A stretch of DNA of 64,000 nucleotides from Tremella fuciformis (Eukaryota; Basidiomycota; Tremellomycetes; Tremellales; Tremellaceae), in the NCBI GenBank assembly GCA_032768795.1, contig CP136493.1, positions 930,001-994,000 on the forward strand. Reading direction: 5' to 3'. The position numbers and the translations under genes were made by a program. The notes under the pieces were generated by a model, which was not told the DNA's origin, did not search any database, and saw only the letters and a list, made by a program, of their open reading frames with translations. Position 1 is the stretch's first letter; the number at the start of each line of letters is the position of its first letter. Positions 1 through 64,000 of this stretch are shown piece after piece.

Positions 1-273
1 TGCACGACGGGCAAGATCCTTGCTAATTGTGTTGAGCAGCTTCCATGTTTCATATGAAGTCACGCTCAAGTCCTGGCTATCCTTTGCGGCGCTCAGTTCC
101 GACTCTATTTGAGTGAACACTCTGGTCCAATGAGCCTGTGTTCTTCCCCACCAGCCGGAAGGGAGGTCTATATCTTGGCTAGGATCTAAAGTAAGACTCT
201 TACAGGTGTAAGATCCCAAGTTCTTTGGGCGACGGTCATGTTCTAGTAACTCCAACATCCAAGGGGAGAGCAT
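1..273 (-). CDS. Unknown tandem family, copy A (partial, runs off left edge)
   Basis: Reading from an ATG at 273 down to base 1 gives 91 open codons with no stop, so the gene continues outside the window. The protein has a conserved core of the form P-S-G-W, four residues, AHW, then RVFTQIESEL, followed by a helical stretch ending KLLNTISKDLARRA. The same core is found in three more minus-strand ORFs to the right (copies B, C and D), which identifies this as the first visible member of a tandem family. I recognise no known domain. The W and HW positions are the best conserved residues. Function is unknown. Confidence 0.6.
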   Translation of the reverse strand, partial: MLSPWMLELLEHDRRPKNLGSYTCKSLTLDPSQDIDLPSGWWGRTQAHWTRVFTQIESELSAAKDSQDLSVTSYETWKLLNTISKDLARRA

Positions 274-1194
274 ATTGCACTTTGAGCTGAGTGGTTGAGA
301 TTGGTATCAAATGCGATAAACTGAACAGAAACTGGGGATCCTTCTCTCTTTAAGACGTGTAAAGGCTCTGCGCAGGGTACAAAGGAGCCTTACGCCAGCT
401 CTAGAAGGCGTCCTCTCTTTCGATATCCCATGAAACAGCAAGGAATGGCCATGCCCAGGTCTGCTTAGTCTGTGAGCTTGCTCGGGGTCAGCCAGGCCTG
501 TACTTCAGGGGTCTGGCTTCTCTAAGGGTCGCATCCCACGCCTCGCTTCCTTGCATCGAAGCCCTGGGCAGAATGAATTTTTAGACGAATGAACGAGATG
601 AGAACCTCTCATGTCCGCATGTCGTGTTTGATTGGGGAGAAATATCTCCTTGGTCGTCATCGGGAACCGTGCGGATGATAGCCATCGATCGAGTTCGGGG
701 CAAGCTAAGCTTGATTGAAAAACATAGCAGAAGCATATGCCTGCGATTCAGGCCGTCGTCACTTTCGTAACCGGCGAGAGGCCAGCGATGCGTGCGTCCT
801 CACGGGGCGTCTATCTGGTCTGGCATGTGACAACGTGCAGCTTCAAGCCCGGAGGCGTCCACACTGACGACAGCAAGCATGCCAAATGGGTGTCCAGATA
901 TGCGTGTACGATTCGCAAGATGCGAAAGAGCTAAAGGTGCATACATGCCATCACATGTGCGATTTAAGAGCGAGAATTTCATGGGGATTCGAAATTGTAT
1001 CTTTCTGACATCTTCACTTCCTCCCCAGACTGCGATGGGGGACAACGTATTCTCAATGACATGCGCATTTTGGCGCCAGATTCTACAGTCGTCATAGTTT
1101 TTCGGGCGCTATTATAGCGTTTTCCGCCCAAAGCATGACTTTGACGTCGACGGGAGAACAAGCCATACCATGAATGACGAAGCAGAAATATGCA
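274..1194. other. Intergenic gap between family copies A and B
   Basis: About 920 bases without a supportable gene. Short open frames on both strands lack any recognisable motif and do not resemble the A-D family or the MFS fragment found further right. It presumably holds the promoter of copy A and the 3' end of copy B. Confidence 0.4.
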
Positions 1195-1742
1195 TCAGGG
1201 AGACAGGGTTGGCATCGCCCTTTCCGCTTGCGTGAAGTTGTAAATGGATATGTATTCGAGGGTTATCTTTACAGACTTGCATCTCCATTCGTTGTTAGGT
1301 AGCTCAACATCCAGAGTGACCTGCGGTCCATCTTCCCCCATAGTGACTGTCGCGATTGGCCTGTATGGCAGATGACTTTTGATTGTCGATACGAGGTTGC
1401 CCGGCGATCCCGAGAAGTCCGTCGGCATTTTCCGTCTTTCTTTCTTGGGCGTAGGGGTTTGTTCGCAGTAGCCAGGGACAAGATATGTCGACAAATTAGG
1501 GTATCCTCAAGGGCGAGCGAGATGTCTCCATTGAGCTGCAGTCTCGCGCCCGCATCGAAGTATGTGCCAAGGGACTCTTCCAGCTTTGGATTAATGTCCG
1601 AGAAGACTCTGTTCCAGTGAGAACGGTCCGAGTCTCGCCAGCCCGCAGGGTACTTGTAACTCGTTTGAGTATCTCCAAGCGGCTCTGTATGCGTCGGGTG
1701 GTATCTGTAGTCGCGACTCGACCACAGACTCGTAAGGCCCAT
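1195..1742 (-). CDS. Unknown tandem family, copy B (intron or frameshift inside)
   Basis: The 5' part starts at an ATG at 1742 and contains the family core, YPAGW, four residues, SHWNRVFSDI. The 3' part is in another frame and ends at 1195 with a beta-rich tail (VTLDVELP, then KITLEY) that matches the tails of copies C and D. The two parts can be joined by a 44-nt GT-AG segment near 1435-1480, giving one open protein of about 167 residues. The proposed 5' site (GTCCCT) is weak, so a real frameshift cannot be excluded. No known domain; function unknown. Confidence 0.5.
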
Positions 1743-2129
1743 GGCAGCTGCAGTTGTGATGGCACGAGACGGGTAGACCGTGCACAAACGCTGTCAGAGT
1801 GGCGAGCACCAAGGCTGCCCTTCTTATTGGCGGTAGAGCCTTGCTGGTGCACAGCCTCACAACTGCACTGGCTTGTCGGAATCCTAAGCGGCTCGGCATT
1901 CGGTCTCCTCTCCATTCTTCCCTGCCTTGTTTTAGCATACTCGAAGGCCAATCTCCTCTCTGGTGGGGCCGAGAGCTGATGCGCGTTCCAGCTTTTCCGA
2001 CAGAAAGGGAATGCCGTCTTTCTGTGTTGCCAGACGTAAAAAGCCAGAGTGTCTGAGTTGAGGGCAAGAGCGCAGTCACAGAGAGGAGAGAAGGCGTGCT
2101 GCAAAAGCGGTGCGGCGGGAATATGGCTT

Positions 2130-2450
2130 CGCTGACTATATCGAATTTGAGGGGTGCTGCGAGCCAAGACTCAATGCTCTACCGTCGGTCGGAGATACGC
2201 AGGTAAGACACTGGTAGTGAGCATTCTCTGATTTCTCCTTAATAGAGGTGACATGGATAGAGGCGGGAACGCCGCTGCCTGCAGAAGCAGCAACAGTCTC
2301 AGCCGACCCATGGTCCCGTCGCGTAATGGCCCGCTGTCGCTCGCTTTGAGATCCTGTCAGGGAGGAGGCAATGGGCTTCGCACGGCTGAAACACTTGCTT
2401 GCTCTCAAGGTTCGAGCTCTTGCACGTTGAGGCCTGGATTGTGCGGCTGA
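2130..2450 (-). pseudogene. Relic of the MFS transporter 3' end
   Basis: The stretch around 2240-2350 aligns by eye with 4735-4850, the last exon of the MFS transporter further right, in the same orientation. The residues AGHYATG here correspond to AGQYEAG there, and the neighbouring nucleotides (agaagcagc, gccgaccc, tggcccgc) are shared in order. The reading frame is broken and no other part of the transporter is present. I infer a degenerated segmental duplicate, lying between family copies B and C. It may have been produced by the same unequal exchanges that multiplied the A-D family. Confidence 0.6.
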
Positions 2451-2684
2451 TCAAAGAGACCATGACACGAGTGAGGTGATACGGCAGCCTCACATGCAGG
2501 TCCTCGCCGTGGTGAGCCCTACTTATGCATCAATTCGAAGCAGAGTCTTCCTCATCCCCTCCGCGTATACTGACATGAGTCGTCAAATTATACATCGAGC
2601 CAGAGAGAGGTTTGCAAGAGCGCTAACAAGAAGTTTGTAGTATGGAGCCCATGCATGCTGTCAAGCGGGCGCCGGGCCGCCCGA

Positions 2685-3158
2685 TCAATATCGAATCGTA
2701 AGCTGGATGAGCTTGCTTGGAACATCGCAGAATTGTAGAGGGGGTTCTATATCCACGTAAATTGTGCTGTTTCGCGAGTCTAACGACACGTATGTCACAG
2801 GTTTGGGGTGTGGAGGGGGTAGCAAAGATGGGAGTTCCAACGGTTTCGGCCTCAAGTAGGCTGAGAGTCTCGAGGTCAGAGTCGCACAGTCTGCGTGTAG
2901 CCACGATAGCCGTTCCGCCCCCACTTTGCTTAGCTGTTCTGAAATACGATGACATATCGACCACGTTGCCGGGAGATCGAAGTCGCCATTGTCCAGGGAC
3001 GTTTCGAAAGAGGCAGCGAGCTCAGTGTAAACTTGCTGCCAGTGCAGCCGGGTGGACTTGGGCCAATGTTCGGGGTAAGGGAAATGGATGTTGCGCTGGG
3101 TTTTTGTGTAGTATATATTGGAGACCCGATCTTGAGCGCCGGATCTGGTGGAGAGCAT
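2685..3158 (-). CDS. Unknown tandem family, copy C
   Basis: A single open frame of 157 residues from ATG 3158. It holds the family core YPEHW, four residues, LHWQQVYTELAASF near residues 22-45. A variable middle is followed by a proline-rich stretch (LPPPHPKP) and a terminal beta-like tail containing YVDIEPP and LIQLTIRY. The tail aligns with that of copy B (LDVELP, KITLEY) and copy D (CHINLP, LVLQYT). No signal peptide or membrane segment is evident. It resembles none of the families I know. Confidence 0.6.
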   Translation of the reverse strand: MLSTRSGAQDRVSNIYYTKTQRNIHFPYPEHWPKSTRLHWQQVYTELAASFETSLDNGDFDLPATWSICHRISEQLSKVGAERLSWLHADCATLTSRLSAYLRPKPLELPSLLPPPHPKPVTYVSLDSRNSTIYVDIEPPLQFCDVPSKLIQLTIRY

Positions 3159-3604
3159 AGCCTGATCCTGCGTACGGAAGGATGATGAGCCGCTAGCACG
3201 TTTTCCCAGTGACACTTGGCAGTCAGGACTTGGAAACCTCTTGCTACAATAGTTGCCAGCTGAAACTACAGAAGTCCTCGAGGAGAGCCAAGAGCCTCGC
3301 CTTGTTTTTCGCCGGCTCAGAACACACTCAGCTCTTTCTGCGTGGCCTTCTTTGTGGCGATGCGTCCCCTTTCAGTGTGTAGCGTTTGACTGTTTGGGGC
3401 ACGTTCGAAGATATGCGCGACAACGGAAAAGAGATCCGTTACAATGCATGCTCGCCAAGACAGTGATTCTCTAGCTCAATAGTGTTGCAGCGACATTGGT
3501 AGCAAGGAGATGGCTGTCGAGAGAGAGAGTACGAGGTGAGATGGGGACGAGACAAACACAGCGCAAGCGCAAGGAGGTTCAATGGAAGGGGTGTCAAGAG
3601 CTGC
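3159..3604. other. Intergenic gap between copies C and D
   Basis: About 450 bases with no supportable gene. Presumed 5' region of copy C and 3' region of copy D. Confidence 0.35.
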
Positions 3605-4123
3605 TTATGGAGGTTGGGATGATTTGGCTGCCCACCAAGCGCTTTCCTGATAAGAGTGAAAGATGGTGTATTGTAGAACCAGATCTTTCGACTTGACGGT
3701 ATTCCTGTACATGAGGCCCATAGGCAAATTGATGTGGCATGCCAAATCACCTGGCTTTTTCCCAAGGGTGATGCTACTAGGCTCGGAGGAGTGGGTTTCG
3801 CCTTCATTCGCCGAGGTCTCAGAGCCAAAGCAACTGTCATACAAACCCGACATCGAGGGACGGGTCTGCACATCATCAAAGTGCTGTTTCCCCAGGCTCA
3901 CCGTGAGGTTCTTAAGAATTGATGCCCTTGAAACACTGTCAAGGACTCCTGCAACAAATAGACCCTCTATTTGCGGGCACAACTCGGTATAGACGCGTTC
4001 CCAGTGTTTCTTGGTGCATTTGAGCCATCCTTCTGGATACTGGAAAAGAAGGCCCTGCTCGGACTCTCTTGGCATGAAAGCGTTCGAAAGGCTGGTGTCC
4101 TCCTGTGTGAAGAAGCAACTCAT
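3605..4123 (-). CDS. Unknown tandem family, copy D
   Basis: One uninterrupted frame of 172 residues from ATG 4123. The core reads YPEGW, four residues, KHWERVYTELCPQI at residues about 30-52. The tail has LACHINLP and DLVLQYTIFH, matching the ends of copies B and C. It is the copy closest to the MFS transporter and looks intact. Spacing of the four copies (starts at 273, 1742, 3158 and 4123) and their common strand argue for tandem duplication. Sequence divergence between copies is high, so the duplications are old or the proteins evolve quickly. Function unknown. Confidence 0.6.
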   Translation of the reverse strand: MSCFFTQEDTSLSNAFMPRESEQGLLFQYPEGWLKCTKKHWERVYTELCPQIEGLFVAGVLDSVSRASILKNLTVSLGKQHFDDVQTRPSMSGLYDSCFGSETSANEGETHSSEPSSITLGKKPGDLACHINLPMGLMYRNTVKSKDLVLQYTIFHSYQESAWWAAKSSQPP

Positions 4124-4634
4124 CGCTGACCTGCCTTTGCGAAGGGGTTTGCCTCGGGGACGGAGGGAGAGCACGAAAGACGTCAGAAATCAAGTCAAGA
4201 CCTGGACTGAACAGCAAACCGCACGTCTGACGCTACGAACAAGACCTCAAAGGTGGCCCTTGTTTATCTTGAGCTTGTTTTGAGTTCTGCAAGAGCATTT
4301 TGGCGTAGAGACGGAGGTGCGTGAAAGGTACTGCACGCCATGCGTTTCGTGTAGCAGACTTCTTCTCCCATCTGAGCATTCACAAAACAGTGACCCCACC
4401 TGTTTTATAGTCTCTTGAGCTCTGAGGATGACAGCTCCGTGCGCGGATTAACTTGTTGCTATTACCAAATCTCTTTACGCCTCGACAGCGCTTTCAACGA
4501 CGACCAGGTCCTTGCATAGAGCTTCAAGCGACTCGAGTGCTGTGTCATCATCATGCACACAGTCACCTGTTTCCCGCCCTGTCCTGGACCGCGGATGTCC
4601 GAGGGGCAGCAGTAGAATGTCTTCCGTAGGGTCA
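4124..4634. other. Intergenic gap between copy D and the MFS gene
   Basis: About 510 bases, no supportable gene. Presumed promoter of copy D and 3' untranslated region of the transporter. Confidence 0.4.
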
Positions 4635-6425
4635 TCACTGGCTGTGGGCCTCCTCGTCTACTTCTTCCCTTGGAGCCACTATATTCAGCTGCTCGTAGCC
4701 AGCAGAGTCGGCTGTCGTGACGGCATCCCCCAGCAACAGTATCATGAACAGAGGTGGCAATGCCACAGCGAGCAGAAGCAGCCACGGGCTCTGCCGACCC
4801 GGCGTCCCCGCCTCGTATTGGCCCGCGGCAGAGAAGGACCAGCCGGCCAGCGGTGGCCCCACAGCCCGTCCCCCAGCCTGCCTATAAGCCCTCGTCCACC
4901 AAAAGGAAAGAGTGGCTCACACCCGCGACAAGCGTCAAGGCACTCGCCGTTGCGAGTAGCTCCGGGTGGGGCTCGAGAAGAGTCATCAAGACGATGTCGC
5001 ACATCCTGCCTGTCAGCACCATCATCGCGGAGCGGAGTCTTACTGACGGCCAGGCGAGAGTGGCTAGGCTCTTGAGGGTCTGCTGTGCGCACAGAACTGG
5101 CCAGAGTGCAGTACGATGATCGACCGCGAGAGCTTGGGTGACTGGTACGAGTACACCGGTGCCGATCCAGGCGAGGGCGATCAGTGTTAAGGTCTTGCGT
5201 GTTCCTAGCTTTCCACGAAGAAATGGTAGAAAGAACGGCGTCGCCACGAGCTGCAGTCCAGAAAAGACGGCGTAAAACCTGCCAATCACAGCCACCTGGT
5301 TTGATGAGCTCTTGGCGAGGGGAGAGACAAGGTATGTACCGGTAGTCCTAGCCCGCCTGCGTCAACCTGGGTATAGGTGTACACTGCGAAAAGCGCATCG
5401 TACGAGGAGTACGCTGTAGAATTTTAGCATCTCGCTCCACATGTAAGGAATACTCGCTGATTTGGAAGAACAGAAAGATACACAACAACACGACGAATCG
5501 CTGAACGCGAAGTGTTGCCTTGAGGGTATCGCTATGCGATGGAAGGCTCGACGATTGCCCGTCAACTTCTTCGATTCTTGCGGCCCGTGTCTGGAGTCAA
5601 TCAAAGACCGACTGGCGATAGCAACGGCCCACCTCGACCAGGTACAGCAAGCATATGATCAGAACAACCACGTCTCTGACGAGTCAGCGACACTCCCTGT
5701 CTCTTTCCTCAGCTCACACAAATGCGGCGACGAGGCAGGGCAAAGCATAGGGATGAGCCTTCCATAGCTCCCAAGATCCCGTCAGAACATCTGGGAGTCT
5801 CCCAAATGGCGCCGCCAGCTCCCCGCCGATCAGAGTACCCAACATGAAGCCTCCTATCCAGATAGGCGAGTAGATTGCAAATACGCGATCGCGGTTGCTC
5901 GCATTGGACATTTCGCCCGCCATGATCTTTTGCAGCACCCCACCGGGGTTGACGCCACCTAAGCATCAGAATAAAGCGACTTTTCGTCATATGTGAGTAG
6001 TCACAAGCCGCTCTCCAGAAGATGATCTGCCATGCCTGCTTGCAGAAACCCATCGAACCGCAGGCAATTGTGGTCGCCGCAAACCCCCACAGCATGCACC
6101 GTCGCCGGCCGTACTTGTCCGCCAGGCGAGCCCACGAAGTGGCGAGTGCGGCTTCCACCAGCATGAGTGTGCCTTCTGCCATTCCGGCATACAGACCGAT
6201 CTTGTCAGCGGGAGCTTTGATGGAGACGAGGTAGGCTGTGATGAAGGGGAAGATCACGCCGTATGCCATGCCGTCGCTTAGACGGAGAGCGAGGATGGGC
6301 AGCAGGCGTTTCCATGGTATCGCATCAGGGAGCGAGGCGATTTTGGTAGGCTCGTATGAGGATGATGTTGGGGTGGGCAGGAGGGGTATCGCCCCCTCCT
6401 CGTCGTTGGGGCTTTCGCGGGCCAT
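4635..6425 (-). CDS. MFS transporter, DHA1/ZIF-like
   Basis: A plasma- or vacuolar-membrane transporter of the major facilitator superfamily. Start at ATG 6425. Exon 1 covers TM1-TM4 with the loop signature LADKYGRRRCMLWGF. A 46-nt intron (5959-6004) splits codon Cys of AACGVNPGG. Further exons encode GEMSNASNRDRVFAIYSP, a long central loop (EEVDGQSSS), TM7 (VQRFVVLLCIFLFF), QVDAGGLGLP, and TMs up to the C-terminal tail ending near 4635. Introns at 5959-6004, 5676-5717 and near 5300-5345 restore frame; others are less certain. The family includes yeast YCR023C-like and zinc-induced-facilitator-like exporters, but the substrate cannot be read from sequence. A relic of the last exon lies at 2130-2450. 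Confidence 0.85.
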
Positions 6426-7102
6426 GGTGGCGTCGAGGTTGGTGTAAAGGTTAAACAGTACGAGTAACAGAAGTCAGCATGCGAGTACTGTCAATGATGA
6501 GATCCCGTCTGATGACAATTTCGATCCCATCTCAAGCCCAGAAGATTGGCCTCGCCTCTTTTCTGATCGTTCCTTTCCAACATCGGCCCTCTCAGGCGGT
6601 CCATCAACGGAGAGCCAGCGCAAGCATCTGGACACAGGAGAAAAGTGCCACAGTGCCACACTTTACCCCACACTGTGTGTGTGTGTCAGGAACGTCGCTA
6701 TGTTACCCCATATTACCCCGCAAAACAAACGATCATTGCCCAATTCAACAACAGTCAACAGTCGTGTGCACCCGGTCTCCAGTCTCATTTCTCATTCTGT
6801 CTTCTGGAAATTACGAAAGAGTTCCGTAGCATCATGTGAGTCCGCCGCGCCGCCAGCCGCCTGTCTCTTGCTAGCCCGGTGTACCCACCACATCTCAGAC
6901 ATCTGGCCCGTGTTAGTCGCACCGCTGTCTGGCACGGACGACTGTTTGGGCCATGGCTGACTCTGCAGTCGCATCGATCGCACAGCATAGCATTATAATA
7001 GCGACAAAAGCCCCCCGCGTCCTCAGTTCACAACCATACTTTGGTGTCCTGCTACTTCACACGAATTTAACGCCCACACCCACGTCCACGCCGACCGTAA
7101 AC
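6426..7102. promoter_or_regulatory. Divergent promoter, MFS gene and CKS1
   Basis: About 680 bases between two head-to-head genes. It contains a short GT run near 6670-6690 and no supportable coding frame. Presumed shared promoter region; no specific operator is recognised. Confidence 0.4.
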
Positions 7103-7737
7103 ATGACCCACGGCTCGCGATACGCCTACGACCCCAACCACACCCTCGAGGAGAAAATGAAGGTGATCAGGCTGCATGGCGATAAGATCGGCTACAGCCC
7201 GAGGTACAGCAGTGAGCCTCGCCCTCCTTGTCTTCCAGTGAGCTCAAGCGACAGCCGATCACTACGAGTACCGGCACGTCATAGTGAGCTGTGTCGACCA
7301 CGAAGTCGAGCCACAGCTGACGCGCAGATCCCAAAGCAGCTCTGCAGGTACTGCCCGCCCGGGATATGCGAGGAGAGCATATGGCGAGGACTGGGCATCC
7401 GCCAGTCGCCAGGGTGGGAGATGTACATGCGGCACGCACCGGTCAGCTCTCTCTTTCTTCACCCATGAACAAGCTGACGCCGCAGGAACCTGTGAGACTC
7501 GAGAGGAATGAGAAGAGGGCGATAGCTGATGTGCAGTGGGTACTGCTGTTCCGCCGTCCGATCACGTCCGAGCTCCCGCCGAAGCCTGCCCCGCTCGCCG
7601 ACGCCGCCGCGCGCTTCCTCAACCTCGCCTCGCAGGTCCCGCACAAACTCCCCTTCCACAAGCAGGCCAAGCTGGTTGAGGCCAGCTCGTCCTCCGCCTC
7701 GGTGCACTCGGGTGCGAGCATGAACCCCGCCCGATAG
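7103..7737 (+). CDS. CKS1: Cyclin-dependent kinase regulatory subunit Cks1/Suc1
   Basis: Binds cyclin-dependent kinase and phosphorylated substrates in cell-cycle control. Exons by frame and splice signals: 7103-7211, 7255-7283, 7328-7441, 7486-7491 and 7537-7737, total 459 nt, 152 residues. Hallmarks in order are YSPRYS, DHYEYRHVI, IPK, EESIWRGLGIRQSPGWEMYM and HAPEPWVLLFRRP. The fourth exon is only 6 nt (GAACCT, coding EP). Without it the 45-nt intron 7492-7536 reads through in frame and would insert 15 residues into the otherwise invariant EP-x-(I/V)LLFRRP strand. The C-terminus has a roughly 50-residue Ser/Ala/Pro-rich extension beyond the usual Cks domain. Confidence 0.93.
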
Positions 7738-7885
7738 ATCCCTTAGCATAGCATGGTCATGGGCCAGAGAGCGATAGAAAGCACTGGGGTCGTTGCATTA
7801 GTCTCATGTTGTCAGTCATACCTTGTTCCTCCACATGCACATAGTCTCTTGGAGAGCGACAGGGAGTGACATACAAGGGACAGAG

Positions 7886-9169
7886 CTAGTCTTCGTACAG
7901 CTTGGGCACCCAGTGCTCGTCTATATAGGGGACAGCGTACCGCGTCATGAGCTGAGAAAGGACGAGGGCGAATGCCAGAGAGCCGAATAGCCATCCGAGC
8001 ACGTCGCGCTTGGTCAAGGACTGCTCCTTCTGCCCTGGAATGACGACCTGCTTCGTCCTCGGCGTCCTGATGGACGTCTCGGGACTGCTGGATTGGCTAT
8101 TTGACGGAGCCTCGATGACGGAGAACAGGTGTGTGTTGAGCAGGAACGCCAGGTTGGCTTCTTTGACAAGGTGTTCTATCCATCAGCTGCAACGTGTTTG
8201 ACCCGGAATGCGAACCCACTCTTCAGCTCCTTGTCGTCCCCCACACCCTCGTTCATGCCCCGCCTGTACCAGTCCTTGACCTCGACCATCTTCTGCTTCT
8301 CCCCCGCCTCGCCGCCCTCCTCTCCTTCTCTGGGGAAGAGGAAGAACCTGATCCCGTTGTCGCCTTTGAGCCCATACGCCTTCTTTATCCGCCCGCGGAT
8401 GACCTGCCCACCCGACAAGTCGCCGAGATAGCGCACGTACGCGTGTGCCAGCAGCGATGGTGCCGTTGCGGAGGAGCTGGCCAGGTGACGGAGGTGAGAG
8501 ACGTACACCTGTACCGGTGCCGGCGGCGAGTCAAACACTGATTGCAGGAACGGGGGCACAGGGAAGGGCGGAGGCGACGAGGTGCTGGACAGAGGGGAGG
8601 CAGGGCCAGCAGTGAGGTCGGCAGGGAGCAGAGAAAGGAAGTGCGTGATGTCCCTTGCGAGGGGCGGAGCTCGTGCGAGGAGCTGCGGGTCGTACGTCGG
8701 CGCAAGGACGGGATTCGAGGCGTACTCCGTGAGACCCAGCTCCAGCGCACTACGCGTCAGCGCCTTGCCTCGACTCTCTAAGCCCTTGTCAGCCAGGAGG
8801 AGGACCCACTCGTACACCCGCCACAGGATGGCCAGCCATCGTATATACTCCTGGAGGTCCAGCTCGCCCTTGACGAGCGCGGCCGCACCCGCACTATGCT
8901 CCGCCTTCATGTGCGCCCGGCTCGTCCCGCTCCTCAGCAGGCTCGCAATCTCCTCATTCCAGTCCAGGTCGTCGGGTATGTCCAGATCGTCTACATCGAG
9001 GTACTTGCCATTATGCGGCTCGTGGTGCTGCTGCGACGCGATGAGCGCGGAGACATCGTCGCCGCTGGGCGTGAGGGGCGCCGAGGCGTTGGGGAGGAAA
9101 GAAGGGGTCATGCTGCCGTCTGCGGGGGGCGACGGGAGGTCGGGTTGGACGACGCGCTTGCGAGCCATG
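7886..9169 (-). CDS. HMX1: Heme oxygenase, C-terminally membrane-anchored
   Basis: Cleaves heme to biliverdin, CO and iron, normally on the ER membrane. Start ATG 9169; one 44-nt intron at 8178-8221 (GTGGGT...GATAG). Motifs: HMKAEHSAGA (proximal His region), EYIRWLAILWRVYEWV, and the family signature AYVRYLGDLSGGQ. After splicing the frame continues HLVKEANLAFLLNTHLF, as in other heme oxygenases. The C-terminus holds a hydrophobic segment (VLGWLFGSLAFALVLSQLM) consistent with a tail anchor. The N-terminal 50 residues are a Pro/Ser-rich extension. Reading through the intron would give a protein lacking the anchor. Confidence 0.92.
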
Positions 9170-9528
9170 TTGATGCTCGGTGGCAATGGATGTTCGGGAG
9201 CAATGGAGCGATGGGTCAAGGGATGAGATGAGATGCGATGGCATAATCTGATAAGCGGAGACGAGGAAATTAGAGTGTGGTGTCTGTCTTCTGCCCAGCA
9301 ATGACCAATTCTTTCATCGGGGAAACTCGGCCGAATGATCCACGCAACGACATGGCAATGGGTATCTTGGCATCCAACGTTGTCTCGCAGACGATGAGAA
9401 GACGCTACCGGTGAACCTCGGAACGACCATGTCGCACCTGTGATCCCGGGCGCCGGCTTACACACCATCAGGACTGCACACAACGACATGAAGGGATTCA
9501 GAATACACAACTCTCTGGCGCTCTGTGT
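9170..9528. other. Intergenic region upstream of heme oxygenase
   Basis: About 360 bases between the heme oxygenase start and the 3' end of the F-box-like gene; no gene seen. An open frame extends upstream of the chosen ATG but has no homology support. Confidence 0.4.
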
Positions 9529-11095
9529 TCACTCGAGGCTATAAATCTCCAAAGGCGGATGAGCTTCGATCAGCTTGTCAACTTCGTATCGGATCTTCTG
9601 CAGATTATCCCAGATGATCGACTCTCGTCTCGCTCTCTCTTGAACCGACGGGTTCCCGTAGCCCGGTATGTCTACCAATGGCAACCCGTCAATTTCCGCG
9701 CCTCGATCTGGAAACATGCTGCCAATCTCGAACATCGCTCTGCCACTCAGTACAAGAACTCATGAGACATACTCACGTCTGACAAGCATGCACCGCTAGC
9801 TCGATGTTGACCGCCCTACGATCTCCAAAGACCCAAAGCCTAGCCGACCGGAGATCGTAGCGCGCGATTGTCGAGATTTGCCAAATGATGCGTGTTATGC
9901 GTTGGTACAGGTCGTGTCTGTCACTGGCTACGTTCGGATCTGAAGCACTTTCTGAGACATGTCGAAAGAAGGGGCCGATCTGTCCTGAGCCATGGCTCGT
10001 CATCCGGGCTATCGTCTTGCGGCTTGCTGGGCCTCTCGGAACGGCAAAATCGATTGACAACTGTGAGACCCCCGCACCAGGAACAAGTCGCCTGAAGATC
10101 ATTGGCCAAGGCTTGCCTGCTCTGGCGTCTTTGCTCAAGTTTGACCACTTCGATTGGGTAACGAAAGCCAGGTGCAGCCCCTGTAAGTCGGGACAATGCT
10201 TGCGGACAATATCGACTATGGCGGGCACATGTTGTTGAGGGGTAGTAAAGAATCTCATGCGCAGCTTCATGAGGCCTCTCGTGGCGCGAAGCCACCCTTC
10301 CAGCTCGTCTGGGACGTATCGCCAAGTGGGCTCTGAGTGAAGGAACCGGGGCGGTGATAAGCCCTTTGCTTCCCGTTGTTCGCAAATTTCTTGAAGATCA
10401 CACATGCGGAGCGCAGGGCTGAAGTGTCCCACTTCGATACTGTTGAGGTTGCGCGTGGAGCTGAGGTACGGGATTACCCAGTCGGATCGCGGAACCGGAC
10501 CGTTCTGTCCTTGCGTTGCCGGGGCAGCATGCGGGACAAATGTGAGATTTGCCGATGAGTAGAGGTGAACACTTAGCATCGTCGTCAAGGCCAATCGCTC
10601 ATCACCGAGTTCGAAGACACTCTGCGGCTCTTCGGGCGGGCCGCCAGACACGTCGTACAAGACTGTTTCGGCCTCCGTGACACGTTCAGGCTGTGAGAGT
10701 CTACATTCGATGGTCGAAATTCTGCGCGAGGAAAGACGTGGATAGTCCAAGCCTGGTGTGAAGGTTCTCACGTATTGGAGGTTCGGAAAGGCGAGTAACG
10801 CGGTTGACAGAACGATGGAAAGAGCGTCCTTCGCAGGTTCTCTGGTCACTACTCCCCTGACCGCCTCCACGTATCGCGCTCGTCGAGGTCCTTGGCGGAA
10901 GGCTTGATGTGTGGGACGAAGCAGATCACCAGGGATCTCTTGGTAAAGGTTGTCGACGCCACAATCGAAGAAATGTCTGTTGGTGGTGATGAACGAGGCG
11001 AGCGTGGGTTTCTCGAGATATCGAATGATCTCGCTGAGGATCTCGGGCGCGTCGATGTCTCGCGTGGAGGGCCTGTCGGCTTGCTCCTCCGACAT
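9529..11095 (-). CDS. F-box-like/leucine-rich protein, paralog 1
   Basis: A predicted substrate adaptor of the F-box-like type. Exon 1 runs 11095-9777, intron 9740-9776 (37 nt), exon 2 9739-9529, giving 509 residues. The N-terminus has an F-box-like helix pair: APEILSEIIRYLEKPTLASF, then NRHFFDCGVDNLYQEI. The middle contains irregular leucine-rich segments (LHLAFV, LSIDFAV). The last exon is a charged helix, probably a coiled coil. Four related genes lie at 28883-29929, 30220-31274, 33028-34685 and 42455-49868. The F-box itself is divergent, so SCF membership is inferred. Confidence 0.65.
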
Positions 11096-11611
11096 GTTGC
11101 CGCGACTATGTGCTGTGAGCCGCGAACAAGAGAACGACTATGGTGTCGCAGTCTGAGTCGATGTCAGGAGTCGAAGAGGAGAGCTTTCGCTTCCGAGACC
11201 CTCCGCCCTGCCGTTGTCGAGGAGCGCCCCATGCGCCGCTAGTGCCTTTTGGGGTCCTTTCTAGGTAGCTGTACTCCAGATCAGAAGGACAGTCAGCCAT
11301 CGCTGTCCAATACTCTGGCCATAGCGAGAGCCCTCCATGCTGCACGCCATGGTCTGCCAATGAAAGGGCAAAGGGAAATCAGTCGCGGCCCCACACCTGC
11401 CTGCCCTTGCCATCCCGCGAATTACTTCATCGCCGAAATAGACTAAGAGAACAGCAATCTCGGTCTATCGGGCATGCAGGTCTGGCGGCGACAACGCGAC
11501 TACGCGAGGGCTCGCCGCAATGCCGCTGAGCCAGGGGGCCGAGCATGACCGCAATGAGGACGGGTCGACTTCTTCTTCACTTCTCTTCTGGCAGACGAGC
11601 GGACGGGCGAC
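11096..11611. promoter_or_regulatory. Divergent promoter, F-box-like gene and UGT
   Basis: About 515 bases between head-to-head genes. No supportable coding frame and no recognised regulatory site. Confidence 0.35.
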
Positions 11612-13640
11612 ATGGCGACCAACGGGTATCCCGAGCCGCTACACTACCTCGTCATCACCTACCCAGCGTAAGCCGGCCTCTTGAGGGTCTCATGGGGGCA
11701 GAGACTGATGGTAGATGGGCGCACCTGCGCACGCTCATGGGACTCTGCCACTCGCTGTGCAATCTCAACCCGTCTCTCCACCTCACCATCCTCGTCCCTG
11801 CCAACCGAGCCACCGCCGCCGCTGTCGAGCGGGAACAGTACCCCCCGATATCAAACCCCGAGCGCGTGCGCTATGTGCACTACGGTACAGACATGCAGAA
11901 GCGAGAGGGGATGTACGGCCAGAGAGGAGGGTACCGGAACGAGTGCATCGAGTGGCTCACGCCATTCACGGAACCGCTCCTCAAAGTCAGTCCAGTCGCT
12001 GCTCGCACGGGCACCACGACGAAGCTGATGCGCAGCTCGAGCCTTTGACAGACTCGATACATGGGGAGAAGGTCGAGCTGTTCCAGATCCCCTTCAGCGT
12101 CGTGATTAGCGATATCACTTGCGGCTCTTGGAGCGCGGGGCTGAAGCAGGCCATGGGGAAGAAGCGGGGCGAGGGGCCGCTCTTGCTGGGTCTTGGGCCG
12201 TACAACTCGGCGCTTCTGGCTGCGTGAGTAACTCGCAAGGAGAAGACGAGGCGGAGCTGAGAGATAGCGTCTTTGTGCCTGGCTACGGGGATGTTCTCGC
12301 CAAGGTCGAACACATTGTAGCGGAGTCCGGGGAGGATATGGAGCTGAGGGAGAAGCTGGCAGATGAAGTGGGTTTATGCTGTCACGACTTTCGCACCATG
12401 ACTGATTGCAGATCCTGGCAAACAACGACGAGCTTGTTCAGATTCCAAACTTATGGCCATACCGTACGTCTCCACTCAGCTGGGTGCCTGTTCTCGCTGA
12501 TATGTAGACTTGTACGAGGCGAACCCTGTCCAGACTGGTGAGTCGAATCGGTACAGCACTGTGTCGGAACTGATGGCAGAATCGGTCGTGCAGCGCATAC
12601 CCATGATGGCGGGCATCGGCAAGATGTTGCCAGTATGGACAGAGGGGTTCATCGTGACATGGCCTCACGAGTTCGGCAAGGACATTCACGAAGCTGCGGC
12701 AGCCAGAGTGAGGACCACTGTCCAAGCGCGGAATGTGGTGCTGAATCAGTAGTTTGGGCTTATGTTCTTTGTCGGCCCGCAGTACCCTTTCCTCGCTGGC
12801 AACGAATGGGCTATTGAGCATGAAGAGGGGGAGTGCAAGGCGTACCTCGACAACGCGTTGGCCGAGGAAGGAGAAAAGAGTGTATTATACATCAGGTGAG
12901 ATTCAATTTGGGTGCTCTTCTGACCGGGATCTGAGCCCAGCTTTGGTTCGATCCTATTTGCGCCGACCAAGGACCAGCTCATCCTCCTTCTCGACGTGCT
13001 CGAGGAGCTCGGGCGGAGATATATTCTCGTCATGGGTAACCTCAATCCAGACGTGCGGCCAGGCATCGAGGAGGTCATGCAGGCCAGAGTTGGTAAGGGG
13101 AAGAATAAGGGACTGCTGGTCAAGTGGGCGCCTCAGCGGACGGTGTTGAGTCACCCAGTAAGCCATGCGACTCCTTGTCCTGGCACCACGCTGAGATCAG
13201 GCTACCGGGCTGTTCTTGACGCATGGCGGCAGCAACTCTGTCATGGAGTCCATCTTGCTCAAGATGCCGATGGGTAAGTCGATCCACGTGCAGGTAGTCA
13301 GTCAGTCTGACTAGCAGCCGTCTGGCCAGCAGGCTTCGACCAGCCGTACATCGCCAACGAGATCGATCAACTTGGTTGCGGCTACGAGCTCCTGCAGATC
13401 CGCGAGGGTCCCAATGTCGGCCGGCCTTGCGCGCGAAACGGCGTCGTCCCCGAAGGCAAGCCCGAGGCGCTGAGAACCGAGTTCCTTAAGGTCTTTGCGG
13501 ACATGGACAGTGAATTGATCCGGCGTCTGAGGACACGGGTGGTAGAGATTAGAGACACGATCGTGGAGGATTGGTCGAAAGGAGGGAGTCACGAGTCCAT
13601 GCTTGAGCTCAGCCGCCTCGGCGCCAAGCAGATCATGTAG
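11612..13640 (+). CDS. UDP-glycosyltransferase (GT1 family)
   Basis: Transfers a sugar from a UDP-sugar to a small acceptor (sterol, lipid or xenobiotic). The gene is broken by about nine short introns, for example 11668-11714. The N-terminal domain begins LHYLVITYPA and continues WAHLRTLMGLCHSL. The central part has FGLMFFVGPQYPFLAG. The donor-binding half carries VLYISFGSILFAPTKDQL, the signature WAPQRTVLSHPATGLFLTHGGSNSVMES split over exons, and MAVWPAGFDQPYIANEI. Stop at 13638-13640. It has no clear signal peptide or C-terminal membrane anchor, unlike animal UGTs. Acceptor unknown. Confidence 0.85.
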
Positions 13641-13880
13641 AGCTGGCGATACATACATGAGCGTTGTATATATTGACAGACATGCTGTTTTTGGCCACCC
13701 TGAGGATGGTGACCGACCGGGAGGGTCTACCACGTTCGTCACTGACTCCACTCACAGTCACCTACCGACTTTTCATCCTCATTGCTTCACAAAAGCGCAG
13801 CCTCACTCACGAACGCACTCGCGATGCGCCCATAGCGTACACACATCCCGCTCTGACAGATATCGTCGACTGTGCATACC

Positions 13881-15767
13881 ATGTCCGACTCGCCGCCGCG
13901 CTACGACCCCCCCTTGGGCCCACACGACCACCATGACGACCCGAGTCACGCCTCGCCCGATCCCGGCGCCACCTATCGCCAGCCGTCCTCCCCTCGCGTG
14001 ACCTTTCACCCCAGTGGCAAAGGCGGCCGGCCGCGTATACGCCGCAAGGGCACGTCCCTAATGGACGAGATCCTCCCCGTGCCGTCGACCCCGCTGCTGG
14101 GGGAGGAGCTGCACTACGAGCCCGACAGCGATCGGTATACGTGGCCCGTCCTGCGCCGGCTGGTTTCGGTCGGTATACTGGTCGTCTTCCTCTCGACCGT
14201 CGTCTTCCTCGCGAGCACTTCTTCGACGGCACATGCGCGCGGGGCGCTCAGCAAGACGTTTGGCTTGCAAAGCGCGTCCGGCGATGGGCTCGATGTTGAG
14301 GTACCGAGTGCCGCATCGGCAGAAGGGGAGGTGGACGCGAGTGGGAAGGGCAAGAATAAAGGTGGGCAGCAGAGCAGGCGCTGGGACGAGTGGCTCATGA
14401 CAGATTTCGAAAAGTACACCACGCTCAGAACTCTACCTGGGGACATCTCCAAGCTCGGCAAGCGGCTCATCTTCATCGGCGACGTGCACGGATCGTATGA
14501 TCCCCTCCAGCGCCTGATGGACAAGCTCGACTACGACCGCGACAAGGGGGACACGTTGATACATGTCGGCGATCTCATCGCCAAGGGCTCGAAGAACCAA
14601 GAGGTCTTGGACTGGATGCGCACGAACAAGATCCTCGGCGTGAGGGGCAACCACGACCAGCCAGTGAGTACCGCGAATTCCTCATGAGCGGCTGTCTGAC
14701 CGCGGTAGGTGATCCAGTGGCGTGCGTGGATGGAGTGGGCAGGCGGTGATAGCTGGGAGCAGTATGTGGACGACCTTGAATCGGGCAGGGAGAGCGCGGC
14801 GATCATGACCCTGCAGAAGAGCGGCAAGATGTTCCCGAAAGGCTGGGAGTGGAAGGGTGAACACTGGTCTCTGGCAAGGTGCTCAGTCTGCTGGATGATC
14901 TGAACAGGTAGCTGACTGCGCAGGAACATCAAAGCCTCCAACTATGCGTACCTCCTATCCTTGCCGCTCGTCCTGCATTTCCCGGCCCTGCATTCGTTTG
15001 TCGTCCATGCTGGTCTCTTGCCCGCCAACCCGCTCAAGTCGTCCTCTGAGGCGTCTCAGCCCCTCATCGCAACAGACTCGGCGGCTTCAAGCACCTCCGC
15101 CGCCTCTTCAAACTCTCGTATCAAAGAGGAGATCTCGCTTCTCTTCGATGTGCCACAGAACACCGACCCGTGGAATCTCATCAACATGCGTTCGGTCTAC
15201 GAGAGCGGCAAGAAGATCGGTGAAGTCACCAAGAGCGGTAAAAAGGGTACGCCGTGGAGCGAGATTTGGAATAGGGAGATGGATCGGTGCGATGGGCCAG
15301 GGGAGTGGGCGACGTCGGACACAACCGAAGCGCAAGCCGAGGGGGAACATGAGGAGGATGTGAAAATCGAAGTTGACGAGGGAGCAGAAGTCGACGAGAC
15401 GGAAGTCATTGAGAGGGAACTGGCCGGTGTGGCGGCTGGCACGGATGCGGCGAAGAAGAAGCTGTCGTGCTCGCCAGTCACGGTCATCTATGGGCACGCG
15501 GGTGAGTCTTGTTCAGCGTCATACTCACGCCGGCTGATGAACAGCCGGCCGAGGACTGGACATTAAGCCTTTCAGCAAGGGAATCGATACTGGTTGTGTG
15601 GTGAGCCAAGTCAAGCTTGTCTGGTCCACTTTGCTGATGAGCAGTACGGCAAACAGCTGACTGCGCTTGTCCTTGGCGACACTTCGGGCCTTGAGGGCGA
15701 GACGGTCCGAGTGGGTGACAACGAGGGTTTGCTCGTCAGTGTCGAGTGCGGCAAAGGCGGCGTGTAA
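13881..15767 (+). CDS. PPN2: Zn-dependent vacuolar endopolyphosphatase-like phosphoesterase
   Basis: Calcineurin-like metallophosphoesterase related to yeast Ppn2, which cleaves polyphosphate in the vacuole. Start ATG 13881; introns at 14664-14708, 14879-14923 and two near 15500-15645. A cytosolic Pro/Ser-rich tail is followed by one membrane segment (LVSVGILVVFLSTVVFLAS, residues about 95-115), so it is a type II membrane protein. Metal-site motifs in order are GDVHGSYDPL, GDLIAKG, GNHDQ, HAGLLP and YGHA-x-RGL. An acidic low-complexity insert (about residues 460-500) precedes the last motif. The Ppn2 name rests on the TM plus phosphoesterase architecture; other phosphatases of this fold are possible. 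Confidence 0.8.
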
Positions 15768-15856
15768 TCTCAACATGACATCGTTAGAGCGGTAGATCAT
15801 AAGCTTGTTGTAGTGTATTCATGCCCATGCCCACGCCCAATGCCATCAAGGCGTGC

Positions 15857-16663
15857 TTAGGTTGCCGTCGGCGCTGTCTCCCTCGACTGCGCGCGCTTCA
15901 ACTTGTCCTCCTCCCTCTTCCTACGCGCCTCCTTCCTCTCGTCCTTGTCCATCTTGCGCTTGACCTCCCTCTCCTCCACCTCTGTCCTCACCGCCTTCCT
16001 GATCTTCTCGTCCGGCCCATAGTAACAGACCCACGCCGTCTTCGTCTTCATATCGTCCCTCCACCGCGCGCCCACACCCTGCAGCACCTCCTCAAACACC
16101 CCCACCACCGCCTCCTTCGCCTCGTCGCCAATCCGCCTCGTGTCCCCCTGGCGCGGCGCAAAGGCCAGCTGCACCCGATCGCCCCTCTCGAGCATCTGGC
16201 GCGCGAGCTCGGCCTTGTGTCGCAGGTCCCCCTCCGCGGCGGTCCACGAGACCTGCACCTCCTTTTCCTCGGGGGCGAGCTTGCGTCGCGCCCGCGCCCT
16301 CTGCTCGGCCTTGAGCTGCCGCAGGCGCTCTTCTTCCCGGTCGAGGACCTTGACGATGGGCGGAGAGTGCGACACGAGCTGCAGGAAGTGCGTGGCGGGA
16401 TCGTAGCTCCTCAAGAGGGCGTTGAGCGGTGTGGGCGCAGAGAGGGACGAGTCGGCCTGGACGAGCTGGACTTGGCGGTAGGGGATCTGTCGGTCTCGCG
16501 GCAACGGGGTATCGGACTGGCGGGGCGAGCTGCTGGCAAGGGAGCGGTGCTGCAGCCGTGGCGGTAGCGCTAGCCGGGGGCGAGGCACTTGTCTCGACGG
16601 GCCAGCAATGGCGCTTGTAATATGAGAGAAGGCCCTGCTGCCCTCCACAGCCCTGCGCAGCAT
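15857..16663 (-). CDS. AIM23: Mitochondrial translation initiation factor IF-3
   Basis: Acts on the small mitoribosomal subunit during translation initiation. Single exon, 268 residues, start ATG 16663. The first about 50 residues are Arg/Ser-rich with few acids, a typical mitochondrial presequence. The IF3-N part reads PYRQVQLV then TPLNALLRSYDPATHFLQLVS; the IF3-C part has KEVQVSWTAAEGDLRHKAE and RGDRVQLAFAPRQG. A long Lys/Arg/Glu helix ends the protein. Fungal homologs are named Aim23. The gene shares an intergenic region with the RhoGAP gene on the other strand. Confidence 0.85.
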   Translation of the reverse strand: MLRRAVEGSRAFSHITSAIAGPSRQVPRPRLALPPRLQHRSLASSSPRQSDTPLPRDRQIPYRQVQLVQADSSLSAPTPLNALLRSYDPATHFLQLVSHSPPIVKVLDREEERLRQLKAEQRARARRKLAPEEKEVQVSWTAAEGDLRHKAELARQMLERGDRVQLAFAPRQGDTRRIGDEAKEAVVGVFEEVLQGVGARWRDDMKTKTAWVCYYGPDEKIRKAVRTEVEEREVKRKMDKDERKEARRKREEDKLKRAQSRETAPTAT

Positions 16664-17111
16664 GTTGCCTGTGCTGCTCAAGTGAAATGTGCAGTTGTTA
16701 GTGGTGAAATGGGTGAAATGGTCGTGAACAGTTGACCCGTGCCTGAACGTTGTCCCGGCCAGATCACCCATCATCCTCCCTTCCACAGGCGACGTTGCTT
16801 CCTGTCTCACGACTCTCGCGCATCCCAGATCGCGCTTCGTTGCCTGCTCAGAGTCAACGAAAGCACCGCTCGTACCCGGCACCGCAGCCTCGAGCGACGA
16901 CCTCGACTCGGATCCGGCGGGGAGCAGCTATTCGAGCCGGTGAGTTCGCGTGGCCTCGGTCTCGCTTGCTTTCCTCCATCAGCCTGCCCCCTTCACTCGC
17001 CTATCAGCTTCTTCTCGGCCTGGAGGCACACGGCTGACCGTGTACAGGCACGCCGATTTCGTATCTGTACCCTCAATCTGGCTGGAGACCCCGCTCCTTG
17101 CCATACGCAGC
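16664..17111. promoter_or_regulatory. Divergent promoter, AIM23-like and RGD1-like genes
   Basis: About 450 bases. A GTGAGT at 16939 followed by a TGTACAG at about 17047 could be a 5'-UTR intron of the RhoGAP gene. No coding support. Confidence 0.35.
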
Positions 17112-19854
17112 ATGGCGACCATGGCTGCTGGACAGACGCAGGGGCAAGGGAGACCAAGCATGGACTTGGATGGGGAGTATGGCCCGTCGCCCAAGACAGC
17201 CGACGCCAGTTCTTTCCAGGCGTTCGGAGGAGACGCCTTCAGGACGCCTCGGCAATGTGCGTCTCCCCTCCTCTCGGAATACAGGTGACGCTCACTCTAC
17301 AGCGCACGACTCGACATTCCAATCCTCGCACTCTTCCCCGGCGCGACAAGGATCCGTCCCGCCCCTCGTACACGCCTCGTCCTCTCAGTCTTCTTCGCAG
17401 ACCCGCCCCGAGTCCATCTACTCCGAGACGAACACCCTTCAACGGCCAAGTCTGGACGAGGCGCGTTTCTCTGCTGCCGCCGCGCTGGGTTATGGATCCA
17501 ATGGGGCCAAGGACGACGTCGTGCCGGTCGGATTCGATGAGGCCGTCTTGCGGGGGCTGTGCGAGATGGACGTGAGCGGCCTCCCTTGAGACCCGATAGC
17601 CAGCTGACGGGATGTAGGGGGCGCTGCCTCTGCTCGCCGATCGCATCAAGCAGTCTATAGCATCCTGCAAGGTAAGCTCTCCTGTTTGAAGTTTAAGCTG
17701 ACAGCCCAGCAAGTAGCCGTGTTCTTCCGTTCGCGCGCAGATATCGAGGACAAGTATGCTCGATCACTGGCGGATCTGTGTCGCAATACTTCCGATGTCT
17801 ATGCACGGGCAGACTGCAAGGCCGGGTAATTCACTTAGACACCTTGCTAGCCTGGACGCTGAGACGCAGCACCTTTGTCAACGCTTACCAGGGCTCGCTC
17901 AAATTGCAAGACCAGCTCGCACAAAATCGCATGCGCTTCGCTCAGCGCTTGAACGAGATGTCGGACGAGCTTCTACAGTTGGCGCGGGAAGGAGAGCGGC
18001 TCAGGAAGCTGCATAAAGAGAATGGCATGCGGTATCAGGGAATCCTACAAGAGAGCGAGATGGTCATGGAGAAGGTCAGCTCGATCTAGTGGTTGGAAGC
18101 CAGCTGACGTCAGGCCAAGGCGCGTTTTGACGCCACCGCCGAAGAGCTGGAACGGGTACTCGTGGCGAAGGAGGGCGAGTCGTACAAGGACTCAGGCATG
18201 CGTTCGTCCACGTCAATGTCGTCGACGGGCACGTCGAGCTCTGGCGGAACCGGAACCGTAGGAGGGAAGCGCGGTCTAGGCAAAGGTTTGGCAAAAGGCA
18301 TGTTCAAAGGCAAAGGCCCTGCATCAATGGCGAGGCAAGAAGAAGATGTGCGCGCTCGGATGGGTCAGGCGAGCGAGACGTTCCGGAAAGCCGTACTGGA
18401 GAGTCAGGCATTGCGGCAGGAGTATTTCAATTTTCAGCAGCCGAAGATCCTACGAGTCAGCTAGAAGTTGTCGCAACTCTGCTCAAGCTGACATTCAGCT
18501 GCTCAAAGAGTGCGCGGACGAGCTGGACATGGGCACGCAATATCATTTGACTAGATTCGCCTTTCTATACGAGTCAACGGCTGTCAGCGACGGCACCGTC
18601 TTGAATCCGCTGAACGCTCCTGATGAAGGTGCGTTAGCTCCCTGCAATAGACCCCGATCTGACCTCGGCAGGTCCTGGCCTCAAAGCGATCCTCGAGGGG
18701 ATTGACAACCGGACGGACTTCAAGTCGTACATGCAGAACTACACGGTAGCGCGGGGGCAGCCAAGGGGTCCAAGAAGAGAAGGGCCCTATGATGAGGGCT
18801 TCGTGAGCTTGTCTGCTTGAGTTAGACTCGATAGAATGGCTGAGCCTCAGCTGCCACCATTACCTCCGCATGTCCAGAGAAGTCAAGACTCGTTGGCCGC
18901 GCAACAAACACAAATGTCACAAATACCTTCCACAAACGGACATCCGGCTGGTCCACCGCCAGGAAGTCAATGGCCGCAAGGACAAGCTGAGGAGTATGTC
19001 GTGTCTGGCTTGCCGGCGTCGACAGGAGCGACCTTTGGCGTGGATCTTGGCGAGCAGCTCGAGCGGGACGGGACCGAAGTACCAAAGGTCCTTCAGAAGC
19101 TCACTGAGGCTATCGAGGCGTACGGACTCGAGTCGATGGGCATATATCGACTATCAGGCATGACGTCAAAGGTGCAATCCCTCAAGCAGGCGTTGGACAG
19201 AGGCGAGCGTCCAGCCCCTCTTGTCAAGACCTACTAACGATGTAGACATCGACAACACCGACGTCATGTCGGACGAATGGAGCGCTGATATCAATGTCGT
19301 CTCGAGCGCACTGAAGCTGTGGTTCCGAGAGCTCCCAGAGCCGTTGTTGACGTACTCGCTCTACCATCAGTTCATCGACGCTGCACGTGAGTCTATACCC
19401 GGGAAGTGCAAGATCCCAAACTGAGAAGCAGGATATGAGAATGATCGATTGCGGCATATCCGGCTGCACGAGCAGGTCAACGAGCTGCCGGACGCCAACT
19501 ATACCACCCTCAAATTCTTCATGGGACATTTGGACAAGTCAGCTAGAGGGTGATTGTGTCAGGCCGAGCTGATAGAGTAGAATACGGCAAAAGGGCTCTA
19601 TCAACCAGATGTCCGTGTCAAATCTCAGCATTGTTTTCGGTCCCACCCTGCTTGGCGCACCGCCAGATCAGGGCGGACTGAACTTGGAGCACATGAGCTT
19701 TCAGTGCAAGGTGGGCTGTCGTATCGGCGTGCGAGTTCGCATATTCAGCGCTAATCCCTAGGCGATCGAGACCATCTTGCAGAAATACCACGAGATCTTT
19801 GTCGAGGAAGAGGCGGGTAGCGAAGAGCTAGACCAGGCGCCGGCGCCGGAATGA
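17112..19854 (+). CDS. RGD1: F-BAR and RhoGAP domain protein, Rgd1-type
   Basis: Membrane-curving GTPase-activating protein for Rho-type GTPases at sites of polarised growth. About a dozen short introns; clear ones include 17257-17301, 17572-17617, 17826-17869 and 18075-18113, and all junctions checked stay in frame. After a Ser-rich N-terminus the F-BAR region begins near RADIEDKYARSLADLC, continues through TFVNAYQGSLKLQDQLAQ and QRLNEMSDELLQLA, and includes a Gly/Lys-rich insert. The RhoGAP domain holds GVDLGEQLERDG, the arginine-finger segment MGIYRLSG, ALKLWFRELPEPLLTY, and NLSIVFGPTLLG. Domain order matches yeast Rgd1. Stop at 19852-19854. Confidence 0.9.
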
Positions 19855-19928
19855 GTGTTGACGGGATGTGCGTACACGATCATCCACCCGCCTGCGAGCA
19901 GGCATGCATGCGGGTTGTCTTTCTTCTC

Positions 19929-21168
19929 TCAGAAGCGCAAGACCTTTCCCTCCCTCGAGCTCTGCCGCGCGAGGTCTATAATTCGCAAATCCGTCACCGC
20001 ATCATCCATGTTGACGGGTGTAGACCCCCCGCGTACAGCGTCCACCACTGCGCGCCAGTAGCCCCCAAAGTCCCCTGGGACCTGCTTGATCTGCCCGACC
20101 CACACGCCGTCCTTGAGGACTTGCCCCTCGTCCACCTTGTCCTGCGTCCACAGCGTCCCGACATTCGCCGCCTCGGTCCCGTAAGCGGGGTCGGACGGCT
20201 TCATCCCGCTGTGCAGCTGGTCCTCCTGCGGATCCATGCCAAAGGTCATGTACGAGCCCTTTGTCCCGCGCGCAAAGAGTTTGAGGGAGCGGTTCATGAG
20301 GCTGATACTGCTGCCTGTCACCAGGACGCTGCGGGCTGAGTCGGCATAGCGCAGCACGACGCGATAGTCGTCTTCCGAGAATTCCCCTTCCTCTGCGACT
20401 GCGGCCACGCCGGGCCGCAGCGCCCTGAACTGGCCCCAGACCGTCTGCGGCACGCCGAAGAGCGCCACGGCCTGGTCGATGGAGTGTATGCCCACATTGA
20501 CCAGCGTGCCGCGGCCGGGCGCCCACCCGGGCTGGGTATCGCCCGTTACGTGGGCGGGGAGGTGCATGTCCATGTGCAGCTCGAGGTCGGTGAGCTCGCC
20601 GAGGGCGCCGAGATCCATCAGTCTGCGCAGCGTGAGGAAGTCGGTGTCGTAGCGCCTGTCTGGCTCTCAGCTCCTCATGACTGCTGTGAGATAGAAGGAG
20701 AGGGCACTTTGGAACGGTATGACCAGCTTGCCGCTGGCCTTGGCGGCCGCGACGACATGCGCGGCCTCGGCCGTAGTGGGGCACAGGGGCTTCTCACACA
20801 CGACCGCCTTGACTACGAGTCAGCGCCCCTGGTCTTATCTATGTGAGGAAAAGGGAGAGGGGGGAGGGCACACCGTTCGGCATCGCGAGGCAGCGCAGGG
20901 TGTAGGGCCCATGGGTGTCGTGCCACGTAGTGACCACGACCAGCTCGACCGCCGTGTCAGTGACAAAGTCGTCGATGGTCGTATAGTGCGCCGCGGCGGG
21001 GTAGTCGAGCGTGCAGTGCCGCTTGCCCTCTTTGGGCGCGTGGTCGCGCTGGAGGAAGGCGACGACTTGCAGGTCGGGCGAGAGGTCGATGAATGGGAGG
21101 TGGAAGGTGTGGGCAGAGTTGCCGTACCCCAGCACGCCGACCTTGATGGGTGCGCTTGCGCGGGACAT
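19929..21168 (-). CDS. NAD(P)-dependent oxidoreductase, Gfo/Idh/MocA family
   Basis: Cytosolic dehydrogenase of the glucose-fructose oxidoreductase/inositol dehydrogenase family. Start ATG 21168. The Rossmann fold is KVGVLGYGNSAHTFHLPF; the family motif CEKPL lies in exon 2; exon 3 begins RRYDTDFLTLRRL. The catalytic-region helix reads LVNVGIHSIDQAVALFG, with the usual His after Gly-Ile. Two short introns near 20820-20880 and 20655-20700. Substrate cannot be predicted; closest general resemblance is to yeast and bacterial broad-range members with the same GYGNSAHTFH nucleotide loop. Confidence 0.88.
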
Positions 21169-21468
21169 GGTGTCAGTACTCAGCGGCACGGTGTAGGGGG
21201 TGATGATTGATCATCCCTCGTCTTATAGACTTGGTCATCTGAGATATCGCACTGCCAGCTGGTGAGAGCGAGCGAAGCGACGAATATCAGAGAGCCGAAA
21301 GCGAGAACGGCTAATCGCAATCGTCACCTTAAAAGTTATACGTGATGACCGCCGCTCTTCCGCATACCCACACTATGCGGAATAGAGACATCGCTCAGTA
21401 CAATGGACGATTGAGTGAAGGATCACATCGCTTGCATCATCCTATCTGCCACTCTGCTCCTGCGAAGC

Positions 21469-22302
21469 CTAAGGCTGCAGAGATGCGGGGAAGGTGCCGT
21501 TCTCAACCTGCTCGTCCCACTTGCCGGCCTGGGCATCAGCGACTCTTCCTGACTCGATACGTCATCTCAGCCTCACCCATTCGTCTGCCCGTCAGCTTTG
21601 CCCGTTGCATAGTGCAAAACAAGAAGCGAGGAAGGCGTGGAGATCTCGCCTGAAAGTAGGACAGGTGGACTCACTCGGGCATAGCGAGCGGTAGGCGCGC
21701 TTGAACTGCTGGCACGGGGCAAACTCCTCTCCCTTGGCGTTGACACACTTGTGGTAGTCGACGTAGTTTTGCTAACGGTCAGCTAGGCCCGTTGTGCGAG
21801 CCTTTCGAAGTCGGTGCAGATCGGCCACAAGGCGATTGGAAGAATGTCGTAACATCCGGTGATGCTCCATCGCGATGACATGGGCATGATTTCTCCATTG
21901 CCAGATTCCACAACATGACGCAACCCGGATCAGAGGGAAGGCTCGAAGGAAACCAGTCGACTCACCCAGCTGTGTTGTCCAAAGAGGAGAAAGCATTAGC
22001 TGGCGCGAATAGGGTTCTCCCTCTTCACTCACCAGTGCTTGGTCTGGTTCTGGTTCGGGAACCGGGCGCTGCACGTGAGCTGAGGATCACGGTCCAACAA
22101 TCTGTCAGCTCACTCGAAGCCAGCGGTCTGAAGCTGGAAACGTCAGCTCATGACCTCCAATCTCCGTGTCTTCCTCGCCCCGGATCAAAACGTCCCGGGC
22201 GGTGTTGGGTGAGAAAGGGGGTCGGCACATACCACGTAGGTCCTAGATCGTCAGTTTGGCTCTAGGTTTTTCTGTTGTTGGGTCTCACTTCTCTTCGGCC
22301 AT
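21469..22302 (-). CDS. COX12: Cytochrome c oxidase subunit VIb (Cox12), eight tiny exons
   Basis: Small twin-cysteine subunit of respiratory complex IV, on the intermembrane-space side. Exons on the minus strand: 22302-22289 (14 nt), 22242-22233 (10), 22133-22114 (20), 22068-22033 (36), 21969-21966 (4), 21771-21675 (97), 21584-21577 (8) and 21528-21469 (60). The total is 249 nt, 82 residues. Every junction has GT-AG ends and keeps frame. The 4-nt exon CTGG completes the invariant HCWQNY. The 8-nt exon ACGAATGG completes SLCPNEWAGKWDEQ. Without these microexons both highly conserved segments are broken. The remaining twin motif is DYHKCVNAKGEEFAPC. Assignment to Cox12 is secure; exon choice is by frame and family fit. 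Confidence 0.9.
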
Positions 22303-22557
22303 GTTGAGCTGCTGTGCGACAGATGATATGCTGGAAGTTAGAGGTGGACTGTTGCCCGTGTCGATGGAGGAACAGCCTCTCGATCCGGAAGTTTCCGCTC
22401 GTGCCTATTTATCCTACTTCTCGAGCCTAAACGGCCATCCAAGTCGTGGGTGGCCAATGGATTCGCTACCTTTTCAGCATCTGTCACTTTGTAATACCAC
22501 CCGCTCGTCAAGCTAGCACATTGCGAGGAGCGCGAAAAGGACCAGATAAGCAGCAAC

Positions 22558-23342
22558 ATGTCTAGAACGCTCGACAATGCCAATCCGACGATCTTCGCCG
22601 CGCCCGCCGCGGCACCTTCGTCCTCGCGACGCAAATCGCCCAAGTCCATGTTGTGGGACGAAGACTCTGCAGCCTGGGAAGAGGAAGAGGCAAGTGGATC
22701 CGAGGAGAGAGAAGAGATCGACGCGGAGGAGGTGTATGGTGAGCATCGACACGCCCCGGTCGCTCCCTCTGCTTTCGACTAAAGATTGCCGCTGTTGAAT
22801 GCTTGTAGGTGATGACTCATGCTGACGTTCAGATCTCTTGAGGAGCATCACCGACCCCGAGCACCCCGTGACTCTGGAGCAGCTCCGTGTCGTACAGCCT
22901 GGGGATGTGCAGGTATCCGGAAACAGGGTGCTGGTCTACCTGACCCCTACCATCCCACATTGCTCCATGTCCACTCTGATCGGTGGGTCTTCCACCCCGC
23001 TGCCTCGTCCCGTCCCACAAACCCATCAACGACGCTGTTCAACACTTCATCCGCGCAACTATCATGGTAAACCTGGCTTTTGTGCTGACTCCAGGTTTGT
23101 CGCTGCGTGTGCGACTTCTCCGCGCGCTGCCATCCCGATTCCGCGTCGACATCCGGATCAAAGAAGGCATGCACCAATCTGAGCATGCTGTCAACAAGCA
23201 GCTCAACGACAAAGAGCGAGTGCAGGCTGCGCTGGAGAACCAGCATCTCTTGCAAGTGGTGGAAGGATGTCTGGCGACGGCGGGCAAGCGGGGCGCTGTA
23301 GAGGGGCAAGAGGCGGACAAGTACAGCTTTGCGGCCGTTTAG
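22558..23342 (+). CDS. CIA2: Cytosolic iron-sulfur assembly targeting factor (MIP18 family)
   Basis: Component of the CIA targeting complex that hands Fe-S clusters to nuclear and cytosolic apoproteins. Exons 22558-22738, 22833-22982 and 23095-23342. After an acidic N-terminal tail the MIP18 domain reads [34 protein letters not shown] (with the conserved reactive Cys), and [20 protein letters not shown]. The C-terminus [14 protein letters not shown] is typical of FAM96/Cia2. Intron 2 is 112 nt, longer than most here. Confidence 0.92.
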
Positions 23343-23558
23343 CGCCTCTCCAAGACGAGGGCAGAGGTCCAGAGCATGCGATGTGTATCTGTTCTGGTGG
23401 TGTTGAAGGTGTTGTAGCCATATGCATCCTTCTCGTCTGCAACGGCTGCGTTGCAGGCGAAGATTGATGGTGGTTGGTGTTTGGAGGTGGAGGTGGTCCT
23501 CTCAGCGGAAATTTCGGTGGTCTCCATACATTTGTCTAACTTCTCTGGTCCTGGCAGT

Positions 23559-24513
23559 ATGCTCGCCTCGTCGTCGCGCAGTCTGCCCGAGGCATCTCGC
23601 GCAGCCCAGTTCGTCCTCCGGCCCGCACAAGCCGTCAAGAACCGCGGCGGGATCAACGCGCCCCGTCCCAGACTCGACCTCGAGGACCTCGCGCCGGATC
23701 AAAGCAAGCGGAACATCTTATTGCACGAAATCCCGCGGACGGCGCTCCCTTCGGACGTGCTGAGACAGTTGCGGGAGCGACGGATCGTCGACTCGGACTT
23801 TCTGATGAGATGGAGTGAGTCTCCCTCTCCTTCACCTCGCTCGCTCGCTCACGCCAGTCACGCCCCCACCGCCGTCCTACCCCCGGCGCCCATCCCTCAC
23901 CACGACCTACCACCTCGCGCTCCCCTCTGCCCAAACAGCAGCGTCCGTCCACGCGCGGCTGAAACGCTCGCCGTACCCCCTGTTCCGCTTCAGCGCCACG
24001 ACGTCTTCCTTCCGGCCGGCCTCACAGGCCTTTGTCCAGTGGACAGAGTACGGCCCCGGCGCCTGGATACGTAGCCTGCAGAAGCGCGAGCGGCCCGCGC
24101 CGGTCGGGCTGAGCGGCGAGGCGCTGGGGGGGCTGGGGGACGTGGTGCCGGTGGACGATGTGTGGGCTGCGGCGGCGCGGGGGCGGCGGGTGGTGGTGCG
24201 TGGGCTGCCGGGGTTGATGGACGGGCTGCGCGCTGCGAGTTTGGCAGGGGAGGATGCTCGGTTGGATGCGCGGGACGCTGTGAGACAATTGCCAGGGTGA
24301 GTCGACGCCTTCCCTTCCCTTGGTCATCACGACCTGGCACTGGGCAGACAGGCATGCTGATATGCCAGAACACCGCGCAGTCCCTACTCGACCTGGTGCT
24401 ATACCGCAGAGAGCGTCTCGGAAGCCTGGCGACTGGCCCGACGACTACACCTGAACTACTACAACACCGACAAGTTTGGTCAACGTTTCCTGATGCGCGC
24501 AGAGGTATGCTAG
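23559..24513 (+). CDS. Unknown, mitochondrial-type presequence
   Basis: Three exons, with introns at about 23815-23863 and 24299-24356, keep one frame from ATG 23559 to the stop at 24511-24513. The N-terminus (MLASSSRSLPEASRAAQF) is basic and acid-free, as in mitochondrial presequences. It is followed by NILLHEIPRTALPSDVLRQL, which resembles the first strand and helix of an RRM fold. The C-terminal part is rich in Ala, Arg and Gly and ends FGQRFLMRAEVC. I do not recognise the family. A mitochondrial RNA-binding or ribosome-associated role is conceivable but not shown. Confidence 0.6.
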
Positions 24514-24683
24514 AATGGCATCTCCATATATGCACAATGATCTGCATCGGAGCAGTGTGTGCCTGTTTGCCTGTCTTCAGACTCTATAGTGATACTTGTT
24601 GTAAAATTCGTATGTACACTGCTCGTACAGGCAACATATGATCAATTCCTCCACTTCTTCCAAGTGACTGTATTTGCATTCCC

Positions 24684-27266
24684 TCACGCACGACTCTTCG
24701 GCTTGCGCTTCAATTTCCCTTTGCCCCCAAACTCGGCTTGCTTGATCTCCAACACACGCTGCGGGTCAAAGTTGGTACCGAGCCATCGAACCAAGATCAG
24801 CGGCTCAGGCATGTTGCGCCCAGCCGGGCCGCTCCGGTCGGTCGGCTGCAGGTCTGGGTGCATCCCATCTGCCTGTCAGCTACACCGCCAAAGAGGACCG
24901 AGGTATTTGAAGGGTCTACTCACATGGCCGCGCCTTGATGGCTTCGATAAAGTCGGGATGCCTCGTCAGATATTCTTCGACGTGCACAAAGCTGCGCTTT
25001 CGGACAAGAATGTCGGCAATTCGTTCTCGCACCAATGGCATGTAGCTCTGCCCCGTGAAAACAGCCAGATGTAAGGTCTTTAAACTCACGCCCGACACAA
25101 CCCAGAGGTGCTCCACCTGGCGCAGCGGTGGCAAATCCCTTCGATCCCTTCTCGCCACCGAAGCTCTCTCTTCGTTCAGCTTCTCTCTAAGGGTTTGAGC
25201 ACGGGTGATCATCTCGCCGACAGACAGAGCGACATTGTCTTCACCGTCTGCGCTTTCGAACGGAATGAATGTCGAGATGAGGAAGGAGCCCTCTGCGGCG
25301 CGTGAGCATTGAGCCATATCCTCGGTCATGTAGCTCACGCTGCATGTCCCATTCCCCTCCCCACATCCCGATGAGCTCGGTGCCAGGTGGAATGACAACG
25401 TTGGCTGATGATTAGCGGGAACGAGAGCAGGACAGAGTGACCGACTCTTCTTCACGTTGGGTATGACGGTGCTGAGGTCGTCGTCGTCGTCTGCTTCAGG
25501 GGCTTTGTGCCACTCTTCCTCAAGATCGACAGTCCGGACACTTCTCCGCGGCCGCGAATGAGCCCACTAAGGATATAAGCTACTTACACACGAGCTTCTT
25601 CAACAAACTCACGACGAGACTCAAGAATCGCCTGAACCGTTTGGGATCGGCGCCCTCAGCGAGGATCATCCTCTCCCTTGCAGGCCAGTTGCCCTGTATA
25701 ATGTTTTCGATGTCCTCAAACCGCCTCAAAGGGTTGACTGTGCCAGGAGGCAGGTCAATTCTAACCTGTCAGCAGATATGTTCGAACCTTAAAGCTAAGA
25801 CCTACTCGAGCATTTCCGGTACAGCCAGTCTGGCCAGAGTCTTTTCGTTCCAGAGAGTTCTACAGCGATGCAGTACCTCTTTGAGCTGCTCGGGAGTAAA
25901 GTCGCTCGGAGTGATGTGTACGCCAATTTCGATTGGTCTGTCCCCAATTCTACGCCGTCAGCTCGCTCAAGCCCGTGCAAACACATAGCTGACCGGCTAT
26001 GTGACAATGAACATGTTTTGCGCCCTGGCTGGAACACCTGTCGCATCCGCCATTTTCCGATGCCAACTCTGGGTCCTCCGCCGCCACCGCACTGCAGGTT
26101 AGACACAGACGTATCGTGTCAAGCTGAGTCGAGCTCACATCGGTGCACCTCTGATATTTGCTGTCGCAGGCCGAGCAGACCACTTCAAGCATGTAGCCCA
26201 GATCTTCTCCGGTACCACCAATCACCTGACCTGCGCCAGTGACACGCTGGCATACGTCGCACCACACCCTCCTTCTGGCGATTTCGAGGCCTTCGTCTTC
26301 GATCTCGACAGCGGCTCTTACTCGCTTCCTCGTTTCAACGGTTCCGATATGAGAGCCGGCGCCATGCTGATCCGGTAGCGTTGTGGGGATTTCGATGGGT
26401 GCGCAGGAGATGCAGAGCAGCCGGATCTGAACCGGTTCAGGGATCTGCGCTTTCGGGGCGCGAAGCATGACCTTGCCCAGTCCGCGACCACAGCGCACAC
26501 ACGAAGTGACATGGTCAATGACGACTTTCTTGTCGGGCTTGAGCTTGGTCTTCTTGTTTGGCGGCGAGTGGAGGCCGTCAGGCGATGGTGAGCGATTGCG
26601 AGTGGACTCGGTGTCCTCCCTCTTGGTCTGGAATGGTTGTTGAGGTAGAGTTGTCATGGCGGGGTTGATGGTGCCTGACGCTTCTCCGTGTGATGCGTAT
26701 GGATCTGGGAACTCTGGTAGCCATGAGAAGTGGCTGTCGAGGTTCTCGACGTTCGAGCTGTGCAGCATCGCCTCAAGGTCCATAGGTGTGAGCGGCCGGG
26801 GATCGTCTTCAGTCATGCCTATCGGCAAGTGGGCGATCGCAGATGGTCCAGCATGCGCCGAGCCTGTGCTGGACACGGACTGAGGCTGACCGGACATCAT
26901 GGGCATGTTGGACATGCCGGCCGACATGACCTGTGTGGGCGTCGGTATGGTACCGGACGCCGGAACAGACGGTACGCTGCGCGTGTCGGACGTGGCCATC
27001 CGTATACGCTCAAGTTCGAGCTCCGACTCTTTCTCGCGCTTGCGGGCTTCGGCAATCTGCAGCTCGATAGTTTTCGTCTTGAGCTTGATGAGTTCCGACC
27101 ACATGCCGTGCTTGACGGGATCTTCCTCGGGGGTCGGCATGGCCTTGAGGAAGATCTTGATCGTGTCCTCGCCCGCGAGGAGCGCGTCGATGGCGGCGGA
27201 ATGGATGGACTCCCATGATCGCCCGGTAGTCTGGGTCGGCGGATACTGGCCCTTCAGCTCGGCCAT
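24684..27266 (-). CDS. Large Cys-rich conserved-looking protein, unknown
   Basis: A multi-exon gene starting at ATG 27266. The first exon (to about 25960) has a helical N-terminus (SWESIHSAAIDALLAGEDTIKIFLKA), a charged coiled coil, a Ser/Pro-rich middle, a basic stretch (NKKTKLKPDKK), then two cysteine modules. One is SCVRCGRGLGK with LCISC; the other is WCDVCQRVTGAGQ with VCSACDSKYQRC, and more CxxC pairs follow (LCLTC, CDRCSS). Downstream exons encode PIEIGVHITPSDFTPEQL, MERMILAEG-like helices, LVSVGEM-type segments and a basic tail ending KRKPKSRA. The zinc modules and basic regions suggest a nuclear factor; no specific family is recognised. Confidence 0.7.
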
Positions 27267-27766
27267 CACAAGTTTATCAAGAACCCCGGGTGGAGGTCTT
27301 CGGACTGGGAGGAGAACGAGATGCTCACCGCCGAAGAGGCGAGGCTGTAGGGCATGACTTTTGTACGACTACCCAGGTAACTATCCGTCACGCCGGGGCG
27401 GTCAGAAATACAAATTTGGATCTGGGTCGCCAGGGGTCCTTCCTCACGCCATATGCCCCTGCGCGCCTAACGCCGCGGGACGACGAGTAGACCGAGAGGG
27501 GGTGGCTGATGGCTTGGCCGTAAGGGGGAAGGTGTTGCGCGATCTGACCGATAGCAAGGGGTGGAATGACAGAGAGTTGGAGAGAGGCGAAGGTGGAATT
27601 GGTAGAAATGCCCACTGTGCGTCCACGTTCCCGGCCCTTCTCCGTTTATTTGATCCCGTCTCCGTCTCTCCCTCTACCACGTGTCACTGAACACGCGCCC
27701 CGCGCCCTTATATTCGGCTCTGCTTTCTACAATCATCTCAAACCTCGTATAGAACCGAGGCATGGT
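27267..27766. promoter_or_regulatory. Divergent promoter, Cys-rich gene and GPI15
   Basis: About 500 bases between head-to-head genes. It contains one palindromic CACGTG (27679-27684), a possible bHLH-factor site, about 85 bases before the GPI15 start. No coding support. Confidence 0.4.
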
Positions 27767-28635
27767 ATGGCCAAGCGAGATGGGCGCTCGAGCCGAATAC
27801 CGAAGACGAACGAGCACGAGAACCGTGCCGCTGTGCGCCCGAGTGGGAAGGAGCCTCAGAAGTGTTCGCCCTCGACGACAACTCGGCTGGAGAGCTGCCC
27901 CGAGCTTTCCGTCATAACGACGAACCTCGGGAACGATGTGGCTGGTCCGAAGCATGTCGAGTACCGAGTTGCGAGCTTCAGGACATTGCGCAGTGGGAGA
28001 GTTGTCCGACTTGCTACATGGTCAGTGGCAGACATTGCTGCGATAGCACTCGTCGGATGGCTCTGGCGTCAGGGCAAAGCGAGGGCACCCTGGACAAGCT
28101 ATGATTCGCTTTGGGAACAAGCGAGCTCGCTCTTCGCCAAGAGACCTTCAGAGCTGACATTCAGATCGGCTCGTACGGCTGGCTGCTCTTTCTCGTGTTG
28201 TGGATATACTCTACGACGCGGCAGATCCTCTGGGGTAAGCCCGTCTTTCCAATCTTTTCTCGCTAACAGCCCCTCAGAGTCAATCACACCCTTGCCTGGC
28301 TTAGGCATACAGCTCAGCACCACCCGAGGCGTGCGATCTCCTTTTTTCTCTGTCCGAATACCAATTTCCACGTCGCGCATATTCGTCCCGCTTTCAGACA
28401 TATCGACGATCATCATCAACGAAGGTCTGACTTGCTGGAGCGTCAAGCACTATCTCGCCGTGGTGAAGAGAGACGGTCGAGGAGTTGTCGTAGCCTTCGA
28501 CGTGAGCGGCGCCATATGTATAAAGCCAGCGCTGAGGTGCAGAGCGTCCGGCCTTCTCTGGCGGTCCTGAAGGAAGTGTACCACGGCGTGCGTGAGATCA
28601 CATGGGATGAATTCGGCTCGGCCGATGGTGTTTGA
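27767..28635 (+). CDS. GPI15: GPI-GlcNAc transferase subunit PIG-H/Gpi15
   Basis: Subunit of the ER enzyme that makes the first GPI-anchor intermediate. ATG 27767 opens a Lys/Arg-rich N-terminus. Hydrophobic segments follow (DIAAIALVGWLW, then GSYGWLLFLVLWIYSTT), probably joined over an intron ending at about 28165. After an intron near 28233-28277 comes the PIG-H domain: ESITPLPGLGIQLSTTRG, FVPLSDISTIIINEGL and VKHYLAVVKRDGRGVVVAF. A last exon (from about 28537) ends LKEVYHGVREITWDEFG before the stop at 28633-28635. The PIG-H domain is the solid part; the first half's exon limits are less certain. Confidence 0.85.
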
Positions 28636-28811
28636 GAACACACTGCGTTCTGCATACTGTGACTTTCGCTGCACCCAACACACGGTAGGCTCTACATCGT
28701 CTTTTGACATCCCACGGTCTTCGAGCAGAGCGACAAACGACGGACGAAACTCGTACATCCTCGATATCTGCATGGGCCCATCTGCTCGTGTCCCGCCCCT
28801 TCCCCCTAACG

Positions 28812-28849
28812 TCACTTGTGCTTCGACCGTTCACTTGTGCTTCGACCGT
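28812..28849. repeat. 19-bp perfect tandem duplication
   Basis: TCACTTGTGCTTCGACCGT occurs twice head to tail (28812-28830, 28831-28849) in the short space between GPI15 and the next gene. A recent slippage product with no evident function. Confidence 0.9.
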
Positions 28850-28882
28850 TCGAGCCAGTGACACGTATCGACACCCTTTCGT

Positions 28883-29929
28883 TCATGGAGGACAGTATGG
28901 CGTTTCGACACCATCATTGTCAATCAGCCAGGTCTGTACCTCGCCATGGCGGTCCCGCGCCACACGTAGGTGGAGGGTAACACGCGAATACAAGTCCTCG
29001 TCCTTGAGCACCTGCAGGCGGAAGTCGAGCACCCGCAGAGACCGCAGCCGCTTGGCTTCTTCGACCATCTGCGGCAACATGGGCTCCACCTCTTCCCTGG
29101 TGGGATGGTCTAGCGCCTCGAGATGAAGATAACGCATATTCCCCGCCGTCGCAATAAAGTCGCACCACTCGTCAAGGGTGAACGGCTGCAATTGGAGGCT
29201 GTAGATCGTATGCAGAGCAGTCGAGACCCGACAAATGTCCGCGAGTTCGGAAAGCGTGATTCGAGTTACGTTGACATCCGCATAAGTCACGGTGTCACGC
29301 AGATCCGCATGTTGGAATAACCGCAAGAGGCGCTTCCTGTCAAGCTCGCCTGGCATGGACCAAGGGTCTACTGCGAATGTCTGCTCGACAGCCCATCCTT
29401 TCCAGCGCGACGCATCGAGAGGCGGTGGCGCGGGCTCTTGCGACGTGGGTCTGAAGGCGGTCTGCATGCGTATGTGTTTCCGGCGAAAGTTGATGCGCCA
29501 GGCTGCATGGTGATAGGGCGGGGGCACTCGCCGCATCTTGTGGATGTTCGGAAAACGGGCAAGCACATGATCGAGGTGCTCGTGATGCATGAACTGTTGG
29601 ACCTGGGCCGAGGTCCAGTTTATCTTGAGAGCCGCATCGCTCGCATCGATCTCGCGCACCGCCGAGAGATAGGCCTCCTCGCGAGGCTGCGAGTCAGCCT
29701 GTGTGCTGTCACTGCCTTCAATGGGCGTGGGATCCCTCACCCCCGGCTGGATGGCCTGTGCGACGTCGTGCGTTATGCTTCTGTAGAGGATCAGAGTGCC
29801 AGTGGCGAATAATCGGGGTCCGCTGCGGAGGACGGCGCAGAGAACGGGCTTGTCGAGGTATTGCAGGATCCGTCGACGCAGCTCCGGCACAGCATGCACC
29901 CGTTCCGCTGCAGACACTGTGTCTTCCAT
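28883..29929 (-). CDS. F-box-like protein, paralog 2 (tandem pair)
   Basis: Starts at ATG 29929 and is open over 348 residues. The N-terminus AVPELRRRILQYLDKPVLCAVL and GTLILYRSITHDV is F-box-like. Later segments have leucine-rich spacing (RYLHLEALDHP, RSLRVLDFRLQVL). It is about 1.35 kb from, and clearly homologous to, the next gene (30220-31274), so the pair is a tandem duplication. A 42-nt GTGAGG...CACAG segment after PGV lies where paralog 3 has an intron; here it is in frame and could be retained or spliced. Function presumed to be substrate selection for ubiquitination; not shown. Confidence 0.65.
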   Translation of the reverse strand: MEDTVSAAERVHAVPELRRRILQYLDKPVLCAVLRSGPRLFATGTLILYRSITHDVAQAIQPGVRDPTPIEGSDSTQADSQPREEAYLSAVREIDASDAALKINWTSAQVQQFMHHEHLDHVLARFPNIHKMRRVPPPYHHAAWRINFRRKHIRMQTAFRPTSQEPAPPPLDASRWKGWAVEQTFAVDPWSMPGELDRKRLLRLFQHADLRDTVTYADVNVTRITLSELADICRVSTALHTIYSLQLQPFTLDEWCDFIATAGNMRYLHLEALDHPTREEVEPMLPQMVEEAKRLRSLRVLDFRLQVLKDEDLYSRVTLHLRVARDRHGEVQTWLIDNDGVETPYCPP

Positions 29930-30219
29930 CTTGCTTCGTCAGAGAGGGGTCAGATGAGATCAGGAAGGCACGCAATGAGAAGCAGGGAGGCGAAGGAAGG
30001 GCAATAAGGCGACATGCCGCGTGTTATCCTCATTGTCCATCGAGGACGCCGGACTCGAAGGTGTCCTCCGCGTTCATAGCCGCTGTCACTAATTCTCGCA
30101 ATGCTACACTTATGGCAAAATGTGGGGTACTCTCGCGAATACAACTCTTATGGACAAAAATCCGCAGCCTTGCGCGATACCGTCCCCAACTCGCCGGCTT
30201 CCCGCAACCCTATCATGCC

Positions 30220-31274
30220 TCAAGGAGGATAGCACAGCTCATCAAAGTCGTATCGGTTGCGGAACGTAGTTTGCATGTCGCCGTCTGTCCGCCGCGCGAC
30301 ATGGAGATTGAGCGTGCAAGGAGCGTCCTCGTCCTCTCCGAGTCGGAGGCGAAACTCGAATATTCGCAGAGAAGGCAGAGCTCTGACCATGTCGAGCATC
30401 TCTGTGAGGATGGGCTCTACAGTCTCCCGTCTGATCAAGTGAGATTCCAGTCGAACGTACTGGATATTGGTCGCTGCAGTCGCGAATTCTGCCCAGTCGG
30501 CAAGGGTGAACGGCCGCAGCGCGTACGCAATAAGGGTGTCGACGGGATTTGAGCCGAGGCAGATGTCCCCCAAAACTCCAAGGTCGGTCTGGAAGAAACC
30601 GAGGCTGACGCGAGAGATGTGGGATGCCCCTCGCTGAAAGTCGAGTATCCTCGCTTGGTAATCCTGAACGGACCCCAAGCCTACGAGGTGAACTGTAAAT
30701 GTCTCCTTCAGCGTCCAGCCGTTCCAGTCAGGGCGATGAGGGCCAGTGCCGAGCAGCTTCTGCGCAAGGAATACGACAATGGTCTTCCGGTATTGAATGT
30801 GCTTTGTGCGGCAATCGATCGTGAGGGTTTCCCCGACCGAGAACGGGTTGGATGTTTTCCTAATGAATCTGAGGTTACAGCAGCGAGCACATACGCGAGA
30901 GAGCCCTTCATGCGTGTAGATCCATGAGTGCAGTGACGCTTCGAGCCCCAGAGGATCTGCCCAACCTGAAAAATCCGTGAGACCTGGACGGCTTGCGTTC
31001 ACTTCTCGGACCGCGGAGAGGTAAGTGAATTCGCGAGGCTGACACTCAGTAGTGGGCTTCTGGCCTCGCCACGGAGAAGACGCACTCCAGGCTGGACGAG
31101 ATCGGGCACTTCGGGTGTAACGCAACGGTAGAGTATAGGGACCGCGGAAGCGAACAACTCTGACCCACTTCGGAGGGCGACGCATAGAGCCGCGTTGTCG
31201 AGGAATAGCAGGATTCGCCTTCGTATCTCTGGCAGTGCGTGCGCCCGTTCTGCCGGCGACAATGCTTCGCCCAT
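30220..31274 (-). CDS. F-box-like protein, paralog 3 (tandem pair)
   Basis: Exon 1 31274-31086, intron 31045-31085 (41 nt, ending in CTACTGAG), exon 2 31044-30220, giving 337 residues in one frame. The apparent frameshift after LVQPG is explained by this intron. N-terminal F-box-like helices HALPEIRRRILLFLDNAALC and VPILYRCVTPEV parallel paralog 2. QPREFTYLSAVREVNAS parallels its QPREEAYLSAVREIDAS. The ends also match (RALPSLRIFEFRLRL, DELCYPP). Both copies look intact. Confidence 0.65.
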
Positions 31275-31721
31275 CTTGCTCGAATGAACACGGGTGGAAG
31301 GAAGTGATGAAAAAGCAGAGAAGAAAGTCGATGCGTGAGAAGCCAGCGAATATATGCGCTGTTCGCCCCTGGCATGGACGAAGAGAAGGTCGTCTTCCCT
31401 CCCTACTCACACAACATTGCGGACATCTGAGTTGATAGTGTAACGGTTATGAAGTATACCGGACGCTGCAGCGGCAGACGACTCTCGTCCTTTATGCGAC
31501 ATCGAGGGCGGTCTACACGAGGACGAGACAGACGGCGTACGCTGTCTCGTATCGTCAAAGGTTGAATCACTCCCGAGTTGTCGGATCGGGCGGATCAGGA
31601 AAGGTGTAGGAAGAACCCGTGATCGCGCGCTATCTTGAAGTAGCGACTGCTCGAGTAAGCGAGGAGAGGCCGCACGCAACGGGTTGCAAGAAGCAGCAAG
31701 GATGGTCGGCCGGCTCGTTGA
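31275..31721. other. Intergenic gap
   Basis: About 450 bases between the start of paralog 3 and the 3' end of the oxygenase gene. No gene seen. Confidence 0.4.
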
Positions 31722-32531
31722 TCAACCCAACACGTCCGTCCGCAAGATCCACTTGTCCCCTCCGGTCACCTCGTCGCCCTCGTGCAGTAGACATCCTCCC
31801 GCGGCCACGCCATGCCAGTGAAACAGCACCCTGCCCGCTCGCGCATCGACCGATACACTCTCTGCGTCCCCTGAAGATCCGCCCTTCGGGGTCCGCCGTC
31901 CTTTCCTGCTGATCGCGGGCTTCGGGAGGTGAAACGTCGTGCGACCACCTCGAGGTGTGGTGAGATAGATCAGGACAGTCCAGCATGACAGCCGCCGTGA
32001 CCGGGCGTCGAGCTGCGGCGTGTCATAGTGCGGCCTGAAGAATGTGCTGGGGGAATAGTGGTACACGCGGATGTTGGGCGACAACGAGGGGTCTCGGACG
32101 CCTGATTGCAGGCCCGCAATCTGCGGACGGAGACACTCGAGCAGGGCTTCAGCTATCTCTGGCGAGTCGATCGCGCCCCGCCCTCTTCTGTCAGCTGGAC
32201 GCCTCGCTTCTATCGCCATGATCTGAGACTCACGCGAAGTGCGCTCGGCTTCGCCCTTGCCGGGCTTCTTGGGACCCTCCATGTGGACCGCTTGCGCCCA
32301 TGATGTTACGTCTCGCAACTCTGCCGCCGTGAGTATGTCGTCGGCAATGTAGACCTGCGACTCGAGCACACATGTTGGCGCAATGTGAGGTTTCGGTCGA
32401 AGTGTGGGGAAACGCGACATGAGACAATGGTCAAATTCGGAACAAGATTGTCGACCTGACAATTGCCTGAGAAGGGTCGCAAATTCCTTCAGGCTCGCGA
32501 CGGCTGTCGGACCCTGCACTGGACTCTGCAT
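31722..32531 (-). CDS. 2-oxoglutarate/Fe(II)-dependent oxygenase (P4H-like)
   Basis: Single open frame of 269 residues from ATG 32531. The core has VYHYSPSTFFRPHYDTPQ with the HxD iron ligands, a beta strand WTVLIYLTTPRGGRTTFHL, and the distal part ARAGRVLFHWHG then LLHEGDEVTGGDKWILRTDVLG, with the third ligand His and the Lys/Arg that grip 2-oxoglutarate. This is the prolyl-4-hydroxylase type double-stranded beta-helix. Substrate unknown. It sits alone among F-box-like genes; no functional link is evident. Confidence 0.85.
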   Translation of the reverse strand: MQSPVQGPTAVASLKEFATLLRQLSGRQSCSEFDHCLMSRFPTLRPKPHIAPTCVLESQVYIADDILTAAELRDVTSWAQAVHMEGPKKPGKGEAERTSRESQIMAIEARRPADRRGRGAIDSPEIAEALLECLRPQIAGLQSGVRDPSLSPNIRVYHYSPSTFFRPHYDTPQLDARSRRLSCWTVLIYLTTPRGGRTTFHLPKPAISRKGRRTPKGGSSGDAESVSVDARAGRVLFHWHGVAAGGCLLHEGDEVTGGDKWILRTDVLG

Positions 32532-33027
32532 GCATCAGAGAGCTAGATCGACGAGAAAGAGCCTCCCAAGGCATGAAAAGGCCAAGTCCAAAGACAGTAT
32601 ATATTGAACCACGTTGAGAAGGCGGAAATACTTACCTTGCTTGGATGGTTTTGCCACCCTCACTCTGTGGCCCATCAGGTTTGGCCCTCGCCCATTGCAC
32701 GGCGACCCGCACGTCCATTTGCCAGGGGAGGGACTTGTCTTGTGCTTGCTTCGGCAGGTTCACTCGCAAAATCTGTGGCTGGGTCTGGAAGTCCTTTCGA
32801 GGGCGTCTGGACTTTTTGCTTTGGAGGGGATGCATCGCATGCATCGACAACCGGACGCAAAGTAGAGAAGGGGAGAAGCTACCCAGGACGCAATGTATTG
32901 GTACCAGGAAGCAGTGAACTATGGTCGCTTACCAAAGGGGGTTGAGTGATGCGGCGGTCAATTCTTGATGGCATTTGGTGTTTCTTCATCACTTCACCTC
33001 TTCCCATGCCGAGGAGACGGTTTTAAC
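32532..33027. other. Gap with a possible very small minus-strand gene
   Basis: On the minus strand an ATG near 32985, a GTAAGC near 32936 and an exon reading KVQTPSKGLPDPATDF to a stop near 32675 could make a protein of about 65 residues. There is no motif and no homolog in the window, so this is not called as a gene. The region also serves as promoter for the oxygenase and for F-box-like paralog 4. Confidence 0.25.
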
Positions 33028-34685
33028 ATGAGCAACAAGAGCAAGATGGCGAGGAGGTAAGCCACGCGTGGTCGTGTGTGTGTGAGCTGAAAGTACAGTC
33101 CCAGCGCGTTGTCTCCGCTGCCGAGCGCACATCGGGTCCTGCTCAACGTGGACCTGCTCCGTCTGATGCTGGACTATGCCGGAAAGCCCAGCAGTCTGAG
33201 CCTACTCCTCGCGAATCGACAGTTCTTCCGAGCTGTCGTGCCGCACCTTTGGCGACGCGTGCCATACGACGCCATCGAGCTCCAGAATAGACTTTGGTTC
33301 GAGCGCCGGTTCAGCGCCTCGTATCATGGGGCGGCTGCAGATGACGATCGTAGGCGACACTACCTGCATGCCGTGTTGGAGGTCCTGGTCGACGTCGAAG
33401 GATTCTTCGGTCTGATCCCCAGCCTGTGGACCATGAGCCCGGAAGAGCGTGCTTTATGCTCTCAAGCATTTAAGCCGACAACCCTGACTTCAGACTGGAC
33501 AGCCTTGCATCACCTGTGCCCGAACCTGCGCAAGATCTCTAGCCGTCACTTATCTCGCCGGACCCCTCTCTTCACATTTACCCTCCTGCGACGTCCCGAT
33601 GATGTGGTCATGGTTGAGCGCCGTTGGTGCGTGGCCGTAGACGAGATCACCGACGATTGGTTCCTCGATCGTCCTCTCGTACGTCAAGCGGGCTTTCATG
33701 GTCATGACCAGTACAACCTGAAAACTCACAATGTGGCGGAGGAGGACTGGTTGGCCTGCATGCGCGCTGTCGCGAAAATTATCGGGCAGAGGGGCCAGCT
33801 CTGTGGCGTCCAGACGTGTTGGGAGGACCTGGGGGATGCCGCCGCCATACTCGCAACTTATCAAGCCTCAGCGACCGTGCCGCTCACCGACGTCAGTCTG
33901 GAGGTTTCTCTCTGCACTCTCGAGTCATTTCGGCGCTTTACTCAATCCCTCGGACGCCAAATTCAACATCTCAAGCTCGATATCTCGCGAGACATCAGCG
34001 AGCAGAACATGTCGGCCTGCGACTTGCCTGCGATAGCCAAGACGATTGGAGAACATTGTCCGAACTTGGAGACTTTCGACCTTGCGATGTACTGTTCCAA
34101 CCATCGACGGCGCCTGGATGCCGATCCCGTACCTCCTCTGCCTTGGTCAGAGGTGATAGTCCCCCCTGTAGGCCTGAAGGTCTTCGAGTTGGAGTTAGAC
34201 GATCGCGATGTTATGGCTTACGAGAACATCGGTAGCCTCGCAGCGATCGCCAGCAGCGTCGCATGCTTGACCGGCCCCAAATGCAAGTTTCGTGTCGGCC
34301 TGGAGGACGCAAGGCTGTCGTTTTTTGACAGCCGCTTCAAGCAGAGCGAAGATATCGAAGCGCTGGTCGGGATCTTCCAGCGGTAAGTCGGTGGCGCGTG
34401 TAGCGTGAGCTGAGCTCCAGAATGGACCCCGAAAGAATCAGAAAAATCAGCGCATACCATTTCCCTTCGCTCGACATTTCCTGCCCAAAAGACATCACCG
34501 CTCTCACCTTTGACGAGCTAGGCGAGCCCATTCCTCTCGGCACGCAGAGAGCTTTGAACGCCATCGCTGAAGTGGAAAAATCGCTCGCCCGTATCGAGAG
34601 GGAACGCGTTGAGATCCTCCATAGGCGCCAAAAGGCGGATACCGACCTTCGGCAAAGGCTTGCAAGGGGTATGAGGCGTATATAG
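33028..34685 (+). CDS. F-box-like/leucine-rich protein, paralog 4
   Basis: Exon 1 33028-33056, intron 33057-33098, exon 2 33099-34382, intron 34383-34420, exon 3 34421-34685. The start is set by a short first exon (MSNKSKMAR). F-box-like start: LLRLMLDYAGKPSSLSLLLANRQFF, then HLWRRVPYDAI. Leucine-rich segments include LEVSLCTLESFRRF, IQHLKLDIS and LKVFELELDDRD. The last exon is a charged helix (IAEVEKSLARIERERVEIL), matching the last exon of the gene split by the copia element (paralog 5). These two genes were convergent neighbours before the gypsy insertion. Confidence 0.65.
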
Positions 34686-35065
34686 GGGAACCCGTGAATA
34701 CGCGTGAGTATGCCCAGTTTTGATCACGCTGAAATATACAGAGATTGTTGCCCACTGGATGTCGGACCGTCGATGGAGAGCAACCTCGGATGAATCGTCG
34801 CCGCTGCTCCAGACGAGTGTGGATATGAGCAGACCCAAGGCACCGTGAAAGCTACAGGCGGTCGAATAAATTTGCGAGGCGGAAGACCAAAAACAGGAAG
34901 TCATATGCATCTAGCGATGAGGATGCATCCCATGAGAAGCGCGCGAAAGTCATATGCACAGACGCGCAATTGGCACGTCAGCTCATATCGGCCTGAGTGC
35001 GTGCGTCTGGCGCGAGTTACGTCTTTTCTTGTGGAGAGGGGCCAGTTCACTGTGCATGGATGCTA
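34686..35065. other. Host intergenic DNA left of the gypsy element
   Basis: About 380 bases between F-box-like paralog 4 and the 5' LTR. The last five bases (TGCTA, 35061-35065) are the left copy of the target duplication. Confidence 0.6.
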
Positions 35066-35263
35066 TGTAATGGAATACGTCATCACGGACATGTCCGTAG
35101 TAGCCGACTACCCGTGAGAACTCTACATATACAGACTGAGAAGGAGAGGATACCTTCTTCGAAGAATGTATTATTCATCTGTCACCTGGTAACTCATCCT
35201 GGCATATCAGTCGACCAGCAAGGCAGTCACTCACATACCAACTCGCGTTCACCGATCCCGACA
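35066..35263 (+). repeat. 5' LTR of the gypsy element
   Basis: 198 bp, TGTAATGG...CCCGACA. Contains a TATA-like ACATATACAG (35125-35134), followed about 30 bases later by the GAAGAATG segment inferred to be the RNA 5' end. Confidence 0.95.
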
Positions 35264-35265
35264 GT

Positions 35266-35278
35266 TAATACATTCTTC
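35266..35278 (+). promoter_or_regulatory. Self-complementary primer-binding site
   Basis: TAATACATTCTTC, two bases after the 5' LTR, is the exact reverse complement of GAAGAATGTATTA inside the LTR at 35161-35173. In Tf1 and related fungal chromoviruses the first bases of the element's own RNA prime reverse transcription at such a site. No TGG-starting tRNA site is present here. Confidence 0.75.
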
Positions 35279-35299
35279 CCATACTTGTGGACGACAGGT

Positions 35300-38200
35300 A
35301 TGTCAGGAAGACCTACGAGACAGAACCCAACAGGAGGAGCGCCGGGAATCGACGCCCAGGCGACCCTACCTGCCGATAACAGCCACACAAGCCTTCAGAT
35401 ACACCCTCAACCCTCGTCACCTACTACTCGCTCGTCGCCGTTGTCCAATCTCGAGCAACCACTCGAAGAACAGCCGACGACTGGCAACAGCGACTCAAGA
35501 ACCGCTCCACTCGAGGCCCCACCGACAACGTACCCGGTGGATACAAACGGAGTACATGGTTCGCACTATCTATCAACTCGACTAGCGGAGGAAGAAATTC
35601 CCCGAGTTACCCCTTTTGTGCGGGGCAATCCCCCGCACCTTAGCCAAGGTCCCACGTATCAAGAGCTACTCGACCAACGAACTAGGATCGAGATGCAGCT
35701 CCAACAGATGGAGCAGGCACGAAGACAGCCTGTCCGAGAGCCTACACAGCCGAGGACGTCGACTACAGAACCGTACATGACAACTACGGGGCTGAATCAA
35801 CCCGTGGACATCAAAGTGGCCGCCGAGGCCGCCAAGAATATCAAGAAGCCGGATGTCTTTAGAGGCGATTTAGACCGACTGAAGCTGGATGCTTTTGTGC
35901 ACCAAGTCGAAAGATACCTGCGAATCGCAGCGCCTATCTACCCGACCGAAGAGCTCAAAGTGATCTTTGCTTCTGGCTACCTACGCGACGAGGCGGAGCA
36001 GTGGTACACTGGCCTAGTCGACAACAATCAAGAACCTACCACCCTGGTAGGGTTTATGACCGAGCTTCGACGAACCTTTGGCCGTCACCATGAGGAATTC
36101 TCGGCCTACTTCGAACTGGACCGACTCAGGCAAGGCAACATGTCGGCCTCTGAGTACGTAGTAAAGTTCCGTACTATCCTAGCACGGACCAATCAGTCAC
36201 CGGATACGCAGTGCATGGCCTTCTACAAGGGATTGCGTGAGTACCTGCAACGCGAACTCATGACGCAACGACCACGCCCTACATTCAGCGACTTCAACGA
36301 CCTAGTCGAGCGTACCCTGTCTATTGACGACGCAGACCGAGAAGTCCGTGCGTTGCACCCCAAGCACCCATTTCAGGGACCAAACCCGCCGGGCCGACAC
36401 CAAGGAAGTACCCGATTCAACACCCCTAGTCAACAAGTACGAGGGCATTTCCGCCCAAAAGCGGGATTGGACACTGCAAGTAACAGAGAGTCACCACCAC
36501 GCACGGCGAACAAGTCTACAACCCCTAAGCCTCAAAGTGGCAGGACGTTCACGCAACAGCCGAGAGGTCCTCTCTCGGAGGAAGAACGTAAGGCCCGTAT
36601 AGAGGCAGGGGCTTGCACCTATTGTGGGAAAATGGGCCACACGATCAACAACTGTTGGACTCGACCACAGAACAAGTTACCGCCACACCGGATCAACGTA
36701 GCCCAAACCGACACAACCGATCAGACCACAGAGAACCACGTAACAGGCGATTACGCAGACGTCAACAGCCAAGAAGGTTCGATGGCGACAGAGAGAGTGA
36801 ACGTCAGACTCACTCCACCAAGCGAGCCCCAGAAAAGAAACTTGAGAGACAGGTTCAACCGGGTAATGGCCAAATACAAAGGTCTACACAAGGTGATACC
36901 GGACCTAGGCTATCAAGAAATTCAAGGGTGGAACGAGAAGAATTTGACGCCTGAACAGGCGGAACGGAAGACGTATGTAGCTAAAACACAGAACGTAGTA
37001 CGCAATTACATTAGGAAGGCGACGTGCAGGGCGGATCCGTCTGCCTTGTACTTAACCAAAACGGAACCCCTCGAAGGGTCCAAAAGAACATCAAAAGAGG
37101 ACGGCGTACGCGCCAATCATGAAACGCCTACAAGGCTGTTCAACGTCCCAATTGGCCTATCACAAATCCCTGGAGAGACCGCTAGGGCCCTCCTAGATAC
37201 GGGAGCGACGTCCAACTTTGTCGACGACGAGTATGTGGCTCGACATCACCTCCCCATGACAAAACTCAAACGACCAACGCCATTGGTAATGGCGGATGGC
37301 AGGGTATCCGAGTACGGACTCTTAACCCACCGAGTACAGCTTACGGTCCTACTGGGAAGGGGGTTCGAACCTTATCACGCCGACTTCATAGTCTCCCCGA
37401 TACGCATAGCACACTTGATCTTAGGCATGCCCTTTCTGGACAAAGTGCAGCCTGTGGTAGACTGGAGCGCGAGAACTCTAGCACCACGGGACACAACAGA
37501 CAAGACGTCAGACCAGGCCACTGCGTGGCTCTACACCGCCATTACGACGGCAGAACCGCCTACTGAGACAGAGCTACCTGCCGAATATGCACACTACAAA
37601 GACGTATTCGATAAAGGACAGGCCGATAAGCTACCAGAACATCGGCAATTCGACCACGCCATCCAACTGAGCTCGGACAAGGTACCACCAGCTGGGCCTA
37701 TCTATGCACTTAGCCCACGAGAAAGGGAAGAACTAATGGCGTACCTGCGAGAAAACCTGGATAAAGGCTTCATCAGAGAGTCACGATCCCCCGCAGGAGC
37801 ACCAGTCCTATTCGTCAAAAAGAAGGACGGAAGTCTGCGGTTATGCGTCGATTACCGCAAGCTCAACGCCATGACGATCAAGAACAAATACCCTTTGCCC
37901 CTGATAGGCGACGTAATCGACCAGATACGTGGATCGACCGTGTTTACCAAGTTAGACCTATGGGGTGCATACAACCTCGTCCGCATAGCGGAGGGGGATG
38001 AGTGGAAGACAGCCTTCCGCACACCCTTCGGACAATACGAGTACCTGGTCATGCCCTTCGGGCTCTGCAATGCACCAGGCTCGTTCCAGCTATTTATCAA
38101 CCACGTCTTCCACGACCTACTCGACAAGTACGTGGCTGTATACCTCGACGATATATTGGTGTACTCCAAGGATCTGGAACACCATACCCGCCACGTACAG

Positions 38201-39076
38201 GAAGTCCTGCGACGACTACGAGAGTATAAGCTATTCGCCAAACTCTCGAAATGCCAATTCCACAGCAACGAGGTGGAGTTCCTGGGTTTCGTTCTTAACA
38301 AAAACGGCATCAAGATGGACCCAAAGAAGGTGGAGGCGGTACAGGACTGGCCCACGCCTACGAACTTGAAGGAGACACAGTCGTTTGTAGGGTTCGCCAA
38401 CTTCTACCGCAGATTCATCAGGAACTTTTCGGTAATAGCCAAATCCTTACACGACTTAACCAAGAAGGGAACGCCCTTCCAATGGGGACCCAAACAGCAG
38501 GACGCTTTCGATTCTCTCAAGCGAGCGATGACTACGGCTCCCGTACTCAGCCACTACGACCCAAATCTTCCCCTATTACTAGAAACGGACGCGTCGGACT
38601 ACGCTCTGGGTGCGATCCTGTCACACACCTACCCAGATGGTACGACCAGACCCATCGCATATGCTTCTCGGAAGATGGATCCGGCAGAACTCAACTATCC
38701 AGTTCACGACAAGGAGTTCCTAGCCATCGTGTACGCATTCAAGAGTTGGCGACATTACCTCGAAGGTACCCGAGTACGAGTGGTCGTACTATCCGATCAC
38801 AGAAGTCTAGAGTACTTCTTAACCACCAAGCAATTGACAAGGAGGCAAGCTAGATGGAGCGAGTACATGGCCGATTTCGACTTTGTCATCCAATATAGGC
38901 CAGGCAAACAAGCTACCAAGCCAGATGCCCTGTCCAGACGACCAGACTATCGACCTACGGACACCAAAGCAACCACCTTGTCACCAGAACTCAACGCGCA
39001 CAACTTCAAGGCGTTGCTTTCTTCAGCACAGTACCTGGCAACTAGGGTCGAATACAAGGACCCTCGACGGAAATAG
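35300..39076 (+). CDS. Gypsy Gag-protease-reverse transcriptase-RNase H
   Basis: 1258 residues from ATG 35300 to TAG 39074-39076. Gag occupies the first about 430 residues (PDVFRGDLDRLKLDAFVHQ, DEAEQWYTGLV) and ends in a zinc knuckle CTYCGKMGHTINNC (about residue 439). The protease active site is LLDTGATSNFVDD (about 632). Reverse transcriptase: FVKKKDGSLRLCVDYRKLN, KLDLWGAYNLVRI and the catalytic YLDDILVYS (about 947). RNase H: LLETDASDYALGAILS and ending in a typical PDALSRRPDY. No frameshift within. The stop precedes the integrase by about 310 bases, unlike elements with a single Gag-Pol. Confidence 0.95.
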   Translation: MSGRPTRQNPTGGAPGIDAQATLPADNSHTSLQIHPQPSSPTTRSSPLSNLEQPLEEQPTTGNSDSRTAPLEAPPTTYPVDTNGVHGSHYLSTRLAEEEIPRVTPFVRGNPPHLSQGPTYQELLDQRTRIEMQLQQMEQARRQPVREPTQPRTSTTEPYMTTTGLNQPVDIKVAAEAAKNIKKPDVFRGDLDRLKLDAFVHQVERYLRIAAPIYPTEELKVIFASGYLRDEAEQWYTGLVDNNQEPTTLVGFMTELRRTFGRHHEEFSAYFELDRLRQGNMSASEYVVKFRTILARTNQSPDTQCMAFYKGLREYLQRELMTQRPRPTFSDFNDLVERTLSIDDADREVRALHPKHPFQGPNPPGRHQGSTRFNTPSQQVRGHFRPKAGLDTASNRESPPRTANKSTTPKPQSGRTFTQQPRGPLSEEERKARIEAGACTYCGKMGHTINNCWTRPQNKLPPHRINVAQTDTTDQTTENHVTGDYADVNSQEGSMATERVNVRLTPPSEPQKRNLRDRFNRVMAKYKGLHKVIPDLGYQEIQGWNEKNLTPEQAERKTYVAKTQNVVRNYIRKATCRADPSALYLTKTEPLEGSKRTSKEDGVRANHETPTRLFNVPIGLSQIPGETARALLDTGATSNFVDDEYVARHHLPMTKLKRPTPLVMADGRVSEYGLLTHRVQLTVLLGRGFEPYHADFIVSPIRIAHLILGMPFLDKVQPVVDWSARTLAPRDTTDKTSDQATAWLYTAITTAEPPTETELPAEYAHYKDVFDKGQADKLPEHRQFDHAIQLSSDKVPPAGPIYALSPREREELMAYLRENLDKGFIRESRSPAGAPVLFVKKKDGSLRLCVDYRKLNAMTIKNKYPLPLIGDVIDQIRGSTVFTKLDLWGAYNLVRIAEGDEWKTAFRTPFGQYEYLVMPFGLCNAPGSFQLFINHVFHDLLDKYVAVYLDDILVYSKDLEHHTRHVQEVLRRLREYKLFAKLSKCQFHSNEVEFLGFVLNKNGIKMDPKKVEAVQDWPTPTNLKETQSFVGFANFYRRFIRNFSVIAKSLHDLTKKGTPFQWGPKQQDAFDSLKRAMTTAPVLSHYDPNLPLLLETDASDYALGAILSHTYPDGTTRPIAYASRKMDPAELNYPVHDKEFLAIVYAFKSWRHYLEGTRVRVVVLSDHRSLEYFLTTKQLTRRQARWSEYMADFDFVIQYRPGKQATKPDALSRRPDYRPTDTKATTLSPELNAHNFKALLSSAQYLATRVEYKDPRRK

Positions 39077-39114
39077 GTGGTACGCTCACATGAGCTTGAC
39101 TCATCTTCGAGTAA

Positions 39115-39177
39115 CCTCGTCGAGGCTACTCGATCCTCGACGAGGTTGTGCCTCGACGAGGTTCACCCTCGACGAGG
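39115..39177 (+). repeat. Palindromic CCTCGACGAGG repeats at 16-bp spacing
   Basis: CCTCGACGAGG occurs at 39135-39145, 39151-39161 and 39167-39177, exactly 16 bases apart, with a variant CCTCGTCGAGG at 39115-39125. Each is a perfect inverted repeat around one base. They lie just after the stop of the first pol frame. Confidence 0.9.
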
Positions 39178-39250
39178 CAGAGAAGCTGCCACCAACGATA
39201 ACTCCGCTTATAACGCCGACACCCTCGACGACCTTGTAGAATGCCGCCGC

Positions 39251-39344
39251 CTGTTGCCCTCCTCATCACTCATAGCAAGTGCTGAGCGGGCAACAGGTAA
39301 GTCCGAATGCATCACTCATAGCAAGTGCTGAGCGGGCAACAGGT
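39251..39344 (+). repeat. 35-bp direct repeat forming hairpins, with splice-like ends
   Basis: The 35-base unit CATCACTC...GCAACAGGT occurs at 39264-39298 and 39310-39344. CTGTTGCCC at 39251-39259 is complementary to GGGCAACAG in each unit, with inner pairs CTCA/TGAG and CACT/AGTG, so a stable stem-loop is expected. The first unit ends in CAG followed by GTAAGT, a canonical 5' splice site. Splicing from 39297 to 39373 (CTAAG) would fuse the linker frame to the integrase frame. Confidence 0.8.
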
Positions 39345-39387
39345 GACCGGAATCCCATTGCCTCAGAGCTAAGATTCCGTCGACCCT

Positions 39388-40875
39388 ATGGCTCAAGAAG
39401 ACTTTAAAGGCGCCATGGATGTGCACGAACAACAAAAATACGTGGCTCTTACGGAGAGCCATCCCGAAGAATACAAACACAAGGACGGCCTCTTCTACTA
39501 CCACGACCTACCTATCGTGCCCGAGAAGCAACGAACCACGGTCCTCATATGGGCTCATAACCTACCGACGGCTGGCCACCCGGGGGTGGCTAAGACCACA
39601 TCCAGGCTACTTGCAAGATTCTGGTGGCCGAGGATGCGACGAGACGTCAAAACATGGGTAAAGCATTGCGAAACGTGCCAAAAGACCAAACATACCAACC
39701 AACTACAACCAGGATTACTGCTAGACATACCCGTGGCAGAGCGACCCTGGTCAACTGTATCTACCGACTACATCACCAAATTACCGGACTCCAAGGGCTA
39801 TACCAACATCAGCGTCTGGGTAGACCAGCTAACGAAGGCGGCGATCTTTATACCTATCGACAAGCTCGACGCCCCTACCCTGGCGGAGGCGTTTCTTACG
39901 AAAGTCTACCCAAGAACGGGGTTACCAGACCGTATCATCTCGGACAGAGGAGCACAGTACGTGTCAGCTTTCTGGCGCACAGTCACCAGTAAGCTTGGCT
40001 GTGACCTCAAGTTCTCTACCGCGTACCACCCACAAACGGATGGGCAAACCGAAATAGTCAACAAGTGGCTGGGCCAGTACCTACGCGTATATGCCAACTA
40101 CGAACAGGACGACTGGTCCGTGCTGCTTCCTACAGCGGAATTCGTATACAACACCACGGTGCACGGAACCACCAGAATGACCCCCTACGATGCTTGGTAC
40201 GGCTACACCCCTAGGCAGAATATGACAGACCCATTGGGAAGTTCCTCGCACAAAAGCGAGGAGGGGGTGACATATACACGCAGGATATTTGAAAGATTCA
40301 AGTACCTTCAAGAACAGATCAAGCACGCACGGGCACAGAACAAACAGCAATACGACCGTAAACGCCGGTTACAGACATTCAAAGTGGGCGACCTAGTCTT
40401 ACTTTCTGCTCGAAACTACAAAGGAGCTAGGACATCAGCCAAGCTAGATAACCGGTGGTTAGGACCATTCAAGGTGGCAGCAAAGGTCAACGACAACGCA
40501 TACAAGCTGCACCTCCCCGAGTCCTACAGGATCCACGACGTGATCAACGTGGAATACCTGAAGCCCTTCTACGCCTCAGAGGAAACAAGTACTAGCCAGT
40601 TACAACCTACGCAGTCGCCCGTCAGCGACATAGTGTTAGATGACAACGGTTATACCTACGAGGCGATCCTTGACGAACGAATGGTCAAGGACAAACACGG
40701 GATTACCTCCAAACACTACCGTATCAAGTGGATAGGATGGCCTATCAGTGACAGTACATGGGAACCAGCGGCAGAGGTGGAAAGCGACCCTGCCTTCACC
40801 ACCATGTACGACGCCTACTCAAGCTCGGAGAGCCAGAGTAGGAGAAAGAGATTCGTACCTAACAGATACGCGTGA
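39388..40875 (+). CDS. Gypsy integrase with chromodomain
   Basis: 495 residues from ATG 39388; the frame is open back to a TAA at about 39370. The zinc-binding HHCC region spans HNLPTAGHPG to HCETCQKTK. The catalytic core shows STDYITKLP, ISDRGAQYVSAFW and YHPQTDGQTEIVN (the D, D and E positions). The C-terminal GPY/F-type part reads RWLGPFKVAAKVNDNAYKLHLP. A terminal chromodomain follows (YTYEAILDERMVK, then HYRIKWIGWPISDSTWEPAAEV), which in chromoviruses targets integration to heterochromatin. It is probably translated as part of a longer polyprotein through splicing and/or stop readthrough rather than from its own ATG; that is inference. Confidence 0.93.
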   Translation: MAQEDFKGAMDVHEQQKYVALTESHPEEYKHKDGLFYYHDLPIVPEKQRTTVLIWAHNLPTAGHPGVAKTTSRLLARFWWPRMRRDVKTWVKHCETCQKTKHTNQLQPGLLLDIPVAERPWSTVSTDYITKLPDSKGYTNISVWVDQLTKAAIFIPIDKLDAPTLAEAFLTKVYPRTGLPDRIISDRGAQYVSAFWRTVTSKLGCDLKFSTAYHPQTDGQTEIVNKWLGQYLRVYANYEQDDWSVLLPTAEFVYNTTVHGTTRMTPYDAWYGYTPRQNMTDPLGSSSHKSEEGVTYTRRIFERFKYLQEQIKHARAQNKQQYDRKRRLQTFKVGDLVLLSARNYKGARTSAKLDNRWLGPFKVAAKVNDNAYKLHLPESYRIHDVINVEYLKPFYASEETSTSQLQPTQSPVSDIVLDDNGYTYEAILDERMVKDKHGITSKHYRIKWIGWPISDSTWEPAAEVESDPAFTTMYDAYSSSESQSRRKRFVPNRYA

Positions 40876-40998
40876 GCGTGCCTGTCAATAACCTACACTC
40901 GTTGTTCCAACTACGCGACGGTCATTACATGCAAGAGAACGCATAATTATGTACAACACGCCCCGGAAGAGGAAGGAAGCGCCAACCTACAACACCTA

Positions 40999-41926
40999 CT
41001 ACGCATCGTCATCGGCCTCGGCGTCCTCCTGATCGGTCGCCTCGTCGTCGGATGGGTCCGACTCCTGTGCATAGCCGCCGCGGCCTCTATACTTGGAATA
41101 GTCAACTGGCCTTTTGGGAGACCTGTGCTCCGTCTTGACCTGGAATCCGTCAACTATCTGCCAATTAGCAACCGTAAGTGACCAAATATGCTAACGTACA
41201 AACAAGGCTCGCCCGACGTACCCCTTCCATCTCTTCTTGTCATGGGCGGTCATGCGGTCAGTAGACGACAGCTCGCTCCGTAGATCCTGCAGAGTCGAGC
41301 CCAGTTCCTGCCAGGCACTTTCGCGAACGGTGCCCCGAGGACGTTTGCCTAGGGCAAGACCGAGCTGGATGTCGCAAGAAACTCCATGCTGGGAGTGACA
41401 ACGCACGCAGCTGAGGTAAGCGTAGTTGGCAGGAACAAAACAGTACTTGCGAGGAAACTGCGCGGGACCCGCCTCCTTGGAGTACTATAGCGGCCACGAC
41501 ACAAGGCTTGCCAGCCTTTTCGCAGGCATTACACTCTGGTAATGAGCCGTGTAATCGCGGAATAGACTCACTGTCGGCGGCCCTTACGATCCTCAGCCGA
41601 CCGTCCCACGCTGCTATGAATGCCACGGCGGTGCGCATCACATGAGCTCGGTGCCGGCCAGCTTCATCAACCGACATCGCCGCTAAGGTCGAAGATAGCT
41701 GGTTGGAGAGATCCTACTAGTCAGCGAATACCACTCAGTAACTGCCACGTACCGCCGCTCGATGCTTGGCCTGAGTGAGGGTCCCGTCAAAGCCGACATG
41801 TCGCGCTCGGTACGTTCTACCGTTGCCTATGCGGTATGTAGTCGAATCGTCGTTGGCATCGACGATGGCGTACGAGGCAGGAGGGGATACAGACACGTCT
41901 GCGGCGGTGTAGATACGAGCAGGCAT
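40999..41926 (-). CDS. Antisense five-exon gene inside the gypsy element
   Basis: Exons 41926-41753, 41713-41572, 41535-41486, 41445-41200 and 41157-40999 total 771 nt, 256 residues plus stop. All four introns (39, 36, 40 and 42 nt) are GT-AG and frame-preserving; unspliced, the strand is closed by stops. The protein begins MPARIYTAADVSVSPP and has a central pair of cysteine triplets, CNACEKAGKPC and, after one more exon, CVRCHSQHGVSC (C-x2-C-x6/7-C), suggesting zinc binding. It then has a charged helical part (ESAWQELGSTLQDLRSEL) and an acidic tail. It lies between the integrase stop and the 3' LTR, transcribed against the element. I do not recognise the family; function unknown. Confidence 0.75.
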
Positions 41927-42130
41927 CGTCAACGTACTTGGCAAGTTGGGGTGTTGCTCGAGGATTCAAGAAAGAAGAGAGATGGACGAAGAACGGGCGC
42001 CCAACCTGGCTGGTTCATATATTACCGCGCCCGTCACTGCACGCCCTACTCTGCAGTTCTCATGTCGACACCCTCACGACCGTCGTCAAGGAGACGCCCG
42101 TCGCTAGGCTCGGTCGCGACGCCCGAGGAC

Positions 42131-42140
42131 AAAGGAGGAG
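42131..42140 (+). promoter_or_regulatory. Polypurine tract of the gypsy element
   Basis: AAAGGAGGAG, five bases before the 3' LTR, the expected plus-strand primer site. Confidence 0.7.
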
Positions 42141-42145
42141 GCGAC

Positions 42146-42343
42146 TGTAATGGAATACGTCATCACGGACATGTCCGTAGTAGCCGACTACCCGTGAGAA
42201 CTCTACATATACAGACTGAGAAGGAGAGGATACCTTCTTCGAAGAATGTATTATTCATCTGTCACCTGGTAACTCATCCTGGCATATCAGTCGACCAGCA
42301 AGGCAGTCACTCACATACCAACTCGCGTTCACCGATCCCGACA
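42146..42343 (+). repeat. 3' LTR of the gypsy element
   Basis: 198 bp, matching the 5' LTR throughout by eye. Followed by the right target duplication TGCTA (42344-42348). Confidence 0.95.
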
Positions 42344-42454
42344 TGCTATGCCTTTTGTAGGCTCTCTCATCCGTAGACGACTCTCAACTTTCATCTGTAG
42401 CATGTATGCATCCCCACGGAGGCCGAGATCGCTCCCTGATCACTGATTCTCGGT

Positions 42455-43476
42455 CTACAGCCGCTTAGCCCACATCGGCCCGCGCAAGGTCATTTGCTTG
42501 ACCTGCTCCAGCGCCGCATCCCGCTTTGCTCTCTTCGACTCCTTCTCCTGCTCCAGCTTTGCAAACCAATCGTTGACTTCGCTAATTTCTTGCAGCGCCT
42601 TTTGCATTCGGAATGAGATGGGGCGGTCTTGTTCATCGAACTCCAGTCTCAACAAGTCGGCCGGTTCGTGTATACCCAGATAGTCCCAGTCGGCGAATCG
42701 GACATTATCGAGGCGACGGGGCTCAATCCTAACGGGGTCATTCACACACTACGAAAAGGAGAATAGTCCTCGCCGATGAAGTGCCTCGACGTACTCCTCG
42801 ATGGTTGTGTCGAGCTCTCCATACTTGTATGGTCCCAAACTCTCCCACCCATTCTCGAATGCAAAGGTGAAGTGTTGGCGGCCTAGACAGGCAATATTAC
42901 GTGCCGTGAGTCCCAAAAATCGCGCGGCAAAGTTTGCCGCTTGCAGATCGACCGTCGGATCCATTTCCACCCACGGATTGGTACGAAGCACCAGGCGAAT
43001 CTCCCGCAACCTGCCGCCCAGACTGAGAGTGCTGATCGGTATGTTCTCCAGGGACGAGTCCGGCCCCGGCCGCCTGTGGTGCAATACGAGAGAGACGTAT
43101 TCCAGTAGAGGGCATTGTGATCGGACGAGCTCTACGATATTCGCCAGATCTTGAAGGGTGAGACAATGATGGCCGTCCCAGCGCGGCTTGTCGTCATACG
43201 TTCGCAAGTCGATCCAGGTGGCACCTGGTCCAACAGCGAGAATGAAACGTCGGAAAGTCTCAAAATCGAAGGGAAGGAAGGATCCCTTGACGTGAGACAA
43301 AGGCGCGTCTGCTTGCAGATTGTACTCCCTAATAACCATCGTCAGCGAGTCGAGACTTGAAGTCGCCCATCGGCTGTAATAAGCAAGACCTGCAAGTGAT
43401 GCAGCTCCTCTCAACTGGCGCGAATGACCCAACAAGCTGGAAACCAGCTCCTGCGGACTGCAATCTTGGTCATCAT
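42455..43476 (-). pseudogene. F-box-like paralog 5, 3' part, cut by the copia element
   Basis: Downstream half of the gene whose 5' half lies at 49146-49868. The frame enters from the duplicated ATCAT (43472-43476) as DDQDCSPQELVSSLLGHS and continues through leucine-rich segments (ADAPLSHVKGSFLPFDFETFRRF, LLEYVSLVLHH, LREIRLVLR). A short intron near 42757-42801 leads to a last exon with a charged helix (ISEVNDWFAKLEQEKES), as in paralog 4. No stop or frameshift is seen apart from the insertion, so the gene was probably functional until recently. Confidence 0.75.
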
Positions 43477-43632
43477 TGTTGAACAATAGGCCCCGAGAGA
43501 CGCCTCATAGGGTCAGAATTGCCTCTTGCGGCCAAATGAGTAACCTTATGTAGATGGCTTGAGCAGAGCGACAGCTCATAAGTAGAGAACTGCAGAGATG
43601 GACGAATGTATAGCTCTCATCATTGTGTAACA
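43477..43632 (+). repeat. 5' LTR of the copia element
   Basis: 156 bp, identical by eye to the 3' LTR at 48990-49145. Confidence 0.95.
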
Positions 43633-43976
43633 GATTAAAAGTCCCAAGTCTCAGCCCGAGACTACAGAGAGCATACGGGCTGTCTATCGAGCCGTCGCCG
43701 TCGCCGCAGACGCTCTAGACACCGCCACAAACCGAGCCGTCGCCGTCTACATCGCCGCGGACGCTCGAGGAAGTTCCTAGCCGTCAGAGAAGGCTAGAGG
43801 AAGAACGAGAACACCTCGTAAGCACACAGGGAGAGCGTCGGGCCTAGTAACAGGCGCTCTATCGCGAAAGTCGTCCCCTGTGAGGTATCGTTCCGCTGAC
43901 GCACACCGTGCCGTCATATCTATCAAAATCAGCACCCCCGCGTGTGCACAGACCACCTTTACCTACCTTTATCGCG

Positions 43977-46900
43977 ATGTCTGCCACCAGAGTCAACATC
44001 GACGCGATCCCAAAGCTCTCGCACGATCCCTCGTCATACGCCCCATGGCGGGCGGCCGTAGAAGTCGCCCTGCAGCTCGGAGACTGCTGGAATGCAGCCT
44101 TGGGCCTCGATCTTGAGCCAGGGCGCGTTGCAGCCACCGAGCGCCGCACTCGAGCCGGGTCTGTCATGCCGGCGGGATCCGAGGCTGGCGGGCTCAGCAG
44201 CGAGGATAAGAAAGACTGGGAGAGGTGGCAAGCCCGAGAGAGCAGGGCACAGGCGATGTTGAAGGGGACGGTTTCGGAGGCCGTTCGGCTCGACATTGAA
44301 GACCTGCTCGCTGCAGTCGACATGTGGAAGTATTGCGACAGGATGCACGAGGCCGATCTGCTTGAGAATCAGAGGATCGTGCACGCCCGCCTGTGGACGC
44401 TCGATCTTCGAGGGGACGCCTCCGCAGACGAGATGAGCGCTCATGTCGAGACGTTCTCCAAGGCGATTTCGGACGGCAAGCGCGTCGGGATCGTCCTGAG
44501 CGACACCGAGCGCGCTCAGAGGTTCCTCGCCACGATCCTTGACCCCGCCTTCAACATCGTGAGGGCTGAATTGGCCCCCATCGCCAAGGACAAGCAGTCC
44601 TGGGCCGTCGTGCTCTCGAAATACACGACCGAGATCGCGCGACGACGGGCTAGGCCGCCTCAACGGCAAGGTAATGGCGGCAAACCGCTCGCGATGGCTG
44701 TCGAGCGTCGCCCGCGCTTCGAGAGAGACAAGACCAATGACGAATGTCGACATTGCGGCAAGAAAGGTCATTGGGAGCGTGATTGCCGCAAGAAGGCTGC
44801 AGAACTGCAGCGCGGCGGCCTGCAGGGCCGTGGCGGTCGTTCTGCTCGACAGAGAGGTGGCCGCGGCGAACGCAAGGGCGTCCAAGAACGCCAGGACGTC
44901 ACCGCCGCCAATAAGAGGATCACGATCCCGCCTAAGGCCGACTCCGGACTGCTCGCTGCAGCCCTGGAAGTTGACATGGATCCATGGGCAGGTCTCACCG
45001 TTGCCGCTACCGAATGGGCCGAGCTCGACGACGATAGCGACGATCGCATCGTCTTTCCCGACCAGCTCGACGACCCGTGGTTTGAGGACGAGTCTGCAGA
45101 GGCTGGTAATGACGCTCTGTTCACCGCAGACACCCTGCAGGTCGAGTCGGAGGCCGTCGAGCCCGTCTGGGTCCTAGATAGCGGGGCCACCGATCATTTG
45201 ACCCCGCACCGGTCAATCCTAAAGCGTGTCCGCCGTCTTGACACGCCTCGAGTCTTTGGGCTAGCCAGCGACACCGGCACAATCCAGGCTATCGAGGTGG
45301 GCGAGGTAGATCTCGTTCTGTCGTCCGGGCAACGCCTCACGCTTCGAGACGTCTATCATGTCCCGACGGCTCGGGTCAGCCTCTGCTCGCTCTCGAGGCT
45401 GCTTCGGTGGGGCTGGCGGGCCGATTTGAAAGGGGACGGCGGGACGCTCGAGCGACGGCAGGAAAGGCTAGCTCTGCGAAAGAAAGGCTCGCTTTGGACC
45501 GTGCGACTTGGCAGGACGCACCCCACGATCTTGCTTGCCACCGCTGTCGACGCTAGATCACCGCTCGAGGCTGAGCATCAGCGTCTAGGTCATATAGGCG
45601 TTGAGCGGCTCAAAGAGCTGGGTAGGAAAGACCTACTTACCGAGCCCTGGCGCGCCTATAAGGACGATCCGTTCGTCACCGCTGCATGCGAGGTGTGCGC
45701 CCGCACCAAAATTACCAGGCCGCCCAAGGCGGGTGACGCTCCGCTGCTCAGAGGCGGCGGCGACGGTGTCGGCGTTGATGTTGACATTACCGGACCGTTC
45801 GAGACATCCGTTGACGGATGCGAGAACATGCTCGTAGCTATCGAGCGCTCAAGCAAGATCCTTGGCGTGGTCCCGATAGGCCGGAAGTCAGAGGCGTTTA
45901 ACGCCCTGCAGCAGTTTGTAGCCAAGATCGAGCGGCAGCTCGGAGATCGCGTCCGAGTCATTCGCAGTGACGGTGGAGGCGAGTTCGACAGCTTGGAAGC
46001 CCGCGCTTTCTATCAGTCAGCCGGTATTCAGCATTACATGACGCCTAGGTACACGCCCGAGCTCAACGGGGCGGCTGAACGAACGATACGCACCATCAAA
46101 GACATGACAGCCGCAATGCTAGCCGATAGCCGTTTGCCTCACTCCTACTGGTCGTTCGCGGCTCGATACGCAGCGGTGATCATCATGAAGCTGTCTGAGT
46201 CAGCCAGGACGGGCTTATCGGCTTGGAGCGCACTCACAGGGCGTGAGAGAGGCCTAGGTTCCATCCTACGATTCGGGCAGAGATGTCATGCGCAGATCCC
46301 GTCTCAGATCCGCCGTAAGGCGTCTTTTACGCAAGAGCGCGGCGAGGCGTGTCGGATACTCGGTCAGAGTGAGACCCAGAGCGGCTGGACCGTGCAGCTC
46401 GACGCCACGGGTGAGATTGCCCATCGAAGAGACGTCAAAGTGCTCGAGATGTCGAAGGACGATGAAGCCGATTTCGGTCACGTGACCCAAAGCGACCAAG
46501 CACAGCTCATACCTATTGGATCGATGGGAGGCAAGATCGCCAGTCATTCGGGCAGGAGTGATGATAGAGACGATCCGAAGGCATCTGAGGATCAGCAGGA
46601 CTCCGGGCAAGCCCAGAAAAATGTCGCTGGGGTGGATGCATCGGAAGAAGAGCTCACAATCAACGATCCCGCACCGGTCATTTCCAACACACCCGAGCAG
46701 CCTCGGGTCCCCCGTCCGTCCCGACTGCCAGTGGCCACCAATCGTCCCAGGATCCCTGTTGCCGACCGCTGGACCTATGTTCCCGTCTCGGCGACACCAC
46801 CGGCACCTCCTGTGGCTACCACTACCGTCGGACGGCCCGTCCGCGACAAAAGACCGCCTCCAAAATTCGGTGCGATCGCAGAACGGCTGCACAGCCCGTT

Positions 46901-48995
46901 TGCCTTTCTGTCCGCCAATGCCGCCGACGGCCCCGTAATGCCTGTGGATCCCAGGAGCCTAGCAGAGGCGATGGCGGGCGACGACAGGGAAGAGTGGATT
47001 GCCGCCATGGAAAAGGAGATCTCGAACATCGAGAGTAAGGGGACCTGGCGCGAGGTGAAGCTTCCTGCAGACCGCAAGGCTGTCGGTTCGCGATGGGTAT
47101 TCAAGGTCAAGACCGACGCGGACGGCAACGTCGTCAAACACAAGGCGCGGCTCGTCGCACAGGGCTTCTCGCAGGTGCCGGGTATCGATTTTGAAGAGAC
47201 GTTTGCGCCTGTAGGCCGCCTTGGGTCTCTGAGACTGTTGCTGGCGATCGCCGCAGCCGACCGCATGATCGTCGCGCAGGCCGATGTCGAGGGTGCCTAC
47301 TTGAACAGCCCTATTGATACCGAAGTCTACATCCGTTACCCCGACGGGATGCGGCGGAGGCAGGGCTGCGACGCTCTGCTGCTCTTGAAGAGCCTGTACG
47401 GCCTAAAGCAGTCAGCAAGGAACTGGTGGGAAGAGCTAGGACGAGTCTTACGTCGACAGGGCTTCCAGAGGACGAACGGCGACTGGGGACTGTATGTCCG
47501 ACAGTCCAAAGGGCAAGGCCAAATCGTGCTTGTTTTGGTCTATGTCGACGACATCGTGATTGCCGCATCGTCGCAGGGGGAGATAGACGCCCTGTGGACC
47601 GCTCTCAAGGCTGAGTGGACGATTACGGTCATAGGCAACGTCGGCACCGTGCTCGGGATGAAGGTATCGCAGGACAAGGCTAGGCGGACGGTCTGGCTGA
47701 GTCAGCCCGCATACGTCGACAGGGTGCTCGAGCGCTTCCCAGAGCACACGAGTAGACGCTCACGATCGACACCGCTGCCGCAGGACACCAAGATGAAGGT
47801 AGAGGACGATCTAGCCTCCCTAACGCCTTATCAAGAGCTTGTCGGGTGTCTCTTATGGCTAGCGGGCTGCACGCGTCCGGACGTCATGTTCGCGGCCTCG
47901 TACCTCTCCAGGGCACTCGCAGCACCTACCCGTCAGCATTGGGACCTCGCACAAGGCGTCCTGACCTACCTAGCCCACACACGGACTGTCGGGCTCAGGC
48001 TAGGCGGCGGGAAAGACGACGGGCTGCAGGGCTGGGTAGATTCGGACTGGGCGGGTTGCAAGGACACTCGGCGGTCAACCACAGGCTGGTTGATGGAGTT
48101 CAAGGGTTCGGCGATCACTTGGTCGTCTCGCAGGCAAACTACCGTCTCAACATCGACTGTCGAGGCCGAATACATCGCTGTCGCGGAAGCAGCCAAGGAA
48201 GCGGTTTGGCTCAGGAATCTGCTCTGTGAGCTAGGACTCGAGCAGAGATCACCAACACCGCTCTCCTGCGACAACCAGGGGTCTATCAGGCTTGCAGGAC
48301 AGCCAACCACTCACTCTCGGACCAAACATATCGACATAAAGCATCATTTGATCCGAGAACTTGTCGACGCAGGCAAGGTGAGCCCGCGATACGTCAGCTC
48401 TGCAGACCAGAAGGCGGATATCCTCACAAAGTCGCTCCCGGCGGCCGCTCACGCGCGCCATTTTGAAGCTCTGGGTCTGGGGCGTCCGCCTGCCGGCGGG
48501 GAGCGCGCTCTCGTCCACCTAGCGGCTGCATTCAGCGATCTAGAAGGCATCGGCGGTAGCGAGAAGACGTTGAATGACAAAGTCAGTCGCGCTCCGGTTC
48601 GTCTGCCACACCACGTGGTCGGGTCAAAACGCCGAAATGCCGATAGTCAGCTCGCGACTCAGCTTCATTGGCAACGCTTTACTGCATGCACACGGGGTAT
48701 CAGAGACTGTATGCATGCAGGGGGAGCCAGAGGATCCCAAAGAGGATCAGGGCTACCGGCAGACACCAAGATCATCGATTTTGGGTCGGTATTGATGGAG
48801 AACGGCCGGACGCCTTCCCATCAGCCTGAAGGAAGTGTTGGTCTGGACCGTGCGACGCTCGCGACGCGCGGTCTCGGGCCTCTATCGTCCTGGAGCGAAG
48901 ATCAGCAGGCTTGGGGATGCCCGGTAGGTCCTTGGCACAACCGCCAGACCTGTTGCGGCCACCTGCAGCCTGCAGACTTCGAGGGGGAGTGTTGA
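43977..48995 (+). CDS. Copia Gag-Pol polyprotein, intact
   Basis: 1672 residues from ATG 43977; the stop TGA (48993-48995) lies in the first six bases of the 3' LTR. Gag ends in a zinc knuckle CRHCGKKGHWERDC (about residue 260). Protease: WVLDSGATDHLTP (about 399). Integrase: LGHIGVERL, CEVCARTK, then VDVDITGPF, RSDGGGEFDSLEARAFY and YTPELNGAAERTIRTI. Reverse transcriptase in copia order after integrase: WVFKVKTDADGNV, KARLVAQGFSQ, and the catalytic YVDDIVIAA. RNase H: VDSDWAGCKDTRRST and STVEAEYIAVAEAAKEAVW. The usual end (ADILTKSLPAAAHARHF) is followed by about 170 extra residues of unknown nature reaching the LTR. Confidence 0.95.
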   Translation: MSATRVNIDAIPKLSHDPSSYAPWRAAVEVALQLGDCWNAALGLDLEPGRVAATERRTRAGSVMPAGSEAGGLSSEDKKDWERWQARESRAQAMLKGTVSEAVRLDIEDLLAAVDMWKYCDRMHEADLLENQRIVHARLWTLDLRGDASADEMSAHVETFSKAISDGKRVGIVLSDTERAQRFLATILDPAFNIVRAELAPIAKDKQSWAVVLSKYTTEIARRRARPPQRQGNGGKPLAMAVERRPRFERDKTNDECRHCGKKGHWERDCRKKAAELQRGGLQGRGGRSARQRGGRGERKGVQERQDVTAANKRITIPPKADSGLLAAALEVDMDPWAGLTVAATEWAELDDDSDDRIVFPDQLDDPWFEDESAEAGNDALFTADTLQVESEAVEPVWVLDSGATDHLTPHRSILKRVRRLDTPRVFGLASDTGTIQAIEVGEVDLVLSSGQRLTLRDVYHVPTARVSLCSLSRLLRWGWRADLKGDGGTLERRQERLALRKKGSLWTVRLGRTHPTILLATAVDARSPLEAEHQRLGHIGVERLKELGRKDLLTEPWRAYKDDPFVTAACEVCARTKITRPPKAGDAPLLRGGGDGVGVDVDITGPFETSVDGCENMLVAIERSSKILGVVPIGRKSEAFNALQQFVAKIERQLGDRVRVIRSDGGGEFDSLEARAFYQSAGIQHYMTPRYTPELNGAAERTIRTIKDMTAAMLADSRLPHSYWSFAARYAAVIIMKLSESARTGLSAWSALTGRERGLGSILRFGQRCHAQIPSQIRRKASFTQERGEACRILGQSETQSGWTVQLDATGEIAHRRDVKVLEMSKDDEADFGHVTQSDQAQLIPIGSMGGKIASHSGRSDDRDDPKASEDQQDSGQAQKNVAGVDASEEELTINDPAPVISNTPEQPRVPRPSRLPVATNRPRIPVADRWTYVPVSATPPAPPVATTTVGRPVRDKRPPPKFGAIAERLHSPFAFLSANAADGPVMPVDPRSLAEAMAGDDREEWIAAMEKEISNIESKGTWREVKLPADRKAVGSRWVFKVKTDADGNVVKHKARLVAQGFSQVPGIDFEETFAPVGRLGSLRLLLAIAAADRMIVAQADVEGAYLNSPIDTEVYIRYPDGMRRRQGCDALLLLKSLYGLKQSARNWWEELGRVLRRQGFQRTNGDWGLYVRQSKGQGQIVLVLVYVDDIVIAASSQGEIDALWTALKAEWTITVIGNVGTVLGMKVSQDKARRTVWLSQPAYVDRVLERFPEHTSRRSRSTPLPQDTKMKVEDDLASLTPYQELVGCLLWLAGCTRPDVMFAASYLSRALAAPTRQHWDLAQGVLTYLAHTRTVGLRLGGGKDDGLQGWVDSDWAGCKDTRRSTTGWLMEFKGSAITWSSRRQTTVSTSTVEAEYIAVAEAAKEAVWLRNLLCELGLEQRSPTPLSCDNQGSIRLAGQPTTHSRTKHIDIKHHLIRELVDAGKVSPRYVSSADQKADILTKSLPAAAHARHFEALGLGRPPAGGERALVHLAAAFSDLEGIGGSEKTLNDKVSRAPVRLPHHVVGSKRRNADSQLATQLHWQRFTACTRGIRDCMHAGGARGSQRGSGLPADTKIIDFGSVLMENGRTPSHQPEGSVGLDRATLATRGLGPLSSWSEDQQAWGCPVGPWHNRQTCCGHLQPADFEGEC

Positions 48996-49145
48996 ACAAT
49001 AGGCCCCGAGAGACGCCTCATAGGGTCAGAATTGCCTCTTGCGGCCAAATGAGTAACCTTATGTAGATGGCTTGAGCAGAGCGACAGCTCATAAGTAGAG
49101 AACTGCAGAGATGGACGAATGTATAGCTCTCATCATTGTGTAACA
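48990..49145 (+). repeat. 3' LTR of the copia element
   Basis: 156 bp, directly followed by the second ATCAT target copy (49146-49150). Confidence 0.95.
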
Positions 49146-49868
49146 ATCATGATCGGCGGTGAGCTTCCACCGGAAGGCAGGGTTGTTGACGATATCGTCA
49201 AAGTCAGAATGGTCGTGCTCCCACTCGCCATTAGCCGGGCCAAGGTGGGCGTCGAGCATCACTTCTGTCTCGATGGAGTTTGCTTCTCCTGGCCCCGACG
49301 TTTCGGCCTGATCCACCTGTCGAACTTCCCATGTGCGGTCCTCCAGGCCCCCGAAATAACGCATAGAACGCAGATTCGGGCATTCCTGTTGCAGCTCCTG
49401 CATCCCCTCCTGGCCGTCCTTTTCGTCGATGTAATCGTACGTGCCACAGACTTGGCATCGCCTCTGCAAGTCATGTGTTGGGTACTCCCCTCTGACAATA
49501 TGCGTGCCATTTGCATGCCAGTCAATGTGTACGACACAAGCGAGGTAGATGGCGCGGCGCTTCTGTTCGACTTAGCATCATGAATAGACAGGGTGTCTGC
49601 ATATGCCCACAGAATCTGGACTTACAAGGTAGGCAACGACCTGCTGCGCCGAGGTGCCGGACGGGAGGTTCGCCTTTATGTGCAGAATGGCTCGTTTCGT
49701 CGCTCGTCGCCAGAGCCATGAAGCCCTTTCGGCAAAGTGCGCCTTTTCGAGTACGATCACTTTGGCAAGTGAAGGGCCGTCGAGGTATACGCCGATACGC
49801 CCGAACAACTCTGGTGAGCGGTACACGCGCGAGGCTGGCGAGAGATCCTGGGTGCCGGGGCTTGACAT
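49146..49868 (-). pseudogene. F-box-like paralog 5, 5' part, cut by the copia element
   Basis: Start ATG 49868. Exon 1 has the F-box-like helices SPELFGRIGVYLDGPSLAKVIVLEKAHF and ASWLWRRATKRAI, then a GTAAGT at about 49629. After an intron ending near 49560 (GTCGAACAG) exon 2 reads KRRAIYLACVVHIDW and CQVCGTYDYIDEKDGQEG, continuing to AFRWKLTADHD at the insertion point. The downstream half is at 42455-43476. The insertion lies in coding sequence, so the gene is presumed inactivated unless antisense transcription through the element is spliced out. Confidence 0.75.
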
Positions 49869-50158
49869 GAGGTCGTGTAGCTAGATGTTGACGTGTGAAA
49901 GCGAAACTTTTCCCGTCGCTGAGGACGACGTGATGGTCGTTGATGGGAAAGGGGGTCCGAGTGCGCACGGTGTCTCGTGGCAGCATGGAGTGTGGCAGCT
50001 GCCACTTTGCTTTCATAACCGGGTCATTGGTTGTTGCGAGGTGCGATCGCGCCGGCATACTGAGCATATCGGCGTTTCAGCATGCATGTATGTAAGGCTA
50101 CACTCTGGATGGCCCCCTCTACCCAGAACAGTCTAAGATCATCGACAAGATACCATCA

Positions 50159-51764
50159 TCAATCATCATCTCCACCCATCGCCCTTCCAGCTCCCGCGGA
50201 CTGCGCGTCAGTCACTGTCTCCCAACGATTCAGTGGATACTGACAATCATGAAGCACGTCTGCCTGGGGCGAGTCTGGCCCCTCGGCGCCGAAATCCGCC
50301 TCTCCCCCTGGCGAGAACGCGGTGATGGGCATGACGAGCACGTCTCCTATTCTCAACGGGTGACTGAGGGCGCGCAGACGGTGCCAGGTGACGTGATACC
50401 GGGCCTTGAGGAATCTTCCCGGGTCAGCTGGTAGTAGCGTGTGTCAGTGAAGTACGTACGCAAGGACGCTGTCGGAGAAGAGGCCGGGCCCAGTCCATTC
50501 CATGACCGGCATGACGTGGTCCTTGCCCTGCCCCTCGAGCTCGTCGGCCTCTTTGGTCATGCCCTCCAGCCGGAGACGCGCGACCTCGGTGAAGCGCCAC
50601 TCGTCCCACTCTTTGACGACCTTGGTGGCGTTGACAACGCGGCGCACGGCGTCGAGCAGGATAGGATGATGGGGCGCGGAAGAGAGTGTCCACTGGCAGA
50701 TACCGAGCGGGCGCGGCCAGCCTTCTTCCCAGTGCGGGCGATGATGCACGTCGACGTCTATCGCCACGATGACCGAGGGGTAGGTGGCGAGGCTGCGCCG
50801 CCACTCGGGCCCGTCGGTCATGGTGAGGTCGAGGTATTCGACGTTGAGATGGCCCCACTGTTCTATGGGGCGCAGCGGGCGGGTCTACCATCAGCACTCC
50901 TCCTTCCGTTCGGATCTACGAGCCACTCACGTCGACATCCGAGTACACGCCGCCCTCGACGAGGGGGAGAAGGTATCGCAAAAAGTCGGCCTTGAGGACG
51001 CCGCGGTGCATGTAATGCCACGCCCACATGGCGTCGGTCCCGTCAAACCAGCGCTCGGCCCAGCGCTCCGCGCCGTCATCATCCAAGAAATTGAGCTGCC
51101 AGCCGTCCTTCTCATTCAGGTCGATCCACGCCTGTGTCTCGTCGTTGATGCCAAACTTCTTGTCGGTCTGGTGGATGGTCTTGTAGCTGATCATAGCGGG
51201 CGCTTGGGTCCACGGTCTAGTCTCGGGCAGGATGTCTTTCCTACCAGGCGGGAGGTGGGCCGACAGCTGGCCGAGGAGGGGGATGTGCAGGGTGTCGGGG
51301 AGGGTGAAGACAAAGTCGTACAGACGGCCAAAGTAGTCTGCCTCGTCGGTCGGGCCGAGTCGATATCGTTCCTCTGCGATATCCCCAAGGTCTGCCAGGC
51401 CCTTGAAAGGCGGCTCTTGCCACCCTTGCTCCTCCGACATGCCCCACTGCGTATCTTCAACCGGCAGTGCGCCTACCCACGTCGAGGACGGCTCCTCTGT
51501 GCTGGATCCCTCGATGGCCTCCCACTGGCTGTACGAGTCCGAGTCGGTCCGCCTGTAGCGATGAACGCCGTACATCGAGAGCAAGGCCAAGAGTCCCAGA
51601 GCTGCTGCTGATGCCTGTAACAGCCGCCGGCGCATGGGGGATCGTTTGGACAGGTCGGGCGTGGTGGTGGACGATGAAGGCAGGAGCGAGTAGGGTGTGC
51701 GGGTCCACCATGATGGGTTGGCGAGCACGGACGGCATGACAGCGATGCGGGGCGAGCGGGCCAT
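50159..51764 (-). CDS. Och1-like GT32 mannosyltransferase
   Basis: Golgi glycosyltransferase of family GT32, whose members start or extend N-glycan outer chains or glycosylate inositol-phosphoceramides. Start ATG 51764. An N-terminal cytosolic tail is followed by one membrane anchor (LLQASAAALGLLALLSMYGV). Core motifs: ISYKTIHQTDKKFG, WQLNFLDDDGAERW, KADFLRYLLPLVEGGVYSDVD, then after an intron TRPLRPIEQW, where DVD is the metal-binding DxD. The last exon has LRIGDVLVMPITAFSPGG, conserved in Och1 and Hoc1. Three exons; introns near 50887-50934 and 50407-50462. Exact paralog (OCH1 or another GT32) undetermined. Confidence 0.85.
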
Positions 51765-53193
51765 CGTATTGTAGCAACAAACAGTCGATAGCTGGCAGAT
51801 GGGAGCTACTTGGTTGCTGGTGGGACAGCCTGTCCACACGCAGCCCGGCGCAGTCGCCGCAGCTCTCAGGAACCCTCTCGCCGCTCTGTGTGGTGTTGAC
51901 TCTTTTCGATGGGACGCCGCTGAAAGCTGGCTCGAGCACGTCGTCAGATCGTTCTGGCCGCACAGACACAAGAGACGAGATTAGGAAAGGAAGCGTATCA
52001 AGTGATGGGCTATTGGGTGTCTATCTCCTCGGTGGAATTGAACGAATTCCAGCAAGCGGTGCTGGTCGCCGCAGTCGGCAACTGTTAAATCAGTCCCTGA
52101 GATAAGCCAGTGCCGCTTTCTCCTGGAGGGGGGCCAGTCTGCGCTACAGACACTCGAGAACATGTCAGCAGCACGCTGATGCATGATGGCCAGCTGAGCT
52201 GCTACATCTTGACGTCGTCCAAAGCTGCCTTCTCCCTGCCAGTTGACGCAGGACCAGGTGTCTTGTTGAGCTTTGGCCGACAAACTTTTGGCCGAGCAGT
52301 GTTTCAGGCACACAAAGACACACACAATGACGCGCCATCACAAACACAGCGATAGGCACCTGACCAACACGTCTCTTCTGGTTCCGGACTGTATCAGCGA
52401 TAAGGTAGTCTCCGCACCAGTTCCAGCGGAAAGAGCTGTCGATCACATATTCGTCGTCCCACTTGTGGCGCCACGTTCCCGCCCTGGAAGTGTCATTAAC
52501 TACACTCGTCATAGGCCAGCCAGCCCCCGGACCCGCGGCATGGTCTCCCCCCCCCGTCCCGGTCGAGCCAAGGATCGTGGACGCCACGCCGAGCCGAATC
52601 GGATACCGTGACACACCGTGACGGCTCGATCACCGGTAAGCTCTCGGCATGCGATCTCTCTTCTAACGCGGTTCCGTGCGGGAACACAAGCGGGGCCATC
52701 TGTGTCGGCCCAGGCGTCACGGTGGGCCCACCTTTTTAGCGGCTCCTACTTGTCAGGTAGGTTGGGCAGAAGCCGGACCCTGATTACCTCTCCCGGTTGG
52801 GAATCCCGATCGAATGCGAGACGAGCGATTCCCAACTGGCGAACCGCGAGAGACGTTATTCTCGTCGCTCCTCGTCGTCGGGTGCTGCGCTCTTGCGCCT
52901 TGAGCTCCCGGGTCAGAGTGGACGTATGGGCGGTGTCTGATTACTGACCTCGGCGCTGATGCCGCCGCACAGGCTATGCCGAGCTCGAGTACCCGATGAT
53001 CTCATCGCTCGATTGCAAGAGGCAATCAACACTTTGGACCGGGTAGTGTGGTCGACAAACATCGTTCGACACTCGACCCACTCGCTCCAGCGAGGGATAT
53101 AAAACCCGCCCGCTGACGCTGTCTGACTCCCATCCTCACCCACCTTTCTGCTCCAGCCATCCAACGCTCGCTTTCACAGCCACAACAATCAAG
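51765..53193. other. Long divergent intergenic region, GT32 and ferritin-like genes
   Basis: About 1.4 kb. A minus-strand frame (52165-52614) is open but has no recognisable motif or splice support. A run of nine C lies at about 52548-52556. The right end carries a TATA box. Probably regulatory. Confidence 0.4.
53098..53104 (+). promoter_or_regulatory. TATA box of the ferritin-like gene
   Basis: TATAAAA, 90 bases before the ATG at 53194, the only classical TATA box directly preceding a gene that I noticed in the host genes of this window. It fits a strongly induced gene. Confidence 0.6.
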
Positions 53194-54218
53194 ATGAAGT
53201 TCGCCGCCACCCTCCTCGCCGCCACCGTGGGCCTCGGCGTCAGCGCCATGCCCACCTCGTACCCCATCTACACCCGCCAGATGTCCGGCGGCGCACCGTC
53301 GACGACGCAGGTGCTGCAGTATGCCCTCACCCTGGAGAACCTGGAGAAGACATTCTAGTGAGTACAGTACAGCAGTCGACGCACGGACAAAGGCTGACAA
53401 ACAGCGCCGACGCTCTGGACCAATTCTCCGCCGACGACTTCACGTCCGCGGGCTACCCGTCGTGGGTCCGCGAGCGCCTGAGCCAGATCGCCTCGCACGA
53501 GTCGGACCACGTCTCGCTGCTGTCCAGCGCGCTGGGCAACGACTCGGTCGCGGCGTGCAACTACTCATTGTGAGTATAGTCCGCCGCACCATGTACTTGG
53601 ACACCGCTCACTCCCCACAGCCCGTACACCGACGTCAAGTCGTTCGTCAGCCTCGCAGCGACGATCGAGAACGTGGGCGTGTCCGCCTACGCGGGCGCCG
53701 CGCAGTACATCACCGACGCCTCCTACCTCACCGTCGCAGCGGTGATCCTGTCGACCGAGGCGCGGCACCAGGCATGGGAGAACTCGGCGGTGCTCATGTC
53801 GAACCCGTGGTCGTCGGCGTACGACACGCCGCTCGGCCTGGACATGGTGTACACGATCGCGAGCGCATTCATCACGTCGTGCCCGTCGAGCAACGCCGCG
53901 CTGCCCGTCAAGGCGTTCACTGCGCTGACGGTGGACGGCGCTGCGCCCGGGGCGAACGTCGAGTTCTCGTTCGACCACATGGGCTCGACGGCGACCAACT
54001 ACGCCGTGTTCTACAGCGGCCTGGGCATGCAGAGCGTCCAGCTCGACGTGAACAACATGGCGACGATCCCCTCGGGCCTGCAGGGCTACTCGTACGTCGT
54101 CATCTCGACCGAGAGCGACGCGACCCAGGTCACGCCCGACAATGTCGTCGCGGGGCCTGCCATCATCAGTTTCCCCTTTGGCGCGTCGGCGCAGAACCCT
54201 CCGTTCACGGGGATGTAG
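53194..54218 (+). CDS. Secreted ferritin-like domain protein, Rds1-type
   Basis: Exons 53194-53357, 53405-53569 and 53621-54218. An N-terminal signal peptide (MKFAATLLAATVGLGVSAMP) indicates secretion. The ferritin-like four-helix region shows carboxylate/His pairs typical of di-iron proteins: ALTLENLEKTFY, IASHESDHVSLL, and later AVILSTEARHQAWE. The C-terminal half is a beta-rich extracellular domain (VEFSFDHMGS, YSYVVISTESDA). Fungal relatives are annotated as stress-response protein Rds1 or desiccation-related. Codon use is strongly C/G-ending, suggesting high expression. Confidence 0.88.
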
Positions 54219-54402
54219 GCGCAGCGTCGTAGGCGCAGCCGAAGACTTGTCTGGAGTTGAGGGAGAAGCAAAGTCACAGTAAGAAGAGCAGGGACATTCC
54301 TCGGGCATGTCAGTGTCTAAGCACGTATAATCTAGCCATATCTATCGAATGTACCAATAGCCCTCGTGTCTCCCTGGTATCTGCCTTCTTTTGAAATGGG
54401 GA

Positions 54403-55038
54403 CTACCCGTCGTACGCCACGACCTCAATCTCGACGTCCGTGCCGCCCGCCGGCAGCCGCGCCACGCCCACACACGTCCGTGCGGGCTTCGGATCCGGCA
54501 TCATGGCAGTGTACACCGCGTTGACGGCGTCAAAGTCGCGCGAGAGGTCAGAGAGGTATATGTTGGCCTTGATGATGTGGTGCAGGGTCATGCCTGCGCC
54601 GGAGAGGACGGCTTCGATGTTCTGGCATGAGCGCCGAGCGCAGCGAGGTGCTCAGCAGGAGCAGAGAGCGTAGCGAGGTGCCCAGGGAGGGCAGCGAGGG
54701 GTGAGGGCAGCGAGAGCAGCGAGGTGCACAGTGGGCACAGTGGGGAGGGAGGGGGACTCACACGGATCACCTGCCTCGTCCTGTCCTGCACCTATTCACA
54801 CCTCAGCCCCCTTCCCAGTACGCTCGCCGACTGAGACACGCAGACAGACTCACCGTGCCCTCGACCATGTGCTTATCTGGGGTGGTGCCCACTGCTCCTG
54901 AACAGTAGACAAAGTTGCCGGCACGTACAGCCGACGACAGCTGTGCTCAGTGCGTGTCGGGACTCGGGGCTGGGCTCGACTCACAAATGGGGGTGGAGGG
55001 GGACACCCTTCTTTCACGACGAGATACTCGGCTGGCAT
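54403..55038 (-). CDS. RidA/YjgF family enamine deaminase
   Basis: Hydrolyses reactive enamine/imine intermediates, usually in mitochondria or cytosol. ATG 55038 opens MPAEYLVVKEGCPPPPPF; after an intron the next exon gives AVRAGNFVYCSGAVGTTPDKHMVEG. The last exon has SGAGMTLHHIIKANIYLSDL and ARTCVGVARLPAGGTDVEIEVVAY, including the conserved Arg and Glu of the active site. Introns are unusually prominent for so small a protein, and one contains a repeat-rich stretch (see 54620-54735). Confidence 0.88.
54620..54735. repeat. Degenerate AGCGAGGTGC repeats in a RidA intron
   Basis: The unit (G)CAGCGAGGTGC recurs with small changes at least five times in this stretch, which lies in the intron between the short QDRTRQVI exon and the last exon of the RidA gene. 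Minisatellite-like; no function suggested. Confidence 0.6.
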
Positions 55039-55482
55039 CTCCGATAATCTCTTTACTGATGCAGGCCCCTCATGCCCCGTGCACCTGACACCTTATGTAT
55101 GCATACTGTTCACTGCACCATTCATTAAACTGCGTCGCGGACAAGGCCGGCCGGGAAACCACCGAGCTCGGAGAGACGAACGGGGACGACGTGCATGCGC
55201 ATTTCCTCATCCCCCAATCGCTATTCTTTGTGTCAGATCGAATCGCTTCGGGATAATGTACGGGACTGGAGACTTTGGCTAGATGCTACAGAGGGCGTAT
55301 AGGTACAGTAGATGAGGGAAGAAAAAGAGTCGGCTCGGTCATGCCACAAGAAGGGGAAGGAATGGGATGGGATGAGGAGGGAGTGTTCAAACCAGATCCA
55401 GCGATGACTACCTGTATACACTCTACAACCGGATCGGGGGGATACCGCAAGTCGAAATCGAAGCTTGTACGCCCGGGGGAGA
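55039..55482. other. Intergenic gap
   Basis: About 440 bases between the RidA start and the 3' end of the transcription-factor gene. No gene seen. Confidence 0.4.
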
Positions 55483-58436
55483 TCATTGACCCACGGGCCA
55501 GCCGTTATAGTACATGCCGGACGACGGGGCACCAGCCACGCCCTGCGTCATGCCACCGGCACCCATCGAGTGGAGGGGTGCACCAAGGGACGGACCCGGC
55601 CATGGTGCCAGGCCGTCCAAGGTCGTATTGTCGGCCGCGTCTCCGTGATTGTCTTGACTCTCGTCGGCACCGTCCCACAGGGAGAACGAGGCGCGTTTGC
55701 CGGTATCCGGCAACAACGTCTGCGACGCGAGTCGCTTGTTTCCCGGTCGAGCATGCATCGAAGAGACCTTTGCCTTGGGGTCCAGCATGTGCTGGGCCAA
55801 TGCTCCAGAGTAGTTTGCAGTGGGTTGTGCCTGAGGGTACGCCACGTTGAAGGTCGCGGTCGAGGCACTGTCAGGCGTATTTTGGAGTCCAAAGGACAAT
55901 TGTCGCTCCGGCGCCAGGGTCTGCTCAAGCGCCGAAGAGCGCTGTACAACGCTGGCCAAGGGTCGATTACGCGGTGGCGGCATTGTCTGGTCGGGCTGCG
56001 AGTGCTGGGGATGCGACTGGGTGGTATGCGCCGCTTTGCCCATTCGCCCAGCGCCAGGCTGCATCTGAATTTGGAAATTCATCGACTTGGATTGCAGCTC
56101 ATTCTGCCATTTGCGAATCGCCTCGCTGGTCGTCGGTGTGACTGGGACCATCGGCTGTCCTCCAACGGCTTTAGGGGTCACACCGGAAGCTGGCAGGGCG
56201 CCGTTGGGAGGTTGCTGGTTGAACGACATGCCAGATGGGAGCGTTGTCGGCGACTTGAGGTCGGGCATCGAGTTGGACTTGCTGAGCGTGCGCTGCATCC
56301 CCGGTCGAGGGGTGACCATAGGCAGTCCGGCCATGCTGGCCTCGACGGCCGCTCGTGTCTTCTCGGCCGAAGGCGTTGGACCGGACATCGGTTCCGACAT
56401 GTACAGTTTCCAAATATCCTTGACATCGGAGAGGCTGGGCATCTTGACAGCATCGAGATTGACACCGTCGTAGATTGGGACCGAGGGGAACGAAGGGCGC
56501 TTCTGGTAGTTGACAGCCGGCATGGGCGGGATAGGCTGGGTGGACACATGCTGGGCGATCTGCGAGGCAGTGAACGGGTTGGTGAACGCCAGCTGACCGT
56601 CTCGAGCGTTGTTTGCCGGATCCTGCAGGCTCATCTGGTTGAAGGCGTTTGCCCAAATTCCCGTCGAAGCCGAAGACCTGCGCCGTTGGTGTGCTATACT
56701 ATCCGGCACAGAGTCCGCAAACTCGACGGCCGAGGAGGACGCAGCGGAAGACACGGGTCCCTCGTCATCGCTCTGCATGCTGGCGCGGAATTGCAGACGA
56801 GGATCGATCGTGGACGCGGTGTTCGGCCAGGGCATAGAGGCCGACATGTCACTGTTGGGATGCGCAAGTGAGACAGTCGTGGTGAGCTGCGAGGGGGACC
56901 AATTGGCAGTCGAGGTGGGCGGTACACCGTACGAGTTGTCGGAGAAGGACAGGCGCTGTACAGTGGGCTTTGTGTTGCCGTGAGACTGACTGCCATGGCG
57001 AGAGATGCTCCCGATAGTCGTGACATTCTGCGAGCTTCTGCGTTCCGGCAGTTCGTCGGTGCTCGAGGGGCTCGCCTCGTGACTGGTGAGCGAAGGCGTG
57101 GGGGCCATGTGCTGCGGCGGGGATGCGCTGGACGACTGGCCGCCAATCATACTGCTCATACTGCCCGGCAGGGAACGCAGGGGCATGGCAGGTGGGAGTG
57201 TGGGGTTGACCTGAGCCGGCGACGTGTAGTACGACATGTTGCCGTTAAGCTGGTGTGCCGATTCGATCATCGCCTGTGACATTTCCGGAGTGTTCCACGT
57301 GCTGTTCGGCATGGAGACAGGCTCGGTCATGTGGAAGTTCTGCGGCCACAGGACGGATGAAGGTACATTGGCCTGCTGTGGAAGTGGGGGAATGGAGTCG
57401 AGCTGGTTGGTCTGCAGAGCCATTGGCGCGCTCTGCCTGTGCACGGCCATGGGGACGGTCGGGCCCATGGGCTGATTGGCCAAAGGCGAGGAGAATTGGG
57501 CGAGCGGCGAGGAGGTGCCCTGCAGAGGCATACCCAAGTTGCCAGCGACCTGAGGGACACGGGCAGCCAGGATGGGCGTGACGGTCCTCGACCTTGGCTT
57601 GTTGTATGTACAAGTGACGTTGCGGTGGGTGCAGCGTGCTGATTGTCAGGAGCCATTCACTATCGGAAACAGGTGAGGGGACTCACCGCACGGCTCCTGG
57701 AAGTCGCAGCGGACCTTGGAGTGGTTGCACTGATCACACGCCCTCTTCTTGAAGCCAAACTCAAAGCCAAGACTGGACAGGCTGCTCAAGCTGCCATGAC
57801 GACCCATGGCGACCGACGTCATGCCCTGCTGCTCGGGCTTGAGGCCGTTGAAGCTGTAGGGCATGGTCCCCAGGGCATTCAGGTCCCACGACACGGGCGT
57901 ACCCGGTTGCTGCACAGGTTGGGGCGTGCCAGCGAGGAGGGGGTGATTCGGGTACATGCGCTGCGCCTGAAGTCCCGGCTGGTCGAACGAGGCCCTGCGC
58001 ATGCGCTGCTGCTGCTGCTGTTGTTGTTGCTGAGCTTGGTTATCCTCGGGCGACGAGTGGGATGCCTCGGCCTCGACGACGGTCGAGGTGGCGTTGGACT
58101 TGCGTCGGCCCTTCTTGGCGCTCTTTGTGCCCGCCGTGCCGCCTTCTTCTGGCGTCTTGTGGGCCTTGTTCACATGGCGCGAGAGGAGGTCGCTGGATGT
58201 GTCAGCCACCAGCCCGCGCACCGCCCCGACCACGATTCGAAGGCCACCCGACGCACCTCCGGGCAAAGCGCAGGGGGCACTCTTTGCACTCGTACGGCCT
58301 GTCGCCGGTGTGCGCGCGCAGGTGCCGGCCGACATGCTGGGGGCGCGTGAACGTCGCGGGGCATAGCTGGGGTCAGCACGCGGGCAGAGCGAACGCGTGC
58401 GCGATGACTCACCGGACACTTGTGGTCGCCCGCCAT
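55483..58436 (-). CDS. Transcription factor with both C2H2 and Zn2Cys6 fingers
   Basis: Start ATG 58436. Exons 1-3 encode two consecutive C2H2 fingers: HKCPLCPATFTRPQHVGRH and YECKECPLRFARSDLLSRH. A polyglutamine run (nine CAG/CAA codons near 58010-58035) and a Ser/Pro-rich linker follow. Then comes a Zn2Cys6 cluster with perfect spacing, CDQCNHSKVRC then, over an intron at about 57662-57685, DFQEPCARCTHRNVTC. The remaining about 690 residues are Gln/Ser/Pro/Met-rich low complexity without an obvious fungal middle-homology region. Nuclear DNA-binding regulator; targets unknown. The double DNA-binding architecture is uncommon and restricted to fungi as far as I know. Confidence 0.85.
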
Positions 58437-59814
58437 GCTGGCTTGTTGGTGATGGTGGTACTACAGAGATCAGAGACAAGAAGGCAAAAGCAGAGGCGTC
58501 GAGTCGTGTATGTGTCGAGTGCCGTGTGATCGAGAAGAGAGCCGTATCAGAGTGACTCGGGCGTTCCTCAAGTGGTTATCGATGACGATGACGTCGGGCG
58601 TCTTTGGTCGCCGTGTGTCGTGTGGGTGTGGGTGGGCGCGTGTGATCGACGAGTCGGATCCAGTGTCAGTGCATTCTCAGGCGGGCCAGGTGGTGTCTGA
58701 GACGAGTGTGACGCGAGCAGGGTGACGGCGAATCAGGTGATAGCTGGTCGAACTGAGCTTTGCAGCGGTCGAGTGAGTGAATGTGCAAAGCGGGGTTGGG
58801 GGGTGTGAGGAAGGGGTGGGTTTTGGGTCTCGGGTCGGGCAGCTGCGCTGCGCTCGGTCTGGTTGGGTGGGTGGGGGAGGTGTCGAGAAGGCGCGTCCAG
58901 CTGCCCAGCTTGTGCAGCGAGGGAGCGAGCGAAGAGGAGATGGTATTCTCCCTTTGAGTCGATGTCTCCTCGGTGGACAGAGCAATGACGAATGGATGAA
59001 CAAAGGACCGACCGTCGAGGTGGTTGGGGAAGAGGGGGAGGAATGACGGTCCAGGACGGGGATGGTTGGCCTACGGGTAGTTTGGGCGGTTTGTTCGGCT
59101 CTCAACTCTGAGCGTCTCTGTCTCTCTCTGTCATGCTTAGAGAGAGCTGAAGCTGAAGCTGCTGCTGTCCCCTGTTGCAGGACACTTGTTGCAGAGATGC
59201 TTTGAATGAACTCTTTCTCCCGTCAGAGAGAAGCGGCAAAGGGCCCAAGGGCCAGGGGGAATTCAGGGTCCAAGCGTTTGGGCATTTGCGCGGAGATTGA
59301 CATGCACTGACGTCAGAGGCGACCACTGGTTTACACGGGGGGATCGTCTCCCTTCTCCCCTTCTCTCTTCCAACAAGAACATGTAATGTGGCTGCACCTA
59401 CTGTATCGTCTCTCCGGCCTCGTAGTTGCAGCTAGCAAAGAAACAAGAGACTGGCGACGAAAGCCCGAAAAGGCCGGGACTCTGCTAGGATTCAGGCACT
59501 TTCATCTCTTCCCCTTCTTCCGTACCCTCGCCTGCCATGCGAGAGTGATCGTCAGCAACAGCAGCTCTGCGCACTGGGACCCCCGCGCTAGTTCCCCGCC
59601 CAATATGACGGGACGGGGGACAAAGAGTAGTCACCAGCCAGCCAGGGACAAAACACGGACAACCAACCACCGACGGCACGGACAGCCATGTCATACATGA
59701 CGGCATCGTGGGATTGCCAGCTAGTATAAAGAGGGTGATGCGCGCGAGAGCGCCGTTTCTACCTCACGACAGGACACTACCAATTGCCCGTGACTGCTGA
59801 AAGTAAACCTGCGA
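58437..59814. promoter_or_regulatory. Long upstream region of the zinc-finger regulator
   Basis: About 1.4 kb with CT/GA-rich tracts (58780-58880, 59110-59160) and no supportable gene. Probably the promoter and 5' leader of the transcription factor plus the 3' flank of TFIIB. Confidence 0.4.
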
Positions 59815-61279
59815 CTACGCGACTTTTTGAGACGGGGCCGCAGGCATCACCACATGGGGCACAGGAGTAGGCGCGCCCTCATCATCCTTCACTGAAGGTG
59901 TCGCAGCACGAGACTCTTTGGGCGACTCGGCTTTGCCCACCCTGTTGAGCGCAGCGAGGGCAGCGTAGCCTTCGGCATACTGTGTCTTCTGGTCTCTCTC
60001 AGTTCCCTGCTCAGATGTATAATTGAAAATCCTCACCCATTCCGGCCGGATCACCTCGTCCAGCACGTCACTGATGAGTTTGACGATCCTGATGGTGTCA
60101 GCTGATTCCTCACGTGAACAGAACACCCACAGCTTGGTGGTGGACCCCGAGATACCCGCCACGTTGGTCAGAGCCGACAGATTCGCGTCCTTCTTCTCAA
60201 GCAAAAGACAAGTGAACCACAAAACACCAGAAGCTATCGAGACCGGATTTCGTCCATCAATCTTCGCCTTTCTCTGTGCTTCCTGAGCAACGTGCTTCGC
60301 TGCGTTGTATATCGCATTGCCGAGATCGAGGTAGTGTGTGTACCGTGAGAGTAGCGCTTCGACACTCTGGGTCGTCTGTGCGACACCAAAGTTGCCGGAT
60401 GAGATGCCTTTCTTATGTCGTTCTGCCTGTACAGCCGTCCTGATCGGGCCGATGACCTGATTGAGTTCTTTCTTCGACACTTGACATGCTTTGCACACTT
60501 CGGCGAACGTCCGATCGGATCCAGCGTCGCGACACGCGAAAATGATGCACGCAGCGACAACGGCACGCTCATTCTTGCCACGGATCGCACGATGCTCGTC
60601 GGCGATCTTGTATACGTGTTGGGCCCGTTGAACAATGTTGTGCGGCAATTGCATCGCCTCGCACCGCTGGGCAATCTTGCTGAACATTGTTGTCAGGGCG
60701 GCATTGGTCGATCGACCTGGACCGCCCATAGCTGCATTGGCGCGCGCTTGAGCACGTGCGAGTGCGGATGATTGACCGGTGCGGCCGTCTAGACCTGATA
60801 CTTGGGTATCAAGATCGTTGGCGATGAGGCCATTGGACGCTTGACCAACACGCGAGGGATCCTGACCGCCTTCGTCACTGGCAAAGGTCTGTTCATCAGC
60901 GTCGCAGATTTTGAGCTCGCACGCGGGCTTACTCTCCCTGAACGTCAGCTCTTATACACCTTGAGGCTTGGACTGGCTCACATTCACTCCTGGTGTCCAC
61001 CACACGATCGCCTAGAATGGTACCACAGTCGCCACAGACCTGGACTGTAGGTCGTGACCCACAAGAGGCCAGAGCATACTCACCAAATCACCCTTGGCGT
61101 ACTCCTCCACAATGTTCGGCGGGTCTGACTTGCAGTTCGGACACACATGCCTCACATTGAGATTGGGCGCGACCGGCTGACCATATTTGGTCTGAGTTTC
61201 AGTACGTGGTAAGGCACTGTGTGAGGATGAGTAAGCTAGAGGTTCAGCTCACCCCGACCGGTTTGGGTCCAAACGCCAT
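59815..61279 (-). CDS. SUA7: General transcription factor TFIIB
   Basis: Bridges TBP and RNA polymerase II. Start ATG 61279 (MAFGPKPVG). Exon 2 holds the zinc ribbon (NVRHVCPNCKSDPPNIVEEY), completed in exon 3 (VCGDCGTILGDRVVDTRSEW). The B-reader/linker is RTFASDEGGQDPSRVG, with exon limits placing an intron inside WR-TF. Two cyclin-like repeats follow: ALTTMFSKIAQRCEAMQLP to CIIFACRDAGSDRTFAEVCKACQVSKKEL, and VEALLSRYTHYLDL to FTCLLLEKKDANLSALTNVAGISGST. A fungal-type C-terminal extension of about 50 Pro/Ala/Ser-rich residues ends the protein. Confidence 0.95.
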
Positions 61280-63069
61280 GTTGCGCGAGTCTAGGCTCTT
61301 CTCGAACAGCTAAGGCCAGGGAAGGGTTTTGATGACGCTCTCTGCCTCGGTCAAGAGGTACCGTGTTGAACGGCAAGGAGAGGGGGTGGGTCGATCTGCG
61401 GGTTAGCCAATCGGTCATGGTATGATCATGCGATTGCATCCAGCATCCTCTCGCCACTGCTCGTCCGCCCTATAGCATGCATCTCATATCCTCTCAGCAG
61501 CTCTGCACAGCTTCAACAGCCGCTCACTGCCCGAATAGAAGGCGCGAGGCCTAGTCGCCACCCAACACCCGCGGACACGGTGTAGCGGCGTGCGACTCAC
61601 CAAAGACACCCTTTTCAGAGGTACCGCCTCGACCCCAAACTCTATCCGACGATACGCGATTCCTTCGTCTTCGTCGTCGAAGATGGTGAGAAGAACGCAA
61701 GGTCGTGTAGAGAAAGGGGATGAGAGGTGAATAGAGAGTGTGAGAGAGAGACGGAGAGACATGGAAACTCGTTTGTCCCACTTCTTGTGTCCGTTCTGGG
61801 CCAGGAGGAAAAACAAACTTTACGTAAACCGGACATGGACGCATTGTCAGCGTAGCTCTTACGGGGCGAATTTCTGCGGGTGTCCCTGGAACGAAAACGG
61901 TAAATGGGGGAATTAAATAAGAAAATTCCGGCCATTCTGATTTCATCAGCACAATCCTAATATGCATTGTGTCCTTGCCAAATTGCCTTTCATCAGAGAA
62001 TAAAGATCTATGCATGAGGCTGATGCATGGAATGATCTCTGTAGCAGAACCAATCGCCTACATAGCTACTGCCATACCCTGCCCTATCATTGCACCAAAA
62101 TGGTTACAATAGCGCAAGTCTGACAAGACTGCAATAGGCTTGCCAGGTGGCAGCTGTGACATAGCCCCTGTGACCAGCTTGGCATGCCTATGATCATCTG
62201 ATCAGCCTAGCATGCCCAACAAGCACTTGCGCATCTCTTGATGAAGTGCTTTAGCTTGCAACTAATCAATGTTCTACAGTACATCCGGCTTTGCCGGATG
62301 CTTGACCCGTAAGGGCTGCGATGGCTGCGCCGCTAGGCGCAAGGGGGGGTCTTGGGGGGGTGTCCCACCCCCCCATGTCTAACGGAACCAAAGAACAAGG
62401 AATTGCATTAGGTTTTCCAAATTGCCTGAGAACCAATAACTTGAATACCTGATTAGAAATTCAGAGCTAAAAAAGAATTGAAATAACGAGCTACGCCCTA
62501 TCGCGCACTTTCCTGCACGATCTACCTAGTTTTGCCGTTTTGGGAGAGGGGATGTTCTCCCATCTTCTTTCTCTCTCATCGCTGTCCAAAAACGACTTCT
62601 CTAACTACTGACCACCCACACTTTGCTATCCCCCGTGAGTCATTCCCTGATGCTGAGACGCGAACGGGGAGCTAATGTAAGAAGTTGATCACCCGTGGAA
62701 CCGAGATACCGTATCCCTTGTCGAAAGGGTCACTTCGCGTCATCGCCCCTCCGTCTCCCGGACCGCATAACACCTTGTCACACCGTCAATTTTCGTGTTG
62801 CTCCTCTCAAACGATTGGTGCACGCGCACATACCCCCGACCAACATCTGAGCGGCTTCTTGTGCATTGGGGCACTGTTTTCGGTGAGCATTTGGCCTGAA
62901 TATCCACATTCCGATCACATCCATTCCCAGGGGTATCTTCGTGATCACCAGCCGGCGCATGAGTGCATCCGCATGCTGACCCATCTCAGATCGTCCAGAT
63001 ATACCCTCTCCACCTTTTGCAAATACCTGGGCTCCCCTAGCGACCACCTGAGTCGCGTTCATCGTCATC
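61280..63069. other. Long AT-richer intergenic region with hairpin cluster
   Basis: About 1.8 kb without a supportable gene, visibly lower in GC than the surroundings from about 61900 to 62700. It includes the cluster of three perfect hairpins at 62282-62374. Open frames at 61484-62015 lack splice or motif support. The right end is the promoter of EAF3. Confidence 0.5.
62282..62374. repeat. Three consecutive perfect hairpins
   Basis: CATCCGGC-TTT-GCCGGATG (62282-62300), GCGCC-GCTA-GGCGC (62327-62340) and seven G, TGTCCCA, seven C (62354-62374). The last stem is preceded by another run of seven G. Could be a structured RNA, a transcription terminator-like or transposon-end structure; nothing decides between these. 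Confidence 0.75.
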
Positions 63070-64000
63070 ATGCCTCAAGACGGCAATCAGTTCAGCACGG
63101 ACGAGTACGTTCTGGCGTATCACGGTCCACTGCTATACGAGGCCCGCGTGAGTGCTCTCATATCCATCTCACACGCTCCCTTCCGCTCTGTACGCGATTT
63201 CACGCGCCTTCGGTCTCAGGTGACCGAGTTATTCGAGAAAATAGGGCTGATGTCAGATTTTGCTGGCCGAAACTTGGACCGAAAGCAATACTCTGCTCGG
63301 CACCACGGGCCCCCACTACTTTATTCACTACAAGGGGTGGAAACAGACGTGAGTGACCAGGTTTCGCTGAAGCTACATCGATCTTGCTGCGCATTCCTCG
63401 CAAAATCCCGAACACGTGTTTGCTGCTGCATCTGGGTTCACAGACTGACTCTCAGTTGGGACGAATGGGTCCCCGAGCAGCGATTGCTGAAGCTCAACGA
63501 TGCCGGATTCGCCAAACGCCGGCAACTGCTGGAACAACAGACTAAGAAGAATCGTCCAGCGGCTGCCAGCACCTCATCACCAGTACCAGCCAAGAAGGAG
63601 CGCGGGGTGAAGAAGGAAGGCGGAAAGCGGAAAGCGCGAGAGTCTGCCATAGACACTGTGAGTCACTCACGTCTTTCGAAATGTTCGCTGACGCGGTTTC
63701 TTCCCCTACAAATCTGCGACCGTCTCCAATTTTCAATCTTCCTTCGTCCATTATTAGGAGGTCGACTTCTTGAAGCGTCCCGAGGTGAAGATCGTGATCC
63801 CCGATGTCTTGAAGCTGCAATTGGTCGACGATTGGGAGAACATCACGAAGAACAACCAGGTATGTGCTTCTGCCTCGTATGTCGGAATGAGGCTGACATG
63901 TCAGCTGGTCACACTGCCCCGGAAACCCAATGTGCGCGAGCTGCTCGATGAGTACAGGCAGTACGTCCTGTCGACGAAGAAATCGCAAGATCGATCAGCG
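63070..64000 (+). CDS. EAF3: Chromatin protein Eaf3/MRG15 (partial, right edge)
   Basis: Chromodomain subunit of histone acetyltransferase (NuA4) and deacetylase complexes. ATG 63070. Exon 1 gives EYVLAYHGPLLYEAR; a long first intron (about 63149-63256) leads to ILLAETWTESNTLLGTTGPHYFIHYKGWKQT. The next exon opens WDEWVPEQRLLKLNDAGF, completing the chromo barrel with its aromatic residues. A basic linker (KKERGVKKEGGKRK) precedes the MRG domain (FLKRPEVKIVIPDVLKLQLVDDWENITKN, NVRELLDEYRQYV), which runs off the window. Confidence 0.93.

Follow-up and report, generated by a model that had tools for sequence, protein, structure and literature searches.

Accessory genes that lie antisense between pol and the 3′ LTR (aORF-3R genes) are already known from LTR retrotransposons, mostly in plants and once in fungi, in the form of the brtn gene of Boty elements. 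The latter was reportedly described by Zhao et al. in 2011, in Boty-like Ty3 elements of Botrytis cinerea. In the accessible parts of four sources, brtn is presented as an additional antisense gene of fungal Boty-like Ty3 elements (PMC7264820, PMC8365987, PMC4227169, PMC5987419), and the plant aORF-3R genes include gene23 of Grande and those of RIRE2, Retand (ORF4) and PvRetro13 (PMC7264820, accessible part). Antisense genes with spliced transcripts are also found in HTLV-1, as HBZ, and in HTLV-2, -3 and -4, as APH-2, -3 and -4; their products are regulatory proteins that lower transcription from the 5′ LTR, and HBZ is nuclear (PMC10186651, accessible part). Neither "antisense" nor "additional ORF" occurs in the accessible main text of the survey "LTR Retrotransposons in Fungi" (PMC3248453).

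We analysed a window of 64,000 nt from Tremella fuciformis and searched the genome from which it comes (28.14 Mb, 11 contigs). The window contains a retrotransposon with the following parts:

35066-42343, plus strand: Ty3/gypsy chromodomain element, recognised by its LTR pair, target site duplication (TSD) and gag-pol domains
35066-35263, plus strand: 5′ LTR, 198 bp, with TG...CA ends, identical to 42146-42343; TSD TGCTA at 35061-35065
35300-39076, plus strand: gag, protease, RT and RNaseH part of the gag-pol frame (Pfam Retrotrans_gag, gag-asp_proteas, RVT_1, RT_RNaseH)
39065-39376, no strand assigned: 312-bp insert splitting pol in the window copy, missing from the 18 other copies
39382-40875, plus strand: integrase and chromodomain (Pfam Integrase_H2C2, rve, SH3_Tf2-1, Chromo)
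42146-42343, plus strand: 3′ LTR, 198 bp, same sequence as the 5′ LTR; TSD TGCTA at 42344-42348

The LTR pair with its TSD, the position of RT-RNaseH before the integrase and the chromodomain at the integrase C-terminus (Pfam order, in two frames) place the element among the Ty3/gypsy chromoviruses. It has the LTRs, gag-pol and chromodomain integrase of the fungal chromodomain (Tcn-like) Ty3 elements, and a Gag CCHC knuckle is present below the Pfam cut-off. The element is young, with identical LTRs and TGCTA on both flanks. In the window copy, the gag-pol frame terminates within the insert beginning at 39065. The alignment gap relative to the other copies amounts to 317 window bases, about five of them target duplication, and the insert has at least 40 identical places in the genome (40 scored of 253 candidates). 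Since many of these are paired about 4.7 kb apart, the insert is probably a solo LTR of another, very young and abundant element. Within the insert, a stretch of 35 bp is directly repeated (39264 and 39310). Downstream of the Ty3 element, at a distance of about 1.5 kb, a single 1703-aa frame (43884-48995) resembles, by eye, a Ty1/copia gag-pol.

The minus strand between the pol stop and the 3′ LTR is organised as follows:

40999-41926, minus strand: antisense gene, five exons, 256 aa, read from 41926 to 40999, between the pol stop (40875) and the 3′ LTR (42146)
41927-42145, minus strand: candidate promoter upstream of the antisense gene, with a TATA box (T at 42021), near-invariant among copies
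41753-41926, minus strand: exon 1, carrying the start codon (41926-41924)
41714-41752, minus strand: intron 1, 39 nt, GTACGT...TAG or CAG, dinucleotides conserved in 19/19 copies
41572-41713, minus strand: exon 2, variable sites 8 at c3 and 1 at c2
41536-41571, minus strand: intron 2, 36 nt, GTGAGT or GTAAGT...CAG, dinucleotides conserved in 19/19 copies
41451-41535, minus strand: exon 3, first half of the six-Cys module (CNACEKAGKPC), variable sites 5/5 at c3
41411-41450, minus strand: intron 3, 40 nt, GCAAGT...CAG (GC-AG), phase 2, donor conserved in 18/19 copies
41200-41410, minus strand: exon 4, second half of the six-Cys module (CVRCHSQHGVSC)
41158-41199, minus strand: intron 4, 42 nt, GTACGT or GTACGC...CAG or TAG, dinucleotides conserved in 19/19 copies
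40999-41157, minus strand: exon 5, acidic tail and stop (41001-40999), weak constraint

An antisense coding frame thus lies between pol and the 3′ LTR (40999-41926), the position that defines an aORF-3R accessory gene. The initial annotation of this DNA had placed here five exons in one frame of 256 residues, and its coordinates, from 41926 to 40999, were reproduced; the unspliced strand does contain stops. Its four tiny introns have the sizes given (39, 36, 40 and 42 nt); however, they are not all GT-AG, as intron 3 has a GCAAGT donor. The two Cys triplets that it listed, C-x2-C-x6-C and C-x2-C-x7-C, are present in the translation together with the acidic tail, and what it overlooked, apart from the GC-AG intron, is that the triplets form one zinc-cluster-like module and that comparable antisense frames are present at most chromodomain Ty3 loci that were examined. 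Its argument on introns also fits: in the genomic RNA, the template of reverse transcription, antisense introns do not act as introns, and hence they persist.

Intron 3, which sits in the codon directly preceding Cys4, in phase 2, was modelled as GC-AG because of the GCAAGT donor, the codon pattern of exons 3 and 4 and a matching intron in another element family (family h, see below). The models tried with GT donors stayed in frame there only via weak donors (GTTTTG, GTCCCG). Three GT-AG versions were rejected: one of 31 nt, whose donor is lost in copy L011, one of 58 nt from 41468, whose donor is missing from subfamily B, and one of 36 nt from 41446, which changes the frame. Retention of intron 2 was also considered; it leaves the frame open, yet the three fixed differences in this intron match splice signals better than codons. 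In the 219 bp upstream of the antisense ATG, only five positions vary among 14 full-length copies, and the TATA at 42021 is invariant.

We then asked whether such a frame could arise by chance, which the initial annotation had held to be unlikely. This holds under a strict splice model (listed donors and a branch point), in which 0 of 200 shuffles yield at least 256 aa, but not with unrestricted GT..AG introns, in which 24 of 200 do. A search for the longest frame gave 284 aa (strict) and 287 aa (permissive) on the real antisense strand, compared to 52 and 175 aa on the sense strand. As neither of the antisense frames is the 256-aa model, the open spliced frame alone is only suggestive, and it is the pattern of changes among genomic copies that is decisive. 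On this basis, the antisense frame is almost certainly a real, selected gene.

The genome holds 19 full-length copies of the 928-bp region, every one within a copy of the element. Subfamily A consists of the window copy and L009-L013 and subfamily B of L015-L026, and L014 is mixed. The reading of a complete spliced gene in a young Ty3 element had been tied to conservation in other copies and to a dN/dS below 1, and both were found: under the splice model, the frame is kept in 19/19 copies with no stop or frameshift, and every splice dinucleotide is kept in 18/19, the exception being L023, which has lost the intron-3 donor. Among the 19 copies, 9/257 first, 2/257 second and 26/257 third codon positions are variable, and 16/157 intron positions, so that third positions vary as much as introns; their excess among exonic variable sites (26/37) has a p of about 5e-6. 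The third-position share is strong in exons 1-3 (18/21) and weaker in exons 4-5 (8/16). There are 27 synonymous and 10 nonsynonymous exonic changes, for an expected synonymous fraction of 0.27 (p about 7e-9, with sites treated as independent), distributed over exons 1 to 5 as 5:2, 8:1, 5:0, 5:2 and 4:5, the last ratio indicating that exon 5 is weakly constrained. Splice-signal differences between copies exchange GTGAGT with GTAAGT and CTCAT with CTTAT, which we take to be alternative consensus forms.

The dN/dS of the antisense gene is 0.055, 0.069 and 0.052 in three A-versus-B pairs, and 0.14 and 0.064 in two pairs with L014. For gag-pol, the comparison of L009 with L020 gives about 0.14 from gag to RNaseH and about 0.11 in the integrase (dS 0.039 and 0.063); over the final 294 nt of pol, two changes are synonymous and four nonsynonymous. 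The antisense gene, with its lower ratio, is therefore at least as constrained as gag-pol. Like an aORF-3R gene, it is kept in most copies (here 19/19) under a constraint like that on gag-pol (0.05-0.07 in the three pairs, compared to about 0.11-0.14). The dS between subfamilies is higher in the antisense gene (about 0.10) than in gag-pol (0.04-0.06), a gap for which recombination between the subfamilies is a possible cause, L014 being mixed.

To place the gene in a wider context, other chromodomain Ty3 loci of the same genome were read. An integrase search gave at least 86 matches (86 scored of 298 candidates), 19 of them from the window family. The 3′ flanks were read at 21 of the other 67 places (L027-L047), a non-random choice picked to spread over the list, which falls by eye into 12 groups of similar DNA; L033, taken as a group by itself, has parts in common with L032 and L028. 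A first, narrower Cys pattern found an open antisense pair in 8/21 loci and none on the sense strand. The pattern was then widened, once the translations had been read, and the wider double-Cys pattern occurs antisense in 14/21 loci, with 17 matches at most 1.8 kb from the pol stop, a few of which are probably spurious, such as those at 1122 in L032 and at 2114 in L038. It was not found on the sense strands of the 21 loci, in 56.5 kb of window background (both strands, 113 kb) or in 100 random sets. In L035, L037 and L045, the antisense module is divided by an intron, and in L046 it has an internal stop; counting such intron-split or decayed cases, an antisense six-Cys module is present in 18/21 loci and 10/12 groups, while the 3′ regions examined in L027/L028 and L033 have none. 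Three loci (L030, L031 and L038) carry two antisense six-Cys modules per 3′ region, from two genes or from one spliced two-module gene.

The antisense module is flanked on both sides by LTRs in four other groups (h, 313 bp; l, about 440 bp; j, at least 392 bp; k, at least 387 bp); for the antisense region of L029, the search found neither a second copy nor an LTR. Antisense windows of the pairs L035/L037 and L042/L046 are biased towards synonymous changes, e.g., 14 changed codons with one amino-acid change. The modules share the pattern C-x2-C-x4..15-C-x8..22-C-x2-C-x4..7-C, in which Cys4 often follows a K and Cys6 is often followed by S, T or D. In L035 and L045 (family h), a GTATGT...CTGACGTATAG intron lies in the codon directly before Cys4, in phase 2, as does window intron 3; it has two possible donors (43 or 58 nt), both giving phase 2. 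L037 keeps the acceptor and, by eye, has GTATGA at the 43-nt donor, outside the donor pattern of the script. The integrases of the window family and family h are about 37% identical. Profile comparison of the window module with the other modules is weak (probability 15-19%), and so the case for homology rests on place, strand, module and intron taken together. We consider it quite probable that the window gene is homologous to the antisense genes of the other groups. Most likely, it descends from an accessory gene common to most of the other chromodomain Ty3 groups examined and is not a recent capture.

Zn2Cys6 clusters of the Gal4 type (PF00172) have the consensus spacing C-x2-C-x6-C-x5-12-C-x2-C-x6-8-C. 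The window protein, with spacing x6/x17/x7, has the six-Cys module but a longer Cys3-Cys4 linker of 17 residues, outside this consensus, which the antisense products of L029 and L031 (L031a) and the metagenomic protein P0004 fit. The spliced window protein has no Zn_clus match in Pfam and no bZIP family in a Pfam scan with E up to 5. Because of the long linker and the lack of a Pfam match, it is not filed here as a Zn2Cys6 protein, although it may work like one. In every protein tested, PF00172 scored below the gathering cut-off, e.g., 12.9 of 21 bits for the L031 sequence.

A search with the window protein gave a single match, P0001, which is subfamily B read without splicing in a metagenome and therefore no distant homologue. 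Profile A2, built from six antisense sequences of five other loci, matched the metagenomic proteins P0002 (E 9e-25; 79% identical to the L036 frame) and P0003 (E 1.5e-8; 76% to L038), and P0004 at a non-significant E of 0.24. Searching with P0004 gave 19 proteins including itself, a family with a six-Cys module and a coiled coil. In a profile of 16 of them (A3; the short P0015, P0017 and P0018 were left out), sub-cut-off Zn_clus matches occur in 8/16 members (best E 0.0028; first member 9 of 21 bits). Compared profile to profile, the antisense sequences of the other groups and the P0004 family match with a probability of 96.8% (E 2.7e-10). The family members (P0004-P0022), short metagenomic proteins that combine a six-Cys module with a long predicted helix and stay under the Pfam cut-off, possibly derive from fungal retroelements. 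Two scans of viral contigs found no relative, and sequence searches of the PDB gave nothing significant, the best match being an unrelated helix (E 0.064), with Gal4 reaching E 1 and 2.2.

Structures were predicted for P0004 (pLDDT 83) and P0002 (pLDDT 80, the other rows of its alignment being the P0004 family), and both show two short helices followed by a long one. Their Foldseek matches in the PDB (3/3 and 7/7) are all Pho7, Leu3, Gal4 and 1cld entries, at weak E-values of 0.87-8.7; we take these to be Zn2Cys6 DNA-binding domains, 1cld being Lac9. The VIA Z of the zinc-cluster rows is 2.0-3.1. The three highest-Z VIA-align rows for P0004 (5.1-5.3) were set aside, as they match only the long helix to unrelated proteins. 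The helix layout and Foldseek matches of these predicted relatives make a Gal4-like DNA-binding domain in the antisense protein somewhat likely.

After the fold result, we looked for a palindrome in the LTRs, where a Gal4-type protein could bind:

35085-35098, no strand assigned: 14-bp palindrome ACGGACATGTCCGT (CGG-N6-CCG) in the 5′ LTR
42165-42178, no strand assigned: the same 14-bp palindrome in the 3′ LTR

This perfect palindrome has the CGG-N6-CCG spacing known from Gal4-type proteins such as Ppr1. It occurs at 37 genomic sites (reversed control, 0), of which 36 pair by position as the LTRs of 18/19 copies; the remaining copy, L022, has lost it through a one-base change in both LTRs, and the single site outside the 19 copies (C8:480738) is probably a solo LTR. 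In L010, L011, L013 and L026, the LTR palindromes lie about 12-21 kb apart, which makes it probable that nested insertions interrupt these copies; the antisense gene is intact in all four. A looser CGG-N6-CCG is also found at 41049, within exon 5. Among 5000 shuffled LTRs, 76 hold a palindrome as long and 113 hold CGG-N6-CCG. Given these counts and a search made after the fold result, the palindrome is a lead that falls short of proof. Groups h, l, j and k have differently spaced CGG/CCG pairs in their LTRs, and a palindrome search in these four gave no shared motif. We propose only tentatively that the antisense protein acts on its own LTR.

Taken together, our preferred explanation, to which we give a probability of roughly 0.6, is that an antisense accessory gene convergent with pol encodes a Gal4-like regulator of the element's own LTR. 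Antisense transcription would start between the gene and the 3′ LTR (41927-42145), and the host would splice the transcript four times, as selection on the splice sites indicates. The 256-aa product, for which codon selection argues strongly, would carry a six-Cys zinc-cluster-like module, presumably binding zinc, and an acidic tail. From the predicted fold of its relatives, it would bind DNA in the nucleus and, from the palindrome, act on the LTR, probably at CGG-N6-CCG, where it may set the expression of sense genomic RNA of its own family.

The protein could instead be real but structural or post-transcriptional, binding nucleic acids non-specifically, or binding Gag or integrase to aid assembly, nuclear import or targeting. 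RNA and protein are both conceivable ligands of a six-Cys module, the Grande antisense product is nuclear, and plant aORFs have been proposed to function in retrotransposition much as accessory proteins do in retroviruses (PMC7264820, accessible part). Nevertheless, the sole PDB matches by Foldseek of two relatives are, albeit weakly, to DNA-binding domains, and Gag already has its own sub-cut-off CCHC knuckle, and so we regard such a role as rather unlikely. It is much less probable that the antisense RNA matters and not the protein, by pairing with genomic RNA and feeding or blocking RNAi, although regulation through double-stranded RNA has been proposed for antisense transcription in plant elements (PMC7264820, accessible part). 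Selection at the level of codons, with 26/37 exonic variable sites at third positions and these as variable as introns, speaks against this as a complete explanation.

Introns and a zinc-cluster-like module give the gene a host-like look, as if a host zinc-cluster gene had recently been transduced and were carried as a passenger with no role in the element. This is scarcely credible, since in the search for a host paralogue all own-genome matches at E ≤ 0.001 come from the 19 copies of the element, with a single further match at E 0.27, and similar antisense modules occur in 10 of the 12 other Ty3 groups examined, one of them sharing an intron position. A chance frame under a permissive splicing model, with no gene at all, can practically be dismissed: the 24/200 shuffles that reach 256 aa stand against 0/200 under the strict model and the short frames of the sense strand, the recurrence in other loci is on one strand only, and the codon-position and synonymous biases refute chance unless they are an artefact of relatedness between copies.

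The self-encoded LTR regulator could extend beyond this family: most chromodomain Ty3 elements of this genome, and perhaps of fungi at large, might have an antisense gene of ancient origin, in many cases with introns, whose product is a zinc-cluster protein of the Gal4 type and binds CGG palindromes in the LTRs of the element itself. The protein would be an HBZ-like autoregulator, and such genes a possible reservoir for host zinc-cluster regulators. We put this forward as a speculation with the odds somewhat against it. Selection, introns and recurrence across element groups do suggest that an antisense gene of this kind can be old and maintained as part of its element. The fold predicted for the relatives, together with the LTR palindrome, gives an antisense accessory gene a concrete, testable function. 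Annotation pipelines may mistake such genes of transposons for zinc-cluster genes of the host, and antisense transposon genes may have given rise to some host regulators.

A spliced antisense zinc-cluster gene in a fungal retrotransposon was not found in the literature searched (by title and start of abstract, mostly outside subscription journals), nor did that literature yield an antisense gene that has several introns and a zinc-cluster-like module and recurs across the chromodomain Ty3 groups of one genome. The plant aORF-3R genes are alike in being antisense between pol and the 3′ LTR and present in most copies of a family, with an own promoter and a nuclear product in Grande; unlike the window gene, they include no multi-intron antisense gene or six-Cys module in the accessible part of the source, and their proteins have no clear relatives or known function (PMC7264820). 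Boty brtn is likewise antisense, and the gag-pol of its fungal Ty3 element includes a chromodomain (PMC4227169, accessible part). HBZ differs in belonging to the bZIP proteins, and the antisense promoters of retroviruses are situated in the 3′ LTR, whereas the window gene has a zinc-cluster-like module and a TATA upstream of it that is outside the LTR. HBZ and the APH proteins share with it an antisense gene of an LTR element with a spliced form, a likeness in the way of working and not a relationship. If our explanation is true, Ty3 elements would encode their own transcription regulator, in parallel to HBZ of HTLV-1.
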